Positions 1 through 64,000 of a stretch of DNA of 64,000 nt are shown in pieces. The number at the start of each line of letters is the position of its first letter. Within the stretch, counting starts at the first letter, position 1. This DNA is from Streptomyces sp. 6-11-2. GTDB lineage: Bacteria; Actinomycetota; Actinomycetes; Streptomycetales; Streptomycetaceae. The stretch covers positions 496,001 through 560,000 of the forward strand of contig NZ_BJOR01000001.1 of the NCBI RefSeq assembly GCF_006540305.1, in the 5' to 3' direction. The position numbers and the translations under genes were made by a program. Under the pieces are notes generated by a model. It saw only the letters and a list, made by a program, of their open reading frames with translations, made no database searches and was not told the DNA's origin.

Positions 1-1
1 G

Positions 2-2161
2 GCAGGTGACGTGATCTGGACGGCGCGGGCGCTGACGCTGCGGGCCACGGTGCACCTGGCGCTGGGCGCGGTGGAACGGGCGGACGCCGACTTCACCGCG
101 GCGCAGGCGCTGTGGGACACCACCGGCCAGGAGCACGACAAGGCCGACGCCGTGGAGAGCCGGGGACTGGCGGCGTTCCGGCAGGGCGACATCCCGGCGG
201 CGCTGCGGCTCCTCGACGAGGCCGAGGAGCAGTACGCCAAGCTCGGCACGCCGACGTTCATGCTGGACATCCGGCGCTGCGAGGTACTGATGGCGGCCGG
301 TCTCGCCCCCGAGGCACTGGCCGGGGCGGACGCGGCGATCGCCGAACTGGACGGCATCGGCGGCCAGTCGACCCGCAAGGCGGAACTGCTGCTGGCCGCG
401 GCGCGGGCGGCGCGGCTGGCGGACGACCCGCACACGGCGACCGCGCGCGCGGCGCTGGCCGTGCGGCTGTTCGCCGGGCAGCGGCGCACCTGGTGGGAGA
501 CGCACGCCCGGCTGGTGCTGATCGAGGCCCGGGTGGCCGACGGGCGCCGCTCGGGGCGGCTGGTCGCGGACGCCGCGGCGGTGGCCGAACGGCTGGCCTC
601 CTTCGGCTCGCCTGCCGCGCCCGAGGCGTCGCTGCTGGCGGGCCGGATCGCGCTCGCCCTGGGCCGGCCGGCGGACGCCGAGAGCCATCTCGCCGTCGCC
701 GCGCGCAGCCGGTGCGGCGGACCGCCGCTCGCCCGGATGACGGGCTGGGCGGCGCAGGCGCTGCGGGCGCGGGCGGCGGGTTCCCGCCGAGGTGTGCTGG
801 AGGCGTGCCGACGCGGTCTCGACGTGCTCGACGACCACCGGATGACGCTGGGCGCCTCGGAGTTGCGTGCCCGGGCGACCGCTCAGGGCGCCGAACTGGC
901 CGCGCTGGCACAGGAGTCGGCTCTCGCCTCCGGTGAGCCGCGGCGGCTGCTGGTGTGGAGCGAGCGCTGGCGGGCCACCGTGCTGTCCGCGCCGCCCACC
1001 CGGCCGCCCGCCGACCCGGCCCTGCTCAGCGGGCTGACCGCCTTCCGTGAGATCGCCGCCCGCGCGCAGGACGCCCGCCAGGACGGCCACCCGGTGCCCG
1101 CCCTGGAACGCGAACAGCGCCGTCTGGAGCGGGAGATCCGCTCCCGCACCCTGCGTCTGCGCGGCGACGCGCCGGGCGGCGGCGACCGGTTCGACCCCGG
1201 CCGGCTGCTGGCGCGGCTCGGGGAGGCGCGACTGGTCGAACTGGCCGTGCTGGACGGGCGGGTGCACGTGCTGCTGTGCGGCGGGGGGCGGGTACGGCGC
1301 TTCGAGGCCGGGCGGCTCGCGGACGCGGTGACGGAGGCCGAGCACGTGCAGGCGGGACTGCGGCGGCTGGCCCACCCGGGGGCGGCGGCCCGGCTGCCGC
1401 TGGTGGAGGCGGCGGGGCGCCGCCTGGAGGAGCTGCTGCTCGGCCCGGCCGCCCGGCATCTGGGCTCCGGGCCGGTCGTGGTGGTGCCGCCGGGCTCGCT
1501 GCACCGGGTGCCGTGGGCGCTGCTGCCGTCACTGCGGGAGCGGGTGCTGAGCGTGTCGCCGTCGGCGAGCAGCTGGCTGCGCGCCCACGAGACCGAACCG
1601 CCGCTGGGGGGCCGCCGGGTGCTGGTGCGCGGGCCGGGTCTGGCGACCGGGGGCGCGGAGGTGCCCGAACTCGCCGACCGCTACGGCACGCCGACCGTGC
1701 TGGAGGAGGCCGACGCGCACGTGTCGCGGGTGCTGCGGGAGCTGGACGGGGCCACGCTCGCGCACATCGCCGCGCACGGCGCCTTCCGCGCGGACAGCCC
1801 GCTGTTCTCGTCGCTGACGATGGCCGACGGCCCGCTCATCGTGCACGACTTCGAGCGTCTGGACCGCAGCCCGTACCGGATCATCCTGTCCTGCTGCGAC
1901 ACCGCCCGGTTCGCCTCAGTGGGCGCCGACGAACTCCTCGGCCTGGTCACGGCGTTGCTGCCGCTGGGCACCGCCGGGGTGGTGGCGTGCAGCGCCCCCG
2001 TCAACGACGAGGCGGTGGTTCCCCTGATGCTCGCCCTGCACAAGGGCCTGGACGCCGGACTCTCCCTGGCCGAGGCTCTGCGCGACGCACGGGCCGCGCT
2101 GCCGGACGACGCGACACACCAGGCGACGGGCTGGGCCTTCGCGGCATTCGGCGCGGCCTGA
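2..2161 (+). CDS. TPR-CHAT domain protein (5' partial)
   Basis: The reading frame is open to the left edge, so the gene probably starts upstream; the GTG at 11 is only the first possible start seen here. The N-terminal half is Ala/Leu-rich helical repeat sequence of TPR character. The last ~250 residues form a CHAT (caspase HetF associated with TPRs) domain: the catalytic His lies in HIAAHGAF and the catalytic Cys in LSCCDTA, with the usual ADELLGL and GTAGVVA segments after them. CHAT proteins are caspase-like proteases or signalling scaffolds. The substrate cannot be told because the partner gene, usually upstream, is outside the window. Confidence 0.85.
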   Translation, partial: AGDVIWTARALTLRATVHLALGAVERADADFTAAQALWDTTGQEHDKADAVESRGLAAFRQGDIPAALRLLDEAEEQYAKLGTPTFMLDIRRCEVLMAAGLAPEALAGADAAIAELDGIGGQSTRKAELLLAAARAARLADDPHTATARAALAVRLFAGQRRTWWETHARLVLIEARVADGRRSGRLVADAAAVAERLASFGSPAAPEASLLAGRIALALGRPADAESHLAVAARSRCGGPPLARMTGWAAQALRARAAGSRRGVLEACRRGLDVLDDHRMTLGASELRARATAQGAELAALAQESALASGEPRRLLVWSERWRATVLSAPPTRPPADPALLSGLTAFREIAARAQDARQDGHPVPALEREQRRLEREIRSRTLRLRGDAPGGGDRFDPGRLLARLGEARLVELAVLDGRVHVLLCGGGRVRRFEAGRLADAVTEAEHVQAGLRRLAHPGAAARLPLVEAAGRRLEELLLGPAARHLGSGPVVVVPPGSLHRVPWALLPSLRERVLSVSPSASSWLRAHETEPPLGGRRVLVRGPGLATGGAEVPELADRYGTPTVLEEADAHVSRVLRELDGATLAHIAAHGAFRADSPLFSSLTMADGPLIVHDFERLDRSPYRIILSCCDTARFASVGADELLGLVTALLPLGTAGVVACSAPVNDEAVVPLMLALHKGLDAGLSLAEALRDARAALPDDATHQATGWAFAAFGAA

Positions 2162-2414
2162 GACGGAGGAGGGGGCGGGCCGGGCACGAGGGCATGAGTG
2201 CTGGTCGGGTCGATCGCCGCCGCCCGTCGGCGTCCGGAACCTCACCATTCAACCCGGCGATCCGACGCCATCCGGCGGCGGCCCCTGGCGGAACTCTGCA
2301 TTGTCATGTTTCCGCCATGCACGATCATTCCGGCGGTGCCGCGCCGCGTGCCACTCTCCGCGAGTGCCGGACGGGCAATCCCCGTCCGGTCCTTCCATGA
2401 GGAGAGGGGTACGA

Positions 2415-5400
2415 GTGCGCACATACTCCACACGCTCCACACGTGTGCGGCGGACCGTCCTGGCGGTGGCCACGGCGTGCATCGTCGCGGTGATCCAGAC
2501 ACCGTCCGCCGGTGCGGACCCAGGCCCGGCTCAGCCGCGGTCGTCGGACTCCGGCGCGGGCACACCCGGCGCCCACCGCCACGGAAAGGCCGACAAGGAC
2601 CTCCCCGGGGCCCACAGAGCCCCGTCGAGCAAGGCAAGAGGCGCGGCCACCAAGGCCGGCGCCCGGGTGAGCTGGAGCCGGTACGGCACCCCGACCACGG
2701 TCGTGCCGGAGGGCGACGGCACCGCCCTGGCGAAGGGGCTGCCGGCCAAGCCCGAGCAGACCGCCCGAGCCTACCTGAAGGCCAACGCGGGCCTGTTCGG
2801 CATCCCGGCCGACCAGGTCGACGACCTCAAGCTGGTGTCGAGCACCCCGATCGGCAAGGGCGCCGCGGTGCTGCTCGCCCAGGAGGTGGACGGCAAGCCG
2901 TTCGGCCGGGACGGCCAGGTCTCCGTGGGTGTGGTCGACGGCACCGTGGTCAGCGTCACCGGCGCACTGGCACCGGTCACCGGCGCACCGAAGGCGGCGA
3001 CCCTGTCGGAGCAGGACGCGATCAAGGCCGCGCTGGCCGATGTGGGGATGGCGCCCGGCAAGCTGACCGCGGCGGACAGCGCCGACAAATGGCGGAAGTT
3101 CGAGGCCTCGGGCCTGTCCGGACAGCAGATCGTGCGCCCCGTCGTGATCGCCGACCCCGACGGCACCGTGCGCTCGGCCTACCAGGTGCAGGCCGGTACG
3201 GCCGGCGAGGAGCCGGAGCTGTACGACAGCGTCGTCGACGCCCGCACCGGCGAGGTGCTGGCCCGCCGGTCCCTGGTCGAGGACGGCGTCGCGGACGGCC
3301 ACGACGGCAATCCGCAGTGGAAGGTCTTCCCCTTCTCTCCCCCACTGGACGACTCGTCCACCGACACCCGCGAGACCTGGTGCTGGGTGGCCGCCCCCGG
3401 CTGCGACCGCGTGATGAGCGACTCCGCCCCGGGCACTCCGCACCACGCCTGGGACATCGCCTCCGGTGAGGGCGGCGGTACCTACGGCACCTCCTACAAG
3501 CTGGGCACCACGCTGGGCTCCAACGCCTTCGCCAGCGACGGTCTGACGGCCACCGGGCGCAACTGGCTCGGCATCGCCCCGGACGTGCGGGCCGACCGGG
3601 TCTACGACTACTCCTACACCGACGCCTGGCACGCCAGCGGCTGCGACCCGAAGGTGCTGACCGACCCCGCGAAGCCGGACCGCGACGCGGCGATCGGCAA
3701 CCTGTTCGCCCAGCACAACGTGATGCACGACTTCTCGTACCAGCTCGGGTTCACCGAGAAGACCTGGAACATGCAGCACGACAACTACGACTTGGGCGGC
3801 AAGGGCGGCGACCCGGAGATGGGCGTGGCCCGCTCCGGCGGCAGCAACCCCAGCACCCGCAACAACGCCAATCAGAGCACCGGCGCCGACGGCGGCGTGG
3901 CCCTGACCAACATGTACCTGTGGCAGCCGCTGGCCGGCGCCTTCTACGGGCGGTGCGCCGACGGTGACTTCGACGCCTCCGTCATCGGCCACGAGTACAC
4001 CCACGCCATCACCAACCGCATGATCGGCGGCGGCACCTCCGGCATCTCCGGTACGCACGGCGGCTCGATGGGCGAGTCCTGGAGCGACCTGGTCGCCACC
4101 GAGCGGCTGATCGAGACCGGCGCGGTCCCGGACGGGGTGGACCCGTGGGTGGTCGGCCCGTACGTGACGGACAACAACGAGCGCGGCATCCGCAACTTCG
4201 CGATCGACCGCAGCCCCCTCAACTACTCCAACTTCGGCTACGACATGGGCGGGGCGGAGGTGCACTCCGACGGCGAGATCTGGAACGCCGTGCAGTACGA
4301 GGTGCGTCAGGCGCTCGTCGGGAAGTACGGCGAGCCGTCCCAGAAGGTGCTCGCCTCGTGCGCGGCCGGTAAGACCTCGGTCGACGCCTGCGGTGGCGGC
4401 CGGCGCTGGATCCAGCTGATGTTCGACTCGTACCTGCTGATGGGCACGGGCAAGATCACCATGATCGACGCGCGTGACGCGATGCTCGCCGCGGACAAGA
4501 TCCGTTACCACGGCGCCGACCTCGACGTCATGTGGGCCGCGTTCGCCAAGCGCGGCATGGGCATCGACGCCACCGCCACCTCGACCAGCGACACCCGGCC
4601 GCACGCGGACTTCGCCACCCCGACCGGCGCCAACGGCAACATCACCTTCAAGGTCGTCAACGGCGGGGACGAGATCCCCAACGCCCGGATCTACATAGGC
4701 CGGTTCAGCGCCCGGACCACGCCGATCGCCGGTACCGCGCCCGACCTCGGCAACAAGGCGCTGTTCACCAAGGGCCACTACGACGCGATCGCGGTCGCCC
4801 CGGGCTACGGCCTGACGCGGTTCGACTTCCAGGTCGACGACGCCTCCAAGCAGACCGTCAAGGTGAAGATGCAGCCCAACCTCGCCTCGGCGGCGGCCGG
4901 CGCCACCGCGACCGGCGACGGGTACAACGCGGCGAAGCTCATCGACGACGACGAGGGCACCAACTGGGCGTACGTCGGTGACAAGACCGGCACTTCGGTG
5001 ACCGGCAAGGGCGTCTACGTCCACCTTGCCGTCGACGGCCCGACCAAGGTCCGCCGCATCCAGGTCAGCGCCGTCAACCGGCCGACCGACAGCAAGGACC
5101 CGGGCGGCGACACGGGCAGTCAGAGCCGCTTCTCGGCGCTGCGCCAGTTCGAGGTCTCGGCCTGCACCCGCACCGCGACCGTCGACTGCTCCCAGCCCAA
5201 GCAGTTCCACGTCGTCTATCTCAGCCCGGCGAACGCCTTCGACGCGCCGAAGCCGCGTCCGGCGGCACCGGACCTGCTCATGCGCAGCTTCGACATCCCG
5301 GCGACCACGGCCACCGACCTGCGCATCGAGGCGATCACCAACCAGTGCGTGGGCAACCCCGCCTACGCGGGCAAGCAGGACAATGACCCGAACAACGTGA

Positions 5401-5471
5401 CGGACTGTGCCACCGGTTCCACGGCGGCGTTCAACGTCCGGGCCTCGGAGTTCCAGGTCTTCGAGAAGTGA
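2415..5471 (+). CDS. Secreted M36 (fungalysin) metalloprotease
   Basis: An extracellular zinc endopeptidase of about 1018 residues. I chose the GTG at 2415 because AGGAGAGGGG lies just upstream; an in-frame ATG at 2397 overlaps that ribosome site. The protein has an Arg-rich start and a Sec signal peptide ending near PSAGA, an FTP/PepSY-like propeptide to about residue 310, then the M36 catalytic domain. The zinc motif HEYTH is at residues 526-530, followed by GESWSDLVATE, which should hold the third ligand Glu. The last ~190 residues look like a discoidin-type binding domain (KLIDDDEGTNWAY). It probably serves protein scavenging. It stands alone and ends at a strong hairpin. Confidence 0.93.
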   Translation: MRTYSTRSTRVRRTVLAVATACIVAVIQTPSAGADPGPAQPRSSDSGAGTPGAHRHGKADKDLPGAHRAPSSKARGAATKAGARVSWSRYGTPTTVVPEGDGTALAKGLPAKPEQTARAYLKANAGLFGIPADQVDDLKLVSSTPIGKGAAVLLAQEVDGKPFGRDGQVSVGVVDGTVVSVTGALAPVTGAPKAATLSEQDAIKAALADVGMAPGKLTAADSADKWRKFEASGLSGQQIVRPVVIADPDGTVRSAYQVQAGTAGEEPELYDSVVDARTGEVLARRSLVEDGVADGHDGNPQWKVFPFSPPLDDSSTDTRETWCWVAAPGCDRVMSDSAPGTPHHAWDIASGEGGGTYGTSYKLGTTLGSNAFASDGLTATGRNWLGIAPDVRADRVYDYSYTDAWHASGCDPKVLTDPAKPDRDAAIGNLFAQHNVMHDFSYQLGFTEKTWNMQHDNYDLGGKGGDPEMGVARSGGSNPSTRNNANQSTGADGGVALTNMYLWQPLAGAFYGRCADGDFDASVIGHEYTHAITNRMIGGGTSGISGTHGGSMGESWSDLVATERLIETGAVPDGVDPWVVGPYVTDNNERGIRNFAIDRSPLNYSNFGYDMGGAEVHSDGEIWNAVQYEVRQALVGKYGEPSQKVLASCAAGKTSVDACGGGRRWIQLMFDSYLLMGTGKITMIDARDAMLAADKIRYHGADLDVMWAAFAKRGMGIDATATSTSDTRPHADFATPTGANGNITFKVVNGGDEIPNARIYIGRFSARTTPIAGTAPDLGNKALFTKGHYDAIAVAPGYGLTRFDFQVDDASKQTVKVKMQPNLASAAAGATATGDGYNAAKLIDDDEGTNWAYVGDKTGTSVTGKGVYVHLAVDGPTKVRRIQVSAVNRPTDSKDPGGDTGSQSRFSALRQFEVSACTRTATVDCSQPKQFHVVYLSPANAFDAPKPRPAAPDLLMRSFDIPATTATDLRIEAITNQCVGNPAYAGKQDNDPNNVTDCATGSTAAFNVRASEFQVFEK

Positions 5472-5477
5472 CCCGCC

Positions 5478-5509
5478 GGCGGCTCCGGTGCGTCCGCACC
5501 GGAGCCGCC
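5478..5509 (+). terminator. Terminator after the M36 protease
   Basis: A perfect 14-bp stem (GGCGGCTCCGGTGC and its complement) with a GTCC loop starts 7 bases after the protease stop. It lies between convergent genes, so it can serve both strands. Confidence 0.8.
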
Positions 5510-5552
5510 CCGGGTGGCACCGGCTGATCCCGGGGCCCCGGCGCGACGGGCA

Positions 5553-6740
5553 CTACAGCCAGCCGCGGTGGGAGGCCTCCCAGGCCAGTTGCATCCGGGT
5601 GCGGACCCCGGCGAACTCGATCAGGTCGCGGATGCGGCGCTGGACGGTGCGCAGGCTCGTGCCCAGCTGGCCGGCGATGGCGGTGTCCGTCAGTCCGGTG
5701 AGCAGCAGCGACAGCAGGAGCAGGTCCTCCGGCGGAGGGGTCCGGTCGGATACCGCCGCGCCGACCAGCCCGTCCTCGGTGAGCACCAGCGGGGAGGCGC
5801 CCGCCCACAGGCTCTCGAAGAAGGCGATCAGGGCGTCGAGCAGTGCGCCTGGGCGGACCAGGACGGCGGACGGCTCAGGCGCGGGCTCGGCGCCGGGGAT
5901 GACGGACGGCCTGGCGGCGGGGGCGGGCGGCGGTTGGACAGGCGGATCGCCAGCCGCGTCGCCAGCCGCGTCGCCTGTCGGGGCTCCGGTCGGGTCTCCG
6001 GTCGGGAAGCCGGTCGGGTCTCCGGTCGAAGCGTCTGCCGGGCCGACCGTCGGATCGCCGGTCGGGACGCCCGCCTCCAAGGCGCCCGCGCCCGCGAACG
6101 GAGAGACCAGCATGGCCAGTTGCCGGTCGGCGACCACCATCTTCACCGGGACCTCCGCGGCGACCCGAGCCTGTTCCCCGCATTCGACGAACTCGCGGAT
6201 CCGGTACACCTCGGGCGGCATCTCGAGCGCCGACGACTCGTAGACCGCACGGTACGTCACCCCCGAGGCCAGGACATCCAGTTGGGTGTCGTTGCCGCGG
6301 GACGGCACCGCCACGTTCGGTGGCTTGCACAGCGCCAGGATCTCGTCCCGGGCGCCGCGCTGAAGCTGGTCGAACGTCCGGGCCATCGCCTGTGCCCCGG
6401 TCACCGTCTCGACCGTCTCGACCGAGCCCCGGCGCCGGGTCTGGCTGCGGTACTCCTCGGTGAGCTCCGCCATCACCGACTGCGCGGCCTGCAACTCCTG
6501 CTGCCGGCTCAGCAGCAGCGGGCCGAGCGCCAGATCCGGCGGCGACGCCCGGAAGCGGTGTGCCGAACCCTCGGCGCGGCTCACCAGCCCCTTGGCCTCC
6601 AGCGTGACGAGGAGCCTGGCCGCCTCCCGCCCGGACAGACCGAGACGGCGGGCGAGCTGGGACGGCGTCGCCTCCGGCACCCTGACCAGGCTGCGGTACG
6701 CACGTACTTCCACAGAGTCGAGACTGGCGGTCTCGTACAT
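5553..6740 (-). CDS. TrmB/LuxR-type HTH regulator with repetitive linker
   Basis: About 395 residues. ATG at 6740 is preceded by GAGGAGCGAC. Residues 1-70 form a winged HTH of TrmB type (TPSQLARRLGLSGREAARLL). A middle domain resembles the effector region of Streptomyces TrmB-LuxR regulators, and the C terminus carries a LuxR-like HTH (GLTDTAIAGQLGTSLRTVQRRI). Between the last two lies a ~55-residue linker built from GDPTG-type repeats and then Pro/Ala. The target is not visible; it may regulate itself or the convergent protease. The domain plan is well known in actinomycetes; the repetitive linker is unusual. Confidence 0.8.
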   Translation of the reverse strand: MYETASLDSVEVRAYRSLVRVPEATPSQLARRLGLSGREAARLLVTLEAKGLVSRAEGSAHRFRASPPDLALGPLLLSRQQELQAAQSVMAELTEEYRSQTRRRGSVETVETVTGAQAMARTFDQLQRGARDEILALCKPPNVAVPSRGNDTQLDVLASGVTYRAVYESSALEMPPEVYRIREFVECGEQARVAAEVPVKMVVADRQLAMLVSPFAGAGALEAGVPTGDPTVGPADASTGDPTGFPTGDPTGAPTGDAAGDAAGDPPVQPPPAPAARPSVIPGAEPAPEPSAVLVRPGALLDALIAFFESLWAGASPLVLTEDGLVGAAVSDRTPPPEDLLLLSLLLTGLTDTAIAGQLGTSLRTVQRRIRDLIEFAGVRTRMQLAWEASHRGWL

Positions 6741-6969
6741 GTCGCTCCTCTCCTCCTCCGGGCGTGCACCGGCCCTCACCGGTACCGGCTCCGGGCCGAC
6801 GGAGCCGCCGGGGAAGAGATCTTGACGTGTCACCGTCCACTCGCGCCAGAGTGCGGGCGGCCATGTATCGCGCTCCCGCCTCCCCCGCACGGGCTACGGG
6901 CTCGTGCCCGCGCACCACGTCAGGGAGAACGGCGAACGCTCCGGCCGCGAGGATCCGGCCGTGCGGGGA

Positions 6970-8151
6970 TCAGGCGGGTGAGAAGACGTGGTCGCTGATC
7001 AGCCGAGTGGCGCCGACGACGCCGGCGACCTGGCCGAGCTCGCCGAGGACGATCGGCAGGTTGCCGGTCGCCAACGGCAGGGACTGCCGGTAGACCTGGG
7101 TGCGGATGCTCGCCAGGAGGTTGTGGCCCAGTCCGGTCAGGCCTCCCCCGATGACCACGAGGCCGGGGTTGAAGAAGCTGACCAGACCGGCGATGACCTG
7201 ACCGGTTCGTCGTCCGCCCTGGCGGATCAGGTCCAGGGACGCGGCGTCCCCGGCACCGGCGGCGGCCGACACGTCCTCGGGGGTCAGCCTCCTGGCCGCT
7301 TCGAGCCGTCCGGCCAGTTCCGTCGAGCGGCCGGACTGGGCGAGCGCGGTCGCGTCGCGGACGAGGGCGCTGCCGCCGAAGTACGCCTCCAGGCAACCGA
7401 TGTTCCCGCAGGCGCACCGCGGCCCCTCCGGGTCCGCCTGGATGTGACCGATGTCGCCGGCGCTGCCGGTGACACCGCGATACACCTCGCCGCCGACGAC
7501 GATGCCGCAGCCGATGCCGGTTCCGAGCTTCACGCACAGGAAGTCGCCTACGGACCGGGCGACGCCGGCCTGCTGCTCGCCCAGGGCCATCAGGTTCACG
7601 TCGTTGTCGACGAGGACGGGGCAGCCCAGCTCCTGGCTCATCGCCTCCCGGACGGGGAAGCCGTCCCAGCCGGGCATGATCGGCGGCGCGACGGGGACAC
7701 CCTCGGGGAACCGGACGGGTCCCGGCACGCCGATCCCGGCGCCGTCGAAGTGTTCCGCCAGCCCCGCCTCGCGCAGCTTGCCGGCCAGGGCGAGCACCCG
7801 CTCGAAGACCGCGACCGGGCCTTCCCGCACGTCCAGTGTCTCGGCCACGTGGCCGAGGACGTCCAACTCGGCGTTGGTGACCGCGACGTCGACGGAGGTG
7901 GCGCCGATGTCCACGCCGAGGAACCGCAGCGACGGGGCGATCCGGACGTTGTGCGAGCGGCGGCCACCGCGGGAGGCGGCGAGGCCGTCCTGCACGACCA
8001 GGCCGGTCTCCAGTAGCCGGTCGATCTCGAAGGCGAGCTTGGAACGCGACAGCTCGACCTGCTCCCCCAGGGCGACCCGGGACTGCGGGCCGAGGTCGCG
8101 CAGGAGGCGGAGCAGCCGGGCCTGATGAAGATTGGCCGGTCGAGCCGTCAT
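6970..8151 (-). CDS. ROK-family transcriptional repressor
   Basis: About 393 residues, ATG at 8151 with a GAGG upstream. The N-terminal winged HTH (ALGEQVELSRSKLAFEIDRLL) precedes a ROK kinase fold with the phosphate-binding motif DIGATSVDVAV and the zinc motif CACGNIGCLE after GDIGHI. ROK repressors sense sugars or sugar phosphates. The gene lies upstream of the secreted copper/sugar-oxidation group, which it could control, but that is inference from position only. A longer in-frame start at 8286 exists but lacks conserved sequence. Confidence 0.9.
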   Translation of the reverse strand: MTARPANLHQARLLRLLRDLGPQSRVALGEQVELSRSKLAFEIDRLLETGLVVQDGLAASRGGRRSHNVRIAPSLRFLGVDIGATSVDVAVTNAELDVLGHVAETLDVREGPVAVFERVLALAGKLREAGLAEHFDGAGIGVPGPVRFPEGVPVAPPIMPGWDGFPVREAMSQELGCPVLVDNDVNLMALGEQQAGVARSVGDFLCVKLGTGIGCGIVVGGEVYRGVTGSAGDIGHIQADPEGPRCACGNIGCLEAYFGGSALVRDATALAQSGRSTELAGRLEAARRLTPEDVSAAAGAGDAASLDLIRQGGRRTGQVIAGLVSFFNPGLVVIGGGLTGLGHNLLASIRTQVYRQSLPLATGNLPIVLGELGQVAGVVGATRLISDHVFSPA

Positions 8152-8250
8152 AGACCTCACGCCGCCCCCGTCATGGCAAGAACCGTTCGCATGCCCGGCA
8201 CTTGGGGGGCACGACTTTGGAAAGGACCGTAGCACCGAGCCGCCGCCGAT

Positions 8251-8284
8251 GAAAGAAACTTGTGCACCAACGAGTGGAACTTTC
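8251..8284. promoter_or_regulatory. Imperfect inverted repeat upstream of the ROK gene
   Basis: GAAAGAAACT and AGTGGAACTTTC form an imperfect dyad about 100 bp upstream of the ROK start, inside the only A/T-rich patch of this gap. It is a candidate operator for ROK autoregulation. No binding consensus was used; this is symmetry alone. Confidence 0.3.
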
Positions 8285-8340
8285 ATCTGCGGATGGACAA
8301 AGCCGTGCGCGACAGCTTCATGGACCCGCCGCCGGAGGGT

Positions 8341-8374
8341 GCCCTGGCGGGCCGCTGAAGCGGCCCGCCAGGGC
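8341..8374 (-). terminator. Terminator of the cupredoxin-repeat gene
   Basis: A perfect 15-bp stem (GCCCTGGCGGGCCGC) with a TGAA loop lies 37 bp past the stop of the minus-strand gene that ends at 8411. Confidence 0.8.
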
Positions 8375-8410
8375 TCACGGCTCAGGCGGTGTCACCGCCC
8401 CGGCCGTGAC

Positions 8411-10609
8411 TCACGCGCCGGAGGGCCCGCGGTTGGGCTTGCCGACGTCGGACTGACCCGCCGCCTTCTTGATCTCGGCGGCCTCCCGCTGGTCGATGAC
8501 ACCCTCGTCCCGCAGCGTCTGGACGACCTTTCCGACGTGGGAGACGAACGTGCCATGGTTCTCCCAGGCCCGGTTGTCCTCGATCAGCTCGTTGATCGTG
8601 CAGCCGTCGGCCGTGACGCGGTTGGGAACACCGGTGTTGATCGAACCGACGAACACGGTGGCCCGGTCGTCCCTTTCCGGACAGTCGGTCGGCGGCTCAC
8701 TGTCGACGACGGTGAGGGACAACGATTTCGGCGTGGACGTGTTGCCGGCCTTGTCGGTGGCCCGGTAGAGGAAGGCATGGCTACCGGCCCTGTCGATCAC
8801 CACCGGCGCCGAGTACTGGAGGTAGGGGCCGCCGTCGAGGGAGTACTCGATCCTGGCCACTCCGGACCCGGCGTCCGAGGCGGACACCGTCACCGTCGCG
8901 CTGCCCACGTAGTTGCCGGAGGCGTCCTTCGTCCCGGACACGGTCGCCGACGTCTCCGGCGGCGTCTTGTCCTCCGGAACAGCCGCCACCACGGTGAACT
9001 GCACCGACTTCACAGCCGACGTGTTCCCCGCCTTGTCCGACGCCCGATACGACAACGTATGCGCACCGACCTGGCTCACCTGAACCGGCGCCGAATAAGC
9101 CGCATAGGCCGCACCGTCCAGCGAATACTCGACCTTCGCCACACCCGACTCAGCATCGGACGCGGACACCGTCACCGTCGCACTGCCCACGTAGTTACCG
9201 GAAGCATCCTTCGTCCCCGACACCGTCGCCGACGTCTCCGGCGGCGTCCTGTCCTCCGGAACAGCCGCCACCACGGTGAACTCCACCGACTTCACAGCCG
9301 ACGTGTTCCCCGCCTTGTCCGACGCCCGATACGACAACGTATGCGCACCGACCTGGCTCACCTCAACCGGCGCCGAATAAGCCGCATAGGCCGCACCGTC
9401 CAGCGAATACTCGACCTTCGCCACACCCGACTCAGCATCGGACGCGGACACCGTCACCGTCGCACTGCCCACGTAGTTACCGGAAGCATCCTTCGTCCCC
9501 GACACCGTCGCCGACGTCTCCGGCGGCGTCCTGTCCTCCGGAACAGCCGCCACCACGGTGAACTCCACCGACTTCACAGCCGACGTGTTCCCCGCCTTGT
9601 CCGACGCCCGATACGACAACGTATGCGCACCGACCTGGCTCACCTCAACCGGCGCCGAATAAGCCGCATAGGCCGCACCGTCCAGCGAATACTCGACCTT
9701 CGCCACACCCGACTCAGCATCGGACGCGGACACCGTCACCGTCGCACTGCCCACGTAGTTACCGGAAGCATCCTTCGTCCCCGACACCGTCGCCGACGTC
9801 TCCGGCGGCGTCCTGTCCTCCGGAACAGCCGCCACCACGGTGAACTCCACCGACTTCACAGCCGACGTGTTCCCCGCCTTGTCCGACGCCCGATACGACA
9901 ACGTATGCGCACCGACCTGGCTCACCTCAACCGGCGCCGAATAAGCCGCATAGGCCGCACCGTCCAGCGAATACTCGACCTTCGCCACACCCGACTCAGC
10001 ATCGGACGCGGACACCGTCACCGTCGCACTGCCCACGTAGTTACCGGAAGCATCCTTCGTCCCCGACACCGTCGCCGACGTCTCCGGCGCGGTGGTGTCG
10101 CCGCCGGCTGCGGGGGTGACGACGAGCTCGCCCGTCATCGACTGGTGGCCCGGCATCGCGCAGAAGTAGCGGTACACGCCGGGCTTGAGGTTGACTTCGG
10201 CCGTGTACTTGCCCCCGTTGGAATCGAAGGGGCTCGCGAAGATGTTGAGGCTGACGTCGTTGTTGTAGTCGGAGTTCGAGACGTCGAACGTCAACGTGTG
10301 GGGCATTCCGGTGGTGTTACCGGTCGCCGCGCTGTTCTCGAACACGATCGTCGTCGGTCCGGCCACCGCGGTGGTGGGGGCCGACGCGTACTTCGTGTAG
10401 TCGTCGCCGGCCGTCCAGGTGAGCACCTGGTTCGCCGCCTTCTCGGACCCGCGGCTCGCCGCCGCGTACGCGGCCGGCACGGCCAGCGAGAAGGCCGCGA
10501 GGGCGACGGCCACCAGCGCCACCAGCACCGGATGTGCGCGGAATCGGTTGCGTGGCGCTGATCTTGAGAGGGGCGGATCCGTCTTGGCATGGAGCAGTCT
10601 TCTGAACAC
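8411..10609 (-). CDS. Secreted cupredoxin with five Ig-like repeats and C-terminal module
   Basis: 732 residues, GTG start with AAAGGTG upstream. A Sec signal runs to about residue 50 (ending AYAAA). Residues ~55-170 form a plastocyanin-like cupredoxin: His in MPHTL and the Cys-His-Met cluster YFCAMPGHQSM are the type-1 copper ligands. Residues 177-640 are five 94-residue OmpL47/Ig-like repeats starting PETSATVSG; the first four are nearly identical at DNA level. Residues 643-732 form a two-Cys module (CTINELIEDN, NHGTFVSHV) also found in the ThuA/sugar dehydrogenase protein at 12397. It likely carries electrons or copper outside the cell, on a stalk of repeats. The laccase is divergent, 482 bp away. 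Confidence 0.85.
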   Translation of the reverse strand: MFRRLLHAKTDPPLSRSAPRNRFRAHPVLVALVAVALAAFSLAVPAAYAAASRGSEKAANQVLTWTAGDDYTKYASAPTTAVAGPTTIVFENSAATGNTTGMPHTLTFDVSNSDYNNDVSLNIFASPFDSNGGKYTAEVNLKPGVYRYFCAMPGHQSMTGELVVTPAAGGDTTAPETSATVSGTKDASGNYVGSATVTVSASDAESGVAKVEYSLDGAAYAAYSAPVEVSQVGAHTLSYRASDKAGNTSAVKSVEFTVVAAVPEDRTPPETSATVSGTKDASGNYVGSATVTVSASDAESGVAKVEYSLDGAAYAAYSAPVEVSQVGAHTLSYRASDKAGNTSAVKSVEFTVVAAVPEDRTPPETSATVSGTKDASGNYVGSATVTVSASDAESGVAKVEYSLDGAAYAAYSAPVEVSQVGAHTLSYRASDKAGNTSAVKSVEFTVVAAVPEDRTPPETSATVSGTKDASGNYVGSATVTVSASDAESGVAKVEYSLDGAAYAAYSAPVQVSQVGAHTLSYRASDKAGNTSAVKSVQFTVVAAVPEDKTPPETSATVSGTKDASGNYVGSATVTVSASDAGSGVARIEYSLDGGPYLQYSAPVVIDRAGSHAFLYRATDKAGNTSTPKSLSLTVVDSEPPTDCPERDDRATVFVGSINTGVPNRVTADGCTINELIEDNRAWENHGTFVSHVGKVVQTLRDEGVIDQREAAEIKKAAGQSDVGKPNRGPSGA
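8952..10079 (-). repeat. Four 282-bp near-identical coding tandem repeats
   Basis: Unit boundaries marked by GTCTCCGG fall at 8952, 9234, 9516, 9798 and 10080, exactly 282 bp (94 codons) apart. The copies at 9234-10080 are almost identical, 8952-9234 has a few changes, and a fifth, diverged copy lies at about 8700-8951. They keep frame and encode Ig-like domains. Confidence 0.95.
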
Positions 10610-11091
10610 CGCTGCACCTTTCGCGAATTCGCTTGTGCGGCACCGCGCAGGGACTCGCGGTCCCGTCTAGTGGATGTCCAGCCGCCGGGATGAGCGCGTC
10701 GAGGGGGTGGTCTCCCGGACCCAACCTCTCTCAAAGTGCGGCAACGTTGGGAAGCTACCGGGCTTTTGACTACTCGCCAAGGTCTATGGCCACAATCCAA
10801 CCAACTTTGACCTGAGTCTGGAAAAACTGGAGGGGCGCCCGCTACGGTGAGGCGGTCCCGAGGCGAATCCCGTTCGCCCAGCCGTCCCGATTCCCGCCGT
10901 ATCCGGCACATCGAGCCAGGCCGGACGGCTGCCACCGGAGTCCGATCCGACGACCGCCCGCCTGCCCCACGGGCCTGAAGCCCCGCGCACCACCGCCCAC
11001 CGCCCTGACGGGACGGCTGCCGTCGGCGGCGGCTCACATCACCACCACGCGACGCCTTCGGGCCCGCACGCGTTCAGAGGATTGGAGAACG
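10610..11091. other. Gene-free divergent region between cupredoxin and laccase genes
   Basis: This 482-bp gap should carry both promoters. It holds a 10-bp palindrome GCGAATTCGC at 10623-10632 in the leader of the cupredoxin gene and an A/T-richer patch at about 10760-10840. I see no convincing -35/-10 pair, terminator or RNA gene. Confidence 0.5.
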
Positions 11092-12114
11092 ATGACCGAC
11101 TCAGGCGCAGGTACGAGACGCTTCTCCCGGCGGGCCTTCGCCACCGGGGCAGCCGCTGCCGCAGTCGTACCCACGGTGCTCGGCATCACCGCGACCGCCG
11201 CCGCCCCGAAGGACAAGCCGGTGGAGGGGAACGGCCAGGGAAACAACAAGGGCACCGTCCGCAACCTGACCCTGTACATGGAGAAGCTGCCGAACGGGGA
11301 AATGGGCTACGGCCTGAAGCCGGGCGAGGCGACGATCCCCGGCCCGCTCATCGAGCTGACCGAGGGCGACACGATGAACATCGAGGTCGTCAACAACCTG
11401 GACGTCGCCGCGAGTCTGCACGTGCACGGCCTGGACTACGACGTCGCCAGCGACGGCACAAGGATGAACGACAGCGTCGTCGAGCCGGGCGGCCGGCGAA
11501 CCTACGTCTGGCGCACCCACGCCCCGTCGAACCAGGGCGGGACATGGGAGGCCGGCAGCGCCGGCTACTGGCACTATCACGATCACAACGTGGGGACCGA
11601 GCACGGCACGGGCGGCATCAAAAAGGGCCTCTACGGCCCCGTGATCGTGCGCCGCAAGGGCGACGTGCTGCCCGACAAGCAGTTCACGGTCGTGTTCAAC
11701 GACATGACGATCAACAACCGGGGCGCCCACGACGCGCCCACCTTCAAGGCCGTCCGCGGTGAGCGAGTGGAGTTCATCGTGATCACACACGGGGACTTCT
11801 TCCACACCTGGCACATCCACGGCCACCGCTGGGTGGACAACCGCACCGGTATCCTCCAGGGTCCGCAAGACGTGAGCCGGGTCATCGACACCAAGACGGT
11901 CGGCCCGGCGGACTCCTTCGGATTCCAGGTGATCGCGGGTGACCGGGTCGGCGCGGGCGCCTGGATGTACCACTGCCACGTCCAGAGCCACTCGGACATG
12001 GGCATGGCCGGTGTGTTCCTCGTGACCGAGGCCGACGGCTCGGTCCCCGGCGGCATGCCCCACCACATGGCCGAGGCCGACGGCTCGGCCGCCGACGGCA
12101 TGCACCACCACTAG
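11092..12114 (+). CDS. Two-domain small laccase (multicopper oxidase)
   Basis: 340 residues, close in length and sequence to the Streptomyces small laccase SLAC. The N terminus has a Tat signal (RRFSRRAF, then an Ala-rich core). Copper ligands are all visible: [17 protein letters not shown] and the C-terminal [10 protein letters not shown] with Cys, His and axial Met. Two-domain laccases act as trimers that oxidise phenols or metals with reduction of O2 to water, and are exported folded with copper. The C-terminal tail is rich in His (GMHHH). ATG at 11092 follows GGAGAACG. Its neighbours are a secreted cupredoxin and a secreted sugar dehydrogenase, which suggests joint extracellular oxidation. 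Confidence 0.96.
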
Positions 12115-12300
12115 AAAGGCAGTGGCGGCGCCCTCGATCCGGGCTCCGCCCCCCAAGCCACGCCCGTCGTACCACCTGACGGTCCGACGGGCGTGTACGA
12201 CTGCCGCCGGCCGGTCCTCACCCGCAAGGACCTGAGGCGAACCTGTCCTCGTCCCTCCGGCACCCGTCCTTCCCGGGCATCGTGACCGCCCGCCGAGATC

Positions 12301-12330
12301 CGCCTCACCCGGCGCACGCCGGGTGAGGCG
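12301..12330 (+). terminator. Hairpin after the laccase gene
   Basis: A perfect 14-bp inverted repeat CGCCTCACCCGGCG with only CA between the arms lies 186 bp past the laccase stop and 67 bp before the next start. It could be a terminator or a leader hairpin of the next gene. Confidence 0.55.
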
Positions 12331-12396
12331 TCCGCGGCAGCCCTCGCTCCATCCCCTGATCACTCTTCCGTTGTCGGATCGAGTCAAGGAGCAAGC

Positions 12397-15300
12397 ATGG
12401 GCAAGAGAGACCGGTTCGCCCTCTCACGACGAAGCGGAGCGCCGCCGTCGCGTCCCGCGCGGGCCTCTGGTCACGCGTGGTCCTGGCGCCGCGCCGTCGT
12501 CCTGCTGTCCAGCGCCGCGCTGACCGTGGGACTTGCCACGCTGCCGGCCGTGGAGGCGAACGCACAGCCGCCGTCCGGGACCGCCCAGGACGCCGGCGCC
12601 GAGAGCCAGGTGAACGTCCTGGTCTTCCACGGACCGGCCGCCAAGCAGGACGACCCCGTGAAGAAGGCCGCGGCGGCGATCGGGAACCTCGGCGAGAAGA
12701 ACGGGTTCAAGGTCGTCGAGTCCGAGGACGCGGGTGTGTTCACCACCGCGAGCCTCGCCAAGTACCGAGGGGTGGTGTTCCTGTCGGCCGACGGCGTGAC
12801 CCTCAACGCCGACCAGGAATCCGCGTTCCAGTCGTACATCAAGAACGGCGGCGGCTTCGTCGGTGTCCACGACGCCGCCCGGGCGCAGTCCGACTCCTCC
12901 TGGTTCACCGGGCTGATCGGCACCCGGCCCGCCCTGGGCCTGCCCGACGCCGAGAAGGTCGTCGAGAGCGCGGTCAACTCGGACAACCCGCCGAGCGAGA
13001 CCAAGGACAAGCTGTTCGACGGCAAGGACGACACCAAGTGGCTGGCCCGTACGCCGACCGCCTGGGTCACCATGAAGCTGGACAAGCCGGTCGCGGTGGT
13101 CAACTACGCTCTGACCTCCGCCAACGACTACCAGGGGCGGGACCCGAAGGACTGGAAGCTCCAGGGTTCGCAGGACGGCCAGAACTGGACGACCCTGGAC
13201 ACCCGGAGCGGCGAGACCTTCCCGTCGCGGTTCCAGACCAGGCAGTTCCAGTTCACCAACACACAGGCCTACCAGCACTACCGGCTGGACATCACCGCGA
13301 ACAGCGGTGAGCCGCTGACCCAGCTGGCCGAGCTGCGGCTGTTCAACGCCAACCCGACGCCTCCGCAGGCCTCCAAGGTCCAGCAGGCCGTGGTCGACGT
13401 GACGGACCGCCAGCACCCGGCCAACGAGGGCCTGCCGCTCAACTGGACCCGCTCCGACCAGTGGATCAACTGGGACCCGAACCCGGTCGGCAAGGTCCAC
13501 ACCATCGCCCAGGTCGAGGAGTGGAAGTACAAGCCGGGAGCAGGCTCCAACGGCGCGTTCCACCCGATCTCGTGGTGCCGTGACTACGACGGCGGCCGGT
13601 CCTTCTACACCGGCATGGGCCGCACCGAGGAGAGCTACACCACCGACACGAAGTTCCAGAGCCACCTCCTCGGCGCCATCCAGTGGACCACCGGTATGGT
13701 CCGCGGCGACTGCCAGGCGACCATCGCCTCCAACTACAAGACCGAGCGGCTGACGGCCCAGAACCAGGCGGGGCAGCTCGACCAGATCGGTGAGCCGCAC
13801 GGTCTCACCATGGCCCCCGACGGCAAGGCCTTCTACATCGGCAAGGCCGCCTGCCCGTCCGGCCCGATCGCCGACTGGAACGACCCCAAGGTCGGCCTGG
13901 GCTGCGGCACCATCCACCAGTGGGACCCCAAGACCCAGAAGGTCAAGCTGCTCACCACGCTCGACGTGATGGGCAACCGGGGCAGCGGTAGCGAACTGGT
14001 CAAGAACGAAGAGGGCCTCGTCGGCATCACCCTCGACCCGAAGTTCGAGAAGAACGGGTGGATCTACATCTACTGGATGCCGCACGAGTCGATCGACCGC
14101 GACAAGCGGATCGGCCAGCGGACGGTCTCCCGGCTGACCTACGACTTCGCGTCCGAGTCCATCGACCAGGGCACCCGCAAGGACCTGCTGCACTGGGACA
14201 CCCAGATCCACAGCTGCTGCCACGCCGGTGGCGGCATGTCCTTCGACAAGGACGGCAACCTCTACATCGGCTCCGGCGACAACAACTCCTCCGAGGGCTC
14301 CAGCGGCTACTCCGGTAACAACTGGACCCAGGACTACAAGGGCGTCTCCTTCCAGGACGCGCGCCGCACCTCCGGCAACACCAACGACCTCAACGGCAAG
14401 ATCATCCGCATCCACCCCGAGTCCGACGGCACCTACACCATCCCCAAGGGCAACCTCTTCGCGCCGGGCACGGCCAAGACCCGCCCGGAGATCTACGTGA
14501 TGGGTGTCCGCAACATCGCGCGGCTCTCCATCGACCCGGTGCACAACTGGCTGAACGCCGGCTGGGTCGGTCCGGACGCGGGAGCCTCCAACCCGGAGCT
14601 GGGCCCGGCCAAGTACGAGACGGCCACGGTCATCACCTCCGCGGGCAACCAGGGCTGGCCGTACTGCATGGGCAACCGGCAGCCCTACCGTGACCGCAGC
14701 AGCACCGACGCCAGCGTCCTCACCGGCTGGTACGACTGCGACCACCTCAAGAACGAGTCGCCGCGCAACACCGGCCTGGTGGACATCCCGCCGGCCCGCG
14801 ACAACATGATCTGGTACTCGCCCCAGGGCGGCGGGCCGGTCTTCCCCGAGCGCTCCGACGGCAGCGGCGTCCCCAGCTACGTCGACAGCGAGGCCACCTA
14901 CACCCAGCCGTACCTCAAGGGCGGCGGCCAGGCCATCATGTCCGGTCCGACCTACCACCGCTCCCAGGTGGACACCAAGAGCGGTGTCGCCTGGCCGGCG
15001 TACTGGGAGGACAAGTGGTTCATCGGTGACGAGTCCAACGCCAACAACCGGGTCGCGGTGACCCTCGACCCCGACCACATCAAGGACCAGGGCGCGCCGG
15101 CCTTCGGTGAGGACGTGCGCAGCATCATCGCGCCCGGCAGCGGCGCCACCCAGCTGCAGAGCTGGATGGATGCCAAGTTCGGTCCCGACGGTGCCCTGTA
15201 CATGCTCGACTACGCGGGCGGCTTCTTCAGCCTGCACAACAACCAGAAGCTCATCCGCATCTCCTACCAGGGCGGCCCGGCCACCCCGAAGCCGCAGGAC

Positions 15301-16431
15301 GCGGGGGCGCGGGTCATCACCCAGAGCAAGCCGAAGGCGGTGGCGTTCTCCAGCGCCAAGACCGGCGGTGTGGCCTGGGAGTGGGACTTCGGCGACGGCA
15401 GCAAGCCCTCGCACGAGGCCAACCCGACGCACACGTACGCCGACTACGGCACGTACCACGCGAAGCTGACGGTCACCTACGCCAACGGCGAGAAGGCCAC
15501 CGCGACGCTCGACGCCAAGGCCGGCTGCCCGGCTCCCGACGCCCGGCCGACCGTCCAGCTGCTGGACACCGACACGGGCGTCACCAACCACAAGGCCGGA
15601 GGCGGCTGCACCGTCAACGACCTGATCGACGACGAGGCCTCCTGGTCGAACCACGGCGAGTTCGTCAGCCACGTCAACTCCGTGGTCAACGACCTCCGCA
15701 AGGAGGGCGTCCTCGACAACCAGGAGTCGGCGGCGATCAGCAAGGCGGCGGCGAAGTCCGAGATCGGCAAGGTCGCCGGGTACAAGTCCATCTTCGACGG
15801 AACCGCGGCGAGTCTGTCCGACTGGCGGCAGGCGGGTGCGGGTTCGTTCTCGGTCCAGCCTGACGGCACCATGCGCAGCACCGGCGGCATGGGCATGCTG
15901 TGGTACGCCAAGGAGGAGTTGAAGGACTTCTCGGTCAGGCTCCAGTTCCGGGACGTGGCTCCGGGTACCGCCAACACCAACAGCGGAGTCTTCGTCCGGT
16001 TCCCGGACCCGCGGACACCGCTGGCGGAGCGCCCGGCCGGCAGTTGCGGGACGGTGGGCTCGGCCCGTACCGCCCCCGAGTGGGTCGCGATCTACTGCGG
16101 CCATGAGATCCAGATCTACGACGGGGCCACGGGCGAGGTCCAGAAGACCGGTTCCGTCTACAACTTCAAACCGCTCGGCCTGGACAAGGCGGGGGTGACC
16201 CCGAAGGGCCAGTGGAACGACTACGAGGTGCGTGCGGTCGGGCAGCACTACACGATCATCCGCAACGGCGTGGTGATCAACGAGTTCGACAACACGCCCG
16301 GCAAGTCGTCGTCCCGTGCGGGTGACCCGCCCACGGACCTGCGTCAGTTCCTCAGCGGGTACATCGGGCTGCAGAACCACAGCAACACCGATCTGACCGA
16401 GTTCCGCAACATCCGGGTACGAAGCCTGTAG
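12397..16431 (+). CDS. Secreted ThuA / discoidin / PQQ sugar dehydrogenase / PKD / DUF1080 protein
   Basis: 1344 residues; ATG follows AAGGAGCAAGC. A long twin-Arg-like N region and signal end near VEANA (~55). Order: first half of a ThuA-like domain (~65-175), an F5/8-type discoidin domain (~190-330, LFDGKDDTKW), second half of ThuA (~335-445), a soluble PQQ-type sugar dehydrogenase beta-propeller (~450-965; EPHGLTMAPDG, EEGLVGITLDP, VMGVRN), a PKD domain (~970-1040; WDFGDGS), the two-Cys module shared with the 8411 gene (1044-1125), and a DUF1080 (3-keto-disaccharide hydrolase) domain (~1130-1344). Sugar oxidation plus 3-keto-glycoside hydrolysis in one polypeptide is suggested. The exact substrate is unknown. 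Confidence 0.88.
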   Translation: MGKRDRFALSRRSGAPPSRPARASGHAWSWRRAVVLLSSAALTVGLATLPAVEANAQPPSGTAQDAGAESQVNVLVFHGPAAKQDDPVKKAAAAIGNLGEKNGFKVVESEDAGVFTTASLAKYRGVVFLSADGVTLNADQESAFQSYIKNGGGFVGVHDAARAQSDSSWFTGLIGTRPALGLPDAEKVVESAVNSDNPPSETKDKLFDGKDDTKWLARTPTAWVTMKLDKPVAVVNYALTSANDYQGRDPKDWKLQGSQDGQNWTTLDTRSGETFPSRFQTRQFQFTNTQAYQHYRLDITANSGEPLTQLAELRLFNANPTPPQASKVQQAVVDVTDRQHPANEGLPLNWTRSDQWINWDPNPVGKVHTIAQVEEWKYKPGAGSNGAFHPISWCRDYDGGRSFYTGMGRTEESYTTDTKFQSHLLGAIQWTTGMVRGDCQATIASNYKTERLTAQNQAGQLDQIGEPHGLTMAPDGKAFYIGKAACPSGPIADWNDPKVGLGCGTIHQWDPKTQKVKLLTTLDVMGNRGSGSELVKNEEGLVGITLDPKFEKNGWIYIYWMPHESIDRDKRIGQRTVSRLTYDFASESIDQGTRKDLLHWDTQIHSCCHAGGGMSFDKDGNLYIGSGDNNSSEGSSGYSGNNWTQDYKGVSFQDARRTSGNTNDLNGKIIRIHPESDGTYTIPKGNLFAPGTAKTRPEIYVMGVRNIARLSIDPVHNWLNAGWVGPDAGASNPELGPAKYETATVITSAGNQGWPYCMGNRQPYRDRSSTDASVLTGWYDCDHLKNESPRNTGLVDIPPARDNMIWYSPQGGGPVFPERSDGSGVPSYVDSEATYTQPYLKGGGQAIMSGPTYHRSQVDTKSGVAWPAYWEDKWFIGDESNANNRVAVTLDPDHIKDQGAPAFGEDVRSIIAPGSGATQLQSWMDAKFGPDGALYMLDYAGGFFSLHNNQKLIRISYQGGPATPKPQDAGARVITQSKPKAVAFSSAKTGGVAWEWDFGDGSKPSHEANPTHTYADYGTYHAKLTVTYANGEKATATLDAKAGCPAPDARPTVQLLDTDTGVTNHKAGGGCTVNDLIDDEASWSNHGEFVSHVNSVVNDLRKEGVLDNQESAAISKAAAKSEIGKVAGYKSIFDGTAASLSDWRQAGAGSFSVQPDGTMRSTGGMGMLWYAKEELKDFSVRLQFRDVAPGTANTNSGVFVRFPDPRTPLAERPAGSCGTVGSARTAPEWVAIYCGHEIQIYDGATGEVQKTGSVYNFKPLGLDKAGVTPKGQWNDYEVRAVGQHYTIIRNGVVINEFDNTPGKSSSRAGDPPTDLRQFLSGYIGLQNHSNTDLTEFRNIRVRSL

Positions 16432-16445
16432 CCGGACAGTAGAAG

Positions 16446-16481
16446 GAGCCGGGCTCGGGGCGGTCGCCCCGGGCCCGGCTC
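16446..16481 (+). terminator. Terminator after the ThuA/sugar dehydrogenase gene
   Basis: An interrupted GC stem (GAGCCGGG ... CCCGGCTC) is followed by a T-rich run (TTCCTTTTCC), close to a classical intrinsic terminator, 15 bp after the stop. Confidence 0.8.
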
Positions 16482-16527
16482 TTCCTTTTCCCGCTTCCGC
16501 GTCGGCCGGTTCGAAGCGTGCGAGCGG

Positions 16528-16866
16528 TCAGCCCAGCTGGGTGTCCAGCCACTGCAGGACGTCGGGGGTCACGGGGTCGGTGATGTCGGCGAACTCCTCG
16601 TGCCTCTTCAGGAACTTGGCCACGTACGGACAGACGGGCACGATCCGCTTTCCGGACTCGCGTACGTCGGTGAGCGCCTCCTGGACCAGCTGGGAGGCGA
16701 GGCCCTGTCCGGCGAAGGCGTCGTCGATCTCGGTGTGGTGGAAGACGCGCTGTTCACCGCGGTCGCGGTAGGCGGTCAGTCCGGCGCGCTTGCCGTCGAC
16801 CAGGATTTCGTAGCGGTGCTTCGCGTCCGCCCGCTGGACGGTCGCAGCGGTGGAGGGCTGGCTCAT
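16528..16866 (-). CDS. GNAT-like N-acetyltransferase (short, COG2388 type)
   Basis: 112 residues, ATG at 16866. The family is a reduced GNAT fold: HTEIDDAFAGQGLASQLV is the acetyl-CoA binding loop and VPVCPYVAKFLKRH the conserved end segment with Cys. These small acetyltransferases are of unknown substrate. The gene is 41 bp downstream of the pirin gene on the same strand and may be cotranscribed with it. Confidence 0.88.
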   Translation of the reverse strand: MSQPSTAATVQRADAKHRYEILVDGKRAGLTAYRDRGEQRVFHHTEIDDAFAGQGLASQLVQEALTDVRESGKRIVPVCPYVAKFLKRHEEFADITDPVTPDVLQWLDTQLG

Positions 16867-16906
16867 CGGATGCCTCTCGTCTGGGGTCGGTGACACGTCG
16901 AACGGA

Positions 16907-17896
16907 TCAGTGGCGCGGTGGATTCCTGCGCGGCGTGATGACGGCGTTCGGCAGTGCGGGGGCGGGAAGCCGGTCTCCCGGGTACCCCTCGACCACGCCG
17001 AAGCGATCGGAGGAGTTCTGCCATGCGTCACGGGCCTTGGCGATGTCCTCGTGGCTGCGCCCGATGAAGTTCCACCACATGACGATCTCCTCCTCGAACG
17101 GGGTTCCGCCGAGCAGGACCGTCCGTGCGATGTCGTCCGACTCGTTCGTCAGCGTCAGCGCGTCGACGCCCGGATGGGCGTAGCCCATCTCCGCGGGAGC
17201 CACCAGGGTGCCGGCCAGGCGTACCTCTCCCTGGTCGACCAGGAGGCCGTGCTCGAAGCCGGGGTCCACGGCGAGCGTGAGGGCAGCGCGCGGCTGGAGG
17301 ACGATCTCGGCGCCGAGCAGGGGCGTGAAGGTCCGCACCGGGGAGGCGTGGCCGGCCAGGGAGCCCAGGAAGACCCTGATCTCGGCCCGGTCGATCCGCG
17401 CGGGCTCGGGTACGTAGTGCTGGAAGTCCCGTGCGGCGTCGCGGTGCTCCCCCGGCAGCGCCACCCACAGCTGGACTCCGTGCAGGACGGTGGTCCGCGG
17501 GGTGGAGACCTCCGAGTGGCAGATGCCGTACCCGCCGGTCATGAGGTTCAGCTCGCCGGGTCGTACGTAGGCGTGGCTGCCCAGGCTGTCCCGGTGCTCG
17601 ATCTCCCCGCTGAACAGCCAGCTCACCGTCTGGAGCCCGGTGTGCGGATGCGGGGCGACGTCCATGCCGCCCGTCACCGAGACGTCGTCGGGGCCGTAGT
17701 GATCGGCGAAGCACCAGGCGCCGATCAGGGTCCGGGTGCGCTGCGGCAGGGTCCGCCGCACGGTCATCGCCCGGGGGCCGCCGAGGGGCACGTCCCGCGC
17801 GGTCAGGACGTCGACCCGGGCCGCCTCGGTCGGCCGCTCGCCGTCCGCCGGCCCGCCGCACCGCACTTCCATGGGTTTCGTCTCGGCGTTGCTCAC
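16907..17896 (-). CDS. Pirin-family cupin protein
   Basis: 329 residues. The N-terminal cupin carries the pirin signature HPHTGLQTVSWLF followed by EIEHRDSLG; the pair of His, a third His (CHSE) and Glu bind iron. Pirins act as quercetin-type dioxygenases or redox-linked regulators. The GTG at 17896 has GGGAGAGG upstream at good distance. The gene is divergent from an AhpD-like gene, an arrangement common in actinomycetes and suggestive of an oxidative or electrophile stress response. Confidence 0.93.
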   Translation of the reverse strand: MSNAETKPMEVRCGGPADGERPTEAARVDVLTARDVPLGGPRAMTVRRTLPQRTRTLIGAWCFADHYGPDDVSVTGGMDVAPHPHTGLQTVSWLFSGEIEHRDSLGSHAYVRPGELNLMTGGYGICHSEVSTPRTTVLHGVQLWVALPGEHRDAARDFQHYVPEPARIDRAEIRVFLGSLAGHASPVRTFTPLLGAEIVLQPRAALTLAVDPGFEHGLLVDQGEVRLAGTLVAPAEMGYAHPGVDALTLTNESDDIARTVLLGGTPFEEEIVMWWNFIGRSHEDIAKARDAWQNSSDRFGVVEGYPGDRLPAPALPNAVITPRRNPPRH

Positions 17897-17933
17897 CGTG
17901 GACCGCCTCTCCCAAGAATCGTTTTACATTCAA

Positions 17934-17953
17934 CTATCATGCCGCGATAATAG
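17934..17953. promoter_or_regulatory. Candidate operator between pirin and AhpD-like genes
   Basis: CTATCAT and ATAATAG form an inverted repeat with one mismatch around a GCCGCG centre. It sits in a short A/T-rich island of the divergent gap, where a MarR- or HxlR-type redox regulator would be expected to bind. No regulator gene is adjacent. Confidence 0.35.
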
Positions 17954-18032
17954 GTCGGCGACACCGGCAGGTACACACGACACGACACACCACACGACAA
18001 GGGAGCCGCACAGGCCCCGGAGGAGTCCCAGG

Positions 18033-18512
18033 TTGAGCACCCACACGACGGAGTCCGCGGACCGGCGGATCTTCATCGACAAGCAGAGCCCCACTGCCTA
18101 CCGCGCGCTCGTCCAGACCGCGGAAGCGGTCCGTACGGTCGCCGCCGAGGCGGGGCTCGACCGGACGCTCGTGGAACTGGTCAACCTGCGTGTGTCGCAG
18201 ATCAACGGCTGCGCCTACTGCCTCAACGTACACACCAGGGCGGCCGTGCGGGCGGGCGAGACCACACAGCGGATCGGGGTGCTGGCGGCCTGGCGGGACA
18301 CCGAGCTGTTCACCCCCGACGAGCGCGCGGCGCTCGCGCTCGCGGAGGCGACCACCGACCCCGGTGACGCGGCGCTTCAGGAGGCCGCGTACGACACGGC
18401 CCGCGAGGTGCTCACCGACGACCAGATCTCCGCCGTGATCTGGGCGGCGGTCACCATCAACGCGTTCAACCGGGTCTCGATCATGAGCAGGCATCCGGTG
18501 CGGCCGCAGTAG
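18033..18512 (+). CDS. Carboxymuconolactone decarboxylase / AhpD-like protein
   Basis: 159 residues. TTG at 18033 is chosen because GGAGGAG lies 8 bases upstream; the longer frame back to 17736 has no conserved sequence. The CMD/AhpD signature NGCAYCLNVH contains the redox CxxC and the proton-relay His. Members with this motif are alkylhydroperoxidase-like thiol peroxidases. Pairing with a divergent pirin gene supports a role in redox defence rather than protocatechuate catabolism. Confidence 0.92.
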   Translation: MSTHTTESADRRIFIDKQSPTAYRALVQTAEAVRTVAAEAGLDRTLVELVNLRVSQINGCAYCLNVHTRAAVRAGETTQRIGVLAAWRDTELFTPDERAALALAEATTDPGDAALQEAAYDTAREVLTDDQISAVIWAAVTINAFNRVSIMSRHPVRPQ

Positions 18513-18533
18513 ACGGCCCCTGGACGGGGCGGC

Positions 18534-19556
18534 TCAGCGCTGCCGCAGGTATTCCGCGCCCAGCGCCCGCAACCGGTCGTGGACCCCGGTGTAGGCGCGG
18601 GCGCCGCCGAGGATCCGCTTGGGCAGCTTGGCGACCATCGTGTACTGGGTGTCGCAGACGTTCGCCGCCGGTGCCAGCCCGGCCTGGCTGACCAGCTGGT
18701 AGGCGTCCAGCTGGTCGAGCCCCAGCAGATCCGCCGTCCACTGCACCAGATCGTGCTGGCTGATCCGGAAGGCGTCCTCCAGGGGGCGCGCGTGGCCCGT
18801 GCTCAGCAGGAAGTCGTCGTTCTCCAGCCGCGGCACCGCGGGCGCGCCGCCCTTGACGAGATCCACGGCCACGACCGTGTTCATGGCGGTCTCCACAGCG
18901 GTCCCGCACACCTCGCCCTCACCCTGCCGGGCGTGGCCGTCCCCGATGGCGAGCATCGCGCCCTCGACGTTGACCCCGAAGTACACGGTGGTTCCGGCGC
19001 GCAGCTCGGGTGTGTCCATGTTGCCGCCGTGCACACCCGGCGAGATGGACATCAGCCGTTCGCCCGCGGCGGGGGCGACGCCGACCGTGCCGTGCATCGG
19101 ATCCAGCGGCAGGTCCACCGCGAAGTCACTGCGGCGGGCCTCGAACCGGCAGGTGCCGGCCTTGGCGTCGATGGCGTACAGCCAGACCCGCTCCTCCAGC
19201 GCCGGATGCAGCATGGCGGTGGTATGGGTGGCGGTCAGCGCGCCGAAGTGCGGGAAGGTGCTGGACACGCCCCAGTCACGGGCCGGGGAGATGTCCACGA
19301 AGTGCACCGCCAGCGCGTCGCCGGGTTCGGCGCCGGCGACGGCGATGGGACCGGTGACCGGGTTCAGGTAGGGGAAGGTGCACACCTGGCTGGGCAGGTC
19401 GGCCGTTGCGCGTACCCGGCCGCCGAAGCAGTCCTCGGTGGTCAGCTCCACGATGCTGCCGGGCGGCACCGTCACGACGGGCGACCCGCCGCCGAAGGAG
19501 TAGGCGTACCGGTCCGGGTCCGTGGGGATGCTGATCACCTGGGCGAGCGTGTTCAA
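18534..19556 (-). CDS. Acetamidase/formamidase family protein
   Basis: 340 residues of the FmdA/AmdA family, which hydrolyse formamide, acetamide or related short amides to ammonia and the acid. Family segments include GDALAVHFVDI, a metal-binding SPGVHGGNMD and GDGHARQGEGE. The start is TTG at 19556, supported by AAGGAGTCGCA upstream. It lies 51 bp downstream of an APC permease on the same strand, so the pair probably forms an uptake-plus-hydrolysis operon for an amide or amine nitrogen source. Confidence 0.92.
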   Translation of the reverse strand: MNTLAQVISIPTDPDRYAYSFGGGSPVVTVPPGSIVELTTEDCFGGRVRATADLPSQVCTFPYLNPVTGPIAVAGAEPGDALAVHFVDISPARDWGVSSTFPHFGALTATHTTAMLHPALEERVWLYAIDAKAGTCRFEARRSDFAVDLPLDPMHGTVGVAPAAGERLMSISPGVHGGNMDTPELRAGTTVYFGVNVEGAMLAIGDGHARQGEGEVCGTAVETAMNTVVAVDLVKGGAPAVPRLENDDFLLSTGHARPLEDAFRISQHDLVQWTADLLGLDQLDAYQLVSQAGLAPAANVCDTQYTMVAKLPKRILGGARAYTGVHDRLRALGAEYLRQR

Positions 19557-19607
19557 TGCGACTCCTTGCCTGCGGGGTGTACGGGATGCGGCGTGGGCGA
19601 GCGGCGC

Positions 19608-21029
19608 CTATCCGTCGCGCGGCGGTGTCGCCGCCGGCTCGTCCGTGGTCTCCATGACGGCCAGGCGCGGTCGGCGACCGGTCAGCAGCAGCCCGGCCAG
19701 TACCGCCGCACCGACGCCCAGCCAGACGAACCCCAGTCGCTGCGCGGCGATGTCGGCGTTGAACACGACGTAGGCCAGGATGGCGAAGCCGATGGCGGGC
19801 GCGATCAGATGCCGCCAGTAGTCACGGCTGCGCCGGCGGATCAGGTAGTGGACGACCACGGACACGTGCAGGACCAGGAAGGTCGTCAGCGCACCGAAGT
19901 TGATCAGAGTGCTCAGCAGAGTCACGCCGTCGTCGCGGGAGTTCATGTAGAGGCCCAGCACCAGCGAGACGGCGGCCGTGAGCAGGGTCGCGTTGACCGG
20001 AACCCGGTGCCGTGGGTGAACCCTGGCCAGGAAAGAGGGCAGTTGCCGGTCCCGTGCCATCGCGTAGAGCAGTCGGGAGGTGGCGGCCTGGGCCACCAGC
20101 GAGTTGGCGAAGCCCCAGGCCACGGCGGTGGCCGCGGCGGTCAGGGTGGCCAGCCACTCGCCGGAGGCCACGCGGGCCGCGTCGTAGAAGGCGGTGCCGT
20201 CGGGGTCGCCCCGGTCGATGAGCTTGTCCGGGTCGGGCACCAGCAGGGAGGCCAGCCAGGTCTGGACGATGAACAGGGCGCCGGCCAGCAGCAGCGCCGC
20301 CACCATCGAACGACCGATGGCGCGGGCGGATTCCTTGTTCTCCTCGGCCAGCATCGAGATGCCGTCGAACCCGAGGAAGCTCAGCACGGCGATGGAGACG
20401 GCGCCGAAGACCAGCCCCCAGGAGAAGGTCCCGCCGTTGTAGACCGCGGTGAAGTCGAAACCGCGGCCCTTGCCCCGGGCGAGCGCGATCACGCCGATCA
20501 CCACGAAGGCCGCCAGCACGACGAGTTCGGCCAGCAGCATCACCTTGTTGACCCGCGCGGTCATCCGGATGCCCGCGTAGTTGACCGCGGTGTTGAGTAC
20601 CACGAAGCCCAGCAGCCAGAGCCACACCGGGACGGCCGGGACCAGCGAGTTCATGGCGATCCCGGCGATCAGGTACAGCAGTCCGGGCACCAGCACGTAG
20701 TCGAGGAGGATCATCCAGCCGGAGAGGAACCCGACGGGAGCCGCGATGCCCCGTCCGGCGTACGCGTAGACCGAGCCGGACATGGGGAACGCCCGGGCCA
20801 TCTGCGCGTACGACAGCGCGGTGAACATCATCGCCACCATGCCGATCGCGTAGGTCAGGGCGACCATGCCGCCGGAGCCCTGGAAGACGCTGCCGAAGAT
20901 CCCGAAGGGCGCGATGGGCACCATGAAGACCAGCCCGTAGACCAGCAGGTCGCGGAAGGTCAGGGAGCGGTGGAGTTCTTGCCGGTAGCCGTAGTTCTGG
21001 AGCGAGTCGGGAGGCGGATGTTCGGCCAT
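19608..21029 (-). CDS. APC-superfamily amino acid/amine permease
   Basis: 473 residues with about 12 hydrophobic segments. ATG at 21029 has GAGGAGAACGCG before it; the longer frame to 21242 is unconserved. The APC signature is seen in GSVYAYAGRGI and FLGFDGISMLAEENKESAR. This subgroup moves amino acids, polyamines or related amines with protons. The downstream acetamidase/formamidase suggests that the substrate is an amide or amine used for nitrogen. Confidence 0.92.
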   Translation of the reverse strand: MAEHPPPDSLQNYGYRQELHRSLTFRDLLVYGLVFMVPIAPFGIFGSVFQGSGGMVALTYAIGMVAMMFTALSYAQMARAFPMSGSVYAYAGRGIAAPVGFLSGWMILLDYVLVPGLLYLIAGIAMNSLVPAVPVWLWLLGFVVLNTAVNYAGIRMTARVNKVMLLAELVVLAAFVVIGVIALARGKGRGFDFTAVYNGGTFSWGLVFGAVSIAVLSFLGFDGISMLAEENKESARAIGRSMVAALLLAGALFIVQTWLASLLVPDPDKLIDRGDPDGTAFYDAARVASGEWLATLTAAATAVAWGFANSLVAQAATSRLLYAMARDRQLPSFLARVHPRHRVPVNATLLTAAVSLVLGLYMNSRDDGVTLLSTLINFGALTTFLVLHVSVVVHYLIRRRSRDYWRHLIAPAIGFAILAYVVFNADIAAQRLGFVWLGVGAAVLAGLLLTGRRPRLAVMETTDEPAATPPRDG

Positions 21030-21260
21030 CGCGTTCTCCTCACTGCTGGGTGCCGGAACTGCGGGGAGAGCGTAGGGCCAGTCGGTTCCGGACGGAAGCG
21101 TTACGGTGGGGACGGGCCGGTCGGTCGCGCCCCGGCCGCGTGGCCACCGCTCATGGGCGAGGGCGAACCGAAGAGCGCCCCGGGTGATGGTCCCCAACAG
21201 GCCGTGCGCGCCCGGCCCAGTCACGTGCGCTGCTCGCCACATGGTCCCCAGGAACGATCG

Positions 21261-21295
21261 AGGGGCCTTCTCAGATGTCTTCTGAAAAGGCCCCT
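21261..21295 (-). terminator. Terminator of the first tRNA-Pro gene
   Basis: AGGGGCCTT ... AAGGCCCCT with a second TCAGA/TCTGA step forms a long hairpin starting 20 bp past the tRNA 3' end. Confidence 0.75.
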
Positions 21296-21314
21296 GACCG
21301 GCGACTTCGCAAAG

Positions 21315-21388
<74 letters not shown>

Positions 21389-21463
21389 GTGCGTTCGTGC
21401 GGGGATCCGCCCGAACGCGCAGGTGAACCTTACCTTACGCGGGCGGGTGCGGCCGATTTCCGG

Positions 21464-22099
21464 CTATCCCTCCGCCCCCGTGTAGGCGGCGGTGGTGCGG
21501 TCGGCGGCCTCGCGTGCGCGGGCCGGGTCCTCGCCGCTCGCGACGTTGGCCGCGTACCACCCCTCGCTGCTCGCGGCGACGAATCGACGGCCCTCCTCGG
21601 AGCCCATCCAGGCCATGGCCTCGCGGGAGTCGACCGGAGCGCCGCTCGACAGGTGGAGGGTCAGACCGATGAGCATCATGTCCCAGCCGACCCCGACCGC
21701 GCCGGGGCCGAACTCGCCCCACTTGGTGTCGTCGATGTGGAAGAGGTGGTCCAGCTCGAAGCGCGTGCCGCCGCCGTCCCGCGGGGTCAGGCGCAGCTCG
21801 ATCCAACTGGTCTCGCCGCCGTACTCCCAGGTCGCGGCGAAGCCCTTGGGCGGGTCGCAGCGTTCGATCGTGCCGCCGGCGTTGCCTTCGAGCTGGTAGT
21901 GGCCGTCCAGGCGGAGTTCGCCGGTGACGGGGAGGAACCAGCGCGGGATGCGCTCGGGGTTGGTGCAGGCGTCCCAGACGTCGTCGAGGGGGGCGTCGTA
22001 GGACTGGCTCACGGTGACCACACGGGCCTCGGCCGCCTTGAAGACGCGGCGGCCGACCTGGCGGTCCACGGCGTTGATCTGATGGGTCACGTCGATCAT
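21464..22099 (-). CDS. SRPBCC / AHSA1-family protein
   Basis: 211 residues. The START-like fold of the AHSA1 group is seen in SYDAPLDDVWDACTNPERIPRWF and ELRLTPRDGGGTRFELDH. These proteins bind small hydrophobic ligands. ATG at 22099 overlaps the ArsR stop by 4 bp (ATGA) and has GAGGAG upstream. AHSA1 proteins are very often cotranscribed with an ArsR repressor, as here. The ligand is unknown. Confidence 0.92.
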   Translation of the reverse strand: MIDVTHQINAVDRQVGRRVFKAAEARVVTVSQSYDAPLDDVWDACTNPERIPRWFLPVTGELRLDGHYQLEGNAGGTIERCDPPKGFAATWEYGGETSWIELRLTPRDGGGTRFELDHLFHIDDTKWGEFGPGAVGVGWDMMLIGLTLHLSSGAPVDSREAMAWMGSEEGRRFVAASSEGWYAANVASGEDPARAREAADRTTAAYTGAEG

Positions 22100-22482
22100 G
22101 GGGTGCTCCTCGGGGGGTCGTCGGCACCGCGCAGCCGGCGTTCGCGCCTGCCGCGGGCCAGCTCGGTGGCCAGCGCGTCCAGGGGCTGGGCCCAGAAGCC
22201 GCGGAACCGGTCGAGCCAGGCGTCGACGTCCCTGAGCGGTGCGGAGTTCACCGCGTACAGCCGCCGGGCGCCCTCGGGGCGGACGGTCGCGAAGCCGTTC
22301 TCCCGCAGCACCTTCAGATGCTGCGACACCGCGGGCTGCGAGATCCCGAACTCCGCCGTGACGGCGTCGCAGACGGCGCCGGAGGTCTTCTCGCCGTCGG
22401 CGAGCAGTTCCAGTATCCGCCGCCGGACGGGGTCGCCGAGGACGTCGAACGCGTGCATGGCCGCCAACGTATCACCCACCAC
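22096..22482 (-). CDS. ArsR-family repressor of the AHSA1 operon
   Basis: 128 residues if started at the GTG at 22482, or 120 from the ATG at 22458. Winged HTH: DPVRRRILELLADGEKTSGAV and ISQPAVSQHLKVLRENGF. No metal-binding Cys pair of the ArsR/SmtB type is seen in the DNA-recognition helix, so a non-metal signal is likely. A large palindrome covers the start region and should be its own operator. No ribosome site precedes the GTG, so the mRNA may be leaderless. Confidence 0.92.
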   Translation of the reverse strand: MVGDTLAAMHAFDVLGDPVRRRILELLADGEKTSGAVCDAVTAEFGISQPAVSQHLKVLRENGFATVRPEGARRLYAVNSAPLRDVDAWLDRFRGFWAQPLDALATELARGRRERRLRGADDPPRSTP

Positions 22483-22503
22483 TTATATAAGTCACCACTG
22501 ATA
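22470..22503 (-). promoter_or_regulatory. 34-bp nested palindrome over the arsR-like start
   Basis: TATCA, six bases, the perfect palindrome ACTTATATAAGT, six bases and TGATA are all centred on 22486.5. The inner part also offers a -10-like TATAAG. Its position over the start codon suggests tight autorepression. Confidence 0.65.
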
Positions 22504-22538
22504 CGCCATCCGGCGCGGCCCCGGAGCCCGGCAGACCC

Positions 22539-23063
22539 TCAGCGCGTGCGCCGGGCCGCCTCTGCGGCCTCGTGTTCACCCTCGACATCCTTGGCGTAGA
22601 CGAGGAAGTCGTCGACCATGCGGTGGAAGAGCGCCGCGAGGCGGCGCAGGTCCTCCGGGGACCAGTCGGCCAGGGCGAGCTGCATACCCCGGGCCCCGAC
22701 CTCCCGGATGCGGGAGATGGCGTCCTTACCGAGGTCGGTGAGCCGGATGCGCTGGGCACGACGGTCGTCGGGGTCGGGAATCCGGATCACATGGCCGGAG
22801 CGCTCCAACTGCTGCACCGTGCGCGTGACGTGGGAGGCCTCAACGCCCAGACGGTTGGCCAGCTCCCCCGGCCGCTGCGGCTCGCAGTCGGCGATCTGGC
22901 GCAGCAGGGCGACCGCCGCCCGGTCCAGCGGCACCCCGGCCAGACTCATCAGCCTCTCGTGCTGCCGGGCCCGTGTCCCCAGGTAGGTGATGCGCATCAG
23001 GGCGCGCTCGATCTCGGCCACTTCGGGCGAGACGGGTCCGGTGGGCAACGATGGAGTGACCAT
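22539..23063 (-). CDS. MarR-family regulator
   Basis: 174 residues, ATG at 23063. The winged HTH is clear: QRPGELANRLGVEASHVTRTVQQLERSGHVIRIPDPDDRRAQRI, with the DxRxxxI wing of MarR proteins. A near-perfect dyad, TTACTCAAGTAA, lies upstream at 23090-23101 and is a likely autoregulatory site. The target gene is not obvious: the downstream genes belong to the ArsR pair and the divergent gene encodes a small secreted SH3 protein. Confidence 0.92.
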   Translation of the reverse strand: MVTPSLPTGPVSPEVAEIERALMRITYLGTRARQHERLMSLAGVPLDRAAVALLRQIADCEPQRPGELANRLGVEASHVTRTVQQLERSGHVIRIPDPDDRRAQRIRLTDLGKDAISRIREVGARGMQLALADWSPEDLRRLAALFHRMVDDFLVYAKDVEGEHEAAEAARRTR

Positions 23064-23089
23064 ACCCGCAACTTTACCATATCATTGCC

Positions 23090-23101
23090 TTACTCAAGTA
23101 A
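23090..23101. promoter_or_regulatory. Candidate MarR operator
   Basis: TTACTCAAGTAA is a 12-bp dyad with only its central two bases unmatched, 27 bp upstream of the marR-like start, in an A/T-rich patch that should include the promoter. Confidence 0.5.
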
Positions 23102-23177
23102 TTTGCTGCGACCTTGGAACGCAGTACGGCGACGTGTACGCGGAGCCGTCTTCCCGACCGGTCACGCCCCGGGCCCC

Positions 23178-23210
23178 GTCCCCGGGGACGGCTGGGACGT
23201 CCCCGGGGAC
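23178..23210. promoter_or_regulatory. Two phased copies of palindrome GTCCCCGGGGAC
   Basis: Perfect 12-bp palindromes at 23178-23189 and 23199-23210 are 21 bp apart centre to centre, i.e. about two helical turns, between the MarR gene and the SH3-protein gene. The spacing suggests a cooperative binding site, but GC-rich palindromes also arise by chance in this genome. Confidence 0.35.
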
Positions 23211-23302
23211 GCGGGGACGGCATCCCGGAGGCGTGGCGCGGAAACGCTGGGCGGCATGCGATCACGACGCGTGATCGCAGGAACGACAGCCCGGAGGTTT
23301 CC

Positions 23303-23740
23303 ATGATCCGACGGACCCTCACCAGCGGTGTGCTGGCCGCGGTCGCGACGCTCGCGCTCGTGCCCACGGCGGCCGACGCCGCCCCGGCCCACCCCGGCTC
23401 ACGCCCGGCCGTGTCGGCGCTCGCCCCGCACCTGCTTCCCCCGATGCTGCCCGAGCCCGCCCAGCCGGCGCGTCACGTCAACCGCTGGGCGACGCACCAC
23501 CGTTCGATCCACTCCCTCGGACGCGTGGTCACGCACCGCCGGGCACTGAACGTCCGCTCCGGCCCCAGCACCCGGTACCGGGTGGTCGGCGTCCGGCACT
23601 CACACCGTCTGGTGGCGCTGAAGTGCCGGACGCACGGGTCATGGGTGGGCGGCACCCGGCAGTGGTACCGCCTCGCGCACGCACGGGGTTACGTCTCCGC
23701 GCACTACGTCCGGGTACGGAGCACCCTGCCGTGGTGCTGA
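23303..23740 (+). CDS. Small secreted SH3b-domain protein
   Basis: 145 residues, ATG at 23303 with CGGAGG 5 bases upstream. The signal peptide ends near AADA. After a Pro-rich spacer a bacterial SH3 domain follows (ALNVRSGPSTRYRVVG ... WYRLAHARGYVSAHYV), the type that binds cell-wall peptide or glycan. There is no catalytic domain. The sequence is His/Arg rich. It probably acts at the cell surface; the partner is unknown. Confidence 0.85.
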   Translation: MIRRTLTSGVLAAVATLALVPTAADAAPAHPGSRPAVSALAPHLLPPMLPEPAQPARHVNRWATHHRSIHSLGRVVTHRRALNVRSGPSTRYRVVGVRHSHRLVALKCRTHGSWVGGTRQWYRLAHARGYVSAHYVRVRSTLPWC

Positions 23741-23903
23741 CGCGCCGTCACGCACGTACGCGGTGACCGGCCGGGCCCGTCCAGGAGCAGCACGCTCCCG
23801 GACGGGCCGTCCGTTCGAGGTGTGTCGGTGCCCTCAGCCCGGGAAACCATCCCGACAACCGGGGCGAAACGCCCAAAGCGGGAGTGGAGTCGGGAGCAGC
23901 AGC

Positions 23904-24761
23904 ATGCGGCAACCCCAAGGAACGGCAGCATCAACCGGGCAGTTGACGACAGCCCTGCGCGAGCTGCGGGACCGTACGGGTCTGAGCCTGGCGGCCCTGG
24001 CCGCGCGCACTCCGTACAGCAAGTCCGCCTGGCACCGCTATCTGACCGGGGCCAAGCACCCGCCCCGGTCGGCCGTGGAGGCGCTCGCCCGGCTCGCGGG
24101 CGCCGATCCGGTCCCGGCGCTGGCCCTGTGGGACGCCGTCGGCGAGTCGCCTTCCGTGGCCGCCGAGCCCGATCCCGGGCCTGATTCCGATCCCGGACCG
24201 GATCCCGGACACAAGTCCGGAGCCGAGCCCATCCCCCGTCCCGAGGCCGAGTGCGCGTCCGAGCCGGCGAATCCGTTCAGGGCGCGGCTGAGACGCCTGC
24301 CGCTGCTGACGGCCCTCGCCCTGCCCGCCGCGGCCACCGCGGTGGCCGCGGGCCTCCTCACGCCCTCCCCCGGCAGGCCACCGGGCGCCCGGGTGGTGAT
24401 GGCGTCGCCACGCTGTCACAGCGCCTCCTGTCAGGGCGAGTTGCCCGATGCCTCGTCCTGTGCCGGGGACGCGCGCACCCAGAGCGCCGTGGCGGGCGCG
24501 ACGTACACCGTGTGGCTGCGGTACTCGCCCTCCTGCCGTACCGCCTGGTCCCAGGTGCGGGTACGGGGCGCGGTCGCCCGGGAGATCTCCGTACGGGTGG
24601 GCGGGAACGTTCTGTCGGCCACCTACGCCGCCGCCGACGCCAGCGGCGACACGAGCCCCATGATCAGCGTCTCCTCCCCGCGGGGTGTGGAGGCCTGCGC
24701 CGAGGTCGAGGGGAAGCTGGCCTGCACCGGCCTGGACCCCGACGCGCCGGACCACCCGTGA
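23904..24761 (+). CDS. HTH - transmembrane - DUF2690 protein
   Basis: 285 residues, ATG at 23904 with GGGAGCAGCAGC upstream. Residues 12-66 form an XRE-like HTH (LSLAALAARTPYSKSAWHRYLTG). An acidic Pro/Asp-Pro-Gly linker (~88-125) leads to one membrane segment (~133-152), so the HTH is cytoplasmic and the remainder external. The outer part, ~170-285, is a DUF2690 domain with spaced Cys (CHSASCQG, CAGDA, SPSCRTAW). Such proteins are common in Streptomyces and look like one-component membrane sensors, but their signal and target are undescribed as far as I know. Confidence 0.85.
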   Translation: MRQPQGTAASTGQLTTALRELRDRTGLSLAALAARTPYSKSAWHRYLTGAKHPPRSAVEALARLAGADPVPALALWDAVGESPSVAAEPDPGPDSDPGPDPGHKSGAEPIPRPEAECASEPANPFRARLRRLPLLTALALPAAATAVAAGLLTPSPGRPPGARVVMASPRCHSASCQGELPDASSCAGDARTQSAVAGATYTVWLRYSPSCRTAWSQVRVRGAVAREISVRVGGNVLSATYAAADASGDTSPMISVSSPRGVEACAEVEGKLACTGLDPDAPDHP

Positions 24762-24784
24762 CGCCCACGGAAAGGGCGGGAGTG

Positions 24785-26110
24785 TCAGCTCGCGGCCAGG
24801 AGGTCCTGGCGGGGGCTGCTCTGCGCGGGGTCCTTCCGGCTCCGCAGGGCCGCGATGCCGATGAAGACCGTGGAGGAGACGCCGGCCAGCGCGAAGGCCG
24901 TGAAACCCCAGTCGCCGCGGTCGGCGGCCAGCAACTGGCCGCCGAGCCAGGGGCCGAAGACGGCGCCGAAGCGGCCCATGCCGGAGGTCCAGCCGACGGC
25001 GGTGGCGCGGTTTCCGGCGTTGGAGCGGATGGAGACCGTGGCGTAGATCATGGTCTGCGCGCTGTTGAGGAACACACCGGTGAGGAACACCACCGTGAAC
25101 GTCAGCGCCGGCGGCATGTGGACGCTGAGCAGGAAGACCCCGGCGGCGGTCAGCGCGAACCAGATCGCCGAGATGCGCGGGGCGCCGAAGCGGTCGGAGG
25201 CGCGGCCGGCGACGAGCATGCCCACGATGCCGCCGAGGTTGAACAGGACCACGAAGGTGAGCGCGGAGCCCAGGTTGTAGCCCTCGCCGCGCATCAGGGT
25301 GGGCAGCCAGGTGGCGACGCCGTAGACGAGGAGCAGACCGCCGAAGGAGGCCAGCCAGTACAGCAGGGTCTGGATCCACTCGCCGCCGCGGAAGAGGCCG
25401 GCCAGGGCGGCCCAGCGGTCGGCGCCCTCCTTGCGGGCGGGCGCCGCGGGCAGCTCCACCGCGTAGCGGGCGGCCAGTTCACGGGCCTCGTCGGCGCGGC
25501 CCTTGGCGACGAGGAAGCTCAGCGACTCCGGCATGGCCTTGGCGAGCACCGGCACGAACAGCAGCGGGGCCACGCAGACCCAGAACGCGGCGCGCCAGCC
25601 GACGGGCTCCACGAGCCACTTGGCCACGTAGGCGGAGAGGATGCCCCCGGCGTGGTGAGCGGTCATCAGGGCGCCGACGGTGAGGGCGCCGCGGCCGCCC
25701 CGGGCGTAGTCCGTGACCATGCTGATCGCGGTGGGCAGCAGACCGCCGAGACCGACGCCCGCGATGGTCCGGCCGAGACCGAACACCGTGACGCTGCCGG
25801 AGACCGCGCACAGGCCGGAGGCCAGGGAGAAGAGCGCGACACAGGCGACCATGAGCTTCTTGCGGCCGATCCGGTCGGCGACCGTGCCCGAGGTCAGCGC
25901 GCCGACGAGCATGCCGAAGGTGGCGTAGCTGCCGAGGTCGCCGGCCTGGCCGGGGGTGATCCCGAGGGCCTTCTGCTCCAGCATGTGCGGCAGCACCGAG
26001 CCGTAGATGAACATGTCGAGGCCGTCGAAGAGCACGGCCAGCCAGCACAGACCGACGACCAGCGCGGCCAGTCTGCTGCCGCGCCCGGACAGAGCGGTGG
26101 AGGAGGACAT
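24785..26110 (-). CDS. AAHS-family MFS aromatic acid transporter (GalT/PcaK-like)
   Basis: 441 residues with 12 membrane segments. The AAHS signature is visible: DGLDMFIYGSVLP in helix 1 and GTVADRIGRKKLM in loop 2-3, then GLGRTIAGVGLGG. AAHS carriers import aromatic acids such as 4-hydroxybenzoate, protocatechuate or gallate with protons. It follows the aromatic ring-cleavage operon but has its own promoter region with the TTGTCAACAAT operator. A terminator separates the two units, so both are probably controlled by the GntR protein encoded at 29950. Confidence 0.92.
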   Translation of the reverse strand: MSSSTALSGRGSRLAALVVGLCWLAVLFDGLDMFIYGSVLPHMLEQKALGITPGQAGDLGSYATFGMLVGALTSGTVADRIGRKKLMVACVALFSLASGLCAVSGSVTVFGLGRTIAGVGLGGLLPTAISMVTDYARGGRGALTVGALMTAHHAGGILSAYVAKWLVEPVGWRAAFWVCVAPLLFVPVLAKAMPESLSFLVAKGRADEARELAARYAVELPAAPARKEGADRWAALAGLFRGGEWIQTLLYWLASFGGLLLVYGVATWLPTLMRGEGYNLGSALTFVVLFNLGGIVGMLVAGRASDRFGAPRISAIWFALTAAGVFLLSVHMPPALTFTVVFLTGVFLNSAQTMIYATVSIRSNAGNRATAVGWTSGMGRFGAVFGPWLGGQLLAADRGDWGFTAFALAGVSSTVFIGIAALRSRKDPAQSSPRQDLLAAS

Positions 26111-26175
26111 CGTTGCTACCTCTCGTACGTGGGTGCGCTAGACGCTAAGGAGCCCCGAAAAAAGAGTCAACGTTT

Positions 26176-26186
26176 TTGTCAACAAT
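26176..26186 (-). promoter_or_regulatory. GntR-type operator upstream of the aromatic transporter
   Basis: TTGTCAACAAT lies 66 bp upstream of the transporter start. It is the same 11-base core as in the dyad upstream of the GntR gene (30652-30662) and fits the TTGTnnACAA form of FadR-type (FCD) operators. Confidence 0.65.
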
Positions 26187-26238
26187 CTCAGCAACAATCA
26201 GGGCGCGTGGTCCGCGGGCTGTGGCCTCGGAACCGAAG

Positions 26239-26268
26239 GAGGGCCGCACACCACCGTGTGCGGCCCTC
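26239..26268 (-). terminator. Terminator of the aromatic meta-cleavage operon
   Basis: A perfect 13-bp stem GAGGGCCGCACAC with a CACC loop lies 17 bp past the stop of the dioxygenase gene. Confidence 0.85.
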
Positions 26269-26284
26269 GCTCGTCCCTTCCGTC

Positions 26285-27235
26285 TCAGCCGACGGGGGGT
26301 GTTCCGTGGGTGTGGAAGGACTCGATGGTCCGCAGGCCCCAGGCCTGCCCCTTGGCCCGGTCGGCCTCGGTCCAGGTGATCAGCGGCCAGTCCGGCGCCA
26401 GCACCAGCCGGGTGAGCGGGTTGCACAACTCGACGCGGTTGCCGCCCGGTTCGTAGACGTAGAGGAAGAACGTCTGCTGGATGGCGTGCTTGTGCGGACC
26501 GGTCTCGATGAACACTCCGCTGTCGATGGCGAGATCGGCGGCGCGCAGGATGTCCTCACGGGTGTCGGTGGCGAAGGCGATGTGGTGCAGCCGGCCGCTG
26601 GAACCCGTCCAGTCCTCGGTATAGACGACGTCGTACGACTTGTCGGTGAAGGTCAGCCAACGGGCCGCGATCCTGCCGGAGTCCAGCCGTATCTGCTCGG
26701 TGGGCCGGGCACCCAGCACCCGCTGCTGGAACTCGGCGTTGGCGAGCACGTCGGCGGCGAGGAAGTTGACGTGGTCCAGACGGCGCACGCCCACGCCCCG
26801 GTTGGGCTTGGCCTGGGGCTGGTTCTTCAGCGCGGGCTTCAGCTCGCCGGGGGCCCGATGGTGCTCGCTCTCCCAGTAGAGCGCGTGCTCGTGCCCGTCG
26901 GGGTCGGTGGTGACGTACAGCCTGCCGAGTCCGGGTTCGTCCTCGGTCCAGCGGCCGGGGCGGCCCGTCTCCTCGATCGCCTTCACCCGGCGCTGGAGGG
27001 CTTCCTCGCTGGACGTCCGCAGGGCGAGCCGGCCGAGACCGGGCTGGTCGCGGGCGGTGAGCACCAGGCTGTGGTGCTCGTAGTCGTCGAAGGTGCGCAG
27101 GTGGACGGTGTCGCCGTGCCGCTCGTTGACGGTGAGCCCGAGGTAGTCGGTGAAGAAGGCGACGCTGGCGTCCAGGTCCGGGGTGAACAGCTGGGCGTGG
27201 CCGATATGGGCGATGTCACGAAGGGGCGGAGCCAT
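26285..27235 (-). CDS. VOC-type extradiol ring-cleavage dioxygenase
   Basis: 316 residues, ATG at 27235 with GGAGG 6 bases upstream. Two vicinal-oxygen-chelate domains. In the second, the iron ligands of type I extradiol dioxygenases are present: His in LDHVNFLA, His in LHHIAFATD and Glu in NRVELCN. The first domain has HIGHAQLFTPDL. The family cleaves catechols next to the diol. Its place as last gene of an operon for 4-oxalomesaconate metabolism suggests gallate or protocatechuate as substrate, although known gallate dioxygenases are LigAB type. The start overlaps the upstream gene by 20 bp. Confidence 0.88.
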   Translation of the reverse strand: MAPPLRDIAHIGHAQLFTPDLDASVAFFTDYLGLTVNERHGDTVHLRTFDDYEHHSLVLTARDQPGLGRLALRTSSEEALQRRVKAIEETGRPGRWTEDEPGLGRLYVTTDPDGHEHALYWESEHHRAPGELKPALKNQPQAKPNRGVGVRRLDHVNFLAADVLANAEFQQRVLGARPTEQIRLDSGRIAARWLTFTDKSYDVVYTEDWTGSSGRLHHIAFATDTREDILRAADLAIDSGVFIETGPHKHAIQQTFFLYVYEPGGNRVELCNPLTRLVLAPDWPLITWTEADRAKGQAWGLRTIESFHTHGTPPVG

Positions 27236-28358
27236 CGTTGCCTCCAGGGGTTCGTGCGGGGGCGGGGGTGGGGGCGGCGGGAAGGACACCGGCCGGCCGG
27301 GGGAAGACGGTGCCGTCGAAGATCTTGCGCGCGGTGCGCACCACGGCGGTGCGGCGGGCGACGGGAGGGGCGTCACCGGCGCCGGGTACGACGTCGGTGT
27401 CGACCTCCAGCAATCCGGTGGGGTGTTCGATGCGCATACGGTGGCCCTCGGCGGGCGGCCGTGCGATGCCCTCGGCCACGCTGCCGGGGAGGGCGAGTCC
27501 CGCCGCCACGCTCGCGGCGCCGAGGACGCCGATGGAGGTGTGGCAGCGCACCGGGATGAAGGTCCGGGTCGTCACGGCACCGCCGTTCCGGGGCGGCGCC
27601 AGCAGGCTCAGTTTGGGCACGGTCGCGGACTCGACGTCGCCGAGGCCCATGAGCGGGCCGGCTGCCAGCCGGATCTCCCGCAGCCGGTCGGCCAGTTGCC
27701 GGTCCTCCTCCAGTTCCGCCGGATCCTCGTAGCCGGTGACCTTCAGCGCGGTGGCGGGGATCAGCACGGTCGGCATGCCGTTGTCCACGCACGTCACGTC
27801 CGTACCGGCGATCGTGTCCCGGACCCGGCCGGTGGGCAGCAGCGGGCGGCCGGCGGCCGGGAACTCGATCATCACCGGAGCGGCGGTGCCAGGTACCCCG
27901 GAGATCGCGGCGCGGCCGGTGTGGTCGACGCGCCCGCCGGGGGTGGGAAAGGTCGCGACCGCCGACTCCCCGGTGTTGCGCATCCGGATCCGTACCGAGG
28001 TCTCGCCGTCCCCGGGAGGCACGAGTCCTCGCTCGACGGCGAACGGCCCGACTCCGGCGAGGATGTTGCCGCAGTTCTGGCGGTCCGTCACCTCAGCTCG
28101 GTCGACGGCCACTTGGAGGAAGAGGTAGTCCACGTCCGCCGCGGGGTCGGCGGAGGCGGAGACCACGGCGACCTTGCTGGTGAGCGGATGGCCGCCGCCG
28201 AGACCGTCGATCTGGCGCGGGTCGGGACTCCCCATGATCCGCAGCAGCAGGTCGTCGCGGGCGGCGGGGTCGGTGGGCAGGTCCTCGGCCAGGAAGTACG
28301 CGCCCTTGGAGGTGCCGCCGCGCAGGAGCGCGCAGCGGACCCCCTCGGCTCCGGTCAC
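27216..28358 (-). CDS. PrpF/GalD-like 4-oxalomesaconate tautomerase
   Basis: 380 residues of the PrpF family (diaminopimelate-epimerase fold). Visible family segments are LRGGTSKGAYF at the N terminus, DGLGGGHPLTSKVA, NCGNILAGVGPFA with the catalytic Cys, and CHTSIGVLGA. In gallate pathways GalD converts the keto form of 4-oxalomesaconate to the enol form used by the hydratase. Overlaps of 4 bp with the upstream aldolase gene and 20 bp with the dioxygenase gene show tight coupling. A methylaconitate isomerase role is the alternative by family, but the neighbours favour GalD. Confidence 0.87.
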   Translation of the reverse strand: MTGAEGVRCALLRGGTSKGAYFLAEDLPTDPAARDDLLLRIMGSPDPRQIDGLGGGHPLTSKVAVVSASADPAADVDYLFLQVAVDRAEVTDRQNCGNILAGVGPFAVERGLVPPGDGETSVRIRMRNTGESAVATFPTPGGRVDHTGRAAISGVPGTAAPVMIEFPAAGRPLLPTGRVRDTIAGTDVTCVDNGMPTVLIPATALKVTGYEDPAELEEDRQLADRLREIRLAAGPLMGLGDVESATVPKLSLLAPPRNGGAVTTRTFIPVRCHTSIGVLGAASVAAGLALPGSVAEGIARPPAEGHRMRIEHPTGLLEVDTDVVPGAGDAPPVARRTAVVRTARKIFDGTVFPRPAGVLPAAPTPAPARTPGGNDGSAPS

Positions 28359-29065
28359 TCCCCGGCTCCGTCCCGCACATGGTCGTCGTACGCCTGCCAG
28401 GTCACGCCCAGTTGCGCGAGGTTGTCGCGCAACCCGTAGCGGTCCAAGCCGAGTTGGCCGTCCAGGAAGGCGGCCCGGGCGGCGGCCTCCTTGGCCTCCC
28501 TCACCTCGGACGCCGCGACCGTCCGCCGGGCCTTCTCACGCGCCACGACCACCACGCCGTCGTCGTCGGCGAGGATCACGTCGCCGGGCCGGACCACCTG
28601 ACCGCCGATCGCCACGGGGACGTTGACCGAGCCGCCGGTCGCCTTCACGGTGCCCTGCGCGTACACGGCGGCGGCCCAGGCGGGGAAGCCCATCCCGCGC
28701 AGCTCGGCGACGTCCCGGACCCCCGCGTCGATGACCAGGCCGCGCACCCCGCGCCGCTTCAGCGCGGTCGCGAACAGCTCGCCGAACATGCCGTCGGTGG
28801 AGGGCGAGGTGGTGGCGACGACCAGGATGTCGCCCTCGCCGCACTGCTCGACGGCGGCGTGGATCATGAGATTGTCGCCGGGCCAGGACAGCACGGTCAC
28901 GGCGGTGCCGGCCACCCGTACGCCGTCCTGGACCGGGCGCAGGCGCCCCGGCAGCAGACCGGTACGGCCCATGGCCTCGTGGACGGTGGCCACACCGTAC
29001 CCGGCGAGCGCCCGTACGTCCTCGGCGTCGGCCTTCGGAGGGTTGGTGACGATCACGCCGCTCAT
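28355..29065 (-). CDS. RraA-type 4-carboxy-4-hydroxy-2-oxoadipate aldolase
   Basis: 236 residues. RraA/HMG-aldolase fold with GELFATALKRRGVRGLVIDAG followed by VRDVAEL, the Arg-Asp pair that binds substrate and divalent metal. LigK/GalC-type enzymes split 4-carboxy-4-hydroxy-2-oxoadipate to pyruvate and oxaloacetate, and also decarboxylate oxaloacetate. ATG at 29065 overlaps the hydratase stop by 4 bp. The neighbours fix the assignment better than the sequence alone. Confidence 0.88.
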   Translation of the reverse strand: MSGVIVTNPPKADAEDVRALAGYGVATVHEAMGRTGLLPGRLRPVQDGVRVAGTAVTVLSWPGDNLMIHAAVEQCGEGDILVVATTSPSTDGMFGELFATALKRRGVRGLVIDAGVRDVAELRGMGFPAWAAAVYAQGTVKATGGSVNVPVAIGGQVVRPGDVILADDDGVVVVAREKARRTVAASEVREAKEAAARAAFLDGQLGLDRYGLRDNLAQLGVTWQAYDDHVRDGAGE

Positions 29066-29853
29066 GCCAGCTCCTTCGTGACCTGCGGGTAGGGGCGCAT
29101 GTAGGCCTCGGCCATGGTCTTGTGCGGAAGGCCGAGGTTGGGGCCGGCGTTGCGCTTGAGCTGGACGCCGCGGCGGACGGCGAGGTCGGTGTAGTAGTCC
29201 CACAGGTGCCGCTGGGCGCCCAGGCACTCCATCGCCTCGCGTTTGGTCTCCCACACCTCGGTGATGTCCAGCAGCACTTCGGGCCTGAAGCCGCTCATCT
29301 CCGGCTGGTGCGGCTCGAAGTAGAAGACGGGCGGGGCACCGATGATCTCGCCGGGGCCGGGGTAGCCGATGGCCTGCGCGAGTACACGGGCCTCCAGCGC
29401 CATGCGGTTGGCGGCCGGATGGTCACCGTTGTACGGGTCCTCCACCGGGTGGGTGAGGACCACGTCGGGCTGGGTCTCACGGTGAACAGCGACGAGCCGG
29501 TCGGTCAACTCGGGCGTGGGAACGAGGGGGTAGTCGCCGGCGTCGAAGTAGAGGATGCCGGCGCCGAGCGCGGCCGCGGCCTGCTCGGCCTCCGCGCGCC
29601 GTATCTCCTTGATCTCCTCCAGGTTCCTCCCCTCGCGCCAGGCCTTGGCCGACTCGCCGCGCTCGCCGAAGGTCAGGCACGCGATGGTGACCTTCTCACC
29701 GCGCGCGGCGGCCAGGGCGATCGCTCCGCCCGCCCGCCACACGAAGTCCCCGGCGTGCGCGGTGACGACGAGTGTCGATCGTGGCCGGGACCGGTGTCGC
29801 CCCTGGTCCAGCGAAGTCGAGGGCTGGGGCGAGGGCGCGCCTGGATGCGTCAT
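29062..29853 (-). CDS. PIG-L-type 4-oxalomesaconate hydratase (GalB-like)
   Basis: 263 residues, ATG at 29853 with ACGGAG upstream. The fold is the PIG-L/LmbE zinc deacetylase, but the usual AHPDDE is AHAGDF, as remembered for Pseudomonas GalB, which hydrates 4-oxalomesaconate. Further matches are WRAGGAIALAAARGE, CLTFGERGES and HPVEDPYNGDHPAANR with the distal His. The loss of the Asp-Glu pair argues against an ordinary deacetylase. It is the first enzyme gene after the GntR regulator, separated by 96 bp. Confidence 0.88.
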   Translation of the reverse strand: MTHPGAPSPQPSTSLDQGRHRSRPRSTLVVTAHAGDFVWRAGGAIALAAARGEKVTIACLTFGERGESAKAWREGRNLEEIKEIRRAEAEQAAAALGAGILYFDAGDYPLVPTPELTDRLVAVHRETQPDVVLTHPVEDPYNGDHPAANRMALEARVLAQAIGYPGPGEIIGAPPVFYFEPHQPEMSGFRPEVLLDITEVWETKREAMECLGAQRHLWDYYTDLAVRRGVQLKRNAGPNLGLPHKTMAEAYMRPYPQVTKELA

Positions 29854-29949
29854 TGCTCATACTCCGTGCCGTGGTGGACAGGTGTGCGCCCACGGCTCGC
29901 CGCCGTACGCGCGGCGCACGGTCGCGCGACCTCCCTGCCGGGCGACGCG

Positions 29950-30600
29950 TCAGTCGCGCAACGCGTCGATCACGCTGGTGAGGTGGGCGCGGACGGCCGC
30001 CTCGGCCGCCTGCGGGTCCCTGGCCCCGATCGCCTCGATCATGGCCAGGTGCTCACTCAGGGACTGCTGTGGACGTCCCGGCCGCAGCGCCAGCTGAAAG
30101 CGGTGCCGCACCAGTTGCGCGTTGAGCCGTTCCAGCAGTTCCACGGCCGTGCGCTGGCCGGAGAACTCCCGGATGCGGGCGTGCAGTTCGTGGTTGAGAT
30201 CGGAGTAGGTGACCGGCTCGCCCTCCTTCACGGCCTTCTCCATCGCCGCGCCGAGGTCCACGAGTTCGGCCAGCTGCTCGTCGCTCGCCGCGACGGCCGC
30301 CTTGGCCGCGCACAGCCCTTCGAGGACCATGCGGCACTCGGTGATGGCGACCGCTTCCTCCACGGTCACCACCCGTACCCGCGAACCCCGGTTGCGGATC
30401 CGCTCGACCAGGCCCTGAGCCTCCAGATCGATCAGCGCCGCGCGGATGCTGGCCCGTGTCACACCGAACTGCTCGGCGAGTTCGTTCTCCACCAGCCGCT
30501 GAGCCGGTGCCATCTCGCCGTGCAGGATCGCCTGCCGCAGCCGCGTGAGCGCATGCTGCTTGGCCTGCTCCCCGCTGCTCGGACGGGCTTGGTTCGGCAT
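29950..30600 (-). CDS. GntR (FadR/FCD) regulator of the aromatic operon
   Basis: 216 residues. N-terminal winged HTH (RLVENELAEQFGVTRASIRAALIDLEAQGLV) and an all-helical FCD effector domain with metal-type His residues (DLNHELHARI, SEHLAMIEAI). It is the first gene of the operon with the hydratase, aldolase, tautomerase and dioxygenase. A long dyad upstream of it and the same core upstream of the AAHS transporter mark it as the local repressor. The inducer is probably an aromatic acid or a pathway intermediate. Confidence 0.92.
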   Translation of the reverse strand: MPNQARPSSGEQAKQHALTRLRQAILHGEMAPAQRLVENELAEQFGVTRASIRAALIDLEAQGLVERIRNRGSRVRVVTVEEAVAITECRMVLEGLCAAKAAVAASDEQLAELVDLGAAMEKAVKEGEPVTYSDLNHELHARIREFSGQRTAVELLERLNAQLVRHRFQLALRPGRPQQSLSEHLAMIEAIGARDPQAAEAAVRAHLTSVIDALRD

Positions 30601-30645
30601 CGTGCCCTCCCTGAGTGAGTGCGTCTCGAACCTAAATCTAGCGAG

Positions 30646-30667
30646 ACAAGATTGTCAACAATTTTGT
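30646..30667 (-). promoter_or_regulatory. GntR operator upstream of its own gene
   Basis: ACAAGATTGT, CA, ACAATTTTGT form a 22-bp dyad with one mismatched pair, 46 bp upstream of the GntR start. Its core TTGTCAACAAT recurs upstream of the transporter gene. Confidence 0.7.
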
Positions 30668-30818
30668 TGGTCATACTGCCCGCGCGCACCTGCCCCCTGT
30701 GCCTGCCCGCCAAGGCCCGCTCGCACCTGCCGGGCTTCCCGCGGGAAGCGACGAAGTGTCCGTGGGCCGGGGCCGATCCCCCACACTCTGTCCACGTTCC
30801 CGTGCCGTCCGCCCCGGC

Positions 30819-30824
30819 TAGGGT
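30819..30824 (+). promoter_or_regulatory. -10 element of a leaderless cupin mRNA
   Basis: TAGGGT ends 6 bases before the cupin ATG and no ribosome site is present, so transcription should start at or near the A of ATG. Confidence 0.5.
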
Positions 30825-30830
30825 CACGGC

Positions 30831-31175
30831 ATGACGCACAGTTTCGTTCTGCACGTTCCCGACGCCGACCTCGAGCCCGAGCCGCTCGACCCCGAGCAGA
30901 TCGTCTCCGGGACGCCCGAGGTGACCGGCAAGGTGGTCTGGGAGTCGGCCGACGGCCGGCAGATCCGCGGGATCTGGCAGATCACCCCCGGGGTCGTCAC
31001 CGACGTCGAGGCGGACGAGTTGTTCGTGGTGATCAGCGGCTCGGCGACCATCGAGGTCGAAGGCGGGGCGACCCTGCACGTCGGCCCCGGCGACATGGCG
31101 GTACTGCGCGAGGGCGACCGCACGAAGTGGACGGTGCACGAGACGCTGCGCAAGGCGTACGCGATCAACCTGTGA
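30831..31175 (+). CDS. Small cupin protein (EutQ/DUF861-like)
   Basis: 114 residues, single cupin barrel: IWQITPGVVTDVEADELFVVISG and HVGPGDMAVLREGDRTKWTVHE. The first metal-binding motif lacks the usual His pair (the acidic VEADE stands there), as in DUF861 members. Function is unknown; relatives are found near amino-acid or ureide metabolism. The gene is divergent from the aromatic operon and convergent with the LacI gene. Confidence 0.85.
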   Translation: MTHSFVLHVPDADLEPEPLDPEQIVSGTPEVTGKVVWESADGRQIRGIWQITPGVVTDVEADELFVVISGSATIEVEGGATLHVGPGDMAVLREGDRTKWTVHETLRKAYAINL

Positions 31176-31190
31176 GGCACGTCGCGGGGT

Positions 31191-32225
31191 TCAGCCGGCC
31201 ACCGGGTGCGGCGGCATGTTGTACGGGGTCACCACCTGGATCGCCGACGGAAGCGTCGGTCCCGCGGGCGGCAGGGCCCCGTGGGCCCGCATCACCAGGT
31301 GGCAGGCCTCCCGCATGTCCTGCCGCAGGTCGTGGTGGAGCACGGCGGACAGGCGGTGCTCGCGCAGCAGACGGGTGTTGTCCTGGTCGAGGTCGTGCGC
31401 GATGAACACCGCGCACTCGTGGCCGAGGTCCGCGAAGGCCCGCAGGGTGGCGATGTTGCCGCCGCCGATCGAGTAGACCGCGCGGATCTGCGGGTCGCGC
31501 TCCAGGGCGGCCCGCACGAGGTCGTACTGCGTGGCGTCCAGTCCCTGCCCCTCGGCGATCTCCACCAGCGCCCGCCCGGGGTGGCGGGCGCGCATGGCAC
31601 CGCGGAAGCCCATCTCGCGTTCCTCCTCGTTGCGGAAGAAGCCGCTGCTGAGGCTGGTGAGCACATTGCCGGGCCGGTTGCCCAGCCACTGGCCCATCAG
31701 GTACGCGGCCGTCGCGCCCGCCGCCCGGTTGTCGCTGCCGACGTAGCCGAGCCGGGCGCTGGCGGGCAGGTCGGTGACCAGGGTGACGACCGGGATGCCC
31801 GCCGCCACCAGCCGGCCGACCGCCGCGCTGACCTCGGGGACGTCCGGGGCCTTGAGGATCACGCCCTGCGAGCCGCGCCGCGCGATCCGGTCGAGTACGG
31901 CGATCTGCTCGCGCACCGGACCGGTCTCGCGGAAGTGGAAGCGGGAACGCACCACGGCCGGGTGCAGGGACGGCAGTTCGGCCTCCAGGGCGGCCCGTAC
32001 GGCGGTGCTGAACCGCTCGGGTGCCTGCATCACGATGTCGACCATGAAGGTGCGGCCCACCAGCCGGACCTGGGTGCGCTGCCGGTCGAGGTCGGCGATG
32101 GCCCGGTGCACCTCCCGCGCGGTGCTCTCCCGCACCCCGCCTCGGCCGTTGAGCACCCGGTCGACGGTGGCCTCGCTCAGCCCTGCCTGACGTGCTATCT
32201 CGCGGATCGGGAAGGGGTGGCCCAT
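31191..32225 (-). CDS. LacI-family regulator (sugar/cyclitol)
   Basis: 344 residues, ATG at 32225 with AAGGAGCCTGCCGC upstream; the longer frame to 32303 is unconserved. The HTH is IREIARQAGLSEATVDRVLNGRGGV. A periplasmic-binding-protein-like effector domain follows, of the group with an odd C-terminal half close to ribose/inositol binding proteins. It is divergent from the PhyH-SDR-IolG genes and probably controls them, perhaps with the transporter operon. A shared operator could not be proved by eye. Confidence 0.9.
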   Translation of the reverse strand: MGHPFPIREIARQAGLSEATVDRVLNGRGGVRESTAREVHRAIADLDRQRTQVRLVGRTFMVDIVMQAPERFSTAVRAALEAELPSLHPAVVRSRFHFRETGPVREQIAVLDRIARRGSQGVILKAPDVPEVSAAVGRLVAAGIPVVTLVTDLPASARLGYVGSDNRAAGATAAYLMGQWLGNRPGNVLTSLSSGFFRNEEEREMGFRGAMRARHPGRALVEIAEGQGLDATQYDLVRAALERDPQIRAVYSIGGGNIATLRAFADLGHECAVFIAHDLDQDNTRLLREHRLSAVLHHDLRQDMREACHLVMRAHGALPPAGPTLPSAIQVVTPYNMPPHPVAG

Positions 32226-32327
32226 GCGGCAGGCTCCTTGGGAGGTTCCCTGAGGGGTTTTTGATGGCTCACTGCTGGTTGTTCGAGGTGTTTGTACTGA
32301 CAAGAATGGCAGGACGCGACGGCCCTC

Positions 32328-32483
32328 GTGGCCGGGTCCGCCGACGACCGTCCCCGTGACCGAGTCCGCCCGTCACCGTCCCCGAGTCCGCCCATGACCG
32401 TCCCCGTCACCGAGCCCGCCCGACGACCGTTCCTCGGCCGCGTCGCCCGACGACCGTTCCTCGGCCGCGTCGCCCGACGACCG
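32328..32483. repeat. Degenerate ~28-bp tandem repeats upstream of the PhyH gene
   Basis: The motif GACCGT(C/T)CC recurs with spacing of about 22-29 bp across this gap. The last two units, 32421-32447 and 32448-32474, are identical 27-bp copies, followed by a 9-bp partial third. The array ends 11 bp before the PhyH start codon and thus lies in its leader. Confidence 0.85.
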
Positions 32484-32494
32484 AAAGGACGACG

Positions 32495-33670
32495 ATGTCC
32501 TCCACCCCCGTACACCGCCGCGTCCGGCTGTCCGAGCAGGACTGCGACCTCGACTCCTTCCGCGCGCTCGTCGAGCGGGCGACCGATGCCGCCGACTACC
32601 CGCACGCCTCGTCGGTGGTCCACGACGTCCTCGTCTACGACGCCGAGCGGCTGCGCGGGCCCGCCGACCCCGCCGCCCGCGACGCCCTGCGGGCCGAACT
32701 GGTCCACGCCCTGGACGAGGGCCCCGGCATCGTGGTGTTCCGGGGCGCCTTCCCCGACACCTCGGTGGTCGACCGGGCCACCGCCGTCTTCCGCGCCCTG
32801 ATCGCCGAGCAACGCGCCTCGGGCGCGGGCGCCGGGGACCACTTCGCCAAGCCGGGCGCCAACGACCGGGTGTGGAACGCCCTGGAGAAGGCGGCGCTGC
32901 ACGACCCGGAGACGTTCGCCGACTACTACGCGAACGACGTCCTGGCGCTGGTCGGCGAGGCCTGGCTGGGCCCCGGCTACCAGGTCACCTCGCAGATCAA
33001 CGTGGTCAACCCGGGCGGCGCGGCCCAGACGGCGCACCGCGACTACCACCTGGGGTTCCTGGCCAACGAGGTCGCCGCCGCCTACCCGGCGCACGTCCAC
33101 CGGCTCTCCCCCGTGCTGACCCTCCAGGGCGCGGTCGCGCACTGCGACATGCCCGTGGAGTCCGGTCCGACGATGTACCTGCCGTACTCGCAGCGGTACG
33201 AGCCGGGGTACCTCGCGTGGCGACTGCCCGCGTTCCAGGCCTACTTCGAGGACCACCACGTGCAACTGCCGCTGGCCAAGGGGGACGCCGTCTTCTTCAA
33301 CCCGGCGCTCTTCCACGCCGCCGGGACGAACCGGTCGGCGGACGTCCGGCGCATGGCCAACCTGCTCCAGGTCTCCTCCGCCTTCGGGCGGGCGATGGAG
33401 ACCGTGGACCGCGAGGCCGTCGCGGGCGCCGTCTTCCCGGTGCTGCTCAAGCGCAAGGCGGAGGGTGCCGACGCCGCATGGCTGGACCGCGTCGTCGCCG
33501 CGAGCGCCGAGGGCTACCCGTTCCCCACCAACCTCGACAGCGATCCGCCGGTCGGCGGTCTGGCGCCGCCCTCGCAGGCGGACCTCGTACGGCGGGCGGT
33601 GCGCGAGGAGTGGACACCGGACGCGCTCCGCGCGGAGCTGCGGGCCGCCGCCGGGCGACGCGAGAGCTGA
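32495..33670 (+). CDS. PhyH-family Fe(II)/2-oxoglutarate oxygenase
   Basis: 391 residues, ATG with GAAAGGACGACG upstream. Double-stranded beta-helix of phytanoyl-CoA dioxygenase type: HRD in TAHRDYHLGF gives two iron ligands, FHAAGTNRS the distal His, and the Arg in ADVRRMANL probably the 2-oxoglutarate ligand. The substrate is unknown. It is followed at 8 bp by an SDR and then by an inositol-2-dehydrogenase-like gene, so a polyol, for example a methylated inositol, is a reasonable guess. Confidence 0.88.
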   Translation: MSSTPVHRRVRLSEQDCDLDSFRALVERATDAADYPHASSVVHDVLVYDAERLRGPADPAARDALRAELVHALDEGPGIVVFRGAFPDTSVVDRATAVFRALIAEQRASGAGAGDHFAKPGANDRVWNALEKAALHDPETFADYYANDVLALVGEAWLGPGYQVTSQINVVNPGGAAQTAHRDYHLGFLANEVAAAYPAHVHRLSPVLTLQGAVAHCDMPVESGPTMYLPYSQRYEPGYLAWRLPAFQAYFEDHHVQLPLAKGDAVFFNPALFHAAGTNRSADVRRMANLLQVSSAFGRAMETVDREAVAGAVFPVLLKRKAEGADAAWLDRVVAASAEGYPFPTNLDSDPPVGGLAPPSQADLVRRAVREEWTPDALRAELRAAAGRRES

Positions 33671-33678
33671 GGAGAGTC

Positions 33679-34479
33679 ATGGGATTTCTCGACGGATCCA
33701 CGAACGGTCTGCTGCACGGCAAGGTCGTCCTCGTCAACGGCGGCAGCCAGGGTGTGGGGGCCGCGATCGCGCGAGCCGCCGTCCGTGAGGGCGCCGTGGT
33801 CGCCGTGACCGGGCGGCGGACCGAGCCGGGCGAGGACCTGGTGGCGGAGCTGACGGCCGCCGGGGGCAAGGCGATGTTCGTCCGGGCCGACCTGGCCGAC
33901 GCGGAGCAGGCCAGGGGGTCGGTGGCGCGGGTGGTCTCCGCGTACGGACGGATCGACTGCCTGGTGAACTCCGCGGGGCTGACCTCGCGCGGCACGCTCC
34001 TCGACACCACGCCCGAGCTGTTCGACGCGCACATCGCGGTCAACCTCAAGGGGCCGTTCTTCGCGATGCAGGCGGCGGTGGCAGACATGGTGGCCCGCGG
34101 GGCACCGGGCACGGTCGTCAACATCATCACGTCCTCGGCGCACGGCGGACAGCCGTTCCTGGCGCCGTACGTCGCCGCCAAGGCCGGCCTGGCCGGGCTC
34201 ACCCGCAACGCCGCGCACGCCCACCGCTTCGACCGGGTGCGGATCAACGGCCTGAACATCGGCTGGACCGCGACCGAGGGCGAGGACGCCACCCAGCGTG
34301 CCTTCCACGGCGCCGGTGACGACTGGCGGGAGCGGGCCGGAGAGCGGCTGCCGATGGGCAGGCTCGGCCGGCCCGACGAGATCGCCGACTTCGTGGTCCT
34401 GCTGCTGTCCGAGCGGTCCGGCGTGGTCACCGGATCCGTGATCGACTGGGACCAGAACGTGCTCGGCGGACTGGACTGA
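33679..34479 (+). CDS. Short-chain dehydrogenase/reductase
   Basis: 266 residues, ATG after GAGGAGAGTC. Rossmann motif NGGSQGVGAAIA, NSAG in the NNAG position, catalytic Ser in ITSSAHGG, and YVAAK as YxxxK. The C terminus (GVVTGSVIDWDQ) is typical of classical SDRs. Substrate unknown; from context a polyol or inosose. It is translationally close to the PhyH oxygenase. Confidence 0.9.
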   Translation: MGFLDGSTNGLLHGKVVLVNGGSQGVGAAIARAAVREGAVVAVTGRRTEPGEDLVAELTAAGGKAMFVRADLADAEQARGSVARVVSAYGRIDCLVNSAGLTSRGTLLDTTPELFDAHIAVNLKGPFFAMQAAVADMVARGAPGTVVNIITSSAHGGQPFLAPYVAAKAGLAGLTRNAAHAHRFDRVRINGLNIGWTATEGEDATQRAFHGAGDDWRERAGERLPMGRLGRPDEIADFVVLLLSERSGVVTGSVIDWDQNVLGGLD

Positions 34480-34553
34480 CGTACTGCCGCACCACTCGCG
34501 CGACCACGCCCCCCGCCACGCACGACCCACGCACCAAAGGAGCATCAGCCCCC

Positions 34554-35558
34554 ATGCGTATCGGAATCCTCGGCCTCGGCCGGATCGGCGCCTTCCACGC
34601 CGAGACCCTCTCCGGACTCGACACGGTCGAGTCGCTCGTCCTCGCCGACCCGTTCACGGACGCCGCCAAGACCGCCGCCGAGCGGTTCGGGGCGGAGGTG
34701 GCCGACTCGGCCGAGGCGGTCCTGGCCGCCGGGGTGGACGGCGTCGTCGTGGCCGCCGCGACCGACGCCCACCCGGCGCTGATCCTCGCCGCCGTCGACG
34801 CCGGTGTCCCCGTCTTCTGCGAGAAGCCGGTGGCCCGCACCATGACGGAGGGCGTCGAGGTCCTCAAGGCGGTCCAGGGCAGCGGTGTGCCCGTGCAGAT
34901 CGGCTACAACCGCCGCTTCGACGCCGGTTTCGCCGCCGCACGGGCCGCCGTGCGGGCGGGCGAGCTGGGCAGGCTGCACACCGTGCGGTCCACCACGCTC
35001 GACCCGGCGCCGCCGCCGGCCGCGTACATCGCCGCCTCCGGCGGGATCTTCCGGGACTGCTCGGTGCACGACTTCGACATCATCCGCTGGGTGACCGGGC
35101 GGGAGGTGACCGAGGTGTACGCCGTCGGCGGCAACCGGGGCGCCGACTACATCAGGGAGGCGGGCGACGCCGACACCACGGGCGCGGTGCTCACCCTGGA
35201 CGACGGAACGATCGCGGTGGTCTCCAACAGCCGCCACAACGCCCGCGGTTACGACGTCCGCATGGAGCTGCACGGCTTCGAGGACTCGATCGCCGTCGGT
35301 CTGGACGACAAACTGCCGCTGCGCTCCGTCGAACCCGGGGTGAGCTTCCCCGCCGGCACCCCGCACGACTTCTTCATGGACCGCTTCACCGCCGCCTACC
35401 GCGCCGAACTCACCGCGTTCACCGAGGTCGTGGCCGGCCGGCTGCCCTCCCCGTGCACGGTCGCCGACGCCCTGGAGGCCGGCTGGATCGCCGAGGCCTG
35501 CGCCCTGTCCCTCCACGAACACCGCCCGGTCCGCATCGATGAGGTACGCACCATCTGA
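34554..35558 (+). CDS. iolG: Gfo/Idh/MocA dehydrogenase, inositol 2-dehydrogenase-like
   Basis: 334 residues; AAAGGAG lies 11 bases before ATG. NAD-binding GLGRIGAFHAETL, the catalytic EKP motif (CEKPVARTM), and the SVHDFDIIRW segment with Asp and His of the active site. It resembles IolG, which oxidises myo-inositol to scyllo-inosose. Several Gfo/Idh/MocA enzymes act on other sugars, and a second member is encoded at 39797, so the symbol is provisional. Confidence 0.8.
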   Translation: MRIGILGLGRIGAFHAETLSGLDTVESLVLADPFTDAAKTAAERFGAEVADSAEAVLAAGVDGVVVAAATDAHPALILAAVDAGVPVFCEKPVARTMTEGVEVLKAVQGSGVPVQIGYNRRFDAGFAAARAAVRAGELGRLHTVRSTTLDPAPPPAAYIAASGGIFRDCSVHDFDIIRWVTGREVTEVYAVGGNRGADYIREAGDADTTGAVLTLDDGTIAVVSNSRHNARGYDVRMELHGFEDSIAVGLDDKLPLRSVEPGVSFPAGTPHDFFMDRFTAAYRAELTAFTEVVAGRLPSPCTVADALEAGWIAEACALSLHEHRPVRIDEVRTI

Positions 35559-35692
35559 CCCACCGGGACGAGACCGCCGACGTGGACTCCATGGCCCCGG
35601 CGACCGGCCCTGCGGGCCCGTGTGAGGGGGGCGTCCGGGTCGCGGCGCCGGTCTTGCGACCCGGGTGACCGACCCCGCGGGCCACGTGACCC

Positions 35693-35723
35693 GACCATGC
35701 GGCCCGCTGCGGGCCGCATGGTC
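35693..35723. terminator. Bidirectional terminator between iolG-like and nhaA genes
   Basis: A perfect 14-bp stem GACCATGCGGCCCG with a CTG loop lies between the two convergent genes and overlaps the last two bases of the antiporter stop codon. Confidence 0.8.
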
Positions 35724-37638
35724 AGGTGGGCGGGCCCGCCCCCGCGAGTGCGGCGCGTTCGCGGGCTGTGCGGACCGTTGTCGAGAGGGTGGCGATGTCG
35801 TAGGCGCCGTGGTGGCGGCGGCCGTTGACGAAGAAGGTCGGGGTGCCGGAGACGGCGCTGAGGTCGGCCGACTCCACGTCGTCGGCCACCCGCTGCGCGC
35901 CCTTGCGCTCCCGCAGGTCCCGGCGGAAGCGGTCCATGTCGAGGCCGATCTGCTCGGCGTAGCGCAGGAGGTCCTTGGGGCCCAGGTCGCCCTGGTGGCT
36001 GATCAGGACGTCGTGCAGCTCCCAGAAGCGGCCCTGGCGGGCGGCGCCCTCCGCGGCCTCGGCGGCGAGCTGCGCGTTCGGGTGGACGTCGGTCAGCGGC
36101 AGGTGCCGCCAGACGTAGCGCACGTCGTCGCCGAAGTCGGCGAGCAGCTCCCGCACGACCGGCTCGGCGAGTCCGCAGTACGGGCACTCGTAGTCGCCGT
36201 ACTCGACCAGCGTCACCGGGGCGTCGAGCGGCCCGCGGACGTGGTCGCGCTCGGGGTCGACGGGCTCGCCGAGGTCGACGATGACCCGGCCCCGGCCCAG
36301 CAGCGCGCGGGCCCGACGGCGCGGGGGCAGCAGGGAGAGGACCCCGGTCACCAGCCAGGTGACGGCGAAGGAGCACAGGACGGTCGCCAGGATGCCGATC
36401 TTCGCCTCCTCCAGCCGGGTTCCGCTGAAGGCGAGGGTGGCGATCAGCAGGGACACGGTGAAGCCCACCCCGGCCAGGCCGCCGCCCGCGGTGATGGCGC
36501 CCCAGCCGATCGGCGGGCGCAGCCGGCCGCGGCTCAGCCGCACGGCAAGCCAGGTGGAGCCGACGATGCCGATCGGCTTGCCGACGACGTAGCCGAGCAG
36601 GATGCCGACGGTGACGGGCGAGGTGAAGGCGTCCGCGAGCCGGGCCGCGCCGAGCGGGAGACCGGCGTTGGCCAGTGCGAACAGCGGCACGATGAGATAG
36701 CTGGTCCAGGGGTGGAGCATGCGCTGAAGCCGCTCGTTGGGCGACAGCGCGGTGGCCAGGCCCCGGCGCAGGGTGCGTTCCAGTTCGGGTGTGGGCTGCT
36801 CGCGGAAGCGCCGGAAGAGCCGGCTGGCGCGTTCCAGGGCGTGCCGCTGGGCCGGGTGGGCGTAGGTGAGCAGGCCCATGACCAGTCCGCTGACCACCGG
36901 GTCGACGCCGGAGCGCAGCAGCGCGCCCCACAGGACCAGGGCGACGAGCGCGTACACGACGGAGATCCGCACGCCGGCCACGCGTAGCGCCATCAGCACG
37001 GCGAGGACGCCGAACACGGTGACCAGGGCGGGCACGTAGAGGGTCCCGCTGTAGGCGAAGGCGATGACGGCGAGAGCGAGGAAGTCGTCGGCGACCGTGA
37101 CGCCGAGCAGGAAGACCCGCAGGCCGCCGGGCAGCCGGGAGCCGAAGACGGCGAGGATGCCGAGCGCGAACGCCGTGTCGGTGGACATGGTCGCGCCCCA
37201 CCCCCGGGCGGTGGCGTGCCCCGCGTTGACGGCCAGGTAGATCGCCACGGGTACGGCCATGCCGCTGATCCCGGCGATCGCCGAGAGCGCGAGCCGCCTG
37301 CGCTCTCTCAGCTCGCCGATGTCGTACTCCCGGCGGGCTTCCAGGCCGACGACGAAGAAGAACAGCGCCATCAGCCCGCTGTTGATCCACTCCCGCAGTC
37401 CCAGGGAGACCCCGGTCGAGCCGACCATGAACGACACGTGGGTGCGCCAGAACGACTCGTAGGTTCCGGGCGAGACGTTGGCCCACACCAGCGCGGCGAC
37501 CGCGGCGGCGAGCAGCACGGCGGCGCTGCCGGTCTCGGTGCGCAGGAAGGCGCGGAGCGGGCCGTGCGCGCCGGCGCCGCAGGCGGTCTGCCCGCTCATG
37601 GGCGGCTGTTCCGGAAGTGTGGTCGGGGCCCGGGACAC
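35722..37638 (-). CDS. nhaA: NhaA-type Na+/H+ antiporter fused to a DsbA-like domain
   Basis: 638 residues; GTG at 37638 with GGAG upstream. Residues ~25-445 form the NhaA antiporter ([14 protein letters not shown], the paired Asp in [13 protein letters not shown] that carry Na+/H+). Residues ~460-630 form a thioredoxin/DsbA fold with CPYC ([14 protein letters not shown]) and the cis-Pro loop GTPTFFVNG. Such fusions are known in actinobacteria. The thiol domain is predicted to follow the last membrane helix. It is 24 bp downstream of a secreted serine hydrolase gene and probably cotranscribed. Confidence 0.93.
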
Positions 37639-37662
37639 GTCGTCACTCCATGGAGGGGCCGG

Positions 37663-38910
37663 TCACCGGGCGGCTGCCCGGGCCGGCAGGTCGAAGACGT
37701 GCTCCGGGGTGACGATCTTCGTGATCGCCTCGCCGAGCAGGGTGCTGGGCTCCGTCCCCTTGTCGTCGATGTCGCTGTTCAGCAGGACGACGAGAGTCGT
37801 CCGCGCCGGGGGGAGGTGGACCGTGAGGGACTCGTAGCCCGGCAGTGAGCCGTTGTGGCCGATCCAGCCCCGCACGTCGAAGATGCCGAGGCCGTATCCG
37901 GCGCCGGGGACCGAGGTCGGGAGTGTGGTGAGCCGCTGCTTCTGGGAGGCGGGGCTGATGAGCCTGGTGCCGTCGGGCAGGACGCCCGTGGCGACGGTGC
38001 GCGCCCATACGCGCAGGTCGTCGAGGTTGGAGACCATCGCTCCGGCCGCCCAGCCCCAGGAGGGGTTCCAGTCGGCCGCGTCCCGCACCTCGCCGTTCGC
38101 CGTCCGGTTCGTGTAGCCCTGCGCGTGCGGCCGGGGGAACCGCGCCCCGGCCGGGAAGAAGGTCTGGTCGAGTCCGGCCGGCCGCAGCACATGGGTGCCG
38201 ATGTAGTCCGCGAGCGTCCGGCCGCTCGCCTTCTGGACGACCAGGCCCAGCAGGATGAGGTTGGTGTTGCTGTAGTCGAACCTCCGGCCCGGCGGGAAGA
38301 GCACGGGGTGCTTGAAGGCGTGGGCGAGCAACTGGTTCGGGGTGAAGGGCCGGCGCGGATCCGAGGTCAGCGCCTTGCGGAAGCCCGCGTCGGCCGTGTA
38401 GTCGGGCAGTCCGCTGCGCATCCCGGCGAGCTGTCGCAGGGTGATCCGGTCCCCGTTCGGCACGCCGGCGACGTACTTGCCGACGGGGTCGTCCAGGCCC
38501 AGCTTGTGCCGGTCCACGAGGTGCAGCAGCGCCGTCACGGTGAAGGTCTTGGTCTCGCTGCCGATCCGCATGTACAGGTCGGGCGACATCTTCCGCCCGG
38601 TGCTCTTGTCGGCGACGCCGAAGGACTTGACGTACTGGCCCTGGTCCGGTGTCCACAGCCCCACGGTCACCCCGGGCACGCCCGCCTGCCGCATGACGCG
38701 CAGCACGGCCTGGTCGAGCTGCCGGACCACGTCGGGACTCAGTCTCCGCACCCCGGTCGGGGACAGCCCCGAAGGCGCGGCGGCGGCGACGGCGCCGGGG
38801 CGGATGGCGGGTCCGGCGGAGGCGGCCCCGCCGGTGGGCGGCACCACGAGGATTCCGACGGCGGCCGCGGTGACGACACCCCGTCGCAGTCGTGGACACG
38901 CATGGGTCAT
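37663..38910 (-). CDS. Secreted serine hydrolase (class C beta-lactamase / DD-peptidase fold)
   Basis: 415 residues with an N-terminal signal (GVVTAAAVGILVVPP). Active-site motifs of the family: SETK (SxxK) in RIGSETKTF, YSN in FDYSNTN, and HNG in WIGHNGSLPGY. Close relatives are D-alanyl-D-alanine carboxypeptidases and esterases; beta-lactam resistance cannot be inferred. It lies upstream of the antiporter fusion on the same strand. Confidence 0.9.
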   Translation of the reverse strand: MTHACPRLRRGVVTAAAVGILVVPPTGGAASAGPAIRPGAVAAAAPSGLSPTGVRRLSPDVVRQLDQAVLRVMRQAGVPGVTVGLWTPDQGQYVKSFGVADKSTGRKMSPDLYMRIGSETKTFTVTALLHLVDRHKLGLDDPVGKYVAGVPNGDRITLRQLAGMRSGLPDYTADAGFRKALTSDPRRPFTPNQLLAHAFKHPVLFPPGRRFDYSNTNLILLGLVVQKASGRTLADYIGTHVLRPAGLDQTFFPAGARFPRPHAQGYTNRTANGEVRDAADWNPSWGWAAGAMVSNLDDLRVWARTVATGVLPDGTRLISPASQKQRLTTLPTSVPGAGYGLGIFDVRGWIGHNGSLPGYESLTVHLPPARTTLVVLLNSDIDDKGTEPSTLLGEAITKIVTPEHVFDLPARAAAR

Positions 38911-38978
38911 GCGCCGGCTCCAAGCGCGTGGGAACGAGCCCGCGGCCGTCCCGGACGAGCAGGGGACGAGGGGCCGCC

Positions 38979-39014
38979 GCGCGATTCCGTCGGCGCACGC
39001 CGACGGAATCGCGC
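38979..39014 (-). terminator. Terminator of the GPP34 gene
   Basis: A perfect 16-bp stem GCGCGATTCCGTCGGC with a GCAC loop lies 65 bp past the GPP34 stop. Confidence 0.8.
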
Positions 39015-39078
39015 GGGCGATGACCCGCGCCGCACTTCAGCTTAGGAGCGCCCCCGCGGCACCGCCTGTCGGCGACGG

Positions 39079-39684
39079 CTACGCGCCCCGCCATACGTTG
39101 GCGAAGGCCGCGTCCTCGATGGCCCGGCGCTGGCGGACGGCCTCCAGTTCCATCACCGCGTCATGGACGACCGCGAGGACGGCGAGGACCGCGTCGTCGG
39201 TGACGCCCGACTCGGCCGCGGCCATCTCTTCGCGGATCCCGACGGCCGCGGCGAGGGTGAGCAGCACCGGCTCGTCGGCCGCCCAGCGGTAGCCCGCGCG
39301 GCGCCGCGCCTCGGTGTCGCTGAGGACCGAGCGGCCGCCCCGGAAGGGCAGCCAGCGGCTGCGTTCCCAGGTGACCTGGCCCTCCTGTTCCAGTGCGGTC
39401 AGATAGGCCCGGGCCAGGCCGCGCCCGCGCCGCCAGAGCCAGTCCTCCAGGGTTTCGTACGGCACCTGGCGCACCAGCGAGGAGGCGGCCTCGTCCAGCA
39501 GCCGGTCGTCGAGCTCCGGCAGGGGCCGCGGCACGATCCGGTCGGCGACCAGCTCCAGCACCTCGGCCCGCAGCAGGTCGTACGCCTCGGCTCCGGCCAG
39601 CGCCAGGGAGAGGTCCCCGCGCTCCAGCGACCGGCTGGGTTCCAGGTCCAGGGCGACGATCATCAGGTCACGCGCTGTGCTCAT
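39079..39684 (-). CDS. GPP34 (GOLPH3/Vps74-like) protein
   Basis: 201 residues, ATG at 39684 with GGGGAGCG upstream. Predominantly helical, with the family pattern ARDLMIVALD at the start, LRAEVLELVADRI and RRRAGYRWAADEPVLLTLAAAVG. In eukaryotes GOLPH3 reads phosphatidylinositol 4-phosphate at the Golgi; the bacterial role is unknown, although Streptomyces has many paralogues. It sits between inositol catabolic blocks, which may be chance. Confidence 0.88.
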   Translation of the reverse strand: MSTARDLMIVALDLEPSRSLERGDLSLALAGAEAYDLLRAEVLELVADRIVPRPLPELDDRLLDEAASSLVRQVPYETLEDWLWRRGRGLARAYLTALEQEGQVTWERSRWLPFRGGRSVLSDTEARRRAGYRWAADEPVLLTLAAAVGIREEMAAAESGVTDDAVLAVLAVVHDAVMELEAVRQRRAIEDAAFANVWRGA

Positions 39685-39796
39685 TACGCTCCCCGTCGAG
39701 GAGTTGCGCACCACTGCGCACCGGCGGCCGAACGCGACGTTCGGTGCTTCCCGTACGCCCCGACTGTAGCGCGGCGGGCGAGGCGCGCGGCCGGTG

Positions 39797-40816
39797 TCAT
39801 CCGTACAGTGCCGGGCGTTCCGGCAGCTCCACCTCCACCCGGCCGCCCTCGGTCAGGGACCGGACGCCCGCCGCGCTGACCGCGGCCGCGGCGTAGCCGT
39901 CCCAGGCGGTGGGACCCGTGGCCGTGCCGTGGCGGACGGAGTCGATCCAGGCGCGCAGTTCGCGGTCGTAGGCGTCTTCGAAGCGTTCGAGGTAGTCCTG
40001 GGCGATGGTGCCGCCCCAGCGGCCCGCCGTCTGGGTGACCATGGCGTGGCCGTCGCCGACGCGGGCCGTGCCGCGCTCGCAGACGGCCTCGGCCTGGACC
40101 TGGTAGCCGAAGCCGCAGTTGACGAAGATCTCCGCGTCGGCGATGACGCCGCCGTCCGTCTCGAGGACGACGAACTGCGGGTCCTGCATGCCGTCGGGGG
40201 CGTCGCGGGACGGGGTGGGGCGCAGGACCGTCACCGCGGTGATCTCCTGGCCGAGCAGCCAGCGGGTCACGTCCATCTCGTGCACGAGCGAGTCGCTGAT
40301 GAGCAGCTCGCCGGCCCATCCGGGCGGGGCGGCCACGTTGCGGTGGCGGTGGTGCAGCAGCAGCGGGCGGCCCAGCCGGCCGGTCCGTAGGAGCTGTTCG
40401 AGCCGGAGGTATTCCGGGTCGTAGCGCCGCATGAAGCCCACCTGGATGCGCCGCCGGCCGAGCCGCTGCTCGGCTTCGAGCACGCGCAGGGCGGAGGCCG
40501 GGTCCGGGGTGAGGGGTTTCTCGCACAGGACGGGCAGGTCGTGGGCGAGGGCGGCGAGCAGTGCCGCCTCGTGGGCGGGGCTCGAGGAGGCCACGAGCAC
40601 CGCGTCGACGTCGGCCGCGGCCAGCGCGGCGGCCGGGTCGGTGTACGCGGCACAGCCGCCGGCGCGGGCCGCGACGGCCGAGGCGCGTTCCGCGTCGGCG
40701 TCCACGACGGCGCTGACCCGGGCCCCGCTGACGACCTCCTGGATCCTGCGCACATGGTCGGCGCCCATCCGGCCCACGCCGATGACGGCGACGTTCAGCG
40801 TCGATGACCGGGCCAT
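39797..40816 (-). CDS. Gfo/Idh/MocA dehydrogenase of the inositol/cyclitol operon
   Basis: 339 residues; GAGGAAGGACGACG precedes ATG. NAD site VIGVGRMGADHV, catalytic EKPL, and the SDSLVHEMDVTRW segment with the active-site His. It is the last gene of a five-gene operon behind the sugar-binding protein, permease, ATPase and IolE-like gene, so it should oxidise the imported polyol, for example myo-, scyllo- or chiro-inositol. Sequence alone cannot fix the isomer. Confidence 0.88.
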   Translation of the reverse strand: MARSSTLNVAVIGVGRMGADHVRRIQEVVSGARVSAVVDADAERASAVAARAGGCAAYTDPAAALAAADVDAVLVASSSPAHEAALLAALAHDLPVLCEKPLTPDPASALRVLEAEQRLGRRRIQVGFMRRYDPEYLRLEQLLRTGRLGRPLLLHHRHRNVAAPPGWAGELLISDSLVHEMDVTRWLLGQEITAVTVLRPTPSRDAPDGMQDPQFVVLETDGGVIADAEIFVNCGFGYQVQAEAVCERGTARVGDGHAMVTQTAGRWGGTIAQDYLERFEDAYDRELRAWIDSVRHGTATGPTAWDGYAAAAVSAAGVRSLTEGGRVEVELPERPALYG

Positions 40817-40837
40817 CGTCGTCCTTCCTCGGCGGGG

Positions 40838-41740
40838 TCAGGCACCGCAGGACTTGAGGAACCTGCGTGTGCGCACCGCGATGGGCAGCGGCTTGTCCGG
40901 CTCGCACGGGTACATGTCCTGCTCGACGATCGCGAAGAGGTCCACGCCTAGTCCCTGCGCGGCCGTCAGGACCGGTTCCAGCGCCGGTACTCCGGCCGGC
41001 GGCTCGCACATGACGCCCCGCTGGACCGCCGGCCCGAAGGGGACCTCGTTCGCCACCACCTCGGCGAGGATCTCCGGGTCGACCTGCTTGAGGTGCAGGT
41101 AGCCGATGCGCTCGCCGTACGTCTCGATCAGCTTGACGCTGTCGCCGCCGCAGTAGGCGTAGTGCCCGGTGTCCAGGCAGAGGCTGACGAGATCGGAGTC
41201 GGTGGAGTCGAGGAAGCGCTCGACGTGGGCCTCGGTGTCGATGTGGGTGTCGGCGTGGGGGTGGACGACGATGTCGAGGCCGTACGTCTCCCTGACCTGG
41301 TGGCCGAGCCGTTCCATGCCCCGGGTCAGGTGCGCCCACTGCTCGCCGGTCAGCTCCGGCTGCTCCAGGATCTCCGCGGTCTTGTCGTCGCGCCAGAAGG
41401 AGGGGATGACGACGAGGTGGTGTGCGCCCATGGCCCGGGTGAGTTCGGCGACCTGGCTGACGTGTTCCCAGGTGGACTCCCACACCGACGGGCCGCGGTG
41501 CAGGCCGGTGAAGACGGTGCCCGCCGAGACCTTGAGGTTCCGCTTGGCCACCTCGTCGGTGAGCCGGGCCGGGTCGGTCGGCAGGTAGCCGTGGGGGCCG
41601 AGTTCGATCCAGGAGTAGCCGGCCTCGGCCACCTCGTCGAGGAAGCGTTCCCAGGGCACCTGCGCGGGGTCGTCGGGGAACCAGACACCCCAGGAGTCGG
41701 GGGCGGAGCCGACCCGGATGCGGTCCAGCACGGGGGCCAT
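40838..41740 (-). CDS. IolE/IolH-like sugar isomerase or inosose dehydratase
   Basis: 300 residues, ATG at 41740. AP-endonuclease-2/xylose-isomerase-like TIM barrel. The opening VGSAPDSWGVWFPDD is the mark of IolE-type inosose dehydratases, and CLDTGHYAY and VHPHADTHI supply metal ligands. IolE removes water from scyllo-inosose to give the trihydroxycyclohexanedione that IolD then opens; iolD is present at 48011. It lies 4 bp downstream of the ABC ATPase gene and 21 bp upstream of the dehydrogenase gene. Confidence 0.87.
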   Translation of the reverse strand: MAPVLDRIRVGSAPDSWGVWFPDDPAQVPWERFLDEVAEAGYSWIELGPHGYLPTDPARLTDEVAKRNLKVSAGTVFTGLHRGPSVWESTWEHVSQVAELTRAMGAHHLVVIPSFWRDDKTAEILEQPELTGEQWAHLTRGMERLGHQVRETYGLDIVVHPHADTHIDTEAHVERFLDSTDSDLVSLCLDTGHYAYCGGDSVKLIETYGERIGYLHLKQVDPEILAEVVANEVPFGPAVQRGVMCEPPAGVPALEPVLTAAQGLGVDLFAIVEQDMYPCEPDKPLPIAVRTRRFLKSCGA

Positions 41741-41744
41741 GTCA

Positions 41745-42662
41745 TCAGTTCCCTTCGGTGGGTGCCGGTGCGGGCGCGGTGGGCGCGGCGAGGTCCTCCG
41801 CCTCCGGGAGCTCCTCGGTGTCGACACCGCGGACCTGCGACAACTCGTGCTTGAGGGCGGCGAGTTCGGTGCCGCCGGCCATGTGGTGGGTCAGTTCCTC
41901 CAGGCCGACGTCGCTGCGGCCGGCACTGAGTTCGAGGGTGCCGAGGCGCAGCACGCTGAAGTGGTCGCCGACCATGTAGGCGTGGTGGGGGTTGTGGGTG
42001 ATGAAGATGACGCCGAGGCCGCGGTCGCGGGCGGCGGCGATGTACTTGAGGACCACACCGGACTGCTTGACGCCGAGGGCGGCGGTGGGCTCGTCGAGGA
42101 TGAGGACGCGGGCACCGAAGTGGACGGCGCGGGCGATGGCGACGCACTGGCGCTGGCCGCCGGAGAGGGTGCCGATGGGCTGTTCCAGGTCGTCCAGGAC
42201 GATGCCCATGTTGCGCAGTTCCTCGTCCGCCGTCCGCTTCATCCGGGCGATGTCGAGTCGGCGGACGGGCCAGGGGCCCTTGGTCATCTCCGAGCCGAGG
42301 AAGAAGTTCCGCCACACCGGCATGAGCGGGACGGTCGCGAGGTCCTGGTAGACGGTGGCGATGCCCTTGGCGAGGGCGTCGCGCGGGCTGGAGAAGCGCA
42401 CCGGTTCGCCGTCGACGAGGAACTCGCCCTCGGTGTGCCGGTGCAGCCCGGAGATGATCTTGATGAGGGTGGACTTGCCGGCGCCGTTGTCGCCGAGCAC
42501 GCAGGTCACGTGCCCCGGGTGGACGGCGAGGTCGACGCCGTGCAGGGCGCGGATGTTGCCGTAGGACTTGCCGGCGCCGCGCAGTTCGACGACGGGCCCG
42601 TCGTGCGCGGGCTCGGTGTCGGGGAGGACGGCTCCGTGGGCCGCCGCCTTGTCGGTCGTCAT
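41745..42662 (-). CDS. Sugar ABC transporter ATP-binding protein
   Basis: 305 residues with a single nucleotide-binding domain: Walker [10 protein letters not shown], signature LSGGQRQ, Walker [12 protein letters not shown] and the switch His in FITHN. Ribose-type (CUT2) ATPases usually have two such domains; the one-domain form resembles the fructose/inositol type. ATG at 42662 follows GGAGGTGACCGAC. A Pro/Ala tail ends the protein. It energises the permease encoded 5 bp upstream. Confidence 0.93.
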
Positions 42663-42667
42663 GTCGG

Positions 42668-43747
42668 TCACCTCCGGGTCGCCGTACGCCGGACCCACAG
42701 ATTGATGAGGACGGCGCCGAGCAGCATCACGCCGAGGAAGGCCTTGAACCAGTCGGGGTTCCAGCCCGCGTAGACGATGCCCTGGTTCACCATGCCGAAC
42801 ATGAAGGCGCCGAAGACGGGGCCGATGGCGGAGCCGTAGCCGCCGGTGAGCAGGCAGCCGCCGATCACGGCGGCGGCGATGTAGATGAGCTCCTGGCCGA
42901 CGCCCTCGCCGGACTGCACGGTGTTGAACGAGAACAGCTGGTGCATGCCCGCGAACCAGGCACCGAAGCCGACCAGCATGAACAGGGTGATCTTGGTGAA
43001 GGTGACGGGCACGCCGACCGCGCGGGCGCTGTCCTTGTTGCCGCCGACCGCGAAGATCCAGTTGCCGTACTTGGTGCGCAGCAGGACCCAGGTGGCCAGT
43101 GCGGCGAAGACCAGCCACCACACCACGGTGATCTTCACCTCGACACCGCCGACGTCGAAGGACGAGGCGAAGACGGCCTTCGCCTGCTCGAAGCCGTCCA
43201 TGTCGCTGATGTCGTCGGTGGCGACGTTGCCGGTGACCAGTTTGGTGACGGCGAGGTTGACGCCCTGGAGGATCAGGAAGGTGCCCAGGGTGACCAGGAA
43301 GCTCGGCAGGCCGGTCTTCACCAGCATCCAGCCGTTGAAGGCGCCGACCCCCAGCGACACCGCCAGGGCGACGATCACACCCGCCCACACGTTCATCGTG
43401 AGCTGGTAGCTGAGCATGCTCGCGGTGAGCGCCGAGGTGATCACCGCGACACCGGCGGAGAGGTCGAACTCGCCGCCGATCATCAGCAGCGCCACCGGCA
43501 GGGCCATGATCCCGATGGTCGACGACTGGTACAGGACCGTCGCCATGGAGCCGCCCTGGCGGACCGAGGGCGCGACGGCGAGGAAGAACACGAGCACGGC
43601 GACGGCGCCGAGGAAGACCCCGACCTCCGGGCGGGCCAGCAGCCTGAGCGCCAGCGGGCGCCGTACGGTTCGGCCGTCGGTCTGCTGGGAGCCGGGGGCC
43701 GGCGGTGTGCTCACCGCCGGTGCGGCCTGCTGGGACATGTCACTCAC
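42668..43747 (-). CDS. Sugar ABC transporter permease (CUT2/RbsC type)
   Basis: 359 residues, about 8-10 hydrophobic segments. RbsC-like motifs: [41 protein letters not shown] and AVGVPV. The GTG at 43747 overlaps the stop of the binding-protein gene by 4 bp (GTGA); an ATG 9 bases further in is the alternative. It forms the membrane channel of the inositol-like transporter. Confidence 0.93.
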
Positions 43748-44763
43748 CTGGTGCCCTTCGCGGCGAACCCCGCGATCTTCTCGACGTTGGACTTGTCGAC
43801 GAAGGCCGGTCCGGTGAGCACGGGCTGCTCACCGCCGCCGCTGTAGTTGCCGTTGTTCTTGTACAGCCACAGGCCGTCCACGGCCAGGTAGCCCTGGAGG
43901 TAGGGCTGCTGGTCGACGGCGAACTCGATGTCGCCCTTCTTGACGGCGCCGGCCAGCTCCTTGTTGAGGTCGAAGGTGGCGACCTGGGCCTTGCTGCCCG
44001 CGTCGCCCACCGACTGCACCGCGGTCATCGCGACGGGGGCGCCGAGGGTGACGACGTGGTCGACGGAGCCGTCCTGCTTGAGCTTGGCGGTGATCGTCGA
44101 CTTCACCGACGGCATGTCCGCGCCGTTGACGTAGAGGTTCTCGATCGAGCCCTGGAAGGTCTTCTTCACGCCGTCGCAGCGCTGGGTCAGGCCGACGTTG
44201 CCCTGCTCGTGGATCACGCAGACGGCCTTCTTGGCGCCGACCTCGTTCAGCTTCTTGCCGAACGCCTCGCCCGCCACCGACTCGTCCTGCCCGAAGAACT
44301 CCAGCAGGTTGAGCTTCTTCCAGTCGTTCAGGCCGGAGTTGAGTCCGACCACGGGTATGCCGGCCTGCTCGGCCTTGGCCAGCACGCTCCGCATCGCCTC
44401 CGGCTTGGCGAGGGTGACGGCGATGCCGTCGACCTTCTGGTCGATGGCGTTCTGGACGAGGTTGGCCTGGGTGCCGGCGTTGGGGTCGGCGGAGTAGACC
44501 AGCTTGATGTTGTCCTTGGCGGCGGCCGCCTCGGCGCCCTTGCGGACGATGTCCCAGAAGGTGTCGCCGGGTGCCTGGTGGGTGACCAGCGCGACCGTCA
44601 TCCGGGGCGTGCCGGCCTTGCCCGCGGTGCCGCCGCCGTCCCCGCCCTCCTCGGCCTTCTTTCCGCCCGAGCCGCTGGAACAGCCGGCGAGGGCCAGGGC
44701 CGCCGCCGCGGTCACGGCCACGAGGGGGGCGACTCCGCGGGAGCGGCGAGAAGAGCGGTCCAT
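43744..44763 (-). CDS. Sugar-binding lipoprotein of the ABC transporter
   Basis: 339 residues with a lipoprotein signal ending in the lipobox LALAGC, then a Gly/Ser linker. The fold is the periplasmic binding protein of ribose/galactose type (VTHQAPGDTFWDIVRKGAE, GLNSG, DQQPYLQGY). First gene of the operon sbp-permease-ATPase-iolE-like-dehydrogenase. It is divergent from iolC across a shared promoter region, which supports inositol or a related polyol as ligand. Confidence 0.93.
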   Translation of the reverse strand: MDRSSRRSRGVAPLVAVTAAAALALAGCSSGSGGKKAEEGGDGGGTAGKAGTPRMTVALVTHQAPGDTFWDIVRKGAEAAAAKDNIKLVYSADPNAGTQANLVQNAIDQKVDGIAVTLAKPEAMRSVLAKAEQAGIPVVGLNSGLNDWKKLNLLEFFGQDESVAGEAFGKKLNEVGAKKAVCVIHEQGNVGLTQRCDGVKKTFQGSIENLYVNGADMPSVKSTITAKLKQDGSVDHVVTLGAPVAMTAVQSVGDAGSKAQVATFDLNKELAGAVKKGDIEFAVDQQPYLQGYLAVDGLWLYKNNGNYSGGGEQPVLTGPAFVDKSNVEKIAGFAAKGTR

Positions 44764-45114
44764 CTTTCCTGCACCTCACTGTGGTTCGGGGAAAGCTCGG
44801 GGAGAACTCGGGAAACTCGGGGGAGGGTAGGGCATCGGGAGGTCCGGGGCCCAGGGCCGGCAAGGACGGATCCGGGGCCGTGTGCCGCTTGCGCGGCTGG
44901 TGCGTTGGGACCGGATCCAATCCCCTGGCGCGCCCGCTGTCAATACTTTGTTAAGACATCCGTTCACGAGCTAGTCCGAATGTAAGAACAAACTCTTGAC
45001 AGTGTGGCCGTCCGCGTCCTACATCTGGGAGGCGGCAGGCCCCGGGATCCGTGTCCCCACCGTCGCGGGGCCCCCTGGGATCCGCACCCCAGCCCAGCCC
45101 GAGGAGCGTCGCGC
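44764..45114. other. Gene-free divergent region of the inositol cluster
   Basis: This 351-bp gap carries the mirrored promoter arms in its A/T-rich middle. The flanks are GC-rich leaders without other visible signals. A -10-like TTGGAT lies 17 bp from the minus-strand -35; the plus-strand -10 is weaker (TACATC). Confidence 0.6.
44937..45002. promoter_or_regulatory. Divergent promoter with 21-bp inverted arms, sbp operon / iolC operon
   Basis: The arm at 44937-44957 (CTGTCAATACTTTGTT...) and the complement of 44982-45002 (CTGTCAAGAGTTTGTT...) match at 16 of 21 bases, with a 24-bp spacer. Each arm ends in an outward-facing TTGACA, a consensus -35, so both operons appear to be driven from, and controlled at, one symmetric element. 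Confidence 0.65.
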
Positions 45115-46086
45115 ATGGCAGAGCCCGCTGAGTCCGCCCAGTCCTTCGACCTGATCACCATGGGACGCATCGGAGTCGATCTCTACCCCCTGCAGTCCGG
45201 CGTACCCCTGGCCCGCGTGGAGACCTTCGGCAAGTTCCTCGGCGGTTCCGCGGCCAACGTGGCCGTCGCCGCGGCCCGGCTCGGCCGCTCCACCGCGGTG
45301 ATCACCCGCACCGGCGACGACCCGTTCGGCGCGTATCTCCACGAGGCGCTGAAGGACTTCGGCGTCGACGACCGCTGGGTCACGCCGGTCGCCGCGTACC
45401 CCACCCCGGTGACCTTCTGCGAGATCTTCCCGCCGGACGACTTCCCCCTCTACTTCTACCGCCGGCCCAAGGCCCCGGACCTGGAGATCCACACCGACGA
45501 GCTGGACCTCTCCGCCATCCGCGCGGCCCGGATCTTCTGGATCACCGGCACCGGCCTGAGCGAGGAGCCGAGCCGCTCCGCCACACTCGCCGCCCTGGCC
45601 GCGCGCGACAAGGCGGGCACCACCGTCTTCGACCTCGACTGGCGCCCGATGTTCTGGCCGGATCCCGCCCGGGCCCGCCCGTACTACGCCGAGGCGCTGC
45701 GGCACGCCACCGTGGCGGTCGGCAACGTCGACGAGTGCGAGATCGCCACCGGCGTGCGCGAACCCGAGGCCTGCGCCGAGGCGCTGCTGGCGGCCGGTGT
45801 GGAACTGGCCGTCGTCAAACAGGGCCCCAAGGGAGTCCTCGCGGTGCACCGGGACGGCAGCCGGGCCGAGGTCCCGCCGGTGCCCGTCGAGGTCGTCAAC
45901 GGCCTCGGCGCGGGCGACGCGTTCGGCGGCTCGCTCTGCCACGGCCTGCTGTCGGGCTGGGACCTGACGACGGCCATGCGGTACGCCAACGCGGCCGGCG
46001 CCCTCGTCGCCTCCCGCCTCGCCTGCTCCTCCGCGATGCCCACCCGTGCGGAGGTCGACGGCCTCCTCGCGCGAGCCACTGCCTGA
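45115..46086 (+). CDS. iolC: 5-dehydro-2-deoxygluconokinase IolC
   Basis: 323 residues, ATG at 45115 with GAGGAGCG upstream. PfkB/ribokinase fold: FLGGSAANVAVAAARLG near the N terminus and NGLGAGDAFGGSL with the catalytic Asp near the C terminus. IolC phosphorylates 2-deoxy-5-keto-D-gluconate. Assignment rests on the family plus iolB and iolD in the same operon. The longer frame back to 45004 includes promoter sequence and is rejected. Confidence 0.92.
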   Translation: MAEPAESAQSFDLITMGRIGVDLYPLQSGVPLARVETFGKFLGGSAANVAVAAARLGRSTAVITRTGDDPFGAYLHEALKDFGVDDRWVTPVAAYPTPVTFCEIFPPDDFPLYFYRRPKAPDLEIHTDELDLSAIRAARIFWITGTGLSEEPSRSATLAALAARDKAGTTVFDLDWRPMFWPDPARARPYYAEALRHATVAVGNVDECEIATGVREPEACAEALLAAGVELAVVKQGPKGVLAVHRDGSRAEVPPVPVEVVNGLGAGDAFGGSLCHGLLSGWDLTTAMRYANAAGALVASRLACSSAMPTRAEVDGLLARATA

Positions 46087-46099
46087 ACGGAGCCTCCTC

Positions 46100-46978
46100 T
46101 TGAGCCTCAGCATCCCCGACCTGACCGCGGTCCGTGCCCGGCACCCCGAGGCCGTCGCGGAGGCGGCCGCGCACCGGGTGCGCCGCCCGCTGATCGGCGA
46201 CAGCGGCCGACTGATGATCGTGGCCGCCGACCACCCCGCCCGCGGCGCGCTCGGGGTCGGCGACCGCAGACTCGCCATGGCCAACCGGGCCGACCTGCTC
46301 GAACGTCTCTGCGTCGCGCTGTCGCGGCCCGGCGTCGACGGGGTGCTCGCCACCGCCGACGTCCTGGAGGACCTGCTGCTCCTCGGGGTGCTCGACGGCA
46401 AGGTCGTCATGGGCTCGATGAACCGCGGCGGCCTGTCCGGCGCCTCCTTCGAGATGGACGACCGCTTCACCGGGCACCGCGCCCGCGACATCGCCCGGCT
46501 CCGCTTCGACGCGGGCAAGCTGCTGCTGCGCATCGACTACGACGACCCGGGCTCACTGACCACCATGGAGTCCACCGCGCGGGCCGTCGACGAGATGGCG
46601 GAGTTGCGCCTGCCGGTCTTCGTCGAGCCGTTCATCGCGCGCCGCGCCGGCGGCAGGGTCGCCAACGACCTGTCCGCCGAGGCCGTCACCCGCTCCATCG
46701 CCATAGCGTCGGGCCTGGGCGGCACCTCCGCCTACACCTGGCTGAAACTGCCCGTCACCGAGAATCCGGACGACATGGCCGAGGTCCTGCGGACCTCCAC
46801 GCTGCCGGCCGTGCTGCTCGGCGGCGAGATCGGCGACGACCAGGAGGGCGCCTACGAGCGCTGGCGCAAGGCCCTCAGACTCCCCACCGTGCAGGGCATG
46901 GTCGTCGGCCGGTCACTGCTGTATCCGGCCGCGGGCAGTGTGGAGAGCGCGGTCGACACGGCCGTGAGCCTGCTGTGA
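46100..46978 (+). CDS. DeoC-like aldolase of inositol catabolism (Cgl0158 type)
   Basis: 292 residues from a TTG at 46100 with CGGAG upstream. Class I aldolase barrel: IVAADHPARGALG, RIDYDDPGSLTT and the likely Schiff-base Lys in TWLKLPVTENP. Relatives sit in actinobacterial iol operons in place of the class II IolJ aldolase and are thought to split phosphorylated deoxyketogluconate to dihydroxyacetone phosphate and malonate semialdehyde. It lies 13 bp behind iolC. Confidence 0.82.
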   Translation: MSLSIPDLTAVRARHPEAVAEAAAHRVRRPLIGDSGRLMIVAADHPARGALGVGDRRLAMANRADLLERLCVALSRPGVDGVLATADVLEDLLLLGVLDGKVVMGSMNRGGLSGASFEMDDRFTGHRARDIARLRFDAGKLLLRIDYDDPGSLTTMESTARAVDEMAELRLPVFVEPFIARRAGGRVANDLSAEAVTRSIAIASGLGGTSAYTWLKLPVTENPDDMAEVLRTSTLPAVLLGGEIGDDQEGAYERWRKALRLPTVQGMVVGRSLLYPAAGSVESAVDTAVSLL

Positions 46979-47085
46979 CCGGGCCCTTCCGGTCCGGGCC
47001 TTGCCCCGGCCCGCCCGCGCTCCGGCCGTGACGCCCGTGCTCCAGCCGTGATTCGCCGTTGTCCCGCCGCGACAGGAGGCATTTC

Positions 47086-48003
47086 GTGACCAGCCCCTAC
47101 CACCTCCCCGCCGGAAAGGCCCTCGCCGGCCCCTACGTCGTGGACGTGAGCCCGGAGTCCGCCGGCTGGGACCACGCCGGCCTGCGCGTCCTGGAACTGC
47201 CGCCCGGCGGCTCGCACACCTTCGAAACCGGCGACAGCGAGTGGATCGTGCTGCCGCTCAGCGGCGGCTGCACGGTCGCCGCCGACGACGATTTCGGCAG
47301 TGACACGTTCCAACTGGCCGGCCGCGAGAGCGTGTTCAGCGGTGTGAGCGACTTCGCGTACGTACCCCGCGACGCCCGCGCGACCGTCTCGTCCACCGGC
47401 GGCGGACGGTTCGCGCTCACCGGCGCCCGCTGCGCCCGGCGCCTGCCCGCCCGTTACGGTCCGGCGTCCGGCGTACCGGTGGAGCTGCGCGGCACCGGGA
47501 ACTGCTCCCGCCAGGTCAACAACTTCGGCGCGGCCGCCCCCTCCGGAGGCGCTGACGGGCAGGGTTTCGAGTGCGACAAGCTGATCGCCGTGGAGGTGAT
47601 CACCCCGGGCGGCAACTGGTCCTCCTTCCCGCCGCACAAGCACGACGAGCACCGGCCGGGCGAGGAGTCGGTCCTGGAGGAGATCTACTACTTCGAGTTC
47701 GCCGCCCACGACGGCACCCCCGGCCTCGGGTACCAGCGAGTCTCCCCGTCCGGTCCCGGCCGGGAGACGGACGTGCTGGCCGAGGTGCGCGGCGGTGACG
47801 TGGTCCTGATCCCGGACGGCTGGCACGGGCCGTCGATGGCCGTGCCCGGCCACCACATGTACTACCTCAACGTCATGGCCGGACCGGACGCCGAGCGCGC
47901 CTGGCTGATCTGCGACCACCCCGACCACGCGTGGATCCGCGACACCTGGCCCGAGCAGCCCGTCGACCCCCGCCTCCCCCTGTACACCGCCCCTTCCCCG
48001 TGA
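47086..48003 (+). CDS. iolB: 5-deoxy-glucuronate isomerase IolB
   Basis: 305 residues; the GTG at 47086 has ACAGGAGGC upstream. Bicupin fold with the metal site PPHKHDEHRPGEESVLEEIYYFE cut here into two parts: PPHKHDEH and EEIYYFEF, plus the late GWHGP and HHMYYLNVMAG. IolB converts 5-deoxyglucuronate to 2-deoxy-5-ketogluconate. It lies 7 bp upstream of iolD. Confidence 0.95.
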   Translation: MTSPYHLPAGKALAGPYVVDVSPESAGWDHAGLRVLELPPGGSHTFETGDSEWIVLPLSGGCTVAADDDFGSDTFQLAGRESVFSGVSDFAYVPRDARATVSSTGGGRFALTGARCARRLPARYGPASGVPVELRGTGNCSRQVNNFGAAAPSGGADGQGFECDKLIAVEVITPGGNWSSFPPHKHDEHRPGEESVLEEIYYFEFAAHDGTPGLGYQRVSPSGPGRETDVLAEVRGGDVVLIPDGWHGPSMAVPGHHMYYLNVMAGPDAERAWLICDHPDHAWIRDTWPEQPVDPRLPLYTAPSP

Positions 48004-48010
48004 GGTCACG

Positions 48011-49894
48011 ATGAGCCATTCCACGATCCGCCTCACCGCCGCCCAGGCGCTGGTGCGGTTCCTCGCCGCCCAGTACACCGAACGGGACGGCGTAAGGCAC
48101 CGGCTGATCGCCGGCACCTGGGGCATCTTCGGCCACGGCAACGTGGCCGGTCTCGGACAGGCGCTGATGGAGGCGGGCGAGGACGTCATGCCCTACCACC
48201 AGGGCCGCAACGAGCAGGCCATGGTGCACGCGGCGGTCGGGTACGCCCGGCAGCGCGGCCGGCTGTCCACGCAGGCGGTCACGACGTCCATCGGACCGGG
48301 CGCCACCAACCTCGCCACGGGTGCGGCCCTGGCCACGATCAACCGCCTCCCGGTGCTCCTGCTCCCCGGCGACTACTTCGCCTCGCACGCCGCCGACCCG
48401 CTGCTCCAGCAGCTGGAGCACCCCGTCGAGGCGGACGTGTCCGTCAACGACACCCTGCGCCCGGTGTCCCGCTGGTTCGACCGGATCACCCGCCCCGAGG
48501 CCCTGATCCCCTCCGCCCTGAACGCCATGCGGGTGCTCACCGACCCGGCCGAGACCGGGGCGGTCACCCTCGCGCTGCCGCAGGACGTGCAGGCGGAGGC
48601 CTTCGACTGGCCCGAGGAGTTCTTCGCCGAGCGGGTGTGGCGGGTACGGCGTCCCGCCCCGGACCCGGCCGAACTCGCCGACGCGGTACGGGCCGTGCGG
48701 GCCGCCCGGCGTCCACTGGTCGTCGCCGGCGGCGGAGTCCACCACAGCGGGGCCGAGGACGCGCTGAAGGCGCTCGCCGACGCCACCGGCATCCCGGTCG
48801 CCTCCACCCAGGCGGGCAAGGGCTCGCTGCGCCACGACCACCCGGCCGACCTCGGCGGCATCGGCCACACCGGCACGGCCGTCAGTGACGACCTGGCCCG
48901 CACCGCGGACCTGGTCATCGGCGTCGGCACCCGCTACACCGACTTCACCACGGCCTCCGGCACGCTCTTCCAGAACCCGGAGGTCCGGTTCGTCAACCTC
49001 AACGTCACCGCGTTCGACGCCCACAAGCTGGCGGCCACCACCCTCGTCTGCGACGCGCGGACCGGTCTGACGGCACTCACGGAGGCACTGGCCGGGCACC
49101 GTGTGGACGCCGGGTACGAGGCCGGGTACCGCGCCGGCAAGGAGCGCTGGGAGCGGGTGGTCGAGGCGGCGTTCCGCGCCGACGACGACAGCGCCGTACC
49201 GACCCAGAGCCAGGTGCTGGGCGCGCTGGACGCGGTCGTGGGCGACGACGACGTGGTGATCAACGCGGCTGGCTCCCTCCCCGGTGACCTGCACAAACTG
49301 TGGCGGACCCGCTCCCCGCGCCAGTACCACCTGGAGTACGGCTACTCCTGCATGGGCTACGAGATCCCGGCCGCGATCGGCGTGCAGCAGGCCGCGCCGG
49401 ACACGCCGGTGTGGGCGCTGGTCGGCGACGGCACCTACCTGATGATGCCGACGGAGATCGTCACCGCCGTCCAGGAGGGCCTGCCCGTCAACGTGGTGCT
49501 GGTCCAGAACCACGGGTACGCCTCCATCGGCGGCCTGTCGGAGTCGGTGGGCGCCGAGCGCTACGGCACCGCCTACCGCTACCGCGCCGCCGACGGCTCC
49601 TTCACGGGCGCACCCCTCCCCGTGGACCTCGCCGCCAACGCCGCCAGCCTCGGCATGGAGGTGCTGCGCGCCAAGACGGTCGGCGAGCTGCGCCGGGCGC
49701 TCGGCGCGGCCCGCGCCTCCGACCGGCCGACGTGCGTCCACGTCGAGACCGACGTCGAGCGTCCCGCCCCGGCCGCTCCCCCGGCCGAGGCCTGGTGGGA
49801 CGTGCCGGTGGCCGAGGTGTCCGCCCGTGAGCCCGCCGTCCGGGCCCGCGCGCGCTACGACCGCGAGGTGGCCGCCCGCCGCCGCCATCTGTGA
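48011..49894 (+). CDS. iolD: Trihydroxycyclohexane-1,2-dione hydrolase IolD
   Basis: 627 residues, a thiamine diphosphate enzyme of the acetolactate synthase superfamily. The N-terminal Glu of the cofactor site is in QGRNEQAMVHAA, and the ThDP/Mg motif runs from GDGTYLMMP to NHGYAS. It opens the cyclohexanedione ring made by IolE to 5-deoxyglucuronate, the substrate of IolB. GAGG overlapping the iolB stop serves as ribosome site, so translation is likely coupled. Confidence 0.95.
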   Translation: MSHSTIRLTAAQALVRFLAAQYTERDGVRHRLIAGTWGIFGHGNVAGLGQALMEAGEDVMPYHQGRNEQAMVHAAVGYARQRGRLSTQAVTTSIGPGATNLATGAALATINRLPVLLLPGDYFASHAADPLLQQLEHPVEADVSVNDTLRPVSRWFDRITRPEALIPSALNAMRVLTDPAETGAVTLALPQDVQAEAFDWPEEFFAERVWRVRRPAPDPAELADAVRAVRAARRPLVVAGGGVHHSGAEDALKALADATGIPVASTQAGKGSLRHDHPADLGGIGHTGTAVSDDLARTADLVIGVGTRYTDFTTASGTLFQNPEVRFVNLNVTAFDAHKLAATTLVCDARTGLTALTEALAGHRVDAGYEAGYRAGKERWERVVEAAFRADDDSAVPTQSQVLGALDAVVGDDDVVINAAGSLPGDLHKLWRTRSPRQYHLEYGYSCMGYEIPAAIGVQQAAPDTPVWALVGDGTYLMMPTEIVTAVQEGLPVNVVLVQNHGYASIGGLSESVGAERYGTAYRYRAADGSFTGAPLPVDLAANAASLGMEVLRAKTVGELRRALGAARASDRPTCVHVETDVERPAPAAPPAEAWWDVPVAEVSAREPAVRARARYDREVAARRRHL

Positions 49895-49954
49895 AGGCGC
49901 CCCGGCCGGGGCCGCTCCAGCCCGTGTCCCACCCGACCCGAAGGGGGTGCCGCC

Positions 49955-50740
49955 ATGGCGGCGACCGGTGACCGGTCCCGTCCCGGGACCGTCTGCGCGC
50001 TCGATTCCCTGGACTTCGCGCTGGACCGGGGCAGTCCGGTGCCGCTGTACCACCAGTTCGCCCAGCAGCTGGAGGGGGCGATCGAACGCGGGCTCCTCAT
50101 CCCGGGGGACCTCCTGGGCAACGAGATCGACCTGTCCGCGCGCCTGGGCCTGTCCCGCCCCACGGTCCGCCAGGCCATCCAGTCCCTGGTCGACAAGGGC
50201 CTCCTGGTGCGGCGGCGCGGGGTGGGCACCCAGGTGGTGCACAGCAGGGTCAAGCGCCCCCTGGAGCTGAGCAGTCTCTACGACGACCTGGAGACGGCCG
50301 GGCAGGGACCGACCACCAGGGTGCTGCGCAACGAGCGGGTGCCCGCGACCGCCGACGTGGCCGCCGCGCTCGGCCTCGCGAAGGGCGCCGAGGTCACGGT
50401 GCTGGAACGGCTGCGGTTCACGCACGGCCGGCCGGTGGCCTTCCTGTGCAACCACCTGCCGGCGGCCCTGCTCGAACCGGACACCGCCCGGCTGGAGTCG
50501 ACGGGTCTGTACCGCGTGATGCGCTCGGCGGGCATCACCCTGCACAGCGCCCGCCAGACCATCGGCGCCCGCGCGGCCACCGCCGAGGAGGCCCCCCTGC
50601 TCGACGAGCGGGAGGGCGCCGCCCTGCTCACCATGCAGCGCACGGCCTACGACGACACGGGCCGCGCGGTCGAGCACGGCACCCACGTGTACCGCGCGTC
50701 CCGGTACACCTTCGACTTCCAGCTGCTGGTGAGGTCGTGA
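49955..50740 (+). CDS. GntR/HutC-family (UTRA) regulator
   Basis: 261 residues. N-terminal GntR HTH (EIDLSARLGLSRPTVRQAIQSLVDKGLLVRRRGVGTQV) and a UTRA ligand domain (RLRFTHGRPVAFLCNHLP). It is 60 bp behind iolD on the same strand, so it probably ends the iol operon and may control it, with the mirrored promoter element as candidate target. The effector may be an inositol or its phosphorylated catabolite. Confidence 0.92.
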   Translation: MAATGDRSRPGTVCALDSLDFALDRGSPVPLYHQFAQQLEGAIERGLLIPGDLLGNEIDLSARLGLSRPTVRQAIQSLVDKGLLVRRRGVGTQVVHSRVKRPLELSSLYDDLETAGQGPTTRVLRNERVPATADVAAALGLAKGAEVTVLERLRFTHGRPVAFLCNHLPAALLEPDTARLESTGLYRVMRSAGITLHSARQTIGARAATAEEAPLLDEREGAALLTMQRTAYDDTGRAVEHGTHVYRASRYTFDFQLLVRS

Positions 50741-50771
50741 AAGGGGCGCCACTGGTCCCCGAACATGATCA

Positions 50772-50805
50772 AGGGGATGTTTCGGATTCCTCCAAAACAT
50801 CCCCT
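50772..50805. terminator. Terminator between the iol operon and the second tRNA-Pro
   Basis: AGGGGATGTTT and its complement form an 11-bp stem with a 12-base loop. It lies 20 bp past the 3' end of the minus-strand tRNA and 31 bp past the GntR stop, so it may serve both. Confidence 0.75.
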
Positions 50806-50824
50806 GACCTGCGACTCTTTCGAG

Positions 50825-50898
<74 letters not shown>

Positions 50899-50999
50899 GT
50901 GCGCGTTCGTGCGGTGAACCACGTGATCGCGCGAACGTCACTTTACCCCACCTCGGGGTCCGCGCCGAAAAGGGGCACGGGGTCGGGGACAATCGGCGT

Positions 51000-51527
51000 A
51001 TGAGCGGCACTTCCTCCGACAGGCCGGCGGGCGCGCGGGACCGGGACAGTGAGGGGCGGGCGCGCAACGCGCGGCCCCGGGACGGGCTCGGGCGGCCCCT
51101 GCCGTACGGCGCCGACGGTGTACCGAGGCAGCCCGAGGGCGTGGTGCGCACCCCGCCGGCGACGGTCGCCGAGGCTCAGGCGCTGCTGGACGCGGGCAAG
51201 CCGTTCCACGCGCACGAGGTCTTCGAGGACGCCTGGAAGTCGGGGCCGCCGGCGGAGCGCGCCCTGTGGCGGGGGCTGGCCCAGCTCGCGGTGGGGCTCA
51301 CGCACGCGGCCCGCGGCAACGTCACCGGCGGCGCACGGCTGCTGCGGCGCGGGGCGGGGGCGGTGGAGGAGTGGGTGGCGGACACCGGGGAGCGGACTCC
51401 GTACGGCATGGACGTGTCCGGGGTGGCGGTGTGGGCGCGGGAGCTGGCGGACGCCGTGGACAGCGGGGCGTCGGGTGCCGTGGACGCGGCGGAGCGGGCG
51501 CCTCGGCTGCGCGGCGGCGGGGCGTAG
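51000..51527 (+). CDS. DUF309 protein
   Basis: 175 residues. The DUF309 core is seen from ALLDAGKPFHAHEVFEDAWK to GLAQLAVGLTHAARGN, with the conserved HxxHEVxE helix that may bind a metal. Function is unknown. No ribosome site precedes ATG at 51000, but GACAAT ends 6 bases before it, so the mRNA is probably leaderless. The N-terminal ~45 residues are charged and not part of the domain. Confidence 0.88.
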   Translation: MSGTSSDRPAGARDRDSEGRARNARPRDGLGRPLPYGADGVPRQPEGVVRTPPATVAEAQALLDAGKPFHAHEVFEDAWKSGPPAERALWRGLAQLAVGLTHAARGNVTGGARLLRRGAGAVEEWVADTGERTPYGMDVSGVAVWARELADAVDSGASGAVDAAERAPRLRGGGA

Positions 51528-51611
51528 CCCGCGGGCGGCGTGAGCGGTGCCGGTGGCGGTCGGTGCGACGCCGGTGGACGCGTTGTCAGTGCCGTACGGC
51601 AGACTCGGGGC

Positions 51612-52400
51612 GTGCGAAAGATTCATGTGATCGGCATCGGCGCGGGCGACCCCGACCAGCTCACCCTCCAGGCTGTCAGGGCGCTGTGCGACACGGACGT
51701 GTTCTTCGTCCTCGACAAGGGCGAGGCGAAGTCGGACCTCGTGCAGCTGCGCCGGGACATGCTTCGCACGCACATACCGGAGGGGACGTACCGCGTGGTG
51801 GAGGCGCGTGACCCGGAGCGGGACCGAACGGCGGGCGGTTCCGCCTACTCCCCCGCCGTCGGCGACTGGCGCAGCGCACGCGCGGACATCTACGAGCGGC
51901 TGATCACGGGGGAACTGGGGGAGGACGAGACCGGCGCGTTCCTGGTGTGGGGCGATCCGGCGCTGTACGACAGCACGCTCGGCATCCTCCAGGAGGTGCT
52001 GGCGCGGGGCACGGTGGACTTCGCGTACGACGTGGTGCCCGGCATCAGCAGCGTCTCGGCCCTGGTCGCCCGGCACCGTACGGGGCTGAACCGGGTCGCC
52101 CGGCCCGTGCAGATCACCACCGGGCGGCGGCTGGCCGAGGGGTTCCCGGAGGGCGTGGACGACGTGGTGGTGATGCTCGACGCCCACCAGGCCTTCCGGC
52201 ACTGCGCCGACCAGGACATCGACATCTACTGGGGCGCCTACATAGGCACCCCGGACGAGATCCTCGTCTCCGGCCCGATCGCCGAGGCCGCGCCACGCAT
52301 CGAGCGGCTGCGGGCCGAGGCACGCGAGCGCAAGGGGTGGATCATGGACACGTATCTGCTGCGCCGCAAGCCCGAGGGTCGGCCGGAGAGGGCGGAGTAG
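51612..52400 (+). CDS. cobF: Precorrin-6A synthase (deacetylating) CobF
   Basis: 262 residues from a GTG at 51612, where the methyltransferase fold begins (KIHVIGIGAGDPDQLTLQAV). Other tetrapyrrole methylase features are VWGDPALYDS and VVPGISSVSALVARH. CobF methylates C-1 of precorrin-5 with loss of the acetyl unit in aerobic cobalamin synthesis. The next enzyme of the pathway, CobK, is encoded on the opposite strand and overlaps its 3' end by 59 bp. Confidence 0.93.
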   Translation: MRKIHVIGIGAGDPDQLTLQAVRALCDTDVFFVLDKGEAKSDLVQLRRDMLRTHIPEGTYRVVEARDPERDRTAGGSAYSPAVGDWRSARADIYERLITGELGEDETGAFLVWGDPALYDSTLGILQEVLARGTVDFAYDVVPGISSVSALVARHRTGLNRVARPVQITTGRRLAEGFPEGVDDVVVMLDAHQAFRHCADQDIDIYWGAYIGTPDEILVSGPIAEAAPRIERLRAEARERKGWIMDTYLLRRKPEGRPERAE

Positions 52401-53145
52401 GCCGGACGACCCGGTCGAGGCGTTCCAGCACGGCCGTGACATCCGGTACGGCGGTCAGCTCCGGGGACAGCGGCGGACGGCGTACGACGACGACGGGCAG
52501 CCCGAGTTCCCGCGCGGCCGAGAGTTTGGCCGCGGTGGCCGCTCCCCCGCTGTCCTTGGTCACCAGTACGTCGATGCGGTGCTCCCTGAGCAGCTCTGTC
52601 TCACCGGCCACGGTGAACGGCCCGCGGGCCAGCACCACCCGTGTGTCCGGGGGCATCGGCGGCTCGGGCGGCTCGACCGACCGTACGACGAAGCGCGTCT
52701 CGGCCAGGTGGGCGAAGGCGGAGAGGCCCAGCCGTCCCGTGGTGAGAAACGCCCGGCGTCCGAGCCGCGGCAGCATCTCCGCCGCGGCGTGCAGCGAGGG
52801 GACCGGGTGCCAGCGGTCCCCGGGGCCCGGCCGCCATCCGGGCCGGCGCAGGACCACCACGGGTACGCCGGTCGCCGCCGCGGCCCGCGCCGCGTTCCGC
52901 GTGATCGCCTCGGCGAAGGGGTGGGTGGCGTCGACGACTGCGTCCACGCGGTGCTCGCGCAGCCAGGAGGCCAGCCCCTCCGCCCCACCGAACCCCCCGA
53001 CCCGTACCTCCCCGTCGAGCGCCCCCGGCCGCGTCACCCGCCCCGCCAGCGAACTGGTCACCCGCACCTCGTCCCGCGCCGCAAGCACCGTGGCCAGTTC
53101 ACGGGCCTCGGCGGTACCACCGAGAACCAGGATGTGCGAGGACAT
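52342..53145 (-). CDS. cobK: Precorrin-6A reductase CobK
   Basis: 267 residues, ATG at 53145. CobK/CbiJ pattern: ILVLGGTAEARELATVL at the N terminus, VVDATHPFAEAITRNA and VTKDSGGAATAAKL near the C terminus. It reduces precorrin-6A to precorrin-6B with NADPH, directly after CobF. Its last ~19 residues are coded in the overlap with cobF and look like unconserved tail (PSPADPRACG). Confidence 0.93.
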   Translation of the reverse strand: MSSHILVLGGTAEARELATVLAARDEVRVTSSLAGRVTRPGALDGEVRVGGFGGAEGLASWLREHRVDAVVDATHPFAEAITRNAARAAAATGVPVVVLRRPGWRPGPGDRWHPVPSLHAAAEMLPRLGRRAFLTTGRLGLSAFAHLAETRFVVRSVEPPEPPMPPDTRVVLARGPFTVAGETELLREHRIDVLVTKDSGGAATAAKLSAARELGLPVVVVRRPPLSPELTAVPDVTAVLERLDRVVRPTPPSPADPRACGAADTCP

Positions 53146-53574
53146 GACATCGAGCGTAGGGGGTGACGGACGGGGCACGGCATCGGGGTGCGGCGACGAG
53201 GGCACGAGCTCCCGCCGGGCGACGGGTCTCTCCGCGTGCGGCGCGTGGCCTCATGCGCGTGCGGCGCGCGCATCACCCCCGATTCGAACCCGCGATTGCC
53301 GCGATTCGGCATCGCGCCGCGCGCGGCATCGCATACCGGCGCTGCGTGGCGCGGCGCGCCGCGGAGGCGAGCGTGCCCGCACGCCCATCGGCCCGGCCGT
53401 CCCGGCTACGGCTACGGCTACGGCTACGGCTACGGCTACGGCTCCGAGGCTTGCCCTCAAGACCCGCGGTCCATCGCGCGTCGGGCGGGCGCCCGGCCGC
53501 GGAGCAGCAGGCCCGAGGCGCCCAGAGGCTGAGGCGTGGTCGGCGTGGGAGTCCCGGGAAACGGATGGGCGGGC
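53146..53574. other. Gene-free, repeat-rich stretch
   Basis: 429 bp with no convincing gene on either strand. It holds GC-rich self-complementary patches around 53240-53330 and the GGCTAC microsatellite. ORFs across it translate to Arg-Ser or Gly-Tyr runs and have no domain. No cobalamin riboswitch was recognised before cobK. Confidence 0.7.
53404..53439. repeat. GGCTAC hexanucleotide microsatellite, six copies
   Basis: Six perfect tandem copies of GGCTAC, followed by a changed seventh (GGCTCC). The array would encode (GY)n or (RS)n but lies outside recognised genes, in the gap upstream of cobK. Confidence 0.95.
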
Positions 53575-54390
53575 TCAACGCTGCCCGGCTCGGCGCAGGC
53601 CGTGTTCGGACAGGGGGCCCACCGACCAGCCGGCGTCGTGGCAGACGTGGAGAAGGCCGGGCAGGGCGCCGAGGGTTGCCTGCCAGGAGTCGGGGGCGGA
53701 GGCGTGGTCGGTGTCGTGCAGGAGGATCGTGCCGCCGCCGCGCAGGTCCGCGGTGACGGTCGTGCGGACGGAGGCGGGGGTCGCGTCCGCCGTCCAGTCG
53801 CGGCCCCAGGCGGTCCACAGCACGGGGCGCAGACCCGCGCGCCGGGCGGCGGCCCAGCGGCCCGCGGTGAGGATGCCGTAGGGCGGGCGGTACCACCGCG
53901 GCCGCAGGCCCGTGGTGTCGTGCACGGCGCGGGCCGCCCGCGCGGTCTCCCGGCCGTCCCGGGCCGGAGCCGGCAGCCAGGGGCGGCTGTGGGTCCAGCC
54001 GTGCACGGCGAGCTCGTGTCCCCGGTCCGCGATGTGCCGGGTGAGGCCGGGGAAGCGGGCCACTCTCTCGCCCAGGACGAAGAACGTGGCGCGTACGTGG
54101 AGCCGGTCCAGCTCGTCCAGGAAGCGCGGCGTGGAGGCCGGGTCCGGGCCGTCGTCGAAGGTCAGTGCGACGTGGTCGGGGCGGCCGGTCCCGGCGAGGC
54201 CGGGGAAGCACAGGGCCCGGAAGCGGGGCAGCCAGGTGGCCGCCGGGACGATGTGGGCGGCCGCGACGGCGGCCACCGGCGTGAGGGCCGCCAGCGCGGT
54301 GCGCGCGGGACGGCTGCTTGGCTCTGCCACCTGCCGACTCCTCCTCACCGGTGCTCTGCCCGCCACCTGCCGGCTCCTCCTCGGGCTCAT
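53575..54390 (-). CDS. Polysaccharide deacetylase (NodB domain)
   Basis: 271 residues. N-terminal membrane or signal segment (~27-50). The NodB domain has TFDDGPDP (catalytic Asp and metal Asp), HGWTHSRP (metal His pair), RPPYGI and HDTDH. Such enzymes remove N-acetyl groups from chitin-like or wall polysaccharides, or act on lipid-linked sugars. ATG at 54390 follows the DMT transporter stop by 4 bp. Odd: the N terminus repeats RRSRQVA twice, and the longer start may be wrong. Confidence 0.9.
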   Translation of the reverse strand: MSPRRSRQVAGRAPVRRSRQVAEPSSRPARTALAALTPVAAVAAAHIVPAATWLPRFRALCFPGLAGTGRPDHVALTFDDGPDPASTPRFLDELDRLHVRATFFVLGERVARFPGLTRHIADRGHELAVHGWTHSRPWLPAPARDGRETARAARAVHDTTGLRPRWYRPPYGILTAGRWAAARRAGLRPVLWTAWGRDWTADATPASVRTTVTADLRGGGTILLHDTDHASAPDSWQATLGALPGLLHVCHDAGWSVGPLSEHGLRRAGQR

Positions 54391-54394
54391 GGCC

Positions 54395-55426
54395 TCACGG
54401 GTGCTCCGCCTGCGCCCTTCCCGGACCGGAGGCCGCGCCGACCGCCGATTCCGCGTCCCACTTGCCCGACACGGCGGGGGAACGGGACAGACCGACCGTC
54501 CCGGCCGCGAGCAGACCGATACCGATCGCCTCGGGCACCATGCGTACGCCCAGGGCGATGTGTTCCCCGAACAGCGCCCATCCCAGCGCCATGCTCGTCA
54601 GGGCGTCGCCGAGGGTGAGGGCGGGCTGGGAGGCGACGAGCGTGCCCGCCCGGAAGGCGCACTGGAGCAGTCCGAAGGCGGCCAGCCCGGTGATCGCCGT
54701 GGCGTACGGCGTCCAGTTCGACAACAGCGTGGCCAGGCCCTGCGCATAGAGGCCCGTCACCTCCTTGAGCAGGGCGGCCGTCGCCGCGAACAGCACGGCC
54801 GAGGCCAGACCGAGCACGGCGGCCCGGGGCGGGCCCTTGACCAGCCGCGCCACGCCGATCAGCAGGAGCACCAGGCACGCCAGGGCGACGCCGACGGGGA
54901 TCCAGCGCGCCGCCTCGGCCGTGTCGCGTCCGGCGGACGGCGAGGCGGCGCCGAGGAAGACGGCCAGTCCGGCGGCCAGGGCGAGGAAGGACAGCCAGGT
55001 GATCCGGGCCGGCCGCCGGCGGAAGACGACGCTGCCCATCGCCAGCGTGAACAGCAGTTCGGTCGCCAGCAGGGGCTGGACGAGTGACAGGCTCCCGACG
55101 GCCAGCGCCGCGGCCTGCAACACCGCGGACACGGCCAGCATGGCCGCCCCGGCCAGCCAGAACCGCCGCCGCCTGACCTTGACGGCGTGCGGCGTACGCG
55201 CGCCGACCGGTCCGTGTCCGCCCTCCGCCGCCGGGGGGTCCGGGCCGCCGCCCTCCCCGCGCCGGTCCGGCGTCCCGCCCGCCGTACCGCCGGTGCGCCG
55301 GTCGCCCCCTCCCCCGCCCCCCGGCGTCTCCGTCGCCGCGCGCCTCATCAGTACCGAGGCCGCGGCGTTGGCGCACGCGGCGAACAGTGCGAGGACGATG
55401 GTGATCGCGTTCACCCCGTGCGTCAC
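54395..55426 (-). CDS. DMT (EamA-like) membrane transporter
   Basis: 343 residues, GTG at 55426 overlapping the SDR stop by 4 bp. About nine to ten hydrophobic helices of the drug/metabolite transporter type ([32 protein letters not shown]). A loop of ~50 residues after helix 1 is almost pure Gly/Pro/Arg/Asp. Relatives include carriers for lipid-linked sugars, which would fit the glycosyltransferase and deacetylase next to it. Substrate not proved. Confidence 0.87.
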
Positions 55427-56271
55427 CCGAACCGTGCGGCGAGGCGGCGGTACAGGGCGGGCGCGGCACCGCGCACCCGGCCCGGCAGCCGGGTCCAGCC
55501 GGGGACGTACACCTCGTCCCGGCCCCGCGACACCGCCTCCCACACCGCGTCGGCGACCCGGCTCGCCGGGACGGGCCGGGGCCGGGAGCGCCGGTAGGGC
55601 ACTCCGCGGCGGTCGAAGAACGGCGTGTCGACCACCCCGGGCACCACATGGCTGATGCCGACCCCCGTGCCGCGCAGTTCGTAGCGCACGGCGTCGGCGA
55701 AGGCGCCCAGCGCGGCCTTGGCGGCGGAGTAGACGGCCTCGTCGCGGACACCGACCGTGCCCGCCAGGGAGCCGATGATGACCACGCGGCCCGTGCCCTG
55801 CCTGATCATCTGGGGCAGCAGCAGCCGGACCAGGCGCAGCGTCGCCAGCACGTTGACGTCGAACAGCTCGTCGATGGCGGGCTGCGGCATGGTGCTGAAC
55901 GGCCCGGCCCACCCGATGCCCGCGCCCGCCACCAGCAGGTCGACGCGGCCGACGCTGTCGAGCGCGAACTCCGCCAGTCGCCGCTCGGCGCCCTGGCCGG
56001 ACAGGTCCGCCGGGAAGGCCACGGCCGAGGTGCCCCGGGCGACCTCCTCCAGCCGGGCGCGGTCGCGCCCGTTGAGCACCAGGCGCCAGCCGCCCTCCGC
56101 GGCGAGCCGCCGTGCCACGGCCGCGCCGATCCCGGACGAGGCCCCGGTCACCAGCGCGCCCCCGCCCGGCGCCGCGGCACCGCCGGTCCGGCCGGGCGCG
56201 GCGCTTGGCGCCACCGGTGCCTCGACCGGCGTGCCGGAGCCGGACCGTACGCGGGAGGGGGCGTGGGACAT
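55423..56271 (-). CDS. SDR-family oxidoreductase
   Basis: 282 residues, ATG at 56271. TGASSGIG in [22 protein letters not shown] in place of NNAG, catalytic Ser in VIIGSLAG and YSAAK. The long C-terminal tail ([16 protein letters not shown]) matches the group of SDRs often listed as short-chain or ketoacyl reductases. First gene of the three-gene unit SDR-DMT-deacetylase, divergent from a glycosyltransferase gene. Confidence 0.9.
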
Positions 56272-56366
56272 CGGGACGCACCTCGAGGATCGGACGGACC
56301 GAGGGCCGCCGGTGCGGCCCCGGCGGTACGGGACGGCCTCCGGGCTGGTGAAGTATCCCGGAGGCT

Positions 56367-57638
56367 GTGCCCGAAACGTGGGACGGGCCCAAGGGTGTGC
56401 CCGTTCGTTTGACTGCGGTGGGTGAGGGTTACTCACTTCCAGTGTCGTCCGAATCGTCCGTGCCGCCACCGCTGCCCGCCGCCCGCGAGCCCGGCACGCG
56501 CCACGCGCCCGCCCGGCCGAGCCCGACGTCCCCGCCGGAAGCGGAGCGGCTGCTCGTGGTGACCGCGAGCATGGGGTCGGGCCATGACACGGTGGCCGCC
56601 GAACTGGTCCGCCGCGCCCGCGCCGCCGGCAAGGAGGCCCGTGTCGTGGACGTGCTTGGCCTGCTGCCAGGCGGTCTGGGAAGCGGCCTGCGCGGCTTCT
56701 ACCGGACCGTCGTACGTCGGGCCCCCTGGGTCTACGCCGGTATCTACGACCTGTTCCTCGCGCCCGGCCCCCGGCCACGCCCGAGCGGCACCCCGCTGGC
56801 ACGGCTGGCCGGTGGGCGTCTGCTGAGCCTGGTGGGTGAGTGGCGGCCCGATGTCGTCGTGCCGGTCTTCCATCTGGCCGCCCAGCTCACCGGCCACCTC
56901 CGGGCGCGCGGCGCGCTGCGGGTGCCCAGCGCGGTGGTCGTCGTCGACTTCGCGGCGCACCGTCAGTGGCTGCATCCGGGCAACGACCTACATGTGTGCC
57001 TCACGGACGAGACCGCTCGGGAGGTCCGGCGGGGCACCGGCCGGGCGGCGGAGGCGACCGGTCCGGTCGTGGCACCGGAGTTCTTCGCCGCCGGACCGGG
57101 GACGGCCGTGTGGCGGCGCCGGCTGGAGCGGCACGGCGGCGGGCGGCCCGCGGTGCTGGTCTCCGCGGGCGCCTGGGGAGCCGGCAGCCGGCTGGCCGAC
57201 ACGGCCCGGCTGCTCGCCGCGCACGGTTTCCTGCCGGTCGTGCTCTGCGGACGCAACGAACGGCTGCGCCGCGCCCTGTCCGCGACGCCCGGTGTCCTCA
57301 CCCCCGGTTGGGTGACGGACATGCCGGAGTTGCTGCACGCGTGTGCCGCCCTGGTGGACAACGCGGCCGGGCAGACCGCGGTACAGGCGCTCGCCGCGGG
57401 CCTGCCCGTCGTCGGTCACCGCCCGCTGCCCGGACACGGCGCGGAGGGGCTGCGCCGTATGGCGGCCCTCGGCGTCTGCGACCACGCACCCGACCCGGAT
57501 GCCCTGCTGCGCGCCCTGACCCGCCTCACGGCGCCGGGCGCGCCACGTGAGGAACGGATCGCGGCCGGGCGTGCCCTCTTCCGGCAGGACCCGCTCGACC
57601 TGGTCGTACGGGCCGCGGGGGCGAGCCGCCCTTCCTAG
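56367..57638 (+). CDS. MGDG-synthase/MurG-like glycosyltransferase
   Basis: Up to 423 residues; the start is uncertain (GTG 56367, or in-frame GTGs at 56397 and 56442), since the conserved part begins near residue 60. The N-terminal domain has the MGDG-synthase signature [14 protein letters not shown], and the C-terminal GT-B domain reads [22 protein letters not shown] and GHRPLPGHG, the nucleotide-sugar site. Such enzymes glycosylate diacylglycerol or similar lipids. Together with the divergent SDR, DMT carrier and deacetylase it suggests a glycolipid pathway. Confidence 0.87.
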
Positions 57639-57660
57639 GCCCTGCCCCTCCGGGGGCTTC

Positions 57661-58131
57661 TCAGGGCCGGTCGCCCCGGGTCTCGTCCCGCCGAAGGTCC
57701 AGGCGTCCTACGCGGGCGACGTTCTCGCGGTCCTCGGTGTCCTCGCTCGGCGCGGCGGCGAACCAGGCGTCGAGGATCTCCTTGAGCAGCGGTTCGGAGG
57801 TCAGCCGCAGGCCGAGCGCGAGCACATTGGCGTCGTTCCAGCGGCGTGCTCCGTCCGCCGTGTAGGCGTCGGTGCACAGAGCGGCCCGTACGCCGGGCAC
57901 CTTGTTCGCGGCGATGGACGCGCCCGTGCCGGTCCAGCAGCACACAACGGCCTGGTCGGCCCGTCCCTCGGCGACGTCACGGGCCGCGGCGGCCGAGCAC
58001 GCCGCCCACTGGGGGTCGTCCCCGGGGCGCAGCGCACCGTGGGTCACCACCTCGTGCCCGCGCTCGCGCAGCAGGGCGACGAGCGAGCGGGCGACGGGTT
58101 CGGCCATGTCCGAGGAGACGGAGATCCGCAT
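57661..58131 (-). CDS. RpiB/LacAB-family sugar phosphate isomerase
   Basis: 156 residues, ATG at 58131. RpiB fold: VCCWTGTGASIAANKVPG holds the catalytic Cys and the anion loop, and ARRWNDANVLALGLR the Asn-Asp segment. The usual Cys-Gly-Thr-Gly reads Cys-Trp-Thr-Gly, so the substrate may differ from ribose 5-phosphate. Streptomyces has a separate canonical RpiB elsewhere as a rule. It may handle another aldose/ketose phosphate. Confidence 0.88.
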   Translation of the reverse strand: MRISVSSDMAEPVARSLVALLRERGHEVVTHGALRPGDDPQWAACSAAAARDVAEGRADQAVVCCWTGTGASIAANKVPGVRAALCTDAYTADGARRWNDANVLALGLRLTSEPLLKEILDAWFAAAPSEDTEDRENVARVGRLDLRRDETRGDRP

Positions 58132-58228
58132 GTGCCGGAGACTACTCAGCGCGCCGTCCGGACTCCAGGGGCGCCCGCCCGCTCCGGCCGGCGACCGAGC
58201 GCGCGGGGTCGTCCACCCGCGGGCGTGT

Positions 58229-59431
58229 CTAGGAGAACCACGCCATCCCGAGGAGCAGCGCGGAGACGAAGAGGACGGCGCCGCCCACGACGGCGGCGGC
58301 ACGGGAGTGGCGGCGCAGCGAGGAGCGCACTCCGGGTCGGCGCGCGGGCACCCGGTGCACGCTGGTGTTCCAGCCGGAGTCCATGCCCGCGGCCCCCGAC
58401 GCGACGCCGGCGCGAGCGGGGACGGGAGCGGCGGCGGCGCGGCGGTGCGCGGGAGCCGTGCCCCGCTGGCTCGGACCGCGGTGCTGTCCGCGTCCCCCGC
58501 CCCCGTCCCACTGCTCCGGGGGAAGCGGTTCCGGAACGCCACGCCACGCGCCGCCCGCGAACCAGTCCGCCGCCTGCCGGGCCGTGGGCCGTTCCTCGGG
58601 CCGTTTGGCCAGCATGCTCAGCAGGTACGCCTCGAAGGCGGGCGGCAGCGCCGCGCCACGCTGGTGCGGCGGTACGGGCGAGGAGTCGACGTGCTGGTAG
58701 AGCAGCGCGGTCGCGGTCGACGCCTCGAAGGGCGGGGAGCCGACGGACAGGTGGTAGAGCACGCAGCCCAGTGAGTACATGTCGGAGGCCGCGCTCGCCG
58801 GGGTGCCGATGGCCCGTTCGGGCGCCAGGTAGAGACCGGTGCCGACGATCTGCCCGGTGGTGGTGAGCGCGCCCGAGGGGTCGTCGACGAAGCGGGCTAT
58901 GCCGAAGTCGGCGATGCGGACGGTGCCCTGGTGGTCGCTGAGCAGGTTGCCGGGTTTGACGTCCCGGTGCACGATGCCCTGGGCGTGCGCCGCGGCGAGG
59001 CCCTCGGCGGAGTGCTGGGCCACCTGGGCCAGACGTTCCGGTGAGAGCGGGCCGCCGGCGGTCAGTTCACCGGCCAGGCTGTCGCCCTCGATGAGTTCCA
59101 TGACGAGGAAGCAGCGGTCCTCCCAGGCGCCGAAGTCGAGCGTCCCGACCACGTGCGGATGGTTCAGCCGGGCCGAGGTCTGCGCCTCCAGTCTGAACCG
59201 GGCCTCGGCGGAGGCGTCCGACCCGTCGTTCAGCAGCAGTTTGACCGCGATCGGTCTGCCGAGCACCTCGTCGAGGCCCCGCCAGACCTCGCCCATTCCG
59301 CCGCGCCCGATGACCGTCTGCAGCCGGTACCGCCCCGCCACCAGCACCCGTAGCCCCGCCCTCAAGATCCCCGAAGTCCCGCCCTCACGACCACTCTCCG
59401 CAGCGGGCGCGGCAGCAGCCGGGCAGCGCAT
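58229..59431 (-). CDS. Membrane-anchored serine/threonine protein kinase
   Basis: 400 residues from ATG 59431; a GTG at the RVLVAGRYR position is an alternative. PknB-type kinase: GRGGMGEV P-loop, AVKLLL, HRDVKPGN catalytic loop, ADFGIAR (DFG) and TGLYLAPE. After ~280 come a Pro/Arg/Gly-rich juxtamembrane part and one membrane helix at the very C terminus (VVGGAVLFVSALLLGMAWF). There are no PASTA or other outer sensor domains, so input must come by way of the membrane or a partner. Confidence 0.94.
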   Translation of the reverse strand: MRCPAAAAPAAESGREGGTSGILRAGLRVLVAGRYRLQTVIGRGGMGEVWRGLDEVLGRPIAVKLLLNDGSDASAEARFRLEAQTSARLNHPHVVGTLDFGAWEDRCFLVMELIEGDSLAGELTAGGPLSPERLAQVAQHSAEGLAAAHAQGIVHRDVKPGNLLSDHQGTVRIADFGIARFVDDPSGALTTTGQIVGTGLYLAPERAIGTPASAASDMYSLGCVLYHLSVGSPPFEASTATALLYQHVDSSPVPPHQRGAALPPAFEAYLLSMLAKRPEERPTARQAADWFAGGAWRGVPEPLPPEQWDGGGGRGQHRGPSQRGTAPAHRRAAAAPVPARAGVASGAAGMDSGWNTSVHRVPARRPGVRSSLRRHSRAAAVVGGAVLFVSALLLGMAWFS

Positions 59432-59667
59432 ACGGATCGCGGCAACCGCGCCTCATCTTAACGATCACTCAGGGTGCTCCCGACCCCTGCGCGGCCCTCC
59501 CGGGCGGATTGTCCGGACAAGAAACCTTCCGAGTTTCGGACCGGGGCCCTCCGAGTGAAAAGCACGGAGTCGCCCGTCGCACAAATATGTAGAGCTGATC
59601 ACGTATGTCATCGTCGCCCTACCCGGCTGATCCACTCGGGAAGGACTCGGGAAGGAGAGGACGAACA

Positions 59668-59823
59668 GTGACCCCTCTTACATGGCTGCTCATCCCCCTG
59701 GCGGTGGTGTTCATGACGAGCGTCTGGGGCCTCCTCGCGGGACGGCCGCGGCGCACCGACGACATGGCGGACGTGGAGCGCTACGACCGCCTCCGCGCGG
59801 CGCTGGCCCGCGCGGCCTCCTGA
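59668..59823 (+). CDS. Small single-pass membrane protein
   Basis: 51 residues from GTG at 59668 with GGAGAGG 7 bases upstream; a longer in-frame ATG at 59605 lacks a ribosome site. One hydrophobic helix (LTWLLIPLAVVFMTSVWGLLAG), then a basic-acidic tail (RRTDDMADVERYDRLRAALARA). Function unknown. Similar short proteins are common in actinomycetes. It is divergent from the kinase and convergent with the TauE-like permease. Confidence 0.75.
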   Translation: MTPLTWLLIPLAVVFMTSVWGLLAGRPRRTDDMADVERYDRLRAALARAAS

Positions 59824-59883
59824 CCGGACGGTCTCCCGACCCGGACGACCTCCCGACCTGACACCTCCCGACCGGATGACCGG

Positions 59884-60657
59884 CTAGCGCAGCAGCAGTT
59901 GCAAGCCGCCCACGACGGTGGCCGCGATCACCAGCCGCTCGAACAGCCGCTGGTTGATGCGGTGCACCGCCCACTTGCCGAGCAGCGCACCGGGCACGAC
60001 GAAGACCACCAGCACGGCGTCCAGCAGGAGCGAGCGGCCGTCGATCAGTCCGAGACCGGCGCTGAAGGGCACCTTGGAGACGTTGACGATGAGGAAGAAG
60101 AAGGCCGACGTACCGAGGAAGCCGAGCTTGCGGAAGCCCGCCGACAGCAGGTACAGCGACATCACCGGGCCACCCGCGTTGGCGACCATGGTGGTGAACC
60201 CGCCGAGGACGCCGTAGAAGCGGGCCTTGAGACGGCCCGGACGGGTGGTGACCGAGTCCGGCTCCTCCCCCCGGTCGGCGCTGCGGCGCCGCCACACCGT
60301 CACCCCCGCCATCAGCAGCAGGATCGCCCCGATCGACGTCCGTACGATCCCGTCGTCGGCCCACATCAGGAACAGGGTGCCGACGACCACCCCCGCCGCG
60401 ACCGCCGGGAACAGCCGCCACAGCGTGGGCCAGTGCGCGTGCCGCCGGTAGGTGAGGACGGCGAGTACATCGCCGGCGATCAGGACCGGCAGCAGCACCC
60501 CGGTGGAGGCGCGGGCGGGCAGGACGGCCGCGAAGACGGCGAGGCTCACCGTGTTGGCCCCGCTGACGGCGGTCTTCGAGAAGCCGACGAGCAGGGCCGC
60601 GAAGGCGAGCGCGGCGAATCCCCACCCGGATATGTTCCAGAGCGTCATCGTGTTCAT
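59884..60657 (-). CDS. TauE/SafE-family anion permease
   Basis: 257 residues from ATG 60657; the upstream TTG at 60684 is less likely. About eight helices with the two-fold family repeat: GFSKTAVSGANTVSLAVFA and GGFTTMVANAGGPVMSLYLL. These permeases export sulfite or sulfonates or move other organic anions. No sulfur gene is nearby. Confidence 0.92.
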   Translation of the reverse strand: MNTMTLWNISGWGFAALAFAALLVGFSKTAVSGANTVSLAVFAAVLPARASTGVLLPVLIAGDVLAVLTYRRHAHWPTLWRLFPAVAAGVVVGTLFLMWADDGIVRTSIGAILLLMAGVTVWRRRSADRGEEPDSVTTRPGRLKARFYGVLGGFTTMVANAGGPVMSLYLLSAGFRKLGFLGTSAFFFLIVNVSKVPFSAGLGLIDGRSLLLDAVLVVFVVPGALLGKWAVHRINQRLFERLVIAATVVGGLQLLLR

Positions 60658-60720
60658 GCGGTGACCGATGTTATGTCCTGACAACCGAGGGGCGTAAGGA
60701 CCGTCTCACCTGGAGGAGCC

Positions 60721-61527
60721 ATGGCCGACGTCCGCGAGCACGTCCTGACCGGTGTCCGGGGCGCACTCGCCGTCCGCGAGTGGCCGCAGCCGCGACCGCG
60801 GTACGTCGCCCTCGTGGTGCACGGGTACGGCGAGCACTCCGGCCGCTACGAGGAGCCGGCCCGCGCACTGGGCGCGCACGGAGCGGCCGTGTACGGCCCC
60901 GACCACCTGGGCCACGGGAAGTCGGCGGGCGAACGCGTGGTGGTCGAGGACTTCGAGGAGGTCGTCACCGACGTGCGCGCCGTGGCGGATCTCGCCCGTG
61001 CCGCGCACCCCGGACTGCCGCTCGTGCTGATCGGCCACTCCATGGGCGGGCTGATCTCCGCCCGCTACGCCCAGCGCCACGGCGCGGAACTCGCCGCGCT
61101 CGTGCTGTCCGGGCCGGTCATCGGCGCCTGGGAGCTGCCGGGCCGGCTGCTGGCCCTGGACGAGCTCCCCGACACGCCGGTCAGCCCGGCCGCGCTGTCC
61201 CGGGACACGGCGGTCGGTGCGGCGTACGCGGCGGACCCGCTCGTCTGGCACGGCCCGATGAAGCGGCCGACGGTCGAGGCGTTCGCGCGAACCCTGAAGG
61301 CCGTCGCCGAGGGCGGCGACGTCGGGGAGCTGCCCGTGCTGTGGCTGCACGGCGACGACGACCGGCTGGTCCCGCTCGGCGGGAGCCGGGCCGGGATCGA
61401 GCGGCTGGGCGGCGCGCTGACCGAGCGGATCTACCCGGACGCCCGGCACGAGGTGTTCCTGGAGACGAACCGCGCGGAGGTGTTCGCCGACATGACGGAG
61501 TTCCTGGACCGCGTACTCGCGCACTGA
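60721..61527 (+). CDS. Alpha/beta hydrolase, monoacylglycerol lipase-like
   Basis: 268 residues, ATG at 60721 with TGGAGGAGCC upstream. Nucleophile elbow GHSMGG, oxyanion motif HGYGEHSGRY, catalytic Asp in HGDDDRLVP and His in DARHEVFLE, all typical of bacterial monoglyceride lipases (serine aminopeptidase S33 group). No signal peptide. It probably hydrolyses lipid esters in the cytoplasm. Confidence 0.92.
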   Translation: MADVREHVLTGVRGALAVREWPQPRPRYVALVVHGYGEHSGRYEEPARALGAHGAAVYGPDHLGHGKSAGERVVVEDFEEVVTDVRAVADLARAAHPGLPLVLIGHSMGGLISARYAQRHGAELAALVLSGPVIGAWELPGRLLALDELPDTPVSPAALSRDTAVGAAYAADPLVWHGPMKRPTVEAFARTLKAVAEGGDVGELPVLWLHGDDDRLVPLGGSRAGIERLGGALTERIYPDARHEVFLETNRAEVFADMTEFLDRVLAH

Positions 61528-61576
61528 GCGCCCGTCTCCCGGCCGGGAAAGAGCGTCCGACCTGGGCGGGGCGGTT

Positions 61577-61601
61577 GTTTGCCCCCTTTCGACGAGGGCA
61601 C
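61577..61601 (+). promoter_or_regulatory. Candidate sigma-B-type stress promoter of dps
   Basis: GTTT, 15 bases, GGGCAC resembles the Streptomyces SigB/SigH consensus GTTT-N14-16-GGGTAY, about 130 bp upstream of the dps start. Confidence 0.5.
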
Positions 61602-61729
61602 TCGCGCCCCCATGGAGTGGTTGCGCGGTGCGGGTGGGACCGGCCGGGACCGGCGAGGCCGAACGCATCGCACCGCTCCGTACCGCCATGGACGACTCCC
61701 GGAGACGACTCCCCAAGGAGAACCACCGT

Positions 61730-62212
61730 ATGACTGTCGTGAAGAGCACGATCCCCGAAGCGGCCCTTCAGGTCACCGGGGACGCGCTGCAGAGCACTCT
61801 CGTGGACCTTCTCGGGCTCTCCCTGATCGGGAAGCAGGCGCACTGGAACATCGTGGGACCGCGGTTCCGGTCCATCCATCTCCAGCTCGACGAAGTGGTG
61901 GCGGCGGCCCGCGAGTTCGCCGACACGGTAGCGGAGCGCGCCGCGGCGCTGGGCCTGCCGCCGGACGGACGCCCGGAAACGATCGCCTCGGCCTTCACCC
62001 TGCCCGGCCCCAAGGACGGCTGGGTGCGCGACACGGAGGTCGTCGAGGTCATGGTCGAGTCCCTGGAGGCGGCCATCAAGCGGCTGCGCGAGCGCATCGA
62101 CGCGACGGAGAAGCCCGACCCGGTCTCCCAGGACCTGCTGATCACGATCACGGCCGAACTGGAGAAGCATCGCTGGATGTTCGCCGCCGAGAACGTGAGC
62201 GAGCGCGGCTGA
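61730..62212 (+). CDS. dps: Dps-family ferritin-like DNA-protection protein
   Basis: 160 residues, ATG at 61730 with AAGGAGAACCACC upstream; the longer frame to 61628 is leader. Four-helix ferritin fold; the intersubunit ferroxidase site is given by the His in KQAHWNIVGP and acidic residues in LDEVVAAAREFADTVAER. Dps dodecamers oxidise and store iron with peroxide and compact DNA. A stress-type promoter upstream fits this. Confidence 0.95.
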   Translation: MTVVKSTIPEAALQVTGDALQSTLVDLLGLSLIGKQAHWNIVGPRFRSIHLQLDEVVAAAREFADTVAERAAALGLPPDGRPETIASAFTLPGPKDGWVRDTEVVEVMVESLEAAIKRLRERIDATEKPDPVSQDLLITITAELEKHRWMFAAENVSERG

Positions 62213-62402
62213 GCACCGCCCGGTGGCAGGCCGCCGGGCCGGCGCGCGTACCGCCGTCACCCGAGCGGCCCCGTCCCGCGGCGGCGGGCATGCGGGACGG
62301 GAGCGCCGCGCCTAACGTCGAGAGCGCACACCAACGGCGGTGTCCGGGACGGCCCCGACTCCGTCCGCGGGTGTCGGTTCGGCGTGGGAGGCCGGTCAGC
62401 CA

Positions 62403-62951
62403 ATGAGACTCACCGAAGCACGCCGCCGCGACCGGGACCGGGACCGGCCGCTGCTCGTCAGCAGGTGGCACGAGACGGCGGACCGGCATCTGACCCAGCT
62501 GCGACGGTCGTTGCTGATCACGTGGATCTCCTTCGGGGTCACCTTCGGCACCGTCCGCGTCATCACGCACGGCATCCGGGGCGGCTGGCTGCCCTGGGGG
62601 GGCATCTCCGCCGGTGGCGAGCACCTGCACCACTACAACCTCGGCATCGCCACCCTCGCCGGGGTGGGCCTGATCGCCGTACGCGGTGACGAACGCGCGG
62701 TCGGGCACCCCGCCGTCGCGGCCGCCTATGGCTGCGGCACGGCCCTGATCTGCGACGAGTTCGCACTCCTGCTGGATCTCCGCGACGTCTACTGGGCCAA
62801 GCAGGGCCGGATCAGCGTCGACGTCTCCCTCGGAGTCATCTCCGTGCTGGGCGCCTACCTGACGGCGAAGCCGTTCTGGCACGAGATCGGCCGTGTCACG
62901 CGGCACCACATCGTCGCCGCGGCCGCACGCCACGGCGGCGCCAGCGCCTGA
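62403..62951 (+). CDS. Conserved integral membrane protein (HHYNLG family)
   Basis: 182 residues, ATG at 62403. About four hydrophobic segments. Conserved-looking polar motifs are set in or next to the membrane: GEHLHHYNLGI, CDEFALLLDLRDVYW and GRISVDVSLGV. I recognise this pattern from uncharacterised actinobacterial proteins, but know no function. The His-His and Asp-Glu pairs could bind a metal or form an active site. It is 79 bp upstream of the DUF3566-like gene. Confidence 0.75.
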   Translation: MRLTEARRRDRDRDRPLLVSRWHETADRHLTQLRRSLLITWISFGVTFGTVRVITHGIRGGWLPWGGISAGGEHLHHYNLGIATLAGVGLIAVRGDERAVGHPAVAAAYGCGTALICDEFALLLDLRDVYWAKQGRISVDVSLGVISVLGAYLTAKPFWHEIGRVTRHHIVAAAARHGGASA

Positions 62952-63030
62952 TTCCCGCACCGCCCACCACGGCCCGGCCGCCGTCACGCACGCCGCGCAG
63001 GGCGGTCGCACCCACTGTGAGGAGCAAGGC

Positions 63031-63780
63031 ATGAGCCCAGCCGAGCACCAGGAGCGCGGCGCCGAGGCCTCCGGGCAGGACCCCGCCCCGCAGCAGTGCG
63101 GGGTCCAGGACCGGTCCGTGCGGAGCCAGGCGGCGGGACCGGGGCCGTCCGCGATACGCATGCGCGTAGCGCGGGCCGATCCCTGGTCGGTGATGTCGAT
63201 GAGCTGTCTGGTGCTGCTGGGACTCGGTGCCTGCGTGCTCGTCACCATGGTGCTCGTCTGGGCCATGCTCACCGCGATGGACCCGGAAGCCTGGCCCTCC
63301 TTCGGCTGGACGCTCGTCATCGCCGCCGGTGTCGTCACCCTGGAGGTCGTCCTGGGCACGGCCATGGCGACCCTGGGCGCGTTCCTCTACAACATGTCCT
63401 CGCAGTACGCCGGGGGTGTCCATCTGACGCTGGCCGACGACCCGGCGATGGTCCGCGAAGGCCGGCCCGATCTGCTGCCGGACGTCGGCCGTGCGTACCA
63501 CCGTCTCCAGGACCGCCTGGGATTCCCGCCGCCCGGCTGCGGAGCGCGCTACGTCGAGTTCGCCGACCGCTGCGGCGACGCGTGGCGGCGGCTGCGCGGC
63601 CGGGCCGGGGACTGGCGGACCGCTCGGCAGGGCAGTCGGCAGGACAGCCGGTGCGACACTCGGCAGGACGCGAACAGCCGGCCCGGCCCGGACGACGGCC
63701 ACGGTCACGGCCAGGACGACCGCGACCGCAGGGACCGGGACGACCCGGACACCCGGGTCGAGGAGACCACTCCCGGCTGA
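63031..63780 (+). CDS. DUF3566-like membrane protein with charged tail
   Basis: 249 residues, ATG at 63031 with GAGGAGCAAGGC upstream. Two membrane helices in a DUF3566 pattern (ADPWSVMSMSCLVLLGLG; LGAFLYNMSSQYAGGVHLTLADD). The family normally lies next to gyrA in actinobacteria; here it does not, so this is a paralogue. After the domain comes a ~90-residue Arg/Asp/Gln-rich tail (DRDRRDRDD). Function unknown. Confidence 0.8.
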   Translation: MSPAEHQERGAEASGQDPAPQQCGVQDRSVRSQAAGPGPSAIRMRVARADPWSVMSMSCLVLLGLGACVLVTMVLVWAMLTAMDPEAWPSFGWTLVIAAGVVTLEVVLGTAMATLGAFLYNMSSQYAGGVHLTLADDPAMVREGRPDLLPDVGRAYHRLQDRLGFPPPGCGARYVEFADRCGDAWRRLRGRAGDWRTARQGSRQDSRCDTRQDANSRPGPDDGHGHGQDDRDRRDRDDPDTRVEETTPG

Positions 63781-63850
63781 CGATCCGGGCTCCCCGCTGC
63801 CGACGGCCGGGACTCCCCCCGGCTCCGAACACCCGACGGTCAGCCGGCGG

Positions 63851-64000
63851 TCAGCCGCCGAGGCCGGGCGGCAGGTGCAACAGGCGCGCGATGGTGCGCA
63901 GTACGCCGTTGTCGTTGTTGGAGGGGGCCAGGTGGCGGGCCCGGCCGATGACCTCGGGGTGGGCGTTGGCCATGGCGAACGACCACTCGGCGGCGTCCAG
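63851..64000 (-). CDS. HAD-superfamily (Cof-type) phosphatase, 3' end only
   Basis: The last 49 codons and stop of a gene that runs off the right edge. The reading ends WSFAMANAHPEVIGRARHLA, then PSNNDNGVLRTIARLLHLPP. This is the C-terminal Cof-type HAD pattern with metal-site Asn (MANAHP) and SNNDNGV. These enzymes dephosphorylate sugar phosphates or similar compounds. Confidence 0.85.
   Translation of the reverse strand: MDAAEWSFAMANAHPEVIGRARHLAPSNNDNGVLRTIARLLHLPPGLGG

Follow-up and report, generated by a model that had tools for sequence, protein, structure and literature searches.

A two-cysteine module marks a conserved Streptomyces gene set of sugar-oxidising enzyme, blue-copper protein and small laccase

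Genes of the locus and the two copies of the module

The window analysed here is a 64,000-nucleotide stretch of the Streptomyces sp. 6-11-2 genome. It holds genes for a ThuA/sugar dehydrogenase protein (A), a cupredoxin protein (B) and a two-domain multicopper oxidase (Table 1). A and B, both read as secreted proteins, share an 82-residue module. A first-pass annotation of this DNA had reported a gapless match of 43 identities with both Cys aligned, and BLASTP gave the same figures (43/82 identical, 55/82 positive, 0 gaps). At an E-value of 4e-25, the likeness is not due to chance. NHG and FVSHV are also common to both copies. The annotation had placed the B copy at 8411-8683, of which 8438-8683 is the module, while 8411-8437 is the tail of B and its stop codon.

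Table 1. Features of the locus in the window
Feature	Position	Strand	Remarks
ROK-family gene	6970..8286	minus	adjoins B; same adjacency in few other loci only
Gene of B	8411..10609	minus	signal peptide-like N terminus (by eye), cupredoxin, repeats, module
Tail of B, 8 residues + stop codon	8411..8437	minus	
Module in B, 82 aa	8438..8683	minus	residues 643-724 of 732-aa B; C-terminal, without 3KDH behind
Five ~94-aa OmpL47-type / CHB_HEX_C_1 repeats of B	8696..10105	minus	
Type-1 copper cupredoxin domain of B	10106..10444	minus	profile + ligands H-C-H-M
Two-domain multicopper oxidase, Streptomyces small laccase (SLAC) family	11092..12114	plus	Cu-oxidase_3 + Cu-oxidase_2
Gene of A	12397..16431	plus	ThuA (split by F5/8 type C) - GSDH - PKD - module - 3KDH
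ThuA domain of A	12577..13701	plus	interrupted by F5/8 type C domain, about 12982-13341
Glucose/sorbosone dehydrogenase-like domain (GSDH) of A	13732..15261	plus	profile
Module in A, 82 aa	15526..15771	plus	residues 1044-1125 of 1344-aa A; directly before 3KDH
3-keto-disaccharide hydrolase (3KDH, DUF1080) domain of A	15775..16428	plus	profile + fold

These two copies are the only convincing ones in the whole genome (next match, E 0.645), and profile searches likewise found two. Their distance of 7 kb would suit a recent duplication or gene conversion within the locus, without functional meaning. The module tree contradicts this explanation, which we give next to no chance. Streptomyces A copies and B copies fall in separate clades, each with counterparts from other genomes. 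Identity is 90% between the window's A copy and an A copy elsewhere, 96% between its B copy and one from another genome, and 52% between the two window copies.

B had been described as a cupredoxin-repeat protein. The domain search returned one cupredoxin (PF00127, 25.4 bits against a cut-off of 21.2) followed by five repeats of another kind, so the repeated units of B are not cupredoxins. The copper ligands H-C-H-M were kept in 39 of 39 aligned loci. The adjoining ROK-family gene encodes a candidate sugar-responsive regulator. Scanning the intergenic region for inverted repeats turned up one palindrome.

The GSDH of A scored 70.7 bits against PF07995 (cut-off 25), and its His/Gly/Gly/Arg/Asn residues were kept in all 50 aligned loci; we take the His and Arg to be catalytic. 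The soluble relatives of this domain known so far oxidise C1, not C3. PQQ may be its cofactor, but this is uncertain. PqqE exceeded the curated cut-off in the window's genome, which is one of only 2 such genomes among the 14 strongly module-bearing ones (41 genomes searched). The other 12 had no PqqE over the cut-off, and PQQ in the GSDH is therefore not assured.

Residues 1128-1342 of A reached 120.2 bits against PF06439 (cut-off 26.8). The best 19 Foldseek rows for this domain had E-values of 5.6e-12 to 2.2e-9 and included 13 entries titled putative sugar/glycosyl hydrolase or 3-keto-glycoside eliminase/hydratase, 11 of which matched by sequence too. By profile and fold, the domain belongs to the 3-keto-disaccharide hydrolase family, with cleavage of a 3-keto glycoside as its predicted activity. 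Solved DUF1080/PF06439 members such as BT2157 hold the same domain by both measures. However, their matches to the module-3KDH profile start at position 70 or later, so the module is absent from all 12 solved members listed.

Fold, relatives and carriers of the module

The first-pass annotation could not place the module in a known family, and profile searches with the Pfam-A and NCBIfam copies used left it uncovered. Structure prediction of the module alone, as the first-pass annotation had proposed, gave a confident AlphaFold2 model (pLDDT 96) with three short strands and three helices. Judged by this model, it is a small alpha/beta domain, uncatalogued, in which we infer a disulfide C1-C28. 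FIMAH (PF22888) is similar in being helical, about 80 residues long and found in long proteins of the same phylum, but the sequences do not match. FIMAH was ruled out: its own model was silent in the window's genome while matching 18 of 296 genomes of the phylum, and hhalign gave a probability of 15.6% over 35 columns against 15 members (14.1% with a wider module set). The Abhydrolase_10 model (PF20091) matched 11 of 47 module copies with E-values no higher than 1 (best 0.0041), as sequence-to-model matches only. Abhydrolase_10 proteins have a C-terminal helical hairpin that resembles the module.

Stand-alone 'NHG..VS' proteins in Proteobacteria were considered and set aside. The module profile found 13 short proteins in all, several on contigs of about 1 kb. 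Within the phylum of a Rhodocyclaceae bin, 2 of 299 genomes gave matches, namely the bin itself and one genome at positions 37-80 only. A second protein search used B residues 651-732, a range that leaves out module residues 643-650 and includes the 8 tail residues; in all 43 rows, Ig-like-repeat, cupredoxin or 3KDH domains were annotated. A third protein search returned nothing beyond the query's own protein.

Often the module stands N-terminal to 3KDH; the pair occurs on A, on B or by itself. The last form accounts for seven proteins, and Micromonospora cupredoxin-type proteins hold the pair as well. Cupredoxin-repeats-module-3KDH proteins had the ThuA/GSDH gene adjoining in 9 of the 9 Streptomyces-genus loci fetched for them. 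B relatives carry the same pair as A, and the common module can stem from shuffling of a module-3KDH unit. The two carriers, once called otherwise unrelated, are instead conserved neighbors in one locus. The expected recurrence of the module beside redox or sugar-oxidation enzymes was seen both in the carriers' domains and in relatives' loci.

So close an association would also suit a module that merely braces 3KDH or helps it fold, the B copy in the window being a remnant after 3KDH loss. The module adjoins 3KDH in A, in the Micromonospora proteins, in all nine fetched loci and in the seven module-3KDH proteins, with a short linker between the domains. The tandem model is confident (pTM 0.90; modelled without a partner and without an inter-domain error estimate), and the Streptomyces B modules that lack a 3KDH behind them cluster in the tree with those that have one (100/97). 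Against a brace, 22 of the 96 copies are modules of a B without 3KDH, from several families. Median dN/dS was 0.35 for this module and 0.31 for that of A (28 Streptomyces pairs each); the cupredoxin-domain value comprised 4 pairs only and was not drawn on. The B module without 3KDH, as in the window, is under purifying selection in Streptomyces. The module is also C-terminal, without an adjoining 3KDH, in GH127, GSDH-CBM6 and some ThuA-GSDH carriers. A mere brace is rather improbable.

Somewhat less improbable, though still unlikely, is a small carbohydrate-binding domain that would tether both proteins to one polysaccharide and not to each other. Most carriers examined act on sugars, judged by their domains, and many also hold CBM6, CBM35, F5/8, Laminin_G_3 or PKD. 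GH127 proteins end in a Cys-less relative of the module, and one GH115_C-bearing protein ends in the module. However, the module model is mostly helical, whereas most known CBMs are beta-sandwiches. The module has few aromatic residues, W40 being present in 79% of the Cys-bearing set and F46 in 88%, and one 5'-nucleotidase that carries a module relative fits sugar binding badly. This enzyme and the GH127 proteins are unrelated in function or place, which counts against docking too.

Conservation of the locus with small laccase

The product of 11092-12114 is placed by its sequence in the two-domain type B laccase family, with T1 ligands predicted in the second domain. It matched solved SLAC structures at E 4e-187 (9ix9) and 9.9e-139 (3cg8). 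Eleven of 12 checked copper-ligand positions were invariant in 35 of 35 loci, and H161 was kept in 27 of the 35. The oxidase tested from a cupredoxin-module-3KDH locus is a SLAC family member too. Micromonospora loci encode an oxidase with only 42-45% identity to that of the window.

A, B and a SLAC or SLAC-like oxidase occurred together in 35 of 46 relatives' loci, from several actinobacterial families; all 46 had been found through the module. At least two of the 11 loci without an oxidase (L015 and L037) lie on cut contigs. Across 246 genomes of the Streptomyces genus, with kinship ignored, 145 held the module and SLAC, 2 the module only, 11 SLAC only and 88 neither. SLAC was thus present in 145 of the 147 genomes with a strong module match. 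Where both places were given (138 genomes), the two lay within 5.3 kb in 135 and on opposite strands in 134. This is strong genomic linkage of module carriers and SLAC, and the module marks a conserved gene set of sugar-oxidising enzyme, blue-copper protein and SLAC.

Among bacterial laccases SLAC is in wide use, and its known activity in vitro is phenol/lignin oxidation; here it has sugar-oxidising gene partners. The physiological roles of two-domain multicopper oxidases are called poorly understood in a 2026 paper (PMC13151041). For bacterial laccases, copper homeostasis, morphogenesis and lignin degradation appear as proposed or speculative roles in PMC5675413 and PMC7036934, and a laccase-negative Streptomyces mutant was studied for lignin degradation (PMC5675413). 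Among the open-access matches listed, we found no account of this locus or of sugar-oxidising partners of SLAC, and the available parts of PMC3192119 and PMC10628242 held no gene-neighborhood statement on it. The locus could serve copper handling or phenol oxidation, with the sugar domains as passengers; those proposed roles and the copper sites in two of the three conserved proteins are in keeping with this, and a lignin-degradation role would require no sugar partner. But the GSDH protein is present in 43 of the 46 loci against 35 for the oxidase, and the adjoining of ThuA/GSDH to the cupredoxin gene in the nine further loci likewise makes passengers a poor prospect.

A possible extracellular sugar-oxidising system

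A, B and SLAC very probably act together. The dehydrogenase domain of A would oxidise a glycoside outside the cell, and 3KDH would cleave the resulting 3-keto sugar. Electrons would pass to the type-1 copper of B and then on to SLAC, which would reduce O2 to water; we give this electron flow an even chance. The module would hold B and the 3KDH-bearing protein together, by mutual binding or by binding of the same partner or polymer. That it is an assembly or docking piece, rather than a glycan binder or a mere brace, is a tentative reading. The general proposal of a non-catalytic assembly module in an extracellular sugar-oxidising system, with electrons going to blue copper and then SLAC, stands a little short of even. 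We counted gene linkage, domain shuffling, kept ligands, dN/dS and the confident models for the A-B-SLAC scheme. Counted against it were the 11 SLAC-only genomes, the 11 oxidase-less loci, the GH127 and 5'-nucleotidase carriers, PqqE scarcity, the divergent Micromonospora oxidase, the C1 chemistry of relatives and a possible lignin role of SLAC.

Dockerin-cohesin pairs are small modules able to assemble secreted carbohydrate enzymes. We liken them to this module by description only, and here both partners bear the same module. In Caulobacter, the lactose 3-dehydrogenase LacABC, with a DUF1080 protein, offers a parallel (PMC9007349): a sugar is oxidised extracytoplasmically, a DUF1080 protein follows and the genes lie together. 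The dehydrogenase there is membrane-bound, whereas a GSDH-type domain, blue copper and SLAC are found here. A fungal PQQ-dependent dehydrogenase likewise joins a sugar-oxidising enzyme to a dedicated metal-bearing domain, its own cytochrome b domain (PMC6881789), while here the cupredoxin is on a separate protein.

The module forms a domain family with clear boundaries. The Pfam and NCBIfam copies searched contain no model of it, and one could be supplied to them. SLAC's job in the cell has been unsettled so far. It is conceivable, if less probable than the assembly role, that SLAC in nature is the terminal oxidase of a secreted complex, in which ThuA-GSDH would make a keto sugar, blue copper would carry the electrons, 3KDH would cleave the product and the new docking module would hold the parts. 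The near-constant genomic partners of SLAC in Streptomyces thus provide a concrete hypothesis on its natural job, open to gene deletion and O2 uptake.

Sequence and predicted fold of the shared module

The first-pass annotation had noted an 82-residue stretch common to protein A (ThuA-GSDH-PKD-module-3KDH, where 3KDH is the 3-keto-disaccharide hydrolase domain, DUF1080) and protein B (cupredoxin, repeats, module). This was borne out by a gapless alignment with 43/82 identities (E 4e-25), and no third convincing copy was found across the 8.7 Mb genome.

Positions of the module copies and surrounding features in the window
Feature	Position	Strand
M36 (fungalysin-type) metallopeptidase gene	2301-5471	
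Protein B gene	8411-10609	minus
Module copy, protein B	8438-8683	minus
Five OmpL47-type repeats of B	8696-10105	
Small laccase (SLAC)	11092-12114	plus
Protein A gene	12397-16431	plus
ThuA of A, split	12577-13701	
Module copy, protein A	15526-15771	plus

Neither Pfam-A nor NCBIfam holds a model covering the module, and 47 relatives scanned singly against Pfam likewise lacked one. The top match in that scan was Abhydrolase_10 (11/47, best E 0.0041). The C terminus of one Abhydrolase_10 protein (relative's locus L122:692-2851) carries a helical hairpin (NHGGYV..V) resembling the second half of the module. FIMAH is also helical and of similar size; a relationship to it as the module's family was not supported by the tests made. 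AlphaFold2, given a 47-row alignment, modeled the module with a pLDDT of 96.2 and a pTM of 0.86, placing strands at residues 9-12, 15-20, and 23-25 and helices at 30-34, 43-59, and 65-77. All 47 rows share C1, V10, C28, and G81, and at least 90% of them have H43, F46, V47, H49, and V50. C1 and C28 probably form a disulfide. The family is new to the model libraries searched.

Scanning 84,980 species' genomes with A's module copy yielded at least 46 loci; by title, 45 of the 46 listed are actinobacterial and one is from a Rhodocyclaceae bin. These loci and the window contain 76 copies between them, and 20 from further relatives brought the set to 96, sorted by the other domains of the host protein. 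GSDH-bearing (A type) proteins host 39/96 copies, repeat proteins without 3KDH (B type) 22/96, repeat proteins with 3KDH 16/96, and module-3KDH proteins 7/96. The remaining 12/96 are on the Rhodocyclaceae-bin 5'-nucleotidase and in 11 Cys-less relatives. In the bin (L049:522-2498), the module is N-terminal on a metallophosphatase/5'-nucleotidase, the sole clear case seen outside Actinomycetota. The Cys-less relative closes GH127 (beta-L-arabinofuranosidase-type) proteins in loci of the window's order (L058-L068); the GH127 region was recognized in 10/11 hosts, five by Pfam and all 10 by comparison with one; L058, the remaining host, is a short reading frame. In other genomes of the phylum, the module is C-terminal in ThuA-GSDH-PKD-CBM6-3KDH, GSDH-PKD-CBM6, and ThuA-GSDH proteins, and it also closes PA14-CBM6-3KDH and GH115_C-bearing proteins. 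Its frequency was 155/246 genomes in the window's genus (1e-4), Streptomyces to judge by its nearest relatives, 23/61 among near relatives (E 0.01), 13/296 across the phylum (E 0.001), and 2/299 in the phylum to which the Rhodocyclaceae bin belongs.

Conserved locus and laccase linkage

Gene maps and tblastn found three components, the GSDH protein of A type, a protein of B type, and a multicopper oxidase, together in 35/46 listed loci, 34 by tblastn and L017 from its gene map, its B gene running off the contig. Among the other 11, ten have neither B-type protein nor oxidase (L015 and L037 on cut contigs), and L047 has the repeats within one long protein and no oxidase. The window's oxidase is a two-domain small laccase, matching 9ix9 best in the PDB (E 4e-187) and also 3cg8 (E 9.9e-139), which we take to be S. 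coelicolor SLAC. Oxidases of other loci (L011 onwards) share 42 to 84% identity with it, lowest in Micromonospora, and that of one Streptomyces-genus cupredoxin-module-3KDH locus is closest to 3cg8 (E 9.4e-177).

Several features vary around this core. In four Micromonospora loci (L012 at 2537-3499, L021, L027, L040), B and the oxidase are separated by a gene for a xylose isomerase-like TIM barrel. The repeats of B are ~94 aa each; their number ranges from three to eight in the B-type proteins of relatives and is two in one further relative. An inserted F5/8 type C domain splits the ThuA of A, as in all compared A relatives except L036 and L047. The M36 metallopeptidase gene upstream showed no sign of a link to the locus.

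With the window's laccase as query, 156/246 Streptomyces genomes gave matches (E 1e-60). In eight genomes the best module match was weaker, with an E above 1e-25; with these scored as module-less, 145 carried module and laccase, 2 module alone, 11 laccase alone, and 88 neither (Fisher p 1.8e-51, ignoring kinship). The laccase was absent from all eight, so scoring them as carriers gives 145, 10, 11, and 80. Both places were listed for 138 genomes. In 135 of these, module and laccase share a contig, with 2.7 to 5.2 kb between their low ends and opposite strands in 134/135; in the other 3 they are on separate contigs. Ten Streptomyces-genus loci were mapped, six from genomes already used for the 20 further module copies. 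The order in 7/10 was laccase, divergent ThuA-GSDH gene, then cupredoxin-repeats-module-3KDH. Flanking genes were missed by the gene caller in L136 and L137, where match positions put ThuA-GSDH between the module and the laccase. L135 is of another type, a ThuA-GSDH-PKD protein with a C-terminal module and no laccase. No description of SLAC tied to this sugar-oxidation gene set was found in the literature searched.

Pairing of the module with 3KDH

In protein A, ~2 residues separate the module from 3KDH, itself a PF06439 member whose model matches solved members, including BT2157 and entries titled 3-keto-glycoside eliminase/hydratase. The linker varies slightly: in 29/35 rows the distance from C1 to a motif near the 3KDH start is 86 to 92 residues, and in 6/35 the motif was not found. 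Five additional Streptomyces-genus loci have the same 3KDH start after the module, and seven short proteins consist of the pair alone. The pair is also C-terminal on cupredoxin-repeat proteins in seven Micromonospora loci and in 9/9 Streptomyces-genus loci fetched for such proteins, drawn from 20 strongly matching genomes with the window's own left out. The module-3KDH model (pLDDT 94.4, pTM 0.90) suggests that the two may be held in a fixed arrangement. That the module is a mere brace for 3KDH is a serious rival explanation.

The module of B lacks a 3KDH partner and is still constrained, as its median dN/dS of 0.35 indicates (0.31 for A; 28 pairs each, eight Streptomyces). In a module tree of few columns with 22 open forks, window-type Streptomyces B copies cluster with 3KDH-followed Streptomyces copies (support 100/97). 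B may have lost 3KDH, or its sister may have gained it.

Catalytic sites and proposed scheme

Cupredoxin ligands are conserved in 39/39 aligned loci and laccase ligands in 35/35 at 11/12 checked positions; the twelfth, H161, differs in 8 loci and may be a wrongly chosen ligand. The GSDH His, Gly, Gly, Arg, and Asn are conserved in 50/50 loci, and the domain matches solved proteins weakly (2ism, E 3.2e-7; 3a9g, 5.3e-5). PqqE exceeds its curated cut-off in the window's genome, but in only 5/41 genomes of the set searched, which includes the window's own. Since only 2/14 strong-module genomes of that 41 have it (G000, G006), GSDH would either take PQQ from outside or use a different cofactor. The sugar-oxidation scheme is weakest at this question of PQQ supply.

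Fusion and co-location link ThuA-GSDH, cupredoxin, 3KDH, and laccase, each in itself a component of a known kind, and the module is the piece recurring on several of them. Signal peptides were called by eye. GSDH would oxidize a sugar, electrons would pass through the cupredoxin of B to SLAC and O2, and 3KDH would cleave the 3-keto product. For Caulobacter, mutant fitness has led to the proposal that a DUF1080 protein acts after lactose 3-oxidation (PMC9007349). Binding of glycan by the module is the other serious rival. We prefer to read the module as an assembly piece of the system because it is kept on both halves, even without 3KDH. Within the libraries and literature searched, the module family and the linkage of SLAC to a sugar-oxidation set are new here.
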